From assembly GCA_019237945.1 (NCBI GenBank), contig JAFAOG010000568.1, forward strand, positions 1 through 50,590: DNA of 50,590 bases, in the 5' to 3' direction. The translations under genes were made by a program, and so were the position numbers. Origin of the DNA: Deltaproteobacteria bacterium. Lineage in GTDB: Bacteria > Myxococcota_A > Polyangia > Haliangiales > Haliangiaceae. Shown piece by piece: positions 1-50,590 of this stretch. Each line of letters starts with the position of its first letter. The stretch's first letter is position 1. The notes under the pieces were generated by a model, which worked only from the letters and a program-made list of their open reading frames with translations, searched no databases and was not told where the DNA came from.

Positions 1-1665
1 GCCGTTGAGGTTGACGCTGCCGACCGAGACATTGGGCTGGCCGATCAGCGCGGTGCGCACGAGACCGCCCTGCAGCGTCATGCCGAAGTTGACCGTCGCG
101 TCGATGTAGCTCGCCGTGACCGTGATCGTCGAGCCGCCGATGCAGCAGGTCGTGCCGCAGGCGCGCACGGTGAGCCGCACGTTCGGCAGGTGGACGTAGG
201 CCTGAAAGCCGCCGTTGATCAGCGTCAGCGTCGTCGTCGGGGTGTCCCACGCGATCGAGCCGGCGTTGTAGTTGACGTTGGGGTTGCACGCGAAGATGCC
301 ACAGCCGCCGCTGTTGATCGGGTTCGCGTTCGTCAGCGCCTGGTCGACGAGCTGGCGCAGCGCATCGCTCTTGAGCACCGTGTAGAAGAGGTCGTTGAGG
401 CTGTCGAGGCCGGCCGGATCCGGGTCGCCGATGGCCCACTGGTCGAGCCGCAGCGCGAGCGCGCCGTCCATCGGGTTCGCCTCGGGCGAGAAGTACGTGC
501 CGGCGAGCACGAAGCACGTCTTGCTGTTCTGGACGCCGTTGTTATCGGTCGCGACGACGTCGACGAAGTTCATGCCGAAGTTCATCGGCACGCTCGCGGT
601 CCAGTTGCCGGTCGCGCCGTCGAGGCTGGCCGCCGCGCCGCCGATCGTCACCGTCGTCGGCGTGAAGGCGCCGCCGAGCCGCACCGGGAACATCACCGTC
701 GCCGGCGCCTGCTGCACCATGTAGGCATCCGACGCGACGTTCGGCGTGTCGATCCGCAGGCAGTCGATCTGCGGGCCGTTCGAGTCGACGAGCGCGGGTA
801 GCGTCACGCTGAGCGGCACGTTGTTGTCGGTCATCGACGTCACGCTCGCCGTCAGGCCATACGTGCCGTCCTGCGAGAACAAAAAGCGCGCGGGCGAGGG
901 CGCCTGCACGGTCGGGTTCGCGGAGTAAGCGAACGTGACGTCGTCGACGCGGTTGCCGAACTTGTCGAACACCGACGCGATCAGCGTGACCTGATCGAGG
1001 ATCGCGTAGAGCGTGCGCGCCGGATCGAGGACACCCGCGATGCTGGCGGGCAGGGCGGGCAAGACGACGAGCGTGGCCGGCTGCACATCGGCGGCGCCGC
1101 TGACGACGCACGTCACCGTGTACGTGCCCGTGATCGTCGCGGTGACCTGCGTCGCGGTCGTCGTCGTGCCGGCGCCGCTCGGCGAGAGCGCGAGCGACTG
1201 CACGACGTCGGGTACCGGGTTGTCGTACGCGTCGAACGCGAGACACGTGACGCCGTCTGGCTGACCGGCGAGCGTCGTCGGCGTCGCGAGCTGCGTGATC
1301 ACGCGGACCGGCGGGCCGGCGGTGATCGTGACGTCCTCGGGCGTCGGATCGACGAGCGCGAGGCTCGGCGCCGCGCACCGCACCGTCGCACTGCCGACCT
1401 TCGCGGCGACCGTCACGCCGCCGGCATCGGCGAAGTGCTCGGGCGCTTCGTAGCTGATGACGAAGTCGGTCTCCGCGGTGAGCGGATTGCCGGCCTTGTC
1501 GAGCGCGGCATCGCCGTGTGCGTCGAGGACGAAGCACTGCGTGCCGACGGGGTCGCCGGCAACGAGCGTCGTCGACGCGACGTGCGTCTCGACCGACAGA
1601 CCAGGATGGATGTTGTCGCCGCAGGCGACAGTGAAGCTGACGAGCGCGAAAACCAGCGTCCGCAT
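1..1665 (-). CDS. Ig-like/adhesin-type putative lipoprotein, 3'-truncated by window edge
   Basis: ATG at 1665 with MRTLVFALVSFTVACGDN lipobox; frame open to base 1 (555 codons); repeated Ig-like beta-rich sequence. Missing from ORF track because there is no stop in the window. Confidence 0.85.
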   Translation of the reverse strand, partial: MRTLVFALVSFTVACGDNIHPGLSVETHVASTTLVAGDPVGTQCFVLDAHGDAALDKAGNPLTAETDFVISYEAPEHFADAGGVTVAAKVGSATVRCAAPSLALVDPTPEDVTITAGPPVRVITQLATPTTLAGQPDGVTCLAFDAYDNPVPDVVQSLALSPSGAGTTTTATQVTATITGTYTVTCVVSGAADVQPATLVVLPALPASIAGVLDPARTLYAILDQVTLIASVFDKFGNRVDDVTFAYSANPTVQAPSPARFLFSQDGTYGLTASVTSMTDNNVPLSVTLPALVDSNGPQIDCLRIDTPNVASDAYMVQQAPATVMFPVRLGGAFTPTTVTIGGAAASLDGATGNWTASVPMNFGMNFVDVVATDNNGVQNSKTCFVLAGTYFSPEANPMDGALALRLDQWAIGDPDPAGLDSLNDLFYTVLKSDALRQLVDQALTNANPINSGGCGIFACNPNVNYNAGSIAWDTPTTTLTLINGGFQAYVHLPNVRLTVRACGTTCCIGGSTITVTASYIDATVNFGMTLQGGLVRTALIGQPNVSVGSVNLNG

Positions 1666-1836
1666 CGGGGCGCCTCCCCAACCCACGATACACCGCCGTC
1701 TCCCGCCGCCGTAGGTAAGACGTCGGTGAGCGGTGCGTGTCGTCACGCCTCTGACACGAGTCGGTCTCACTAGGCGCAACCATGCGACGACACGGGCAAC
1801 CCGCTCGGGCACGACCGCTGCAATCGGCCGCGACCC

Positions 1837-2715
1837 ATGCGCACCCTTGCCGTCCTGTTCACCGCCTCGCTCGCGGCCTGCGCCGTCGACGCCGAGCTTC
1901 CCTCCGACGACACCACGCCCACGGCCGACGAGTCGGCCGCCGATAACGGCGCCGTGACATACGCCACCACGTTGGCCGTCAAGCTGACCAGCTCGCCGCC
2001 GGCGCTGACGAACAGCACGACCGCGACGTTCGCGTTCACGACGACGAAGCCGGCAACGACGAAGTGCCGGATCGACGGCGCGGCCTACGCCGCCTGCACC
2101 TCGCCCGTGACGTTCACCGGCCTCACCCAGGGCCTGCACCTGTTCGATCTCAAGGCGACGGCGAGCGGCAAGACGGTCGCGATCCCGAGCTATCGCTTCA
2201 CCGTCGATACCACGGCGCCGACCGTGACGATCACGGGCGTGCCGTCGCCGGCGCTGACGAACCAGCGCACCGCGACGTTCACGTTCGATGCGGGGGAGTC
2301 CGTGTCGACGACCTGCTCGGTCGATACCGCGCCCGTCGCCTGCACGTCGCCCGTGAGCTACAGCGGGATCATCGATGGCTGGCACCGGTTCACGGTCACC
2401 GGCACCGATGCCGCCGGAAACGCCTCGAGCGCCACGTTCGACTGGACCGTGGATGGCACCGCACCGGTCGTCAGCGGCCTCGGCTACTCGTGCGATCCGA
2501 ACGGGCTGCTCGATGTCGTGTGGAACGCGACCGACAACTACCAGCTCAGCGGGACCTCGTGCAGCTACGCCGGGTCGACGTGGGACTGCTCGAGCGGCCA
2601 CGAGTGGACCGGCTACGTCAGCGGCCCGCAGACGCCGTTCACGGTCACCGCGTACGATACGGCAAACAACCACGCGACGAAGTCCGTGGTGATCAAATCG
2701 ATCTACTGCAATTGA
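1837..2715 (+). CDS. Putative lipoprotein with bacterial Ig-like repeats
   Basis: MRTLAVLFTASLAACAVD lipobox; two repeats of the type SPALTN..TATFTF..C.VD..CTSPVSYSG. Confidence 0.85.
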   Translation: MRTLAVLFTASLAACAVDAELPSDDTTPTADESAADNGAVTYATTLAVKLTSSPPALTNSTTATFAFTTTKPATTKCRIDGAAYAACTSPVTFTGLTQGLHLFDLKATASGKTVAIPSYRFTVDTTAPTVTITGVPSPALTNQRTATFTFDAGESVSTTCSVDTAPVACTSPVSYSGIIDGWHRFTVTGTDAAGNASSATFDWTVDGTAPVVSGLGYSCDPNGLLDVVWNATDNYQLSGTSCSYAGSTWDCSSGHEWTGYVSGPQTPFTVTAYDTANNHATKSVVIKSIYCN

Positions 2716-3280
2716 GCAGCTCGTCGTCGAGGCGCGATGCGCGCAGCTTCGAGAAGCGGCGGTACGCGTCGTCGAGCTGGGCCTCGAGCGCTTCGAGCCC
2801 GTCGAGCCGGCCGAGGTCGAACAGCTCGCGCCGCAGATCGTTGCACGCGTAGCGCGCACACAGCGCTGGCCGATCCTCGACAGTGAGCGTGCAGTGGGTC
2901 GGCGCGCGAAACGCACAGCCGGCGTGCTCGGTGCGCGGCGCGACGAGATCCGCGGGACGCGTGCCGCACTGCGCGAGCATCGCCACCTCGTCGCCGTTGA
3001 ACAGATCCTCGGTGCGGCCGCTGCAGCAGTGACCGCCCGCGAACGCGCCGCCCGGCGGCGGCATGCCCTTGCCACACTCGCTGCACGACGTGACAGCGCC
3101 CGTCGCATCGGCGAGCGCGCGCTTGAGCCGTCGCACCTCGAGGGCCGCCGCGCGCTCCTCGGCGGATGGCTCGGCTTGCCGCTCCGCGCGTAGCCGAACG
3201 CGTAGTGCCGCGAGCTCGTCGGCGCGCGTCTTCGGCTGGCGCAGCCGGATCAGCAGGCGCTCGAGCGGAATGATCACCAC
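2693..3280 (-). CDS. Cys-rich (YkgJ-like metal-cluster?) hypothetical protein
   Basis: CSECGKG..GGHCCSGRTEDL..C..GCAFR.PTHCTL..DRPALCARYAC; GTG start overlaps the GH5 stop (GTGGTGA). Confidence 0.75.
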   Translation of the reverse strand: MVIIPLERLLIRLRQPKTRADELAALRVRLRAERQAEPSAEERAAALEVRRLKRALADATGAVTSCSECGKGMPPPGGAFAGGHCCSGRTEDLFNGDEVAMLAQCGTRPADLVAPRTEHAGCAFRAPTHCTLTVEDRPALCARYACNDLRRELFDLGRLDGLEALEAQLDDAYRRFSKLRASRLDDELLNCSRSI

Positions 3281-4365
3281 GGCGTCGCGAGGTGATCGTG
3301 AAGGAGGTCGCCCCACGCGGTGCGCGGGAAGTTGTAGCCGGTGGCGGCGTCGAGGCCGCAGCCGTCGCTCGCGGTGTCCTGCAGCATGCTCGGCGGGCAG
3401 CGCTGATGGAACACCCACGCGATGTACGGCACCTCGGCCGCCTGCGCGACCGGCCACAGCGCCTGGATGTCCTGGTTGGTCATCACGCCCGCCGGTCCGT
3501 ACTCGCCGATCATGATCGGCAGGTGCATCGCGGGCTGCGTGATCAAGCGATCGAAGTCCGCCTGCGTGTTGTACGGATGGACCTCGTAGATGATGCGATC
3601 GCCGGCGAGCGGGTTCGCGACGAAGTACGTCAGGTCGCGCGCGTAGTTCTCCGGCGCCTGCGCGACGATGATGTGATGCGGCGTGCCGTGGCTGTCCTCG
3701 ACCTGACGGATCGCCTGGATCGCGGTCGCGTACATCGCGGCGAGGGCGGCATCCTGATTCGCGGGGCCGTGCGGCTCGTTCGTCAGGCCGAACAGCACGC
3801 GCGGGTTGTCGTGAAACGCTTCGGCGAGCGCGCGATACACCGGCAGCGTGTCGCCCGCCGAATTCGGCCACTCGCTGTCCGCACCGCCGTCCATCTCGGT
3901 CTTCATCGACGGGTCCGCGAACACCGTCACCTCGACATAGACGCCCGGCTTGCTCGTCATGTGCGTGACGTTCTGGACGATGTCCGCGAGGTACTGCGGA
4001 TCGTCGACGAGGCTCTTCCACTGCACCTCGCCCGCGTTGAACGGCGCCTTCTTCGCCGAGAGCAGGAAGCGGATGAAGCTCGCGTGCCAGTTGTCGATCA
4101 GCTCGTCGCTCCAGCGATCGACGCCTGCCGGATTCGCCGGCATGAACGAGCACGCCTCGCACGACCGCTCGTCGTGAAGATCGGCGCCGCGCCCGTGAAA
4201 GCGCGTGCCGTCGGCGTGATGGACGATGTGCGTGCCGACGACGTCGAGCCACTCATCGGCGCTCCCGGAGGTGTCGCCGCTGGCTTCACCGTGGACCGCA
4301 GGCGCATCGGACTTGCCATGACCGCTGCCGCACGCCGCGAGTACCACAAAGACCCAGGCCCTCAT
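3274..4365 (-). CDS. Glycoside hydrolase family 5 (cellulase-like) lipoprotein
   Basis: LTNEPHG and MIGEYGPAG motifs, W near C-terminus, N-terminal lipobox. Confidence 0.85.
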   Translation of the reverse strand: MRAWVFVVLAACGSGHGKSDAPAVHGEASGDTSGSADEWLDVVGTHIVHHADGTRFHGRGADLHDERSCEACSFMPANPAGVDRWSDELIDNWHASFIRFLLSAKKAPFNAGEVQWKSLVDDPQYLADIVQNVTHMTSKPGVYVEVTVFADPSMKTEMDGGADSEWPNSAGDTLPVYRALAEAFHDNPRVLFGLTNEPHGPANQDAALAAMYATAIQAIRQVEDSHGTPHHIIVAQAPENYARDLTYFVANPLAGDRIIYEVHPYNTQADFDRLITQPAMHLPIMIGEYGPAGVMTNQDIQALWPVAQAAEVPYIAWVFHQRCPPSMLQDTASDGCGLDAATGYNFPRTAWGDLLHDHLATPW

Positions 4366-4371
4366 GGGGCC

Positions 4372-4377
4372 ATCCTA
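4372..4377 (-). promoter_or_regulatory. -10-like TAGGAT, N6 before ATG (4365): predicted leaderless start
   Basis: minus strand TAGGAT-GGCCCC-ATG. Confidence 0.55.
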
Positions 4378-4391
4378 CGCTGCCTCGAGAT

Positions 4392-4547
4392 TCAGCGCTT
4401 GCGACCGCGGCCACGGCGGCGGGGCATGTGCTCGAGCAACTCCGAGACGCGGATCTCGGTGGCGACGGCCGCGAGCTGCTCGTCGTGCAGCTCACGCTCG
4501 TACTTCGTGTAGAGGTCGCTGACCAGCTGGCCCATCGTGATCGTCAT
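4392..4547 (-). CDS. Small 51-aa protein with basic C-terminus
   Basis: MTITMGQLVSDLYTKYERELHDEQLAAVATEIRVSELLEHMPRRRGRGRKR; normal composition unlike surrounding artefact ORFs. Confidence 0.55.
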   Translation of the reverse strand: MTITMGQLVSDLYTKYERELHDEQLAAVATEIRVSELLEHMPRRRGRGRKR

Positions 4548-4765
4548 GGGGAAATCTCTAGTGCGAACAATGTGCCGGCGAGTTGCGCGGGAACTGCACG
4601 ACATCACGCGCAGATGACGCGCGAGAGCGTGCGGGCACGCGCAGTCGAAGCGCATGGCGTAGCGGTTCTGATGCACGCCGGGCGAGATCTGCCAGTGATG
4701 TCGCGATGTAGGCGTGGGTGGGCGTCGGCTCGCGGAGTGGCGCGGTCGATGCTCAAGGCAGGCCC

Positions 4766-5242
4766 ATGACTCCCGATCTCGTGTGTGCCGGCGACGTGAT
4801 GACGCGCGAGCTGATCACCGTGACGCCGGAGACCCCGCTGCTCGATGTTCACCGGCTGTTCGTCGAGGAAGAGATCCACGGCGCGCCCGTTGTTGGCGAG
4901 GACGGCACGGTCTACGGGCTCGTCACGACAACCGATCTCGTGCGCGTGGTTCGCGACGCGGAGGACAACAACGAGCGCGTCGATGCCCTGACCGCGGCCG
5001 ACGCGATGACGCCCGATCCGATCATGGTGCCACCCGACACGTCGCTCGAGCAGCTCGCGCGCACGATGGTCGATCTGCGCATCCACCGCGTGTTCGTCGG
5101 CACGGATCGCATGCTCGAGGGCGTGGTCAGCGCCTTCGATGTCGTGCGCGTCGTCGCGGGCTACTCGTCGGAGAGCGCTTCGAGGAACGCCGCGAGATCG
5201 GCGAGATCGTCCTTCGACATGCCGAGGTCGCCGACGCGATGA
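4766..5242 (+). CDS. Tandem CBS-domain protein
   Basis: VMTRELITVTPETPLLDVHRLFVEEEIHGAPVV and AMTPDPIMVPPDTSLEQLARTMVDLRIHRVFV. Confidence 0.85.
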   Translation: MTPDLVCAGDVMTRELITVTPETPLLDVHRLFVEEEIHGAPVVGEDGTVYGLVTTTDLVRVVRDAEDNNERVDALTAADAMTPDPIMVPPDTSLEQLARTMVDLRIHRVFVGTDRMLEGVVSAFDVVRVVAGYSSESASRNAARSARSSFDMPRSPTR

Positions 5243-6201
5243 TCGATCGTCGCCGGGATCTCCGGTGCGGGCCACTGGCAGCGCGCCTGAGAATTGGCAG
5301 CGCGGCTGCACGTCGCCACCTGCATCGAGCCGACGTCGCGCGTGTTGAGGAACTCGAGCATGAACGGCAGGTTCTCGAAGTAGCCGTTGTGACCGTAGGG
5401 GGCCGTGCGCGCGACGTTGCGCAGCGAAGGCACGCGGAACTTCCCGTCCTCGGTCGGCTGGTTGACGGTCGTCGAGAGGCCGTGATCGATGAAGCTCGGG
5501 TTGTCGCGCAGGAACATGTTGTTCTCGTAGCGAGGCACGCCGACGTTGACGTACTCGAAGCTCGTGAACAGAGGCGCCGGATGGCAGCTCGCGCAGCTCG
5601 CGTTGAACAGGCGATAGCCGCGGAGCTCCTGCGCGCTCAGCGTGCCGGTGCCGGCCATGAACTTGTCGTAGCGCGACGAGAACGGGGAGAGATCGGGGCC
5701 GCGCTCGTAACTCGCGAGGGCATCGGTGATGTGCGCGAACGCGGTCTCGGTATCGTCGAGCGCGCGCGACCCGTAGACCTCGCGGAACTGCGCCGCATAT
5801 GGCGAGCGACGAACCTTCGCGACCACCGTGGCGTGATCGGGGTTGTTCATCTCGCGCGGGTTCATCAGCGGTCCCGCAGCCTGCTCCTCGAGAGACGACG
5901 CGCGGCCATCCCAGAACAAGCCGCCGACCCAGCGCCCGTCGTAGTGCAGCGGCGGGATCGCGGCGCTGTACATCGCCGTGGGCGCATTGCGGTTGCCGAA
6001 GCGACCGTCGACCGCGCCCATCGACGTCGTGCGATCGCTCTCGGGATCTCGGAATGCCTGCGTCGGGTCATGGCAGTCGGCGCACGACTGGCCGACCGGC
6101 GTCGACAGCGAGCGGTCGTTGAACAGCTGCTTGCCGAGCTGCTCCTTCGACGGTGCATCGACCGCGCAGCCCGCCACGAGCAGGAACACCCAGAACCGCA
6201 C
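5161..6201 (-). CDS. Di-haem cytochrome c peroxidase / MauG-like lipoprotein
   Basis: Two CxxCH sites (CADCH, CASCH); lipobox LVAGC; GTG start at 6201 (or 6207). Confidence 0.85.
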   Translation of the reverse strand: MRFWVFLLVAGCAVDAPSKEQLGKQLFNDRSLSTPVGQSCADCHDPTQAFRDPESDRTTSMGAVDGRFGNRNAPTAMYSAAIPPLHYDGRWVGGLFWDGRASSLEEQAAGPLMNPREMNNPDHATVVAKVRRSPYAAQFREVYGSRALDDTETAFAHITDALASYERGPDLSPFSSRYDKFMAGTGTLSAQELRGYRLFNASCASCHPAPLFTSFEYVNVGVPRYENNMFLRDNPSFIDHGLSTTVNQPTEDGKFRVPSLRNVARTAPYGHNGYFENLPFMLEFLNTRDVGSMQVATCSRAANSQARCQWPAPEIPATIDHRVGDLGMSKDDLADLAAFLEALSDE

Positions 6202-6248
6202 CTCCACAATGTGGGGCGACGGCGGCGCCGTGCAACGCGGAGATTCTC

Positions 6249-7901
6249 TCAGGGACGGTACGCGCCGATGACGCGCAATGCGCCACTTGCGGGGTCCTGC
6301 GCGACATGCACGAACGTGCGGCCTGCGAAATGCTCGCGCTGCGTCGTGATCTCGACGATCGTGTACCGGTCGCCGCCCGGCGCGAGCGCGATCGGCAGCG
6401 TGCAGGTGTGGGCGCCCGCGGCGACGGCGGCGGTGGTCGCGACGAGCTTGCCGTCGTGGTCGAACATCGAGAGGGCGTAGCTCGTGTGCTCGCTCGTGAA
6501 GCGGTACTGCAAGGCAAGGTCGTCGAAGCACACGCGATCGCGATCTGCCCGAAATCCGTCGAGCGGATTGACGCGAGCGAACCAGTACGCGCCGGTCGCG
6601 CGCTGGCGGGCGACGAGGGCATCGGTGAGGAAGTCGACCGCGCGCTTGTCGTGGTAGCGCGCCGACATCACGATCGCGCGCAGCTGCTCGCGCGAGAACC
6701 GCATCAGGATCTTCGTCGCCCAGAACGCGTCGTAGCGGTCGCGCGTCGTGAACGGGACGTAGGCGGCCGAGGTCGGGTGCCAGTCGTCGGGATCGAAGTC
6801 GGCATCGTAGGCGCCGACGCCGGGAGCCGGTGACCGGTCGCGGTCTTCCCAGTCGCGCTTCTCGATGCCGAGCGTGATCAGGCTGCGGAAGCTCTTCTGC
6901 GGATCGAGGAAGTAGTCGTAGCCGCGGCGCGGGTCCTGGCTCGTCGAGGCGAACACGCCGAGGCTCTTGCCGAAGTCGAGCAGGTAGTGGACGACGTAGT
7001 GGCGGCCGGGGTGGCGCGCGTCCTCCGTCCACATATCGATGAAGTTGCTCTCCTGGATGTCGCCGTGATCGAGCCATGCCGCGAACGTGTAGAGCCCGCG
7101 GAGCTCGCGCCGCAGCTCGTGCGGGATGCGGTCGTTGGGATCGTCGGAGCGGACGCCCTCCGCGGGATGACCACCGAGCGGCTTGCCGGCGAGCCAGTGC
7201 GAGGCGAGGGCGCGATACGAGCCGTCGGGCGCGCGCTCGATCGTCGACAGCCGGTGCTGCAGATCCTCGTTCGTCAGCGGGCGCTTGTCCTCGATCTCGC
7301 TGTCCTTGATGTACGCATCCTTCGCGAGCGCGAGATCCTCGGCGCGGAACTGCACGATGTAGTCATCGGTGACGTTGTAGCCGCACGCCCACAGGATCTT
7401 CTCGACGATCACGTGCGCGCCGGTCTCCTCCTCGGCAAAGCCGCGCGAGTCGAACTTGAGCACGAACTTCTCGCCGCGCGCGTCCTTGATGATGAAGCCG
7501 ACCTCCGCGCCGCCGAGCTTCGTGCTCTCGACGGTCCACGGCTTGTGATCCTCGGGCGAGCCGATCACGTTCGGGCCTGTCGCGAGCTCGGCGGGGGACA
7601 GGTCGTGCTGGCCGATGCGGTTGGTGAACCACGTCGAGTCGGGGACCTCGTCGAGCGCGTTGATGCCGACGGCGCGGGTCTTCGGATGCACCTCGAGCGT
7701 GCGCGTCAAGCGGCGCTGCACGAGACCGTCGTAGTGATAGACGTCCTCGAGGAAGATCCGCGGGGCCGGCGTCTTCGGGACGTCTAGGCGGTCATTGACG
7801 AGCGCGACGGCGGGGGCGTTCGCGAAGCGGGCCGCGGGCACGCGCGCCGGCGACGAGCAGGCCGCGACGGCCAGGATCGAAGCGAGCGCGAGCCGGGGCA
7901 T
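6249..7901 (-). CDS. Conserved hypothetical lipoprotein with kinase-fold motifs
   Basis: N-term lipobox LAVAAC; GEKFVLKFD; HGDIQESN; LLDFG; MPRLALAS start. Confidence 0.85.
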   Translation of the reverse strand: MPRLALASILAVAACSSPARVPAARFANAPAVALVNDRLDVPKTPAPRIFLEDVYHYDGLVQRRLTRTLEVHPKTRAVGINALDEVPDSTWFTNRIGQHDLSPAELATGPNVIGSPEDHKPWTVESTKLGGAEVGFIIKDARGEKFVLKFDSRGFAEEETGAHVIVEKILWACGYNVTDDYIVQFRAEDLALAKDAYIKDSEIEDKRPLTNEDLQHRLSTIERAPDGSYRALASHWLAGKPLGGHPAEGVRSDDPNDRIPHELRRELRGLYTFAAWLDHGDIQESNFIDMWTEDARHPGRHYVVHYLLDFGKSLGVFASTSQDPRRGYDYFLDPQKSFRSLITLGIEKRDWEDRDRSPAPGVGAYDADFDPDDWHPTSAAYVPFTTRDRYDAFWATKILMRFSREQLRAIVMSARYHDKRAVDFLTDALVARQRATGAYWFARVNPLDGFRADRDRVCFDDLALQYRFTSEHTSYALSMFDHDGKLVATTAAVAAGAHTCTLPIALAPGGDRYTIVEITTQREHFAGRTFVHVAQDPASGALRVIGAYRP

Positions 7902-8030
7902 TTTCCCGAAGTGGTGCAACCAGGATGCCGCTGTCAGCACTCCTCGTATCGCGTGGCGGCGGAGCGCGGCGTGCGCGAATGCGACGTGCGCGATCGCTCG
8001 CCATCCGCTAACCCTGTGACGGGGGGACCG

Positions 8031-8975
8031 ATGAAGAAGTGGATCATCGTGCTGGCCGCAGCCGGCTGTTCGAACACGTCGGGCAACACGACCGACACCT
8101 GTGCGGCGCTGACGCGCGCGACGCCCACCGCCATGCCGCAGTGGAGCGGCAGCGTGTTCACGATCGTCATGGAGAACAAGAGCCGCGGCGACATCCTCGG
8201 CAACAAGAGCGGGCCGTTCATCAACGGTCTCGCCAAGCAGGGCGCGCTCGCCAACGGCTATCACGACTCGTTCGTGCACCCGAGCGAGCCGAACTACCTG
8301 TGGATGGTGGCGGGCGAGAACTTCGGGATCCTCGACGACGCGGATCCGGTCAAGCACTCGCTCGACTCGTCGTCGCACATCGCGGATCAGCTCGAGCTCG
8401 CGGGATTGTCGTGGAAGGCGTACCAGGAGAGCATGGGCTCTCCGTGCGGGCTGACGTCGCACGGGCGTTACGCGGCGAAGCACAACCCGTTCGTTTACTT
8501 CAGCGACATCAACGGCTGGGACGGCAAGACGTTCCAGCCCTCCGCCCGGTGCAACGAGCACGTCGTCGACTACAGCGAGCTCGACAAGGACATCGCGGCC
8601 GGCACCGTGCCGCGCTACGTGTTCATCACGCCGAACCTCGACAACGACATGCACGACGGCTCGGTCGCGCAGGGCGATCTGTGGCTCTCGCAAGAGATCC
8701 CGAAGATCATGGCGACCGACGCCTACAAGAACAACGGCGTGATCTTCCTGCTCTGGGACGAGGGGTCGGGGACGCTCGGCCCGGGCGACGATCCGCCGTT
8801 CATCGCGATCTCGCCGCTGATCAAGGCCGGGTACACGTCGACGGCGTCGTACGGCACGTCGTCGTATCTCAAGACGGTGCAGCAGATCCTCGGCGTCGAG
8901 GACCTGCCGTGCGCGACGGACCGCAGCACGGTCTCCGCGATGACCGATCTGTTCAGCGCGCCGCTGCAGCCGTAG
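8031..8975 (+). CDS. PF04185-type phosphoesterase (acid phosphatase/phospholipase C-like), paralog 1
   Basis: FTIVMENKS..., PNYLWMVAGENFGI, ITPNLDNDMHDG, LLWDEG motifs. Confidence 0.85.
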   Translation: MKKWIIVLAAAGCSNTSGNTTDTCAALTRATPTAMPQWSGSVFTIVMENKSRGDILGNKSGPFINGLAKQGALANGYHDSFVHPSEPNYLWMVAGENFGILDDADPVKHSLDSSSHIADQLELAGLSWKAYQESMGSPCGLTSHGRYAAKHNPFVYFSDINGWDGKTFQPSARCNEHVVDYSELDKDIAAGTVPRYVFITPNLDNDMHDGSVAQGDLWLSQEIPKIMATDAYKNNGVIFLLWDEGSGTLGPGDDPPFIAISPLIKAGYTSTASYGTSSYLKTVQQILGVEDLPCATDRSTVSAMTDLFSAPLQP

Positions 8976-10281
8976 ATGGAAGCAGGCCGATGCTCGCGGC
9001 GAACATGATGCCGCCGTCGAGCGTCGAGGCGAGATCGATCGCCGCGCCGTGGCGTCCGACGAGGATGCCGCCGCCGTAGCCGACGTGGACGCCGGTGAGC
9101 GCGAACGCATCGAGCGCCGGGGCGACCCGGCCCGCGTCGACGAACAGGTGCGCGCCCATCCACGTCGCGAGGTCCCATCGGTAATCGATCGTCGCGACCG
9201 CGGCGTACCGATCGCGGAACTGGTCGAGCGCGTAGCCGCGCAGATAGAGCGGGCCGCCGAGCGAAGGTAGCTCCGGCAGCGGGACCGCCGCCGTCGACAC
9301 GCCTTCGCCGTGCAGCCGGAACGCGAGCACGCGAGGACCGATGCCGAGGCGCACGAGCTGCTCTACGTCGAGCCGCGCGCGCCAGAAGTCCGGCGCGTCG
9401 TCGAGGCGCTGCGAGCGCGCGACCGCGAGGGAGGCGGCGGTGCCGTCCGTCGGTAGCCATGCCTGGTCCCAATCGCCGGTCGCATGCTCGTTGCTCCAGC
9501 GAAGCTCGAGCTGTCCGTCGGCAGACGCGGCGTGCAGTGCGGTGCCGTCGATCGGCGACGTGTAGCGGTTGCTCGCGAGCGTTGCGCTCGGCCGCAGATG
9601 CAGCTCGTCCGCGATCCGGACGTCGCCGACGAGGTCGGTCGCCGCGCGCTTCTGCGAGAACCGCAGTACCGGCTCGCTGCCATCGCCATAGAATCCGTCA
9701 CGCGGGCGATCCTCGTAGCGGCCGTCTACCGCGAGCGCGAACGAGTCGCCGAAGCGATGGCCGCTGTCGAGCTCGACCGCGTAGAGCTGGCGGATGTAGC
9801 CGCCGGCGCCGCCCGCCGCGAGCACGCCGAGCTGCTCGTGCTCTCCGAACAGGTTCTTGGCCGCGGCATGCGCGCCGCCGGCAAATCCCGCGATCCCGTG
9901 GCCGCTATCGACGCGCAGCAGCGGGTTGATGTCGAACGCGACGCCCTTGCCGTCGCCGAGACCGCCGACCTGATGGCTCATCCGGTGGCGTCCCCACAAC
10001 GTGATCGCGCCGTGGACGGGCGCGAGCGTCGCTTCGACGAGCCACAGCACCGGCTTCGCGGCGATGCGCTCGACCTGCGTCTTCGTCGTATCCCCGTCGT
10101 CGACGACGTCGGTGCGGCCGCTCTCCTGGCCCGGCAGCGGCGCGTGATCGACGTCGGGCGGCGGTTCCTGCGCCGGCGCGACCTTCGGCGGCTCGGCCGG
10201 CGGCTGCTGCACGAAGCCGGGCTGCGCGCTCGCGACCGCGCCTGCGAGAACAACCGAGGACGCGATTCCGAAGCGAAACAC
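8953..10281 (-). CDS. BamA/Omp85-like outer membrane beta-barrel protein
   Basis: Signal peptide VFRFGIASSVVLAGAVASAQ; C-terminal barrel-like strands with LYLRGYALDQFRDRYAAVATIDYRW. Confidence 0.75.
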   Translation of the reverse strand: MFRFGIASSVVLAGAVASAQPGFVQQPPAEPPKVAPAQEPPPDVDHAPLPGQESGRTDVVDDGDTTKTQVERIAAKPVLWLVEATLAPVHGAITLWGRHRMSHQVGGLGDGKGVAFDINPLLRVDSGHGIAGFAGGAHAAAKNLFGEHEQLGVLAAGGAGGYIRQLYAVELDSGHRFGDSFALAVDGRYEDRPRDGFYGDGSEPVLRFSQKRAATDLVGDVRIADELHLRPSATLASNRYTSPIDGTALHAASADGQLELRWSNEHATGDWDQAWLPTDGTAASLAVARSQRLDDAPDFWRARLDVEQLVRLGIGPRVLAFRLHGEGVSTAAVPLPELPSLGGPLYLRGYALDQFRDRYAAVATIDYRWDLATWMGAHLFVDAGRVAPALDAFALTGVHVGYGGGILVGRHGAAIDLASTLDGGIMFAASIGLLPSTAAAAR

Positions 10282-10380
10282 GCACGTGTTCAGTGCAACG
10301 CTGATGCCTCGCTGCGAAACGTGCTGAGCCCGCACAGCGTGACATTTCTTCACGTCGGCACCTGCTATCCCTAGGACTCG

Positions 10381-11337
10381 ATGTCGGGGAAATCGATCTT
10401 GGTGGCAATGGTGTGCGCGGCCGGGTGTGCGAATACGTCCGGCAGCACGACCGAGGTGTGCACTGCGCCGAGCCGCGTGAACGCGCAGCCGATGCCGCAG
10501 TGGACGGGCAGCGTGTTCACGATCGTGATGGAGAACAAGAGCCGTCACGACATCCTGGGCAACAAGCGCGCGCCGTTCATCAACCAGCTCGCCGCGCACG
10601 GCGTGATCGCCGCCGGCTATCACGGCCCGTACGTGCACCCGAGCGAGCCGAACTACCTGTGGATGGCGGGCGGCCAGAACTTCGGCGTGCTCGACGACTA
10701 CGATCCGGTGAAGCACCCGATCACATCGACGTCGCACATCGCGAATCAGCTCGAGGCTGCCGGCCTGACGTGGAAGGCGTACGCCGAGAGCATGGGCGAG
10801 CCGTGCGGGCTCGTCTCCCACGGTCGCTACGCCGCGAAGCACGAGCCGTTCGTGTACTTCGCCGACATCAACGGCTGGGACGGCAAGCAGTTCAAGCACT
10901 CGCAGCGCTGCATCGATCACGTCGTCGACTACAGCCAGCTCGACAAGGACATCGCGGCGAACCAGATCCCGAAGTACGTGTTCATCACGCCCAACCTCGA
11001 CAACGACATGCACGACGGCTCGATCGCGCACGGCGACCTGTGGCTGTCGCAGGAGCTGCCGAAGATCATGGCGACCGATGCGTTCAAGAACAACGGCGTC
11101 ATCTTCCTGCTCTGGGACGAGGGCGGCGGCACGTTCAGCCCCGCCGACGATCCGCCGTTCATCGCGATCTCGCCGCTTGCGAAGGGCGGCTACATCTCGA
11201 ATGCGACCTACGACACCTCGTCGTACTTGCAGACCGTGCGCGCGGTGCTCGGCCTCGCCGACGTCCAGTGCGGCGCGGCGCCCAAGAAGCCCCAGCCGAT
11301 GGCCGATCTGTTCGCGGTTCCGCTCGCCGCCGAGTAA
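10381..11337 (+). CDS. PF04185-type phosphoesterase, paralog 2
   Basis: Near-colinear with 8031..8975 product; lipobox AAGC. Confidence 0.85.
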   Translation: MSGKSILVAMVCAAGCANTSGSTTEVCTAPSRVNAQPMPQWTGSVFTIVMENKSRHDILGNKRAPFINQLAAHGVIAAGYHGPYVHPSEPNYLWMAGGQNFGVLDDYDPVKHPITSTSHIANQLEAAGLTWKAYAESMGEPCGLVSHGRYAAKHEPFVYFADINGWDGKQFKHSQRCIDHVVDYSQLDKDIAANQIPKYVFITPNLDNDMHDGSIAHGDLWLSQELPKIMATDAFKNNGVIFLLWDEGGGTFSPADDPPFIAISPLAKGGYISNATYDTSSYLQTVRAVLGLADVQCGAAPKKPQPMADLFAVPLAAE

Positions 11338-11349
11338 GCTTCCGCCTGC

Positions 11350-12339
11350 GTGCGGTGCCTGTTGCTCCTTGGCCTGGTCGCGTGTGGCGCGGCCGTCCCG
11401 CCGGTTCCGGGCCGCGGCGGCCCCGCGTGGATCGAGCTGACGAGCGAGCATGTCGTCTTGTGGACCGATGCCGGCGAGGGAAGGGCGCGCACGCTGGTGA
11501 CGGAGATCGAGCACCTCCGACAGGTCGTCGTCGGCACGGCGTTTCGTGGCGCCGAGGGCTCGATGAAGACGTTCGTGATCGCGCTCCGCGATGACGACGA
11601 GCGCAGTGCGTTCGTCCCCGACCCATTCTCGGCGCTCGCATCGCCGCCCGATGGGAACTTGCTGAAGCAGCCGGTGATCGTGCTATCGGCGAGCTCGAAC
11701 ATCGAGGCGAGCGATCGCATCGAGGCGCACGAGCTCGTGCACGCGATCTCGCACGCGATCATTCACAAGCAGCCGCGGTGGTTCGCGGAGGGAATGGCGA
11801 AGTACTACGAGACCGTCGAGATCGGCGATGGCACCGCGGATCTCGGGCGCGAGCCAACGAACCGCGGCCAGCCGATGGTCATGCATCACCTCGAGCCGCT
11901 CGCGAAGGTGTTCGAGTGCGCGACGCTCGAGTGCGCCGATTACGCGTTCTACGCGACGGTGTGGGCGCTGTTCACGTACTTGACCAACGTGCACCCCGAT
12001 CAGCTCGCGCACTACGAAGCGGTGCTCGCGGAGAGCGGCGACGATCGTCGCGCGCGCCAGGAGGCGTTCGCGGGCGTGCCGCTCGAGCAGCTCGAGACCG
12101 AGATGAAGGACTGGCTCGCCCACGGCTCGCACAAGGTCCTCCACTTCAAGGTGCAGCTGCAGGAGCCGCACGTCCAGGTGCGCACGCTCGGCGATGCCGA
12201 CGTCTACGCGGCGCGCGCGTTCATGACGTACGAGTTCGTCGGCAACCACGACCTTGTGCGTCGCGATCTCGCCGCCGCGCGCGCGATCGATCCGAACAAC
12301 GCGCTCGCGAAGACGGTCGCCGACGCGCTAGGAAGGTAA
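11350..12339 (+). CDS. Gluzincin-like metallopeptidase lipoprotein
   Basis: HELVH with downstream WFAEGMAKYYE; GTG start, lipobox VAC. Confidence 0.75.
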   Translation: MRCLLLLGLVACGAAVPPVPGRGGPAWIELTSEHVVLWTDAGEGRARTLVTEIEHLRQVVVGTAFRGAEGSMKTFVIALRDDDERSAFVPDPFSALASPPDGNLLKQPVIVLSASSNIEASDRIEAHELVHAISHAIIHKQPRWFAEGMAKYYETVEIGDGTADLGREPTNRGQPMVMHHLEPLAKVFECATLECADYAFYATVWALFTYLTNVHPDQLAHYEAVLAESGDDRRARQEAFAGVPLEQLETEMKDWLAHGSHKVLHFKVQLQEPHVQVRTLGDADVYAARAFMTYEFVGNHDLVRRDLAAARAIDPNNALAKTVADALGR

Positions 12340-13101
12340 GGTGCGGGCGAGCCGGCCCGCCTTGAAGACCCACATCGTGTTTGGCTCGCCGGTCGTCCAC
12401 GTCTCGTCGCGCGTCAGCGGCATCGTCGCGACGATCGCGACGCGGTCCTTCGGCGTCGTCACGGCGGCGAAGTCGATCGAGACGTCCTCGTCGGCGAGCG
12501 TCGCCTTCTTGAACGGCGAGTGGCGCAGGATGTAGTGGAGCTTCGTCGAGCAGCGCGCGAACAGCTGGCTGCCGTCGCCGAGCAGCATGTTGAACGTGCC
12601 GCCCTTGCCGATGCGCCCGGCGTGATGAGCGACCGCGTTCGCGAGGTCGGCGGCGGACTTCGGGTAGTCCTTGAAGTCGTGCTCGAGCGCGGCGAGCAGC
12701 GCGCAGAATGCACTCTCGCTGTCGGTGTCTCCGATCGGCTTGAACCGGCCGAGCTTCGTCGCGCGCTTGACCGTGCCGTTGTGCGCGAACACGAAGTGGC
12801 GGCCCCACAGCTCGCGGGTGAACGGATGCGTGTTGACGAGGCCGATGCCGCCGCGCGTCTTGCGGCGCACGTGCGCGATCGCGAGCAGCGTCTTGATCGG
12901 GTGCTCGCGCACGAACGTCGCCAGCGCGCTGTGGGCGGCCGCGACCGGCTCGAGGAACACGCGCGCGAGCTTGCCTTCGTACAGCGCGAGGCCCCAGCCG
13001 TCCGCATGCGGGCCGCATTTGCCGCCGCGCGACGCGAGGCCGTGGAACGAGAAGGTGATATCCGTCGGGACGTTGCACTCCATCCCGAGCAGCTCGCACA
13101 T
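12328..13101 (-). CDS. Class II glutamine amidotransferase (YafJ-like)
   Basis: MCELLGMECNVPTDITFSF, GPHADGWG, AHNGT motifs. Confidence 0.9.
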   Translation of the reverse strand: MCELLGMECNVPTDITFSFHGLASRGGKCGPHADGWGLALYEGKLARVFLEPVAAAHSALATFVREHPIKTLLAIAHVRRKTRGGIGLVNTHPFTRELWGRHFVFAHNGTVKRATKLGRFKPIGDTDSESAFCALLAALEHDFKDYPKSAADLANAVAHHAGRIGKGGTFNMLLGDGSQLFARCSTKLHYILRHSPFKKATLADEDVSIDFAAVTTPKDRVAIVATMPLTRDETWTTGEPNTMWVFKAGRLARTLPS

Positions 13102-13107
13102 GACTTG

Positions 13108-13113
13108 ATTGTA
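13108..13113 (-). promoter_or_regulatory. -10-like TACAAT, N6 before ATG (13101)
   Basis: TACAAT-CAAGTC-ATG in the gap after yeiH. Confidence 0.6.
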
Positions 13114-14043
13114 TTACGGCAGCGTCGCGAGCAGGAGAGACGCGGCCGCGATGATGATCCACAAGATCACACCCATCACGAACGGGCGCGGCCCGACCTT
13201 GGCGATGCTGCTGCGCGACATCGACAGGCCGATGAGGAACAGCGCCACGACCAGGCTCTTCTTGCCCGCGAGCGAGACGTACGGCGCGTAGCGGGCGAGG
13301 GCAGGCACCCACGTGACGGCGGCCGCCATCGCGATGAACCCGAGGATGAACCACGGCCACTTGACGTCGCGCAGCCCACCGCCCTCGCGCTGGCGCATGA
13401 TCGCGGTCGCGATCGTGACGGGAACGATCCATAGAGCGCGCGCGAGCTTTGTCGTCGTCGCGACGGCCAGCGCGACGCTGCCATAGGCAAGCCCGGCGCC
13501 GACGACGCTCGACGTGTCGTGGATCGCGAGCGCCGCCCACCGCCCGAACACCGGCTGCGATAGCCCCATCGCGTGCCCGAGCAGCGGGAACACGAGCAGG
13601 CCGACCGCATTGAGGACGAACACGACCGCCAGCGCGACGCTCATCTCGTGCGCCTTCGGCTTGATCACGCTCGCGACCGCGGCGATCGCGCTGCCGCCGC
13701 AGATCGCGGTACCGACCGAGATCATCAGCGGCGTCTCGCCCTCGACCTTGAGCAGCTTGCCGAGCCCCAGGCCGATCACGATCGCGAGCGCCAGCGACGT
13801 CGCCGTGATCAGGGCGCCGTCGAGGCCGGTGCGCAGCACGACGATCAGGTTCATGCCCGCGCCGAGCGCGATCACGCCGAGCTGCAGCGCGTAGGTCGTC
13901 AGCTTCTTGAGCTCCTTCGCGGGCGGATCGCGGCGCCATGCGAGCGCGACTGCGAGGCCGACGGCGAGCGCGAGCCAGCTCGGCGCGTCGAACGCAACGA
14001 GCGCGGCGGCGGCGAGGGCGACGAGGGCCCAGTACGTCTTCAC
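13114..14043 (-). CDS. YeiH/UPF0324 family membrane protein (putative sulfate exporter family)
   Basis: GTAICGGSAIAAVASVIK, IHDTSSVVGAG motifs; multiple TM. Confidence 0.9.
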   Translation of the reverse strand: MKTYWALVALAAAALVAFDAPSWLALAVGLAVALAWRRDPPAKELKKLTTYALQLGVIALGAGMNLIVVLRTGLDGALITATSLALAIVIGLGLGKLLKVEGETPLMISVGTAICGGSAIAAVASVIKPKAHEMSVALAVVFVLNAVGLLVFPLLGHAMGLSQPVFGRWAALAIHDTSSVVGAGLAYGSVALAVATTTKLARALWIVPVTIATAIMRQREGGGLRDVKWPWFILGFIAMAAAVTWVPALARYAPYVSLAGKKSLVVALFLIGLSMSRSSIAKVGPRPFVMGVILWIIIAAASLLLATLP

Positions 14044-15356
14044 GTGCTCGCGGTGCTTACCACGAAGTGCACGCTGCCGTCGGCATGTGTCGCGGCGACG
14101 AGCTGCATGCCGAGCGCATCCGCGAGCGACCGCGCGAGCGACAGCCCGATCCCGCAGTGCACGCCCGTCGCCGAGCGCGCCGTATCCGCGCGCCACATGC
14201 GCTCGAAGATCTTCGGCAGGGCATCGGGCGGGATCGGCGGCCCGCTATCGGCGACCTCGATCAGCGCGCCCGCCGGCTTCGAGATCGCGATCCAGCCGCC
14301 GGCCTCGGTGTACTCCGCCGCGTTCGACAGCAAGTTCCCGACGACGACGCGCAGCTTCTCGCGATCGGTGGTCACCGTGACATCGGGCAGCTCGTTGCGC
14401 AGCGCGACCTGCTTCTTCGCCGCGACCTCCGCGTGCGGCCGCCAGCACTCCTCGACGAGCGTGCGCAGCGCGACCGGCTCCTTGGCGACGGCGAGCTGAC
14501 CCGCGTCGACGCGCGCGAGCATCAATAGATTCTCGACGAGCGCGCACATCTGCAGCGTGATCGCGAGCGCCTGCTCGATGTCGGTGGGCGTCGGCGCTTT
14601 GCGCGACACCTCGAGCAGCGTGCGCAGCCCGGCGAGCGGCGTGCGCAGCTCGTGCGAGACGTCGGAGGTGAACTCGCGCTCGCGCGAGAACGCGGACTCG
14701 AGGCGCGCGAGCAGATCGTTGAGCGTGCGCACGGGCGCCGCGAGCTCGCTCGGCTGACCGTCGACCGGCAAGCGCGTCGCGAGCCGTCCCGCGTCGATGT
14801 TCGCGAGGTCGCGCCGCAGCGCCGCGAGCGGGGCGAGCCCGCGGGCGAGCAGCCACGCCGTGACGCCGCCGACGAGCAGCAGTGCGATCCCACCGAGCAG
14901 CAGGAAGCGCGTGCGCACGGTCGCGACGGTCGCGGCGATGTCGTCGGTGCCCTCCGCGAGCACGATCAGCGTATCGACTGGCGGACGGTGCTGTTCGTCG
15001 CGCGGAGCGAAGTGCAGCCCGAACGCACGGCCCGGGCGGCCGTCGGGGAGCGTCAGGTCAAACCTGCCGGCGCGCGCGGGCAGGTCGCCGTTCCAGCCGG
15101 CGGAACGCGAGATGACCTTGTCGGCGACCCAGACCTCGGCGAACCCGTCGGGCAGTGCCGGGAGCTCGATCTCGACACCTTCATCTTCATTCTCGGCACC
15201 GGCGGCGAGCGCGTGCGCGCGTGCCTGGAGCCCGTGGTCCTTCTGCTGCCACGCCGCATCCTGCACGCCGACGTACAGCGCGAGCGCGAGCGCGACCAGC
15301 ACACCGGCGACGACGCCGACGAGCGCGACGGTCAGCCGCGCGCGCAGGCTATTCAT
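14040..15356 (-). CDS. Sensor histidine kinase
   Basis: TSDVSHELRTPLAGL H-box, NLLSNAAEYT N-box, two TM segments. Confidence 0.95.
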   Translation of the reverse strand: MNSLRARLTVALVGVVAGVLVALALALYVGVQDAAWQQKDHGLQARAHALAAGAENEDEGVEIELPALPDGFAEVWVADKVISRSAGWNGDLPARAGRFDLTLPDGRPGRAFGLHFAPRDEQHRPPVDTLIVLAEGTDDIAATVATVRTRFLLLGGIALLLVGGVTAWLLARGLAPLAALRRDLANIDAGRLATRLPVDGQPSELAAPVRTLNDLLARLESAFSREREFTSDVSHELRTPLAGLRTLLEVSRKAPTPTDIEQALAITLQMCALVENLLMLARVDAGQLAVAKEPVALRTLVEECWRPHAEVAAKKQVALRNELPDVTVTTDREKLRVVVGNLLSNAAEYTEAGGWIAISKPAGALIEVADSGPPIPPDALPKIFERMWRADTARSATGVHCGIGLSLARSLADALGMQLVAATHADGSVHFVVSTAST

Positions 15357-16026
15357 CGTCTTCTCCGAGCACGTAGCCCTGACCGCGCCGCGTGTGGATC
15401 AGCTTCTTGTCGTGGCCTTCGTCGATCTTCTTGCGCAGGTGGCTGATGTGGACGTCGAGCACGTTGCTGCCGGGCTCGGCGGCCTGGTCGTACGCGTGGT
15501 CCCACAGCTCGGTGCGCGACACGATGTGGCCGGTGCGATTCGCGAGGTACTCGAGCAGCGCGTACTCGCGCGCACTGAGCGCGATCACGCTGCCGGCGCG
15601 CCGGGCGCGTCGCGCGCGCGTGTCGACCTCGAGGTCGGCGATCCGGATCACCGGATCGACGCGCTCGTACCGCCGCCGGATGATCGCGCGCAGCCGCGCG
15701 AGCAGCTCGTCGAACGCGAACGGCTTGACGAGGTAGTCGTCGGCGCCCGCATCGAGACCGCGCACGCGATCCTCGACCGCGTCCTTCGCCGTCAGCACGA
15801 GCACGTACGTCGTGTTTCCAGTGGCACGCAATTTCTTCAGAATCTCGAGACCACCGACGCCGGGCAGCATGAGATCGAGCAGGATCACGTCGTACGGGTG
15901 GTTCTCCGCGTACCAGAGACCTTCGGTGCCGTCGCCGGTCGCGTCGACCGCGTAGTTCGCGTCCTTGAGGCCGCGTGCAAGAGACTCCCGCAGGGGAACG
16001 TAGTCCTCGACGACGAGCAACCGCAC
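15349..16026 (-). CDS. OmpR-family response regulator
   Basis: RLLVVEDY, VILLDLMLPG, LVKPF; C-terminal winged helix; GTG start. Confidence 0.95.
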   Translation of the reverse strand: MRLLVVEDYVPLRESLARGLKDANYAVDATGDGTEGLWYAENHPYDVILLDLMLPGVGGLEILKKLRATGNTTYVLVLTAKDAVEDRVRGLDAGADDYLVKPFAFDELLARLRAIIRRRYERVDPVIRIADLEVDTRARRARRAGSVIALSAREYALLEYLANRTGHIVSRTELWDHAYDQAAEPGSNVLDVHISHLRKKIDEGHDKKLIHTRRGQGYVLGEDDE

Positions 16027-16032
16027 CCTGCG

Positions 16033-16038
16033 AGCCTA
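16033..16038 (-). promoter_or_regulatory. -10-like TAGGCT, N6 before GTG (16026)
   Basis: TAGGCT-CGCAGG-GTG. Confidence 0.5.
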
Positions 16039-16085
16039 CCGATCTTGAATGAACGGCGGGTGAAATCGTGATTGAATCGTCGGTC

Positions 16086-17045
16086 ATGACGCGACGACTG
16101 GGTGTGCTCGTGGCGCTGCTGGCGCTTGCTGCAACTGCTTCGGCCGACAAGGCCAAGCCCAAAGCTCCGGCGGCGAAGGACAAGGCTCCCGCGGCGGCCG
16201 ACAAGGCGCCGGCGGATACGGGTGGAGCTCCGACCGATGGCAGCGCCGGCGACGGCAGCGCCGCCTTGCCGCCGGGCTGGACGCTCGGCCCCAAGCTGAT
16301 CGATCTCGGCGATGACGACGAGGTCGATCTTCCGGCGGGACTCGCGTTCGTCGATCGCGCGGCGTCGAAGGCGGAGCTCGAGAAGGGCGGCGATACGGCC
16401 GAGGGCGTCGTCGGCATGATCGTGTCGCCCGACGACTGGTCGATCGTGCTCATGTACGACGGCGGCGGCTACATCGACGACAGCGACGCGAACGATCTCA
16501 AGCCCGACGAGTTGCTCGAGTCGTACCAGCAAGGCAACAAGTCGCAGAATGAACGCCGCCGCAGCATGGGCGTGCCCGAGCTGTTCCTCGACGGCTGGAG
16601 CGAGATGCCGCGCTACGACAAGGCGACGCACCACCTGCTCTGGGGCCTCAAGGGCCACGACAAGGACGGCCAGGTCGTCAACTTCTTCACGCGCATCCTC
16701 GGCCGCAACGGCTACCTCTCGCTCAACCTGATCTCGAGCGCGGAGAACATCGAGAAGGCGAAGGTCGCCGCGGCGCCGGTGATCACCGCGACCCGCTTCA
16801 AGGCCGGCCAGAGCTACGCCGATCACAAGTCGAGCGACAAGAGCTCGGGCATGGGCCTCAAGGCGCTCGTCGTCGGCGGTGCCGGCATCGCGGCCTTCAA
16901 GCTTGCGAAGGCCGGCCTGCTGGTCAAGTTCTTCAAGCCGCTGCTCGTGCTGCTCGCCGGCATCGGCGCGTTCTTCAAGCGCCTGTTCACGGGCAAGAAG
17001 AAGGAAGTCCAGCTGCCGCCCGACGGCCCGCCGAACGTCGGCTGA
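16086..17045 (+). CDS. DUF2167 family membrane protein
   Basis: GWSEMPRYDKATHHLLWGLKG, GRNGYLSLNLI; C-terminal TM segments. Confidence 0.85.
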   Translation: MTRRLGVLVALLALAATASADKAKPKAPAAKDKAPAAADKAPADTGGAPTDGSAGDGSAALPPGWTLGPKLIDLGDDDEVDLPAGLAFVDRAASKAELEKGGDTAEGVVGMIVSPDDWSIVLMYDGGGYIDDSDANDLKPDELLESYQQGNKSQNERRRSMGVPELFLDGWSEMPRYDKATHHLLWGLKGHDKDGQVVNFFTRILGRNGYLSLNLISSAENIEKAKVAAAPVITATRFKAGQSYADHKSSDKSSGMGLKALVVGGAGIAAFKLAKAGLLVKFFKPLLVLLAGIGAFFKRLFTGKKKEVQLPPDGPPNVG

Positions 17046-17315
17046 GTGCTGGCGCACGTGACGACACTGCTCGTGCCGAATCGCACGAGCCAGCAGCTGC
17101 TTGTGATCGTCGAGCCTTGGGCATCAGAGTACCGACTGGCGGCGAACGAGCAGCTCCGGATCGAGGTCGCGGCCCCATCGTGCCCGACGATCGAGGTCGA
17201 GTACCAACCCGACGCGAGTGACCGCGTCGTGGTCGTCGCCGTGATGAATCCGGCCGGTGCGACCTACGCCGCGGACGTCGAGTCGCTGGCGTCGAGCATG
17301 CCGACGCGGGTGTGA
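17046..17315 (+). CDS. Small hypothetical protein (89 aa)
   Basis: GTG start immediately after DUF2167 stop; plausible composition. Confidence 0.6.
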   Translation: MLAHVTTLLVPNRTSQQLLVIVEPWASEYRLAANEQLRIEVAAPSCPTIEVEYQPDASDRVVVVAVMNPAGATYAADVESLASSMPTRV

Positions 17316-17323
17316 AGCCCGTT

Positions 17324-17363
17324 GGTCGACCATTGTCATTCCCGGTCGTTGCGTCGGTCGACC
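17324..17363. repeat. Two copies of palindrome GGTCGACC between convergent genes
   Basis: 17324-17331 and 17356-17363, 32 bp apart start to start. Confidence 0.7.
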
Positions 17364-17376
17364 CTGCGCTGCCGAG

Positions 17377-18639
17377 CTACTGCGGCTCGGGCGTGAACAG
17401 CTCGAGCGTCGCGATCGGGGCGCCGCTTCCGTCCGTGCCGCCGGCGATCAGCACCTGACCGTTCGGCAGGGCGATCGCGCTCGCGTTGTTGCGCGGGACA
17501 ACCAGCGGGGGTTGTGCGATCGGCGCGAGCGTCGTCGCGTCGAAGATCTGGGCATTCGCATCGCCGGCGATCACGAGGTGACGTTGCGTGACCGCGGCGG
17601 CGCAGCCGGCCGGCGCGGCGATCGAAACGGGTGTCGTGCCTGACGCTGTCGGATCCACGAGCTCGGCCGGGCCGCTGCCGCAGAGGACCGCGAGCTTGCC
17701 AGTGGGCAGCGCCACGACGACCGCTCCGGGATGCGGCGTTGTATCGATCATCTCGAAGGCGTTGCTGCGACGGCGTACGACGCCGCTGTCCCCGGCGAAG
17801 ACCGAGGTGACGGTACCTGATGTGTCGAGGATGCTCGCGCCTTGCGCAGGCAGGCCGGTGATGTCGGTGAACGCCATCATCGCGCCGTCGAGCCCCGAGA
17901 GCGTGGCGGCCGGTGTGCCGGTGAGCACGAAGCGATCGTTGCCGAGCGTCACCAGAGCGGCGTCGGCGCGCGCGAAGCCCGCCTTGTTGCCGAGGTCAAC
18001 GTACAGGCCGTTCGGCGTCGCGTTCGTATCGAAACGCCAGAGCGTGCCGGTGGGGTTGCCGGAGGCGTCGCGGCCACCGAACAGGTAGACCTGGTTCAGC
18101 GCGCCGACGCCGACGGCGACGCCGCTGCGCGCGGCGGGCAGGGCGAGCCCACCCGTCAGGCTGTGATCGAACGCGTTGTAGATCGCGATCGCATCGGTCG
18201 GGGCGCCCGAGGCGTCCAGGCCGCCGGCGAGCACGGCGCCATACGTCAGCTTGCCGACCCCGACGTCACTGCGCGCAGGCGTCAGCGAGGCCGGCGCGAC
18301 GCCGATCGTGTTCGGCACCGCCATGTAGACGACGATCGTCGCATCGATCGCGCCGAACGGCAGCGGTGGCGACTCGCCGGCCGCGATCCGCGTGCCGCTC
18401 GCGTCGAGTGCCTCGACGATGATCGAGCCTGGTGCGGTCGTCGCCGGCATCTGGAGATCGATCGTGAAGCCCGACGGGCCGCGCGTCGCCGTCGTCACCT
18501 GGTGTGGGTTCGTGATCGTCAGCTGCAGCGTCTGCGCGCTGTCGAGCAGCGTCGAGCCGGGCGCGGTCGTCAGCTCGAGCTTCAGCGTGCCGACCGTGCC
18601 GTTGCACGCGGCGAGCAGCAGCCACGGCAGCGCCTTCAC
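17377..18639 (-). CDS. Kelch-like repeat lipoprotein
   Basis: Repeated YLFGGRDASG/LIAGGTDGSG patterns; lipobox LLAAC; GTG start. Confidence 0.8.
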   Translation of the reverse strand: MKALPWLLLAACNGTVGTLKLELTTAPGSTLLDSAQTLQLTITNPHQVTTATRGPSGFTIDLQMPATTAPGSIIVEALDASGTRIAAGESPPLPFGAIDATIVVYMAVPNTIGVAPASLTPARSDVGVGKLTYGAVLAGGLDASGAPTDAIAIYNAFDHSLTGGLALPAARSGVAVGVGALNQVYLFGGRDASGNPTGTLWRFDTNATPNGLYVDLGNKAGFARADAALVTLGNDRFVLTGTPAATLSGLDGAMMAFTDITGLPAQGASILDTSGTVTSVFAGDSGVVRRRSNAFEMIDTTPHPGAVVVALPTGKLAVLCGSGPAELVDPTASGTTPVSIAAPAGCAAAVTQRHLVIAGDANAQIFDATTLAPIAQPPLVVPRNNASAIALPNGQVLIAGGTDGSGAPIATLELFTPEPQ

Positions 18640-18911
18640 GCGAGCGCCTCGATCGCGGCGCGCGTGACGCCGGTGATCCGCACCGTCTTGCGGCGCGACG
18701 ATGCGCCGGCGACGACCTCGACGGCGCCGCGCGCGATGCCGAGCGTCTTCGCGAGCAGCTCGACCACGGCGGCGTTCGCCTCGCCGTCGACCGGCGGCGA
18801 GGTCACCGCGACCTTGAGGCGGCCGTCGTGCACGGGGCCGATCCTGGCGCGAGAGGCGCGCGGTTGCACCAGGATGTCGATCGTCACGGTGCCCGCGTGC
18901 TCTGTGATCAC
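18636..18911 (-). CDS. DUF167/YggU family protein
   Basis: VQPRASRARIGPVHDGRLKVAVTSPPVDGEANAAVVELLAKTL. Confidence 0.9.
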   Translation of the reverse strand: MITEHAGTVTIDILVQPRASRARIGPVHDGRLKVAVTSPPVDGEANAAVVELLAKTLGIARGAVEVVAGASSRRKTVRITGVTRAAIEALA

Positions 18912-19731
18912 TTCGAGCCGCGGCCGAGCTCGCGCGCGCGCTTGGTCGCCGTCTCGACGGCGTTGATCAGCGTCGTGCGCAGGCCGCCCTCCTCGAGCGT
19001 GTGCAGGCCGGCGATCGCGGTGCCGCCCGGGGACGTCACCATGTCCTTGAGGCGGCCGGGATGCTCGTCGGTCTCGAGCAGCAGCTTCGCGGAGCCCATC
19101 ACGGTCTGCGCGGCCAAGCGCTGGGCGTTGCGGCGCGACAGCCCGACCTTGACGCCGGCGTCGGCGAGCGCCTCGAGGATCAAGAAGATGTAGGCGGGGC
19201 CGGAGCCGGAGAGGCCGGTGACCGCGTCGAGGTGGCTCTCGTCGAGTTGCACGGTGATGCCGACCGCGTCGAACAGCGCCTTCGCGGCGGCGAGATCGGA
19301 CTCGCTCGCGTGCTTGCCCGGTGCGATCGCGGTCGCGCCGGCGCCGACGAGCGCGGGCGTGTTCGGCATCGCGCGCACGACGCGCACGCCCTCGGCCAGC
19401 GCCTCCTCGATCGTCTCGGTATCGACGCCGGCCGCGATCGACACGACGAGCGTGCCGCTCTGGATCACGTCACCGACCTCGCGCAGCACCTTGTCCATGA
19501 TCTGCGGCTTGATGCTGAGCACGACGAGGCCGCAGCGCTTCGCGAGCTCGCGGTTGTCGGTCGTGACGTCGACGCCGTAGGCCGTCTTGAGCTCGTCGAG
19601 CCGGTCGCGGCGCGGCGCCGAGGCGACGATGCGCGAGGCCGGTACGTGACCGCCGCGCACGAGGCCGCGGATCAGCGCCTCTGCCATGTTGCCTGCGCCG
19701 ACGAAACCGATCGTGTGTGCGGCTAACGCGC

Positions 19732-19735
<4 letters not shown>
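18908..19735 (-). CDS. proC: Pyrroline-5-carboxylate reductase
   Basis: [60 protein letters not shown]. Confidence 0.95.
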
Positions 19736-20984
<1,249 letters not shown>

Positions 20985-20988
<4 letters not shown>

Positions 20989-21296
20989 GTCGGAGGATCC
21001 CTTCCTTCGTCGTCGTCGAAGCGGTGCGCGTCGGGCGCCTGCGCGAGGATCTTGATCGGCGTCGGCGCGAGCGGCGGCCGCGACGTGAAAGGCCGGATCT
21101 GCTCGGGCGCGACGTGCGTCAGGCGGGCGAGCTGCGCGGCCATCGGCGCGAGGCACTCCTTGCCCTGACACGGGCCGGTGCCGAAGCCGGTGTAGCGCTT
21201 CACTTCCTCGATGTCGGCGTAGCCGCGCGACACGCAGTGCTCGAGATCCGCGAGCGTCACGTCTTCACAGCGACACAGCACGATCTTGCGCGCCAT
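20985..21296 (-). CDS. BFD-like [2Fe-2S] small subunit
   Basis: [15 protein letters not shown]...[10 protein letters not shown]. Confidence 0.85.
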
Positions 21297-22592
21297 CTAC
21301 ACGCTCCCCGCGACGTTCGCGCCGACGCGAGCGCCATCCTCGGCGGAGCGCGCCGGCCCGAGATAGCCGGTGACGTCTCCGCATGCCCACACGCCCTCGG
21401 TCGATGTGCGGCCGTGCTCGTCGACGACGACGCGGAACCCGCCGCGCGCCGGATCGAGCACGACCTTGCAGCCTTGCTGGCGCGGCCCTTCGCTCGCCGG
21501 CGACGGGATCGCGGCGACCGCGACGAGATCGCAATCGACGCGGCCGTGCGTCGTGTCGACGGCGGTGACCCAGCTGCGCCCGCGCGCGCCGAGCGCCGCT
21601 GAGAGGGCGACGCGCACGACGTCGGTGCCGGCCGCGGCGAGCGCCTGCGCGAGCGCCTCGGCATCGTCGATCATCTCCGGGACCTCGACGACGCACACCT
21701 TGTCGCCGCCGACGATGCCGTGATCGACGAGCAGGCGACCGACCGCACGCGCCGCGATCACGCCCGGGCGATCGTTGTCGGCGAACGGCAGGTTGACCGG
21801 ATAGCCACCGGTCGCCCAGATCCACGCGCGTGCCTTCACGCGATGCAGCTGCTCGGGCGCGGCGACCGCGAGCACGCCGCCGTCGTCCTCCGGAAAGAAT
21901 CCGATCGCGGTGGCGCGGTCGAGCACGCGGACGCCGGCGCTGTTGCACGACGCGATTGCCGCATCCGCCGCCACGCGACCCTGGCGCGGATCGGCGCGCA
22001 GCGAGCCACCGGGGCGCAGCTGATCGTCGACGAGCAGCACGCTCTTGCCGGCGCGCGCGCATGCGGCCGCCGCCGCGAGACCGGAGGGTCCGCCGCCGAT
22101 CACGCAGACGTCGATGTCCTCGCTGATCACGTCGGGCAGGCGATCGGCGGCCTTCGCCGGCAGCTTGCCGAGGCCCGACAGCTGGCGCACGACCTTGTTC
22201 GCGAGCCGGTTGAGCACGCTCGACCCGGTCATCAGCGTGTGGTGATCGAGGCCGCGCGAGAACAAGAAGTCGACCGCGCCGAGCAGATCGACCTCCGCCG
22301 AGGGAAACGCGTTCTGGCCTTCGACCTCGGCGCCCGCGGTGCACGGCGACTGACACGCGCGCAGGTTCGGAACGCCGCCGAGCCGCACGAGGCAGCCCGA
22401 GCAGTGACCCTCGAGGCAGAAGAACGTGCGCGGGCGGTGGTACTTCAGCGAACGCGAGAGCACGCGCGCGCCCGACGCGATCGCAGCCGCGGCGACGGAC
22501 TCATCACCGTAGGCGCGCACCGAGCTGTCCGCGATCCGGACTTCGATGGCGGGGCCACGTGCGGCGTCGAACGAGGGCAAGCGGCGCGCCAC
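21297..22592 (-). CDS. Alpha-type subunit: 2Fe-2S N-domain plus FAD/NAD oxidoreductase (SoxA/HcnA-B-like)
   Basis: [48 protein letters not shown]. Confidence 0.85.
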
Positions 22593-22736
22593 TGCAGAGA
22601 AATATCACGCCGCTCGATGCGCCTGCACCGCGCCAGTCGCCCGATCACCTGCCCCAAACGCGGGGCCTGGGTTCATTGCTTTCGCTTCGCAGTGCGGGTT
22701 ACGGTTGCGGTCGCGAAAGGACAGGGGAAACCGACG

Positions 22737-24542
22737 ATGGCGACTCCAACGAGGCCGTGCCCGTACTGTGGCGCGGCGGTTCTGATGAACGCTCCGGCGT
22801 GCGGTACGTGTGGTCGGCCGATGCCTCCCATGCAGGCAGGCGCACCACCCGGTGGCCAGCAGCCCGCGAAGACGATGTTCGGTGTCGCCGCTCCGACGGT
22901 GCCGCGTCCGGGGCAGCCCGCACCGGCGCCGGCGCCTGCAGGACAGCCGCGTCCAGGCGGTCAGCCCGGCTATCCGCAGCAGGGCTTCCAGCCGCCGCAG
23001 CAGCAGGGCTTCGGCCAGCCGCCGCAGCAGCCGGGTGGTTTCGGCCAGCCGCCGCAGCAAGGTTTCGGTCAGCCGCAGCAGCCCGGCTATCCGCCGCAGC
23101 AGCCGGGTGGTTTCGGCCAGCCGCCGCAGCAAGGCTTCGGTCAGCCGCAGCAGCCGGGCTATCCGCCCGCGCAGCAGCCGGGTGGCTTCGGTCAGCCGCA
23201 GCAGCCGGGCTATCCGCCCGCGCAGCAGCCGGGTGGCTTCGGCCAGCCGCAGCAGCCGTACGGTCAGCCGCCGCAGCAGGGCTTCGGTCAGCCGCAGCAG
23301 CCGGGTTATCCGCCCGCGCAGCAGCCGGGTGGCTTCGGCCAGCCGCAGCAGCCGTATGGCCAGCCGCAGCAGCCGTACGGGCAGCCGCCGCAGCAGGGCT
23401 TCGGAGGCAACCCCGGTGGCTCGGGCTTCGGTCAGCCGCAGCAGCCGGGCTTCGGTGGTCAGCCGGGATATCCGCAGGCCGCGAATCCGTTCGCGCCGCC
23501 GCAGCAGGATCTTCCGGGTCCGCTCGACGACATGGCTCGCAAGCTGCCGCAGTCGGCGCCGGGCACGCTGTTCGGGTTCCCGGTCAGCCGGCTTCGCGAT
23601 CCCGCGATCCAGCGCAAGATCCTGTTCCTCGCCGGTGTCGCGCTCGTCGCGTCGATCGTGGTTCCGATCTTCACGCAGCCGAAGCTGATCTTCCCGTTCT
23701 CGAGCGGCGTCCCGAAGTGGGACTTCCTCGTGTGGCCGCTGATCGCGGGCGGTGCGTACCTGCTCGTCGCGGCGGCGCCGCCTGACATCCGTCAGAAGGT
23801 TCCGCCGGCAGTGCTGCAATGGATCCCGTTCGGCGTGTCGTTCGCCGGCGTGTTCATGGTCGGTGGGCTCGGCGGTGGTGCCGGTGGCGGAGGCCCCGCG
23901 CATGACACGCTCTACACGCTCGGCTACGCGGTGCTCGTGTTCGGTCTGCTCGCGCGCATCGCAGCGCCAACCGATCAGATCGCGCGCATCATCATCGCGG
24001 TGGGCGCCGGCTGCATGCTGCCCGGCTTCTTCCACTGGTTCGACTTCCTGCACTTCTCGCACGTGCCGGCGCTGTTCGTGATCTACGTGCTGATCGACTT
24101 CATCGTCACGCTGCTCGGCATCGCGTGCATCCTGTTCGTGGTGCCGCCGCAGAAGCTGCCGCCGGCGCTGCAATCGGTCGATGCGTTCGGTCCGCTGATC
24201 TGCGCCGTGCTGCTCGTGTGGCTGCCCGCGCAGGTCGTCCTGATGGGCCTCGCGCTGTTGATCCACGTCCATGCGGGCGTCGGCGCGATCCTGATCATGG
24301 CGCACATGCTGCTGCGCATCGTCGCGTTCTTCGGCGTGCTGCTGATGGCGTCGCCGGCCGCGTACGAAGAGGCGAAGGCGATGTTCATGAAGAAGCCCGG
24401 TGGAGGCGCTCCGCCGCCGTCGGGTGGTGGTTACCCGCCCGGTGGTGGCTATCCTCCGCAGGGTGGCGGCTATCCTCCGCAAGGTGGCGGTTACCCGCCG
24501 GCCGGTGGTGGTGGTTACCCGCAGCAGGGCGGCTGGCAGTAA
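22737..24542 (+). CDS. Zinc-ribbon, Q/P/G/Y-rich disordered, polytopic membrane protein (601 aa)
   Basis: CPYCG..CGTCG; repetitive [17 protein letters not shown]; several hydrophobic segments; SD-like AGGGG before ATG. Confidence 0.85.
22977..23495 (+). repeat. Imperfect tandem repeats encoding Q/P/G/F/Y-rich units
   Basis: Repeated cagccgggtggcttcggtcagccgcagcagccgggctatccgcccgcg-like units. Confidence 0.9.
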
Positions 24543-24564
24543 GTCACCGCGCTTGTTGTTGAAG

Positions 24565-24594
24565 CGGCCCGTCGATCACTCGGCGGGCCGTTTT
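24565..24594 (+). terminator. Rho-independent terminator
   Basis: CGGCCCG-N12-CGGGCCG followed by TTTTCGTTT. Confidence 0.8.
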
Positions 24595-24604
24595 CGTTTC
24601 GGTC

Positions 24605-24610
24605 TATAAT
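24605..24610 (+). promoter_or_regulatory. -10 TATAAT, N6 before ATG (24617)
   Basis: TATAAT-CGCCGC-ATG. Confidence 0.7.
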
Positions 24611-24616
24611 CGCCGC

Positions 24617-24883
24617 ATGCGTCGGCTGCTTCTCTGCTGCGCGCTGCTCGGTGGCTGCGGCAGCACGTCGCTCAAGCGCCAGGGCGAGGCATGCTCGGCG
24701 TCGAGCGAGTGCGCGGGCGGCCTGCTCTGCGATCTCGCGATGAAGCCCGCTGTGTGCGCCGGCAAGAGCAGCCTCGATGCGCCGCCGGTGATGATGATCG
24801 ACGCGCGCAAGCTCGACGCGAAGCCGATCGATGCCAGGCCGATCGACGCCCCGGCCGTCGGCTCCGACGCCCCCGCGGACTGA
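24617..24883 (+). CDS. Small Cys-rich lipoprotein with DA-rich tail
   Basis: MRRLLLCCALLGGCGST lipobox; repeated IDARxIDA motif. Confidence 0.75.
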   Translation: MRRLLLCCALLGGCGSTSLKRQGEACSASSECAGGLLCDLAMKPAVCAGKSSLDAPPVMMIDARKLDAKPIDARPIDAPAVGSDAPAD

Positions 24884-24889
24884 ACGCGT

Positions 24890-24895
24890 TATGCT
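24890..24895 (+). promoter_or_regulatory. -10-like TATGCT, N6 before ATG (24902)
   Basis: TATGCT-CCGCGC-ATG. Confidence 0.6.
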
Positions 24896-24901
24896 CCGCG
24901 C

Positions 24902-25936
24902 ATGCGCGAACGCGGCCTCGAGTACAAGGTCGGCCTGCTGATCCTCGTCTCGAGCGCGATCCTGCTCGCCTTCATCTTCGTGCTCGGCAACTTCTCGCTG
25001 CGCTCGGGTTTCCAGATCCAGGTCGACTTCGACTACATCGGCAGCCTCCAGGAAGGCGCCCCGGTCAAGGTCAGCGGCATCAAGGTCGGCAAGATCAGCG
25101 AGGTCGAGTTCCTCGGCGGCAATCCCGATCCCAAGGTCGGTGGCAAGCGCGTGCAGGTGCGCGTGACGGCGTGGGTCGAGTCGCGCGTTCACGATGCGAT
25201 CCGCGGCGACGCCGAGTTCTTCATCAACACCGCCGGCGTGCTCGGCGAGCAGTACCTCGAGATCGTGCCCGGTCACGACTGGGACCACCCGGCGATCGCG
25301 GCGAACACGATCATCCACGGCGCGCCCGCGGTCCACGATCCGCCGCGCACCGACCTCGTCGTCGCGCGTCTCTACGAGGTGCTCGACGGCGTCGCGAGCG
25401 TGCTGCGCGACGACAAGGACAACATCAAGCACCTGCTCTCGAACAGCGCGAACGCGGTCGCGGAGGCGAACCAGCTCCTCGTCGATAACCGCGCCAAGCT
25501 CGGCGAGCTGATCGCGAACGGCGCCGATCTCGCGAAGGAAGCGAAGATCACGCTGACGAAGGTCAACGCGGGCCTCGGCGACGGCCGTCCGGTCGCCGCG
25601 CTGGTCAATGATGCCGATGCGACGCTGAGGACCGCGCAGTCGACGATGACGACGCTGACGCCATCCGCGCAGGCACTGATGACCGACGCGACGCGCGTCA
25701 CCGGCCTCGTCACCGAGCAGCGCATCGACAAGGCCCTCGATGCCGCGGACAAGGCCGCGAGCGCCGCCGGCAAGGCGGGCGGTCTGATCGACAACGTCAA
25801 CGGCATGGTCACCGACCTGCGCGCCGGCAAGGGCACGGCGGGTGCGCTGCTGTCGCGCGACGAGCTCTACAGCGACCTGCGCGAGCTGATCCGCGACCTC
25901 AAGCGCAATCCGTGGAAGTTCTTCTGGAAGGAGTAG
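24902..25936 (+). CDS. MlaD/MCE-domain protein 1
   Basis: N-terminal TM then VDFDYIGSLQEGAPVKVSGIKVGKISEV; GVLGEQYLEIVPG. Confidence 0.9.
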   Translation: MRERGLEYKVGLLILVSSAILLAFIFVLGNFSLRSGFQIQVDFDYIGSLQEGAPVKVSGIKVGKISEVEFLGGNPDPKVGGKRVQVRVTAWVESRVHDAIRGDAEFFINTAGVLGEQYLEIVPGHDWDHPAIAANTIIHGAPAVHDPPRTDLVVARLYEVLDGVASVLRDDKDNIKHLLSNSANAVAEANQLLVDNRAKLGELIANGADLAKEAKITLTKVNAGLGDGRPVAALVNDADATLRTAQSTMTTLTPSAQALMTDATRVTGLVTEQRIDKALDAADKAASAAGKAGGLIDNVNGMVTDLRAGKGTAGALLSRDELYSDLRELIRDLKRNPWKFFWKE

Positions 25937-26962
25937 ATGCTCCTCGCGCAAGACCAGCGGCTCGCACGGCGCGTCGGCACGATCGGCCTCGTCGTGATCG
26001 CGCTCGCGATCGCGTTCTTCGTCTTCGTCTACGACCGCATCGAGTGGGGGCGCCACGTCCGCGTGCGCGTGTACTTCCATTCGACGGGTGGCCTCGTCGA
26101 GGGCGCGCCGTTCGTCGTCGCGGGACGCGAGGTCGGCAAGGTCGAGGCGATCGTGCTCTCACCGCAGGGCGCGCCGACGCCTCTCCAGGGTGACGAGGGC
26201 GTCGAGGTGCGCGTCGCGATCGATGCCGACGATGCGGCCGGCCTTGTCCACGGCGACGTGTTCGTCGCATCGAAGGGGCCGCTGTCGGCGCGCTACCTCG
26301 AGCTGGGCCCGCCCGCGCCGGATGCGCCGCGCGTCGCGATCCACGAGAAGGACCAGCTGCTCGGCAGCGACCCGCCGACGCTCGACCGCGTGTTCCAGCG
26401 CACCTGGGACAACCTCACCACGCTCGGCGGGTTCCTCGACGAGATGCACCCCGAGATGGCCGAGCTGCGCACCCAGCTGACCGCGCTCCAGCAGACGCTG
26501 CACGAGGTCGCGCCCGACGTCGCGCTGCGCGCCGATATCGACGCGCTGATCGCCGAGGCCGGCCGCACGCGCGATGCGCTCGGTGGTCGCCCCGGTCTCG
26601 ACAGGAACAGCGCGCTGATCGATCACACGCGCGTGACGGTCACGCAGGCCCGCGCGATGGTCGCCGCGCTGCGCACGAAGGCCGATGCGCGCGGCGCCTC
26701 GCTCGCGGCGGTCAAGGCGCGCCTCGGCACGCGCGGCAGCGAGGCGATCGACAAGGTCGAGCTCGCGATCGATCGCGTCAAGGCCGTGCTCGACAAGGTC
26801 GACCCGCTGCTCGCCCAGGTCGACGCGATCCAGCAGCGCATCGCCCGAGGCGAGGGCTCGCTGCTCAAGCTGATGCACGATCCCGAGTTCCCCGAAGAGG
26901 CGAAGGAGCTCGGCAAGATCATGAAGCGCCAGCCCTGGAAGCTGATCGACCGCCCGCAGTAA
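25937..26962 (+). CDS. MlaD/MCE-domain protein 2
   Basis: VYFHSTGGLVEGAPFVVAGREVGKVEAI; starts immediately after the stop of MCE protein 1. Confidence 0.9.
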   Translation: MLLAQDQRLARRVGTIGLVVIALAIAFFVFVYDRIEWGRHVRVRVYFHSTGGLVEGAPFVVAGREVGKVEAIVLSPQGAPTPLQGDEGVEVRVAIDADDAAGLVHGDVFVASKGPLSARYLELGPPAPDAPRVAIHEKDQLLGSDPPTLDRVFQRTWDNLTTLGGFLDEMHPEMAELRTQLTALQQTLHEVAPDVALRADIDALIAEAGRTRDALGGRPGLDRNSALIDHTRVTVTQARAMVAALRTKADARGASLAAVKARLGTRGSEAIDKVELAIDRVKAVLDKVDPLLAQVDAIQQRIARGEGSLLKLMHDPEFPEEAKELGKIMKRQPWKLIDRPQ

Positions 26963-26965
26963 GGT
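26960..26965 (+). promoter_or_regulatory. -10-like TAAGGT overlapping the upstream stop codon, N6 before ATG (26972)
   Basis: TAAGGT-CGGGCG-ATG; TAA is the stop of 25937..26962. Confidence 0.55.
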
Positions 26966-26971
26966 CGGGCG

Positions 26972-27598
26972 ATGCTGACCGTGACGACGTACGACTGGGT
27001 TCCGCCGCCGCCGCGCGGCTTCGTGCGCGACCTGCGCGTTCGGTGGGCGCTCGAGGAGGCGAAGCTGCCGTATCGCGTGGCGACGGTGCCGTTCGTTCCG
27101 TTCAAGGAGCGCGGCGCCGAGCACCTCGCGCATCAGCCGTTCGGGCAAGTCCCGTGGCTCACCGACGGCGACACGACGGTGTTCGAGAGTGGCGCGATCC
27201 TGCTGCACATCGCGAAGAAGACCGGCACCGACACGAGCGATGTGATCGAGTGGGTGTTTGCCGCGCTCAACTCGGTCGAGATGCCGGTCGTGCCGTGGAC
27301 GATCTTCAAGTTCAGCAAGCTCGACGGCGAGGCCGTGAGCCAGGTCGACAACTTCCTCGATCTGCGTCTGCAGCGCATGGAGCCGGTGCTCGCGGCGCGC
27401 GAGTGGCTCACCGGTGCATTCACCGTCGCGGACATCCTGATGGCGGACGTGCTGCGCATCGTCGACCGGTTCGACGGGCTCGCGAAGTATCCGGCGTGCA
27501 AGGCGTACCTCGCGCGTGCGACGGCGCGGCCGGCGTTTGCGAAGGCGCACGGCGATCAGCTGGCGCACTTTGCCGCCGGCGACGCGAAGCGTAGCTAG
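26972..27598 (+). CDS. Glutathione S-transferase family protein
   Basis: Thioredoxin-like N-domain: [26 protein letters not shown]. Confidence 0.9.
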
Positions 27599-28356
27599 AA
27601 GCCGGGCGTCTCCATCGGGCCGCTCGACTGGCCGGTGATGAACTGCTGGACGATCGGATCGGGCGAGGCGCGCAGCTCGGCGGGCGTCGCGACGGCGTGG
27701 ACGATGCCCTGATACAGGAACGCGACGCGATCGGCGATGCCGAAGATCGAGGGGAGGTCGTGGGAGACGACGATCGCGGTGACGCCGAGCTTTTCGGCGA
27801 GCTCGCGGATCAGGCGGTCGATGCGGCGCGCGCTGACCGGGTCGAGGCCGGTCGTCGGCTCGTCGAACAGCACGACCTCGGGTGAGAGGGCGAGCGTGCG
27901 GGCGATCGCGGCGCGCTTGCGCATGCCGTCGGAGAGCTCGGCCGGGTAGCGCTCGGCGTACTCGTCCATGTAGACCTGGGCGAGGCGCTTCTTCGCTTCG
28001 ACGAGCGCGTCGGCGTGACGCAGCTTGCCGTGCTTGCGCAGGGGCAGGGCGACGTTCTCGGCGAGCGTCATCGAGTCGAACAGCGTCGAGGACTGGAACA
28101 CCATGCCGATGCGGCGGCGCAGCGGCTCGAATTCGCGCTCGCTGTAGTCGTCGACGCGCTGGCCGTCGAACCAGATCTCGCCGGCGTCGACGCGGAGCAG
28201 GCCGATCAGGTGCTTGATCGTGACGCTCTTGCCGACGCCCGAGGTGCCGATGATGAACATCACCTCGCCCTTGTTCACGGCGAGGTCCATACCCTCGAGC
28301 ACGGGCTTGGTGCCGAACGCCTTCGTGACGCCCTTGAACTCGATGTACGCGGCCAT
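27595..28356 (-). CDS. MlaF-type ABC ATPase (F2)
   Basis: Walker A GTSGVGKS, signature LSDGM, Walker B VLFDEP, H-loop VVSHD. Confidence 0.95.
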
Positions 28357-29165
28357 CAGAGGTCACCGCCGAACAGGAACAGCGCGCCCGCCGAGATCAC
28401 GAAATCGAGGACGATCACGGCGAACGAGCTGCCGATCACGGCGGCTGTCGTCGCCCAGCCAACGCCGTCGGAGCTGCCGCGCGCGCGCAGGCCGCAGAAG
28501 CCGGCGACGACCGGAATCGCGGCGCCGTAGGAGGTCGCCTTGATCAGCATCAGCGCGAGGTGGCGCGGGCGCAGCAGGTGGAGGTCGTAGAACAGGCTCG
28601 GGTTGACGCCGAACGAGTACTGCGCGGTCAGGCCACCGGCGGCGTACATCACGGTGCCGCCGAGCGTCGTCAGCATGTTCGTCATGACGACGCTCGCGAT
28701 GAAGCGCGGCACGATCAGGTAGTCGATCGGCAGCACGCCGCTCATGCGGAGCGCGTCGACCTGCTCGGTGACCTTCATCGACCCGATCTCGGCGGCGATG
28801 CCGGCGCCGACGCGCGTCGCGAGCATGAGGCCGGTCAGCGTCGCGCCGAAGTCGCTGACGATCAGCTTGATGTACTGCGAGCCGACCTGCGAGTAGTCGG
28901 CGATGCCGACGCGCTGCAGCTGCAGGCATGCCTCGTACGTCATCACCATGCCGATGAAGCCGAGCGTCACGATGATGAACACGACCGAGCGATTGCCGAC
29001 CGAGTACATCTGGCGCACGATCTCGCCGCGTGGTCGACCGCCTCGCCGGCCGCGGATGATGCCGGCGATCGTGCCGACGTAGACGAGCCATAGCTCGATC
29101 GCGGCGCGACTCGTGTCGACGAGCCCGCCTCCGATGCCTTCGATGAGCTTGCGCGGTCCCTTCAT
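28356..29165 (-). CDS. MlaE-type permease (E2)
   Basis: [28 protein letters not shown]. Confidence 0.95.
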
Positions 29166-29929
29166 CCGGTCGTGTAGGTGAGGAAGAAGTCGAGGAGCAT
29201 GATCGAGACGGCGGCCGCGACGACGGCTGCATTGACGGCCTTGCCGACGCCGACCGCGCCGCCGCGTACGGTCACGCCGAAGTAACAGCTCGTCACCGCG
29301 ATCGCGCCGCCGAAGGCGAGCGACTTGTAGACGCCGTGCAGGAAGTCGTACGGCTTCAAGTTGTCGGCGAAGCTGTGGAACATCGTCGCCCACTCGATGT
29401 CGAGCATCGCGCGCCCGACGATCGAGGCGCCCGTGAGCGCGACGAGGTCGCCGATCACGGTCAGGGCGACGAGCATGACCATCATCGAGATCACGCGCGG
29501 CACGACGAGGAAGCGCACCGGATCGATCGCGAGCGCCCGCAGGCCGTCGAGCTGCTCGGTGACGGTCATCGTCGCGAGCTCCGCCGTGTTGTTCGCGCCG
29601 ACGCGCCCCGAGAACATCAGCGCGATGAGAATCGGCCCGATCTCGCGGAGCACGGCGTAGCCCGCGCCCCAGCCGGCGAGCGCGTGCGCGCCGAACTTCT
29701 TCACGAACGGGCCGGTCTGCAGCGTCATCAGGCCGCCGGCGAAGAACGCGGTCAGCACGACGATCGGCACCGACCGGTTGCCCATCTTGTGGAGGTTCTT
29801 GAACAGCTCCTGGCGATCGACGCGCGGCGGAACGAACGAGCGCAGCACCTGCCAGGTGAGCAGCAGGATGCCGCCGACCTCCTCGGCGATGCGGATCGCG
29901 CCCGCGCCTACGTTCTCGATCCACTTCAC
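29162..29929 (-). CDS. MlaE-type permease (E1)
   Basis: [30 protein letters not shown] start. Confidence 0.95.
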
Positions 29930-30693
29930 GCGCGCTGCTCCTCCATGCGCAGCGGTCCCTCGAGCTCGCCGCGGACGAACTGACGCACGAGCGGGTCGGG
30001 CGCATCGCCGATCGTCGCCGCGGGGCCGCGGTAGAGGATGTGGCCGTGGTAGAGGAACGCGATCTCGTCGACGAACTTCGCAAGCGCCACGACGTCGGAC
30101 GATACCGCGAGCACGGTCGCGCCCGTGCGCTGCTGGTCGGCGGCGAGCAGGTCGTAGATCTTCTGCGTGGTGACCGGGTCGAGGCCCGCGGTCGGCTCGT
30201 CGTAGATCACGAGCTCGGCGTCGGCGACGGTCGCGCGCGCGATGCCCACGCGCTTGCGCATGCCGCCCGACAATTCGCCCGTCAGCTTGTGCTCGCTGCC
30301 CGCGAGGCCGACGGCGCGCAGCCGGGTCGCGACGCGCTCGGCGATCGCCTCGGGCGTCATGCCGCCGCGCTGGACGAGCGGGAACGCGACGTTCTCCTCG
30401 ACGCTCAGGAAGTCGAACAGGGCGTAGTTCTGGAACAGCATGCCGATCCGCCGGCGCAGCGCACCGAGCTGGACCTCGCGCTTGCCGACGACGCTCTCGC
30501 CGAGCGTCTCGATCTCCCCGCGATCCGGCTGCTCGAGCCCGCACACGAGCTTGCAGATGACGCTCTTGCCCGACGCGGCGGGGCCGATCAGGCCGAGCCG
30601 TCCGCCGCGCGGCACGTCGAGCGACACGCCGGCGAGCACGTCGCGCCGGCCGTAGTGCTTGTGCACGTCGCGCAGCCTTATCGCGGCTTGCAC
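29926..30693 (-). CDS. MlaF-type ABC ATPase (F1)
   Basis: Walker A GPAASGKS, signature LSGGMRKR, Walker B VIYDEP, H-loop position VSSD; GTG start. Confidence 0.95.
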
Positions 30694-31684
30694 GGGTTTT
30701 CCTTCGCGAGGTACTTCGAGTCGGACTCGAGCTTCTCGAGATCGGCCATCGCGCGGCACGCGCCGGGTTGATCGCCGGCCTGGGCGAGCGTCACCGCGAG
30801 CTCGTACAGCGCGTCGTCGCGCAGGATCGACGCCGGATACAGCGACGGCAGCTTGCGAAACGCGTCGGCGGCGGCGGGGAGATCGTGGAGGTCGTCGCGC
30901 AGGATCTGACCGAGCAGCAGCTGGCCGTCGTCGAGCCAGATCGAGAAGTAGCTGCCGGCGCCGAACGCGACCTCGCGCGTCGCCTCGAGCGCACGCAGCC
31001 GCTCGACGGCGCCCTTCGGATCGCCGAGCTGCCGCGACAGGTTCGCGGACTTCCAGCGCGCGTCGTCGCGCAGGCCGCTCGTCGGATAGTCCGCCGGGAT
31101 GCGGTCGTAGAGAGCGCGCGCGGCAGGCAGGTTCGCGAGCTCGTGCTCGTCGAGCTCGGCGAGCGACCACACGAGGTTGTCGGCGATCTGCGTCTCGGCG
31201 AGCGGCGTCACGAGCTTGCCGATCTGATCGGCGAGCGCGCGCGCGTCGCGGCTGCGGCCGTCGTCGAGGAGCACACGCAGCGCATCGGCTGCGATCGGCT
31301 CGTCGGGCCAGTCGGTGACGCACTTCCACAGCGCGGTCCACGCGTCGACGGTCTTGCCGGCGGCGAGCAGCAGCGTGCCGGCGCGATACGTCGCCGTCGA
31401 GGCCGTCATCGGATCGTCGGTCTTGCCCGGCACGGCGAGGTACACGGCGACCGCCTCGGGCTTTCGATCGTGGCGCTCGAGGACCTCGCCCTCGCCGAGC
31501 AGCGCGTCGCTGCACGCGGCCGTCGCACGCCGTGCCGGCTTCAAGCGGCCGCACTTCTGCTGTGCGGCGCGATAGGCGGCGACCGCTCCATCGACGTCAC
31601 CGGCGTCGGCGCGCGTGTCGGCGGTGACCAGCTCCGGCAGCGTCGCCGGGGCCGAGCACGCCGCGAGCAGCACGAGCAGCGCTC

Positions 31685-31688
<4 letters not shown>
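30678..31688 (-). CDS. TPR-like repeat lipoprotein
   Basis: Lipobox LLAAC; repeated helical A/Y/L-rich units; overlaps F1 start. Confidence 0.8.
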
Positions 31689-32737
<1,049 letters not shown>

Positions 32738-32744
32738 GCGCCCG

Positions 32745-32750
32745 AACGTA
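32745..32750 (-). promoter_or_regulatory. -10-like TACGTT, N7 before ATG (32737)
   Basis: TACGTT-CGGGCGC-ATG. Confidence 0.45.
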
Positions 32751-32765
32751 GCACCGGACCCCGGC

Positions 32766-33224
<459 letters not shown>

Positions 33225-33269
33225 GCGCCGATGTTCGCTACGTCGCTTCGGCGGGGCCACTTTTTCCCC

Positions 33270-34328
33270 CTAGGGGAGGCTTCGCGCCCGCGCGACCGCG
33301 AGGTCGTGGAACGAGACCCAGGGCGTCAGCAGGCCCAGGAGGCCCATGCCCATGTACCAGAGCAGCTGCAGGAAGTAGTGCAGGTTGGCGAACGCGAACG
33401 CGGTCGCGTAGATCGGTAGGTCCTTGTTCGCGGCGCCCGGGATGTAGAGCGAGAGGCCGAGCACCGTGAACCACTGGAACTGGCCGAAGTTGCCGGGCGA
33501 GTTGGGCAGCATGATCCCGACGGCGACGATGCCCATCGTCGCGAGCGCACCGATAACGCTGAGGTGAAACGCGGGGTCGATCATGTGGAAGCCCTTCGCG
33601 AGCACCCATACGCCCAAGCCGTTCGCGAACCAGTACACGACGCTCCACACGACGAACACGGCGAGGTTCTTGCCGTCGTTGAGCACCTCGAAGCCGCGGA
33701 TCATGCTGACGAGCTTGTGCTCGATCGCCGTCGCGAGCTTCGGCGCGAGCCTCGGCAGCAGCGACAGGCGCAGGAAGAACGCGACCGTCGGCTGCGGCCG
33801 GCGCAGCGCGAGCAGCAAGAACACCATCGCGGCCGTGAACACGCCGAGTGCGACCCACGCCGTCGGCATCATCCAGTCGGGTGCGCTGGGGCCGCGCAGC
33901 GAGAAGCACGCGCCGAACACGAGCAGCGAGATGATCAGGCCGTCGACGATGCGCTCGACCGCGACGGTGCCGAGCGCCTGCGTGCCCGAGACGCCGCGCT
34001 GGCGCAGCAGGCCGGGCCGCACGAACTCGCCGAGCCGCGCCGGCAGCGCGAGGATCGCCATGAACCCAACCGACGAGATCGCGAGCAGCGGACCGGTCGG
34101 CAGCTTGACGCCGATCGGCGCGAGCAGGTTGTTCCAGCGCAGCGCGCGGCACAGGTGCACGACGAGCAACAGGCCGAGGTAGCCGCCGAGATACGGCGCG
34201 AAGTCGCCGAACGACAGCGCGTGCCACGCGTGCTCGAGCTGCGCGACCGTCTGGCCGTTCGGCCACACGAAGTAGACGCACAGCGCGAGCATGCCGAGCG
34301 AGAGCACGAGGTTGATCGCGAGCTTCAT
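33270..34328 (-). CDS. Lysylphosphatidylglycerol synthase TM-region / UPF0104 flippase-like protein
   Basis: Polytopic; RPGLLRQRGVSGTQALGTVAVERIVDGL; LPNSPGNFGQFQ. Confidence 0.85.
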   Translation of the reverse strand: MKLAINLVLSLGMLALCVYFVWPNGQTVAQLEHAWHALSFGDFAPYLGGYLGLLLVVHLCRALRWNNLLAPIGVKLPTGPLLAISSVGFMAILALPARLGEFVRPGLLRQRGVSGTQALGTVAVERIVDGLIISLLVFGACFSLRGPSAPDWMMPTAWVALGVFTAAMVFLLLALRRPQPTVAFFLRLSLLPRLAPKLATAIEHKLVSMIRGFEVLNDGKNLAVFVVWSVVYWFANGLGVWVLAKGFHMIDPAFHLSVIGALATMGIVAVGIMLPNSPGNFGQFQWFTVLGLSLYIPGAANKDLPIYATAFAFANLHYFLQLLWYMGMGLLGLLTPWVSFHDLAVARARSLP

Positions 34329-35077
34329 ACGTCAGGGAGCTGGCCGGCGAGGATCGCACGAGGCGCGTGGTCGAACAGCCGGATGACCGCGGCATGGCCG
34401 AGTTTCTTGTCGATCCAGGCGAGCCCTTGCTGGGCTTGCTGGAGGTCGCCGACCTGGTGGGCGTCGGTCGCGACCGCGGCGACGAGCCCTTCCTCGAGCA
34501 GGTGACGCGCGGCCTTCATCTCGCGCTTGCCGTGGAACCCACCGACCGCCGCGAGGTCGACGACGAACGCGCAGTTGTTCCGCAGCTTGCGTGCGAGGTC
34601 GTCGTCGCCCCACAGCGCGTGATAGCGCTCGGGGTGCGCGAGCACCGGGACCTTGCCCGCCATCCGAAACTTGAACAGCTGATCGACCATCGTCGGCGGC
34701 ATCAGCGGCGGCGGGATCTCGACGAGGAACGCGTTGGTGCCGGCGTAGCTCGGGATCGCGTCCGCCGCGACGCGCTGGTAGAATACATCGTCCCACATGT
34801 TCTCGGCGGCGAGCCGGAGCGTCGGATGGCGCGGGTTGCGGAGGCGCTGGAGCGCGGCAAACGTCGCCTCGACGTCGTCCCATGAGGGCAGATACTGAGA
34901 CGCCTTCTGATGAGGGGTCACGCACTGCTCGGTGACCCCCAGCGCGGCGAGGCCGTCGAGCATGGCCAGAGCGGTGGCCTCGTCGGGAGCGCCGTCGTCA
35001 AGCCCGAACAGCACGTGGCTATGGAGATCGACGAAGCCCACCTGGGACGGCGGGTTTAGCGCAGCCTCCAGCGGCAT
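34325..35077 (-). CDS. PHP/CpsB-type phosphatase
   Basis: DLHSHVLFGLDDGAPD, AHPERY, ATDAHQ. Confidence 0.85.
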   Translation of the reverse strand: MPLEAALNPPSQVGFVDLHSHVLFGLDDGAPDEATALAMLDGLAALGVTEQCVTPHQKASQYLPSWDDVEATFAALQRLRNPRHPTLRLAAENMWDDVFYQRVAADAIPSYAGTNAFLVEIPPPLMPPTMVDQLFKFRMAGKVPVLAHPERYHALWGDDDLARKLRNNCAFVVDLAAVGGFHGKREMKAARHLLEEGLVAAVATDAHQVGDLQQAQQGLAWIDKKLGHAAVIRLFDHAPRAILAGQLPDV

Positions 35078-35157
35078 ACAACCGTCCGTGATTGCTCGGC
35101 GTGATCGTGCGTGTTAGAGATCGAAGAGCCCGGGAAACCAGGGCTAAGGGACGTTCC

Positions 35158-35937
35158 ATGGCACAGAGCGATAAGCGCGAGAATTCGGTCCTCTTCTCCC
35201 TGCGGGAGCTCCGTCAGATCGAGGAGAACCGCGTCCAGGAAGAGGAGCACGCGGTCCGCAGCGCCGAAGAGGCTCGCCGCATGGCCCGTGAGGCCGAGGA
35301 GCGCCGCAAGCGCGACGAAGAGGAAGCGAAGATCAAGGCCGAGCGCGATCACCAGCGCCAGATCGAAGAGGCGCGGGTCGCGGCCGAGCGCGAGGCGCGT
35401 ATGCGCGTCGAGTCGGCGGAGGCCGCCGAGCGTGCGCGCCAGCAGGCCGCTCTCGAGCAGCAGCGCCTCCAGCAGGAGATGGAGCTGCGCCGCGCCGAGG
35501 TCGCGAAGAAGCGCCCGACGTGGATGCTCGCCGTCACCGCGATGGCCGTGATCGGCATCGTGATCGCCGGCGTCGTCGGCGTCCGCGCGTATCAGCAGTC
35601 GCAAGAGGACTCGGAGAAGCGCCAGCAGGCCGAGCGCGAGAAAGAGGAGTACGGCAAGCAGGTCAAGGCTGCCCAGGAGCAGGTGGCCAAGGCGCAGCGC
35701 GACCTCGACGAGAACGCCGCGAAGCTCGACAAGGCGATCGCGGACGTCAGCGCGGCGCAGGACGCCGTCGCCCTCAAGGCCGCCCAGGCTCGCCTCCAGG
35801 AGCTGCAGCGCGAGCAGGCCGACATGCGGGCTCGCGTCGAGGCGGCCAAGCAGGCGGCTGCGAAGGCGGAGCGCGCGCGAGGCGTGCACGTCAGCCAGGA
35901 GTGCTTGAACAACCCGCTCGCGAAGGGCTGCCAGTAA
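35158..35937 (+). CDS. Single-TM coiled-coil protein, paralog A
   Basis: Charged coiled-coil, RRAEVAKKRPTWMLAVTAMAVIGIVIAGV TM, second coiled-coil, C-terminal C-x8-C. Confidence 0.85.
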   Translation: MAQSDKRENSVLFSLRELRQIEENRVQEEEHAVRSAEEARRMAREAEERRKRDEEEAKIKAERDHQRQIEEARVAAEREARMRVESAEAAERARQQAALEQQRLQQEMELRRAEVAKKRPTWMLAVTAMAVIGIVIAGVVGVRAYQQSQEDSEKRQQAEREKEEYGKQVKAAQEQVAKAQRDLDENAAKLDKAIADVSAAQDAVALKAAQARLQELQREQADMRARVEAAKQAAAKAERARGVHVSQECLNNPLAKGCQ

Positions 35938-35962
35938 GCAGCGGTTCGCCCGGTGTGGGTAG

Positions 35963-35995
35963 CGGCGCCCCGGAGTGGGCGCCGTTTTCATTTTC
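35963..35995 (+). terminator. Rho-independent terminator
   Basis: CGGCGCCC-CGGAGT-GGGCGCCG then TTTTCATTTT. Confidence 0.9.
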
Positions 35996-36041
35996 GGTCC
36001 GCCGGGCGCAAACGTTTGGCGGGTTGCGGTGTCTAACGATC

Positions 36042-36269
36042 GTGCGCTGCGTGCTGGTGCTGCTCGTGCTCGGGGCCTGTGGGCGCCCCGCGTCGGAGCT
36101 CGACAAGCTGCGCGCCGAGGTTCAGCGCGTGTCGGAGCGTGCGCACGCGGTGCTCGCAAGTGCGCATACCGACGAGGAGCTGCGCGCGGCGCGCCCGAGG
36201 CTGGTCGAGCTGCAGCTCGAGCTGGCCGACCTCAGCGACCGCATCGATCGGCTGCAATCGCCGCGCTGA
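36042..36269 (+). CDS. Small coiled-coil lipoprotein
   Basis: VRCVLVLLVLGACGRPASELDKLRAEVQRV; GTG start. Confidence 0.65.
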   Translation: MRCVLVLLVLGACGRPASELDKLRAEVQRVSERAHAVLASAHTDEELRAARPRLVELQLELADLSDRIDRLQSPR

Positions 36270-36304
36270 CACCGTGTCTTCACCGCATGCAGGAAGCATC
36301 GGTG

Positions 36305-37039
36305 ATGACGTCGCTGCACGAGCTCCGCGCGATCGAGCAGCAGCGAATCGCGGACGAACGCGCGGCTCGCGAGCGCGCCCATCAGGCGGAAGAGGCGGCG
36401 CGCGTCGCGGCGGAGCAGGCGCGGCTCGCGGCGATCGAAGCGCGCGAGCGGGCGGAGCGCGAGGCGCAGCTGCGGATCGAGGAGGCACGGGTCGCGGCGG
36501 AGCGCGAGGCGCGGATGCGCGTCGAGGCGCACGAGGCTGCGGAGCGCGCGCGACTGGCCGCGCAGCTCGAGCAGGAACGGCTCGTCCACGAGGTTGCACT
36601 GCGGCGCGCCGACATCGCGAAGCGCCGGCCGAAGTGGATGGTCGCGGTGACCACGATCGCGGTGGCGGGAGGTCTCGGCTTCGGCGGGCTCGCGATCGAT
36701 CGGATGCACCAGGCCGATGAGGCGCAGCACGCGACCGCGCAGGCCGACGCCGAGAAGGCCGCCGCGAAGAAGGAGGCCGCCGACGCGGTCGCCAAGCTCG
36801 AGGCGATGCAGAAGACGCTCGACGAGCTCGACGGCAAGGTCCGTGAGGCGCAGCAGGCCGTCGCGACGGCGACGAACGCGCTCGAGCTCAAGCAGGCGCA
36901 GAAGCGGCTCGACGAGGCCAATCGCAAGGCCGCGGAAGCACGGGAGCGTGCGGCGGAGCTACAGCGCATCAAGGACAAGCACGACCGCGACCAGAAGATC
37001 GACGTCACGCGGTGTGCGGGCCAGGTCCTCTGCAAGTAG
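36305..37039 (+). CDS. Single-TM coiled-coil protein, paralog B
   Basis: RRADIAKRRPKWMVAVTTIAVAGG aligns to paralog A; alternative ATG at 36287. Confidence 0.85.
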   Translation: MTSLHELRAIEQQRIADERAARERAHQAEEAARVAAEQARLAAIEARERAEREAQLRIEEARVAAEREARMRVEAHEAAERARLAAQLEQERLVHEVALRRADIAKRRPKWMVAVTTIAVAGGLGFGGLAIDRMHQADEAQHATAQADAEKAAAKKEAADAVAKLEAMQKTLDELDGKVREAQQAVATATNALELKQAQKRLDEANRKAAEARERAAELQRIKDKHDRDQKIDVTRCAGQVLCK

Positions 37040-37056
37040 GTGTACGCTCGGTGTAG

Positions 37057-39375
37057 ATGCGCTGGCTCCTCGTCGCGCTCCTCGCCACCTTCACGCTGTC
37101 GCCCGCGTGCGACTGCAACCACCACCACTCGAACGGTCCGGACGCACCACCCGGCGACATCTGCACGCCGGCCTGCACGGGCGACGACGTGTGTCGCTAC
37201 AACACGTGCGTGCCGCCGCCCGAGCCGTGCGGCAGCAATGCGGACTGTCCGGGCGACAAGTACTGCGACGTGCCGAACCACGAGTGCTTGCCGTGGGGCG
37301 TCGGTCCTGGCGGCGGCAGCGATCCGGCGTGCAAGCGCGATCCGGTTCCCGGCGTGTTCTTCCCAGGCGCGCAGTGCGAGTGGGTCGGGCCGCCCGCCGG
37401 CGATCCGTATCCCAACCACGTCAACGTGCTCGCGACGCCGATGGTCGCGACGTTCTACGCGCAGGGCGAGCTGTCGTCGCCGTCGATCGTGTTCACGTCG
37501 TACAACTTCACCGACGGCATCGCGCCGTCCTGCGAGAGCAGCGACCCGAATTACTACGGCATCATTCGCATCATCGATGGTCGCACGTGCCAGCAGCAGG
37601 CGACGATCGCATCGCCGACGCTCGTTGCATCGGCATCGGTCGCGATCGCCGACATCGGTGGCATCGATGCGACGCCGGAGATCGTCGGCGCGCGCAGCGA
37701 CGGCGGCCTCGTCGCGTGGACGCTCAAGCCAACCGGCTGGGAAGTGCTGTGGCAGACGTCCTCGAGGTTCGCCGACACGCTGTGCGACTGGGCCGGCCCT
37801 TCGATCCACGACCTCGACGACGACGGCATTCCCGAGATCCTGTTCTACGGCAACGTCTACGACGCGAACGGCAACGCGCTCGACGAATCGCTCGGCGCGA
37901 CGGTCGCGACCGGCACGGGCTACATCCCCGTCGCGGCCGACATCGACGGCGACGGCCAGGTCGAGCTGATCACGGGCGCCGAGATCTACGTGTGGGACCG
38001 CACCAACAAGAAGTGGCAGCCGAAGCAGGCGCTGCCGGGCGGCGTCGGGCACGTTGCGGTCGCCGACTTCGGCACGTACACGAACGGGATGTCCGATCGC
38101 GCGCATCTCGATGGCATCGCGGAGGTCGCGCTGATCCGCGCCGGCGTCGCGCACGTGTTCGCGCTCGACGGGCGCGAGGTGTTCACGGCGAACCTGCAGG
38201 GCACGACGGCGGGAGCGGGCGGACCGCCGACGATCGCGGACTTCGACGGCGACGGCCGCGTCGAGCTCTCCTCCGCCGGCGCGACGGCCTACACGGTGTT
38301 CGATCCGGACTGCACGGGCACGCCCGATCCGATGTTCTGCGCGTCGATGACGACGAACGGCGTCTTGTGGGCCGATATCTCGCAGGACGCGTCGTCGAAC
38401 GTCACCGGCTCGTCGGTGTTCGACTTCGATGGCGACGGCCGCGCCGAGGTCGTCTACGGCGACGAGTGCTTCACGCGCGTCTACGACGGCCTCACCGGCA
38501 AGGTCGTGTACTCGCGCTATCGCACGTCGTGCACCTGGTACGAGAACCCGGTGATCGCGGACGTCGATGCGGACTTCAACGCCGAGATCGTCAGCACGTC
38601 GAACACGAACTGCTCCGTCGGCTGCCCGGCCGTCGATCCGATCTTTGACGGCGTGCAGTGCCGCGATCCCTCCGACTGCCCGCGCGGAACCACGTGTGGC
38701 CGCGAGAATGCCACCGATACGCTCGGCCGCTGCCGCTGCACGCAAGACAGCGACTGCGGCGGCGACGGCTTTGTCTGCCTCGATCCGATCGCCGGCCCGT
38801 CGGCCGCCGGCAAGGTCTGCCGCGCGTCGCACCCGGCGACCGCCGCCGCGACTGGCGTGCGCGTGCTCGCCGACTCGCTCGATCGCTGGATCAACACGCG
38901 CCCGATCTGGAACCAGCACGCCTACTCGGTCACCAACATCGATCAGTCGGGCAAGGTGCCGCGCACGAGCCAGTGGCTGCAGAACTGGAAGCAGCCGGGC
39001 CTCAACAACTTCCGCCAGAACACGCCGGGCGACGGCGAGACCGCGGGCGCGATTCCCGATCTCACCGTGCGCCAGGCGAAGGTCACGTGCGATGCGGCCG
39101 GTCCCACCGTCACCGCGGAGATCTGCAACCGCGGCACCGAGCCGGTCGCGCCGGGCGTGCCGGTCGCGGTCTACGACTCGAGCGGCGCGGTTCGCTGCAC
39201 GGCGCAGACCGCCCAGCGCATCAACCCCGGCTTCTGCACGACGGTGTCGTGCACGTGGACCGGCGGCAACGGCTCGGGCGACGTCGTCGCCGACGACAAG
39301 GGCGACGGCACCGGCATCGACTACGAGTGCCGCGAGGACAACAACAAGCTCGCGGTCACCGTGCAGTGCCCATGA
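37057..39375 (+). CDS. VCBS/FG-GAP repeat lipoprotein with Cys-rich segments
   Basis: DIDGDGQVEL, DFDGDGRVEL, DFDGDGRAEV repeats; C-rich EGF-like stretches. Confidence 0.9.
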   Translation: MRWLLVALLATFTLSPACDCNHHHSNGPDAPPGDICTPACTGDDVCRYNTCVPPPEPCGSNADCPGDKYCDVPNHECLPWGVGPGGGSDPACKRDPVPGVFFPGAQCEWVGPPAGDPYPNHVNVLATPMVATFYAQGELSSPSIVFTSYNFTDGIAPSCESSDPNYYGIIRIIDGRTCQQQATIASPTLVASASVAIADIGGIDATPEIVGARSDGGLVAWTLKPTGWEVLWQTSSRFADTLCDWAGPSIHDLDDDGIPEILFYGNVYDANGNALDESLGATVATGTGYIPVAADIDGDGQVELITGAEIYVWDRTNKKWQPKQALPGGVGHVAVADFGTYTNGMSDRAHLDGIAEVALIRAGVAHVFALDGREVFTANLQGTTAGAGGPPTIADFDGDGRVELSSAGATAYTVFDPDCTGTPDPMFCASMTTNGVLWADISQDASSNVTGSSVFDFDGDGRAEVVYGDECFTRVYDGLTGKVVYSRYRTSCTWYENPVIADVDADFNAEIVSTSNTNCSVGCPAVDPIFDGVQCRDPSDCPRGTTCGRENATDTLGRCRCTQDSDCGGDGFVCLDPIAGPSAAGKVCRASHPATAAATGVRVLADSLDRWINTRPIWNQHAYSVTNIDQSGKVPRTSQWLQNWKQPGLNNFRQNTPGDGETAGAIPDLTVRQAKVTCDAAGPTVTAEICNRGTEPVAPGVPVAVYDSSGAVRCTAQTAQRINPGFCTTVSCTWTGGNGSGDVVADDKGDGTGIDYECREDNNKLAVTVQCP

Positions 39376-39401
39376 AAAAGGGCCGCCTTGCCGAGCGGCC
39401 C
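39375..39401 (-). terminator. Rho-independent terminator for the 39435..39869 gene
   Basis: GGGCCGC-N8-GCGGCCC, with the U-tract (CTTTTT) on the minus strand. Confidence 0.75.
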
Positions 39402-39434
39402 ACAGTCCAAGCTAGCTAGTGAAAATCGATCGCG

Positions 39435-39869
39435 TTACCAGCCGCAGACCTGCTTCGCGCTGGTCATGACCGCATCCGCGCCGGCCTTGCACGCCGTGGC
39501 GAGGTTCGCCTTCGCCTCGGCCGGCAGGTTCGCCCAGCCCGCCGACGCCTGGTCGTACGCCTGCTTCAGCGCGTCACGCGCCTGTTGAGGCATCTTGTCG
39601 CAAGCCGACAGCTTCTCGATCGCCGCCTTGTACTCGTTGCACTCGGCCGGCAGATCGCCCGCCGCGGCTGGAGCCGCCGCTGCGCTGCCCGCGGCCGGAG
39701 CGGCCGCCTTGTCGGGCGTCGGCGCCATCGCGGCGGAGCCGGTGGCCGTCGTGCCTTCGGCCGGCTTGTCGGCGGCGGTATCGCCGTCCTTCTTCTTCTT
39801 CTTGCAGCCGGTCAGGCCGAGAGTCGTCGCGAGGGCAACCACGGCAAAGAGCGTCGTGAGTTTCTTCAT
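39435..39869 (-). CDS. Ala-rich small lipoprotein
   Basis: MKKLTTLFAVVALATTLGLTGCKKKKK. Confidence 0.85.
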   Translation of the reverse strand: MKKLTTLFAVVALATTLGLTGCKKKKKDGDTAADKPAEGTTATGSAAMAPTPDKAAAPAAGSAAAAPAAAGDLPAECNEYKAAIEKLSACDKMPQQARDALKQAYDQASAGWANLPAEAKANLATACKAGADAVMTSAKQVCGW

Positions 39870-39876
39870 GCCCGAA

Positions 39877-39882
39877 ACGCTA
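39877..39882 (-). promoter_or_regulatory. -10-like TAGCGT, N7 before ATG (39869)
   Basis: TAGCGT-TTCGGGC-ATG. Confidence 0.45.
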
Positions 39883-39918
39883 CGAAGGCTCCGCGGCGCG
39901 CGCTATCGCTTCATCGTA

Positions 39919-41820
39919 CTACTTTGTAAACGCCCGGCGACGATCACGCCGACGACGCAACGTCACGAATACGAGTGCAGCGAGCGCGCCAGAAGACGGG
40001 GCCGGCGCGCCCTGACAGCAGCCTCCGGACTTCTTCGATCCGCCGGGGCCCGCGTCGTCGCCGAACAGCAGATCGCCGGGATGATCCGTGGGCTGGCAGC
40101 CGATCGGCTCGTTCGTCTCGTCCATGCCGCTCGGTCGCGGCCCCCAGATCGGCGTCGGGCAACCGGCTTCGAGCGCGCCGAGATCCGGGGCGGTGCCGAG
40201 GAAGCCGTCGTCGATGTTCGGCAGCAGGACGCCCTTGTCGATCGCGGGCGACGCGGCGGCGAGCGTCGGCGTCATCGGATCGAGCTTGGTGTGCCAGTCG
40301 GCAATGCCCGACATCTGATCCATGAGCAGGCCGTGCGTCTCGCGCCCGCCGGCTTGCAGCGCGGCGAAGCTCGCGTACGTCATGCCGCCTGCGCCGTAGC
40401 CGTACTCGAACTGACCGTCGGGCGCATAGCCGTTGTAGTCGGTCGTCGCGGTGGCGACCGACGGCACGTCCCAGCGCACGGTGTGGCTGTCGGCGATCGT
40501 CGCGGGGCCCTCGAAGATGCTGTTCTCGATCGTGAAGAACTTGGGCTCGTTCGCGGTCGAGCACTGGATCGCGCGCTGATCGCGCAGCACGGTCGTGTGA
40601 TAGATGACCGCGCCGACCGTCGGCGTGCTGCCGTTCGCGTGGAGCTTGAACTCCTCGTCGGCGACGTTGACCAGCACGTTGCGGATCGCGTACGCGGGGC
40701 CGCCGTAGATCGGCTGGAACGACAGCGTTGCGAACGTGTTCGTGAACCGGTTGCGCAGCGCGCGCGTGTTGCGCAGCGAGGTGTCGAGCTCGATGCCGTT
40801 GTCGTACGTCCACAGCACGTCGTTCGCGATGAAGTCGACGGACTTCGCGCCGTCCTGCTCGATCTTCATCGCGTCGCCGAAGCCGGAGATCCGGTTGTGC
40901 GTGACGACGTGACCGGAGCCCTCGAGATGGATGCCGTCATCGTTCGCGTGCGTGCCGTGCACGATCGTGCCGGTGCCGTTGTCGTTGCACGGATCGTCGC
41001 TCGTGTAGACGCACGGCCATTGCACGCGGCCCTCGAGGATGTTGTCGGCGTAGTAGAAGTCGGTCTGGTCCGGCTTGCTGCCGATGCCGAGCGTGACATC
41101 GGAGATGTGGACGCGGCGCACGACGTTGGCGGTCGCGACCTGGGTCTGGAAGCGCAGCCCTCGGTTCGCGTGCACGAGCGAGAGGCTCTCGATGTGGATG
41201 TAGCTGCCGTAGACGTCGATGACATTGCAGCCCGCGCAATTGCCGCCGTCGAGGATCGTCGCGTCGCCGGCGCCGCGCACGACGATCGGATTCTGCGCGG
41301 TGCCGCTCGCGCTCAGCGTGAACGGGCCGGCGTACGTGCCGGCGGCGAGCGTGATCACGTCGCCGGGCTGTGCGGCATTGAACGCCGCCGTCAGCTCCTG
41401 CGCGGTCGACACGGCCACGGCGTGCGGCGACGCGGGGTCACCGGGCACCGGCCGCGTCTTCGCCGTGAGCATCAGCGTCTGATCGACGGAGCCGTCGGCG
41501 TCGGTCGCGTGGAGCTCGATGTCGTACGAGGTATCGGGCGCGAGGTCGAAGATCGAGCCCGCGAAGCCGGGGCCGACGGTCAACCCGGTGACGGCCTCGG
41601 CATGCACGCGCGCGAGCGGCAGGGCATCGTGCCACATGGTCGTGCCGGTCACGCGGTAGCGCACGGCGACCTGCGCGGTGAAGTTGTCGTCGCCGGTGAT
41701 CGGCAGCCCGACGCCGAGGTTGGTGATCGTCGGCGGATCGGACTCGGGCGTTCCGGGATGCAGCACGTCATCCGCGTAGGCGGCGGTCGACAGCGCGGCG
41801 ACGAGGATCAGGGCACGCAT
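39919..41820 (-). CDS. Right-handed parallel beta-helix (pectate lyase-like) exported protein with MYXO-CTERM-like tail
   Basis: Signal peptide; beta-helix repeats; C-terminus GGCCQGAPAPSSGALAALVFVTLRRRRDRRR. Confidence 0.8.
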   Translation of the reverse strand: MRALILVAALSTAAYADDVLHPGTPESDPPTITNLGVGLPITGDDNFTAQVAVRYRVTGTTMWHDALPLARVHAEAVTGLTVGPGFAGSIFDLAPDTSYDIELHATDADGSVDQTLMLTAKTRPVPGDPASPHAVAVSTAQELTAAFNAAQPGDVITLAAGTYAGPFTLSASGTAQNPIVVRGAGDATILDGGNCAGCNVIDVYGSYIHIESLSLVHANRGLRFQTQVATANVVRRVHISDVTLGIGSKPDQTDFYYADNILEGRVQWPCVYTSDDPCNDNGTGTIVHGTHANDDGIHLEGSGHVVTHNRISGFGDAMKIEQDGAKSVDFIANDVLWTYDNGIELDTSLRNTRALRNRFTNTFATLSFQPIYGGPAYAIRNVLVNVADEEFKLHANGSTPTVGAVIYHTTVLRDQRAIQCSTANEPKFFTIENSIFEGPATIADSHTVRWDVPSVATATTDYNGYAPDGQFEYGYGAGGMTYASFAALQAGGRETHGLLMDQMSGIADWHTKLDPMTPTLAAASPAIDKGVLLPNIDDGFLGTAPDLGALEAGCPTPIWGPRPSGMDETNEPIGCQPTDHPGDLLFGDDAGPGGSKKSGGCCQGAPAPSSGALAALVFVTLRRRRDRRRAFTK

Positions 41821-41826
41821 GACGTC

Positions 41827-41832
41827 ATCGTA
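41827..41832 (-). promoter_or_regulatory. -10-like TACGAT, N6 before ATG (41820)
   Basis: TACGAT-GACGTC-ATG. Confidence 0.6.
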
Positions 41833-41833
41833 G

Positions 41834-41839
41834 TACCGT
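41834..41839 (+). promoter_or_regulatory. -10-like TACCGT, N6 before GTG (41846)
   Basis: TACCGT-CATGGG-GTG. Confidence 0.55.
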
Positions 41840-41845
41840 CATGGG

Positions 41846-43003
41846 GTGCGAGCGGCGTGGTTCACACTGTTGTTACCGGCCTGTGTGATCGGTGCCCCGC
41901 CGGGGTTCTCGCCGGGCGAGAGCTGGACGTTCCCGCTCGTCGATCCGCTCGCGCACGAGCCGCTGATCGTGCCGGTGACGATCGGCGGCAAGGGGCCGTT
42001 CCTGTTCGTGCTCGACCCTGACGCCGACACGGGCATCGACGCGCAGGTGCTCACGCAGGTGCCGGCGTTCCGCAACGCGCCGGTCGTCGACGTGCAGGTC
42101 GGGACGCTTCACCTCGACAGCCTGGCGTTCGTCACCCGGCCGCAGCACGCGTTCGACATCGCGGGGCGCCGGATCGCGGGCGTGCTCGGCCGCGAGGTGT
42201 TCACGTCGTCGCTCGTGTTCGGGTTCTCGCGCGACGAGGGCATCGCCTGGCTCGCGACGCCGAAGCACGCACGCGAGCTCGCCCAGGCGCGCGCGGTCGA
42301 CTTCTACTTCCGCAAGAAGCGGAACGCACCCACCGAGCACCCGCTGATCGCGGCGACCGTCGACGGACAGGGGCGCGAGCTGCAGATCGATCTCGGCCGC
42401 GTGGACTCGCGGCTGCGTACGCGGTTCTGGCCGGCCGGCGCGGTCGCCGAGGAGCACCATACGGTGATCGACGCCGCCGGCACGCATCACGAGACCGAGG
42501 TCGTCACGACCGCGAAGTCCGTGCAGCTGGGCGCGATCGAGCGGTTCGACGTTCGGTTCGTCGACTATCAGGATTCGTACGTGCTTCCCGACGAGCTCGA
42601 TGGCACCGTCGCGCTCGACGCGCTGTTCGATCTCGACGTCGCCGTCAGCTTCGACAGCCATCGCCTGTACGTCGCGGCTCGCCACGAGGTCGCGCGCGCC
42701 ACGCGGATCGCGCGCTGGTCGATGTCCTGCAAGCACCTCGGGTGCGCCGAGCTCGTGCTGCACGGACGTGCGCTCGAGGTGCGGCCCGAGCAGACGCCGG
42801 CCCAGCTGATCGTGCGCGCGACGTCGAGCTACGGAGCGCCGCTTCCGACGCTCGAAGTCGACCTCGATCGCGGCGCAGACCACTTCGCCGTCGAGCTCGA
42901 CGACCGCTACACGGATGCCGTGCTCGACGTGATCGATGCGTCGCCGTTTCCGCGGACGTGCAGCGCCGAGGCAAGGGGTTGCGTCGTGCCGGCTCAGCCC
43001 TGA
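41846..43003 (+). CDS. Retropepsin/aspartyl-protease-like lipoprotein (possibly degenerate)
   Basis: VTIGGKGPFLFVLDPDADTG; GVLGREVF; second half LQIDLGRVDSRL. Confidence 0.7.
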   Translation: MRAAWFTLLLPACVIGAPPGFSPGESWTFPLVDPLAHEPLIVPVTIGGKGPFLFVLDPDADTGIDAQVLTQVPAFRNAPVVDVQVGTLHLDSLAFVTRPQHAFDIAGRRIAGVLGREVFTSSLVFGFSRDEGIAWLATPKHARELAQARAVDFYFRKKRNAPTEHPLIAATVDGQGRELQIDLGRVDSRLRTRFWPAGAVAEEHHTVIDAAGTHHETEVVTTAKSVQLGAIERFDVRFVDYQDSYVLPDELDGTVALDALFDLDVAVSFDSHRLYVAARHEVARATRIARWSMSCKHLGCAELVLHGRALEVRPEQTPAQLIVRATSSYGAPLPTLEVDLDRGADHFAVELDDRYTDAVLDVIDASPFPRTCSAEARGCVVPAQP

Positions 43004-44547
43004 CCGGACGGCTGGCGCTGCAGCTCGCGCCAGCTATGGCCCTCGCGGCCCATCATCTCGTCGGCCGACGGCGGACCACCGGTGCCCGGCTCGTAGATGT
43101 GGACACCCGGCGTCGCTTCCCACACCTGGAGCACCGGCTGGATCAGCTCCCACGCGCGATCGACGGAGTCGCGGCGGTTGAACAGCGTCGCGTCGCCGCG
43201 CATGCAGTCGAGGAGCAGGCGTTCGTACGCCTCGCTGATCGGCCGGTTGAACGCGTCGGCGTAGTTCATCGTCATCATGACGTTGCCGACCTGGATGTGC
43301 TCGCCGGGGACCTTCGCGACGAACCGCAGCGAGATGCCTTCCTTGGGCTGGATCCGCAGCGTGAGCACGGCGGGCTGGAGAACGGAGCCGGCGGCCTCCT
43401 CCTTGAACAGAACGAGCGGGACGGCGCGGAAGTGGATGTTGACCTCGGTGAGGCGCTCCGCGAGCTTCTTGCCCGCGCGCAGGTAGAACGGCACGCCTTG
43501 CCAGCGCCAGCTATCGATCATGAAGCGGATCGCGGCGTACGTCGGGACCTGGGAGTTCGGCGCGACGCCGTTCTCCTCACGATAGCCGCGGTACTGCCCG
43601 CGCACCGCGAAGTTGGCGACGTCGTTGAGCGTCAGCTCGCGGACGGAGCGCAGCACCTGGGACTTCTCGTCGCGAATGTCGTCGGCCTTGAACGATGCCG
43701 GCACCTCCATCGTGACGAGCGCCATCACCTGCAACAGGTGGTTCTGGATGATGTCGCGGACGACGCCGGTCTGTTCGTAGAACGCGCCGCGTCCCTCGAT
43801 GCCGATGTCCTCCGCGGCCGTGATCTCGACGTACTCGACGTGGTTGCGGTTCCACAGCGGCTCGAAGATCGAGTTGCCGAACCGGAGGACCAAGATGTTC
43901 TGGACCGTCTCTTTGCCGAGGTAGTGGTCGATGCGATAGATCTGGCTCTCGTCGAGGTAGCCGCCGATCATCTCGTTGAGCGCGCGCGCCGAGGCGAGGT
44001 CGCGGCCGAACGGCTTCTCGACGATGACGCGGCACGCGGGCACGCCCGGCCGCTGCACCGCGCATTCGATCAGCTTGTGCTGGTGCAGCTTCTCGAGGAT
44101 CAGCGCGAACACGCTCGGCGGCGTCGACAGGTAGAACACGCGGTTGCCGCGCGTGCCCTTCGCCTTCGCGGCCTCGAGCTTTTCCTTGAGCGCGAGGTAC
44201 GTCTTGTCGTCGTTGAACTCGCCGCCGACGAAGTCGAGCATCGAGGCGAACTTGTCCCACTTCGCCGGATCGACCTTCTGGCGCGAGAACTGCTCGACCT
44301 TCGGGCGCAGCTCCGCGGCGAACTTCTGCGCGGTCTGGTCGCCGCGCGACACGCCGATGATCATCGTCGGGTCGGAGAGCCCGCCGTCGAGCATGATGTT
44401 GTAGAGCGCGGGTGCGAGCTTGCGGCCCGCGAGGTCACCGGTCGCGCCGAAGATCACGATCGACGTCGGCTCGGGCTTGCGGCGCTTGGTCGCCGAGAAG
44501 TCGCCGAGGATCTCGCCAACAACGGGTGGTGGAATGGTATCGGCCAT
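42994..44547 (-). CDS. zwf: Glucose-6-phosphate 1-dehydrogenase
   Basis: IVIFGATGDLAGRKL, YRIDHYLGKETVQN. Confidence 0.97.
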   Translation of the reverse strand: MADTIPPPVVGEILGDFSATKRRKPEPTSIVIFGATGDLAGRKLAPALYNIMLDGGLSDPTMIIGVSRGDQTAQKFAAELRPKVEQFSRQKVDPAKWDKFASMLDFVGGEFNDDKTYLALKEKLEAAKAKGTRGNRVFYLSTPPSVFALILEKLHQHKLIECAVQRPGVPACRVIVEKPFGRDLASARALNEMIGGYLDESQIYRIDHYLGKETVQNILVLRFGNSIFEPLWNRNHVEYVEITAAEDIGIEGRGAFYEQTGVVRDIIQNHLLQVMALVTMEVPASFKADDIRDEKSQVLRSVRELTLNDVANFAVRGQYRGYREENGVAPNSQVPTYAAIRFMIDSWRWQGVPFYLRAGKKLAERLTEVNIHFRAVPLVLFKEEAAGSVLQPAVLTLRIQPKEGISLRFVAKVPGEHIQVGNVMMTMNYADAFNRPISEAYERLLLDCMRGDATLFNRRDSVDRAWELIQPVLQVWEATPGVHIYEPGTGGPPSADEMMGREGHSWRELQRQPSGQG

Positions 44548-44552
44548 GGCAG

Positions 44553-45494
44553 TCAGTCCTTGCTGGTGATCACGTAGTGCGCCGCCCCCAGCAGCGCAGC
44601 ACGCGGTTCGAGAGCGACGCGGACGCCGAGTGCCTGCGCCCAGGTGTGGAAGCGACCCTTCTGCGAGAACCGCGCGACGAGGCGGCCGTTCTGCAGCACG
44701 GGCAGAATGCGCGGCGGGATGCCGCCCCCGATCACGACGCCGCCCGTCGCCATCGTGCGCAGCGCGACGTTGCCGGCCTCCGCGCCGAGCAGCTCCGCGA
44801 ACAGATCAAGCGCGCGGATCGCGTGCGGCTCGGTCTTGTCGAGCGCAGCTTGCGTGACCGCGGCGTTGCGGTCGCCCTGGTAGGGCAGGTGCGGCGCGCC
44901 GCGGCGATAGAAGTCGTAGAGGTCGCCGATGCCGTTGCCGCACAGCACGCGCTCGACGGAGACGTGGCCGCCGTACTTCTCGCGCAGGAACCGCCACAGG
45001 TCGAGCTCCTCGTCGGTGCCAGGCGCCCAGTCGGCGTGGCCGCCTTCGGAGGGCAGGGCGACGTAGCGGTGGCCATCGTGGACGAGCGTCGCCTCGCCGA
45101 GGCCGGTGCCCGGCGCGATCACCGCGATCGTGCCGTGGAGGTCGTGGTGCGCCTCCGGCTGGAGCACCGAGAAGCCTTCGGGTGGCAGCGCGAGCGTGCC
45201 GAGCGCGGTGGCCTGCAGATCGTTCAGCAGCTTGACCGGCGCGCCGAGCTTCTGCTGCAGCGCGCGCTCCTCGATCGTCCACGGCAGGTTCGTGATCTTC
45301 GCCGAGCCCGCGACGACGGGCCCCGCGACGCCGAAGCACGCGCCTTCGAGCGGCCCCGGGTTGAACGCGTCGAGGATCGCCTCGAGCGACGGGAACTCCG
45401 CGCAGTGGAACAGCTGCTCGCGGGCGATGCGGCCATCGCGATCGAACAGCGCGAGCACCGTCTTCGTGCCGCCCGTATCGCCGGCGAGGATCAC
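44553..45494 (-). CDS. glk: Glucokinase
   Basis: ILAGDTGGTKTVLALF, APGTGLGEATLV, LPSEGGHADWAP; GTG start. Confidence 0.93.
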   Translation of the reverse strand: MILAGDTGGTKTVLALFDRDGRIAREQLFHCAEFPSLEAILDAFNPGPLEGACFGVAGPVVAGSAKITNLPWTIEERALQQKLGAPVKLLNDLQATALGTLALPPEGFSVLQPEAHHDLHGTIAVIAPGTGLGEATLVHDGHRYVALPSEGGHADWAPGTDEELDLWRFLREKYGGHVSVERVLCGNGIGDLYDFYRRGAPHLPYQGDRNAAVTQAALDKTEPHAIRALDLFAELLGAEAGNVALRTMATGGVVIGGGIPPRILPVLQNGRLVARFSQKGRFHTWAQALGVRVALEPRAALLGAAHYVITSKD

Positions 45495-46195
45495 GCGGGC
45501 AGCTCCTCGGCCGCGACCTCGTCGATGAACCACGCGACGTCCGGACCGCGGACGAGCGACGACGGCACCTCCGGCGACGGCGTGCCGAGCGCGCGCGGCA
45601 GGATGTGCGTCTTGTCGGGGCCGGCGACGAGCAGCCGCACGTGCTTCGCGGCCGCGATCATCGGCAGCGTGAACGTGATCCGCACCGTCTTGCCCTTCGC
45701 GACCGGCGAGTCGACGGGATTCGACACGACCCAGCGCGTTTTCTCGCCGACCGCCGGCGTGCCGGGGAACAGCGATGCCGTGTGACCGTCGGGGCCCATG
45801 CCGAGGAAGATCAGGTCGAACGCGGGCGGCGAACCGACCTCCGCGAGTAACCGCTTCTGGTAGTCGTCGGCGGCGACCGGCGGATCCTTCTCGCCTTCCA
45901 TGCGGAAGTAGCGGGTGAGCTTGAGCGGATCGATCAGCGTACGCTTCGCCATCCCGAAGTTGGAGTCCGGATGATCCGGCGGCACCGTGCGCTCATCGCC
46001 CCACCACAGCACGACGCGCTCCCACGGCAGCGCATCGCGCCCCATGCTCGCGAGGATCTCGTGCATCCGCTTGGGCGTCGAGCCACCGCTGAGCGCGACG
46101 TGAAACGGCCCGTTCGACGCGCGCGCGAGCTGCACGAGCTCCTCGGCGCCGGCGCGCGAGACCGCCTCGAGGTCCTTGAACCGCTGGACCTTCAT
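45491..46195 (-). CDS. pgl: 6-phosphogluconolactonase
   Basis: VALSGGSTPKRMHEIL, WWGDERTVPPDHPDSN, GMGPDGHTASLFPG. Confidence 0.95.
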   Translation of the reverse strand: MKVQRFKDLEAVSRAGAEELVQLARASNGPFHVALSGGSTPKRMHEILASMGRDALPWERVVLWWGDERTVPPDHPDSNFGMAKRTLIDPLKLTRYFRMEGEKDPPVAADDYQKRLLAEVGSPPAFDLIFLGMGPDGHTASLFPGTPAVGEKTRWVVSNPVDSPVAKGKTVRITFTLPMIAAAKHVRLLVAGPDKTHILPRALGTPSPEVPSSLVRGPDVAWFIDEVAAEELPA

Positions 46196-46196
46196 C

Positions 46197-47186
46197 TCAG
46201 CCTCCGGTCGGACGCTCGACGTGACCACCGAACTGGAACCGCATCGCCGACAGGACCTTCTCGGCGAACGAGTGGTCCTGGCGCGAGCGGAAGCGCGTGA
46301 ACAGCGACGTCGCGATCACGTCGGCCGAGATGCCTTCCTCGATCGCGGCCATCACCGTCCACCGGCCCTCGCCGGAATCCTGGACGCTGCCCGTGAACTT
46401 CTTGAGCTCGGGGTCCTCGACCATCGCCTTCGCGGTGAGATCGATCAGCCACGACGACAGCACGCTGCCGCGGCGCCACACCTCGGCGATGTCGGCGACC
46501 GGCAGCTGGTAGCGGATGTCCTCCGCGACCTGCTCGCCGCGCGCGCCGCGCATGATGTCGAAGCCCTCGGCGATCGCCTGCATGATGCCGTACTCGATGC
46601 CGTTGTGGACCATCTTGACGAAGTGGCCCGAGCCGACCGGCCCGCAGTGCAGGTAGCCTTCCTCGGCGGTGCCGCCGAGCTTCTCGCGGCCCGGCGTGCG
46701 CTCGACCTCGCCGCGGCCCGGCGCGAGCGTCTTGAAGATCGGATCGAGGCGCTGCACGACTTCCTTGTCGCCGCCGACCATCAGGCAGTAGCCGCGCTCG
46801 AGGCCGTAGACGCCGCCCGAGGTGCCGGCATCGACGTAGTTGATCTTCTTCGCCGCGACGATCTTGCTGCGGCGAACGTCATCCTTGAAGAACGAGTTGC
46901 CGCCGTCGATGATCGTGTCGCCCGGCTCGAGCTTCTCGGCGAGCTCGTTGACCGTCGACTCGGTCGGGCCGCCGGCGGGCACCATGATCCACACCGCGCG
47001 CGGCTTGCTGAGGGCCTGCACCATCGCGCCGAGCGAGTCGACGCCCTTCGCACCTTCACCGGCGAGCTGCTTCACCGCATCGGGGCTGCGATCGTACGCG
47101 ACGATCTGGTGGCCGGCGCGCATCAGGCGGCGCGCCATGTTCGCGCCCATTCGTCCAAGACCGATCATTCCGAGCTGCATGTTCAT
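46197..47186 (-). CDS. gnd: 6-phosphogluconate dehydrogenase (short decarboxylating type)
   Basis: [46 protein letters not shown]. Confidence 0.95.
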
Positions 47187-49231
47187 TTCCTTTGTGCGAG
47201 CTGAGCGCGCGCCGCGGCGACGATGTTGTCGGGCGCGAAACCAAACTTCGTTATCAGGTCCTTGAGCGGCGCCGATGCGCCGAACGTCCTCATCGTGATC
47301 ATCGCGCCGGTGCGCCCGACGTAGCGCTCCCAGCCGAAGTTGCTCGCCTGCTCGACGACGACGCGCGCCGTGATCGCAGGCGGCAGCACGGAGTCGCGAT
47401 ACGCGGCATCCTGCTCCTCGAACAGCTCCCACGACGGCATCGACACGACGCGCGATCGCACGCCGGAGGCGACGAGCTTCTCGTGCGCGGCGACGCACAG
47501 CGACACCTCGGTGCCCGTGCCGATCAGGATCACCTCGGGGTTGTCACTGTCGGCGAGCACGTAGGCGCCCTTGCGCAGACCCGCGACGGGTGCGTACTTC
47601 GTGCGATCGAGCGTCGGCATCGCCTGGCGCGACAGCACGAGCACGACCGGGTGATGGCGCGTCTCCGCGATCAGCTTCCAGGCCTCGGTGATCTCGTTCG
47701 CGTCACCGGGACGCAGCACGATCAGACCCGGCATCGCGCGCAGCGACGCCAGATGCTCGACCGGCTGGTGCGTCGGGCCATCCTCGCCGACACCGATCGA
47801 GTCGTGCGTGAAGATGTGGATGACCGGCAGCTCCATGATCGACGACAGCCGGATCGACGGCCGCGCGTAGTCGCTGAACACGAAGAACCCGCTGCCGAAC
47901 ACCCGCAGCTTCGACAAGGCCATGCCGTTGAGCGCGGCGGCCATCGCGTGCTCGCGGATGCCGAAGTGGAAGTTGCGGCCGAACTCGGTCTTCTCGAAGT
48001 CGCCGGCGCCGTCGAACGTCAGGCGCGTCTTGGTGGAAGGCGCGAGGTCGGCCGAACCACCGACGAGCCACGGATACTGCTTCGCGAGCGCGTTCTCGAC
48101 CTTCGCCGACGCATCGCGACCGGCCAGCCCCTTCGGATCGGGCGGAAACACCGGCAGCTCCTTGTCCCAGCCGTCGGGCAGGTCGCGCTTCTGCATGCGC
48201 GTGTGCTCGTCCGCGAGCTGCGGGAACTCCTTCGCGTACGCCGCGAACATCTGCTCCCATTGCGCCCGCGCATCGCGGCCGCGCGCGCCGATGCCCTTCT
48301 CGAAGTGCGCGTACACGCCGTCGGGCACGAGGAACTTCGCGTCCTCCGGCCAGCCGTACTGGCGCTTGACGTACTTGATCTCGTCCTCGCCGAGCGGCTC
48401 GCCGTGCGCGGTGTGCGTGTCCTGCTTGCGCGAGCCGTAGCCGATGTGGCTGTCGACGATGATCAACGTCGGCCGATCGGTCGTCTTCTGGAACGTCTCG
48501 AACCCGCGCGCGAGCATCTGCAGATCGTTGACGTCGCCGACGCGCGTGACGTTCCAGCCATAGCCGATGAACCGCGTCGCCACGTCATCGGAGAAAGCGA
48601 GCGACGTCGAGCCTTCGATCGTGATCCGGTTGTTGTCGTAGATCCAGCACAGCTCGGCGAGCCCGAGGTGTCCCGCGAGCGACGCCGCCTCGTGCGAGAT
48701 GCCTTCCATCATGCAGCCGTCGCCGCCGAGCGCATACACGTCGTAGTCGAACAGCGCGTAGCCCGGCTTGTTGAAGTGCGCCGCGAGCCAGCGCCGCGCG
48801 ATCGCCATGCCGACGCTCGTCGCGAAGCCTTGCCCGAGCGGTCCCGTCGTCGTCTCGACGCCCGAGGTCCACCGGTACTCGGGATGCCCCGGGCACTTGC
48901 TATCGAGCTGGCGGAACTTCTTGATGTCGTCGAGCGATACCGTCGGTGTGCCGAGCCGCTCGTACTTCGGGTTGACGGCCTTCGTCTGCGTCAGGTGCAG
49001 GATCGAATACAGCAGCATCGACGCGTGGCCGGCGCTCAGCACGAAGCGGTCGCGGTTCGGCCAGATCGGATCCTGCGGATCGAACCGCAGCACCCGGTTC
49101 CACAGCTCGTACACGCACGGCGCGAGCGCCATCGGCGTGCCGGGGTGACCGCTGTTGGCCGCCTGCACCGCGTCGATGCTCAGCGTCCGGATCGTGTTGA
49201 TGCACAGCTGATCGAGCTCTGCGTCCGTCAC
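47183..49231 (-). CDS. tkt: Transketolase
   Basis: [36 protein letters not shown] start. Confidence 0.97.

Positions 49232-50590
<1,359 letters not shown>

Follow-up and report, generated by a model that had tools for sequence, protein, structure and literature searches.

A lipoprotein family with a predicted kinase-like fold, encoded beside an Omp85-family barrel and genetically linked to NTT-type transporters

Introduction

Can a kinase serve a bacterium on the outer side of its inner membrane? To our knowledge, the bacterial periplasm is generally thought to be largely without ATP-dependent chemistry. According to a 2020 review, how ATP reaches this compartment is unknown (PMC7432876). The question is raised here by one gene in a 50,590-nucleotide stretch of DNA (the window, meaning the whole of this stretch), whose product was originally predicted from its letters to be a lipoprotein carrying kinase motifs. 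We evaluated its export signal, its modelled fold, the conservation of its putative catalytic residues and its genomic neighbourhood across relatives.

A predicted exported lipoprotein of an undescribed family

The kinase-like gene lies at 6249–7901 on the reverse strand, with its stop codon at 6249–6251, and encodes a 550-amino-acid product beginning MPRLALASILAVAACSS. The longest mechanical open reading frame starts further upstream, at 9110; we took the ATG at 7901 as the start because of the lipobox and because homologues begin at the same place. By sequence pattern, a lipoprotein signal peptide and lipobox (VAAC) occupy 7857–7901 (reverse strand), with the acyl-acceptor Cys15 encoded at 7857–7859. 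Residue conservation was counted over 116 distinct family members, of which 99 match the lipobox pattern and 97 have a cysteine aligned with Cys15; several members from Acidobacteria have hydrophobic N-termini that lack the lipobox cysteine but look like a Sec-type signal. The predicted signal supports the assignment of the window protein as a lipid-anchored bacterial lipoprotein located outside the cytoplasm.

Searches of the window protein against Pfam, NCBIfam and PDB sequences gave no match, and a PHROGs search returned two sub-significant matches only. An A2 profile search against the PDB found no relative, a plasmid search gave no matches, and no description of such a kinase-like lipoprotein family was found in the open-licence literature. 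The family is nevertheless large, as well as undescribed and without annotation: the species-representative genome collection holds 434 confirmed candidate stretches in more than 8 phyla, which bears out the original statement that relatives exist in several phyla. Relatives occur in 32 of 144 genomes sampled from the class of the window, several of them multi-copy, and a phylum sample places relatives in other classes too. Locus comparisons used the best 80 of the 434 stretches, which correspond to 79 loci. The contig labels among these 80 include Myxococcota/Deltaproteobacteria, Gemmatimonadetes, Acidobacteria, Calditrichota, Zixibacteria, Latescibacterota, Poribacteria, Aminicenantes, Eisenbacteria, KSB1, Marinimicrobia and Bacteroidota, single labels being read with care because many are metagenome bins. 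The genome of the window itself holds three copies, namely the window copy (C157) and two paralogues on C64 and C407, which are 66% and 30% identical to it, respectively.

Predicted fold and catalytic residues

The AlphaFold2 model of the window protein, for which 67 family sequences were used, has a mean pLDDT of 95.2 and a pTM of 0.93. Foldseek comparison with the PDB placed Rio2 first (4gyi, E 3e-4) and Fam20C second (4kqb, E 4.5e-4), with an alpha-kinase, DAPK, HipA (4pu3), VPS34 and ATR further down, and nearly all of the 50 matches listed are kinases. The E-values are modest and the TM-scores low (0.2–0.4), the latter as expected for a divergent core joined to an additional C-terminal beta domain, which the secondary structure of the model assigns to residues 447–548 (6258–6563, reverse strand). 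The model and its matches support a predicted two-lobed protein-kinase-like fold. A non-kinase structure, which would have spoken against the motif order first read from the sequence, was not seen.

The putative catalytic residues, all encoded on the reverse strand, are found in the 550-residue translation together with the lipobox and every other motif quoted in the original prediction. The candidate beta3 lysine is K149 (VLKFD, 7455–7457), kept in 109/116 members and aligned with the lysine of the HipA_2 profile; a Gly-rich-loop-like stretch, K128..G131..G135 (7497–7520), lies between beta1 and beta2 in the model, each of its residues being kept in 109–110 of the 116. The two motifs that follow were assigned by conservation and profile alignment. 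HGDIQESN, the catalytic-loop motif, falls at 7044–7067 as originally placed, with its aspartate D281 present in 111/116 members and its asparagine N286 in 105/116, replaced by Gln in 5 more. The metal-binding DFG lies at 6969–6977 (D309 112/116, F310 96/116, G311 104/116); the longer LLDFG quoted for that interval is also present, with a true span of 6969–6983. E157, kept in 85/116, is a less secure choice as the helix-C glutamate. Conservation further defines a family signature, R251–R268 (RSDDPNDRIPHELRRELR; 7098–7151), which runs into the helix preceding the catalytic loop and includes D254, N256, D257, R265 and R268, invariant in 116/116 members. The conservation required of the D, N and DFG residues is seen: the lysine, both catalytic-loop residues and the DFG aspartate are near-invariant (91–97% of the 116), so that the motifs do not reflect chance. 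H279 of HGD is kept in 87/116 only, and HGD is thus not an HRD-type invariant. The lysine, catalytic aspartate and DFG have been lost together in L030, L059, L060 and L061, which possibly form a pseudokinase branch.

We also compared the family with known kinase profiles. Pfam searches of 67 members gave weak matches to HipA_2 (PF20613) in 6 and to HipA_C (PF07804) in 4, with a best E-value of 0.0048; the window protein itself has no Pfam match to HipA_2 or HipA. By hhalign, the family aligns with HipA_2 proteins at an E-value of 2e-5 and a probability of 77%, and the alignment pairs the lysine, the WxxxxDxxxxN loop with its catalytic Asp and Asn, and the DFG aspartate. These profile comparisons support HipA_2 as the nearest relative by sequence among the families tested. 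The CotH comparison originally offered did not hold; membership of CotH (PF08757) was rejected, with an hhalign probability of 0.4%, unmatched active-site motifs and no Pfam match. Among the class-sample matches listed, many related genomes hold CotH kinases in abundance, with at least 22 in one genome, and no CotH gene is found in the genome of the window.

Fold, residue conservation and the HipA_2 profile link therefore support the kinase reading of the original prediction. The fold alone leaves the chemistry unfixed, and DPND..RR..R, the family signature, does not belong to the classical kinase motifs; the protein could instead transfer a nucleotidyl group, as in AMPylation, or an acyl group, with the pseudokinase-like SelO as a precedent for different chemistry on a kinase fold. 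The canonical spacing of K, D, N and DFG is retained in the family, however, and we regard a change of chemistry as quite improbable, phosphotransfer being the activity that we carry forward.

An Omp85-family barrel as genomic partner

The upstream partner gene (8953–10296, reverse strand, start codon inferred) encodes a barrel-only Omp85-family outer-membrane protein matching Pfam PF01103 at 7e-6, which reaches the Pfam cut-off. Its AlphaFold2 model (pLDDT 83.5) shows 16 strands, and the best Foldseek matches are TamA/BamA (E 7e-13), so that a 16-stranded barrel and a sequence match together place it in the Omp85 superfamily. The N-terminal POTRA domains of BamA and TamA proper are absent from the model, in which only a helix precedes the barrel.

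This arrangement is widely conserved. An Omp85-family barrel is encoded on the same strand less than 500 bp upstream of the kinase-like gene in 68 of the 79 loci, and most of the 11 remaining loci are accounted for by contig ends (L069, L075, L083, L096, L135 and L141) or by a tandem kinase-like copy between the two genes (L082 and L113). In the latter two the intervening gene was considered as a new component and rejected for that reason, the tandem copies lying behind one barrel gene; L010 also carries tandem copies. The kinase and barrel distance matrices correlate with a Spearman coefficient of 0.68 in a Mantel comparison (null maximum 0.22), a value that includes species history and so fits co-inheritance rather than proving contact. 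An apparent barrel–kinase fusion in L014/L114:1236-3965 was set aside. It is a single open frame with both halves truncated at the junction, the barrel half breaking off short of its C-terminal strands while the first 57 residues are missing from the kinase half, and is likelier to reflect a deletion or chimeric assembly than a real fusion.

Near-universal adjacency to the barrel would also be expected of a pseudokinase-like accessory lipoprotein that, without catalysis, plugs the Omp85 protein or serves it as structural partner or chaperone, and the few relatives devoid of catalytic residues fit such a role. Against this, K, D, N and DFG are jointly kept in more than 90% of a family whose members diverge to about 30% identity, and are jointly lost in the exceptions, and nucleotide transporters are linked to the family, as set out below. 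We consider a non-catalytic role improbable and retain a catalytic lipoprotein with an Omp85 partner.

Other neighbours are less constant. In the window, the barrel gene lies between two related PF04185 phosphoesterase genes of the opposite strand, one separating it from the kinase-like gene (7911–8975, forward strand; Pfam 8.2e-35) and the other on its far side (10381–11337, forward strand; Pfam 1.9e-37). They were rejected as a conserved component, just one other locus of the 79 having one nearby; a further PF04185 phosphoesterase is encoded close to the C407 paralogue (L143:9300-10346). The window gene is followed directly downstream by one for a di-haem cytochrome c peroxidase (CCP_MauG; 5164–6204, reverse strand), apparently a lipoprotein too. 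Calcineurin-like/purple-acid-type metallophosphatases adjoin the kinase-like gene in L148, L149, L101, L112, L121, L129 and L139. Neighbouring genes for two-component and Ser/Thr kinases were counted as background.

Linkage to NTT-type transporters

We counted as NTT-type transporters those proteins with TLC (PF03219), HEAT and cyclic-nucleotide-binding domains, as well as single-domain TLC-like proteins. Such transporters are encoded within 7 kb in 25 of the 79 loci, 22 of them with E<1e-20; two thirds of the loci have none within 7 kb, many contigs ending early. The single-domain profile matches the solved ADP,ATP carriers 9j3n (E 3.7e-27) and 9j3j (E 8e-21), and this homology together with the TLC match assigns the linked transporters to the NTT family, with nucleotide exchange as their predicted activity.

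In the class sample, genomes with the kinase-like gene contain 36 TLC matches, 11 of which lie less than 10 kb from it where random placement predicts 0.26, and 10 of the 11 share its strand. TLC matches are present in 24/32 genomes with the gene versus 22/112 without; the corresponding P values (6e-15 by Poisson for the distances and 1.3e-8 for co-presence) ignore shared ancestry. Several phyla nevertheless show the linkage, with differing gene orders. Inspection by eye gave a rough test of specificity, in which no CotH match among those listed is on the same contig as a TLC match.

The genome of the window has only two TLC matches, each less than 3 kb from the C64 or the C407 paralogue. At C64 the genes run in the order NTT, Omp85, kinase-like, transporter/HEAT and cNBD. 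The transporter/HEAT protein has a HEAT match above the cut-off and a sub-threshold MFS match, for which reason we call it NTT-like by its similarity to L125. No NTT adjoins the window copy, which we assume would rely on those at C64 and C407.

NTT-HEAT proteins of free-living bacteria are described in an earlier study as widespread and of unknown function; characterised NTTs are for the most part studied for nucleotide uptake, and several act in the uptake of nucleotides and ATP (PMC5381601). The barrel, phosphatases and NTTs might on this basis take in extracellular nucleotides, such as those of lysed prey, with the lipoprotein binding or rephosphorylating nucleosides or nucleotides at the membrane and no envelope modification taking place. 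The metallophosphatases in some loci and the many hosts among Myxococcota would suit such scavenging. However, the barrel has a protein-handling fold nearest TamA/BamA and is not a known nucleotide porin, and the kinase-like family occurs in many phyla. We judge scavenging unlikely, and return to a kinase acting on the envelope.

Discussion

The export signal, the kinase fold, the conserved catalytic residues and the linkage to both barrel and NTTs are supported by computation. Given a kinase core that appears intact, an Omp85 partner and genetic linkage to nucleotide exchangers, the simplest reading of these data is a kinase of the envelope that has a nucleotide supply of its own. We put the probability of an outer-membrane-associated kinase with an Omp85 partner, dedicated transporters for its nucleotide and an envelope substrate at roughly one half. 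Counting against it, the window copy has no NTT beside it and a phosphoesterase separates the window gene from the barrel gene. The loci with no NTT within 7 kb, the modest Foldseek scores, the share of species history in the Mantel correlation and the emphasis on uptake in work on characterised NTTs weigh on the same side.

These data allow us to propose a mechanism in which we infer catalysis, nucleotide identity, direction of transport, physical partnership and substrate. The lipoprotein would be an atypical kinase, exported and anchored by lipid, whose new family is a distant relative of HipA_2. It would sit on the periplasmic face of the outer membrane (or at its surface), with the barrel-only Omp85 protein as its partner. 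It would transfer phosphate from ATP or another nucleotide to an envelope substrate, either a protein or an outer-membrane lipid or glycan. The NTT-type transporters encoded beside relatives would exchange nucleotide across the inner membrane, supplying or recycling it for the kinase, and adjacent metallophosphatases could reverse or tune phosphorylation; the calcineurin-like phosphatases next to some of the kinase-like genes would fit such a reversible modification.

The scarcity of ATP outside the inner membrane had been noted as making a kinase core there mechanistically odd, and genetic linkage of the family to NTTs offers a possible answer. More tentatively, many phyla might share a system dedicated to phosphorylation at the outer membrane, in which NTT exchangers of the inner membrane fill the periplasm with ATP and a lipoprotein kinase associated with Omp85 uses it to modify proteins or lipids of the envelope; the periplasm of these bacteria would then not be ATP-free. 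The linkage provides one testable candidate for both the role of NTT-HEAT proteins and the source of periplasmic ATP, in the form of a lipoprotein kinase of the outer membrane served by nucleotide transporters of its own, and the bacterial kinome gains a large, unannotated kinase-like family.

Comparison with known systems

The family resembles HipA_2 and HipA_C in its active-site profile, and HipA (4pu3) is among its Foldseek matches. Unlike HipA_2, it is predicted to be exported with a lipobox, is much longer and carries an extra C-terminal beta domain; its partner is an Omp85 protein, whereas HipA is paired with HipB. Fam20C, the Golgi casein kinase, and other secretory-pathway kinases offer a parallel as kinases acting outside the cytosol, Fam20C being the second Foldseek match with a probability of 1.00. 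The structural alignment with Fam20C nevertheless has an identity of 9–11%, with no homology detected at the sequence level, and the protein described here is a bacterial lipoprotein in an operon with Omp85. The CotH spore-coat kinases are similar in being bacterial kinase-fold proteins beyond the usual signalling kinases. Among transporters, the NTT-HEAT and NTT-HEAT-cNBD architectures that adjoin our family are those of the earlier study, the accessible part of which mentions a cNBD neighbour only and no kinase-like or Omp85 partner (PMC5381601). Finally, barrel-only Omp85 proteins of the 'noNterm' subfamily form a class of uncertain role (PMC4104836), which the present barrel resembles in its architecture, being likewise without POTRA domains. 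The barrel described here differs from that subfamily in its conserved pairing with a kinase-like lipoprotein and in the helix predicted at its N-terminus.
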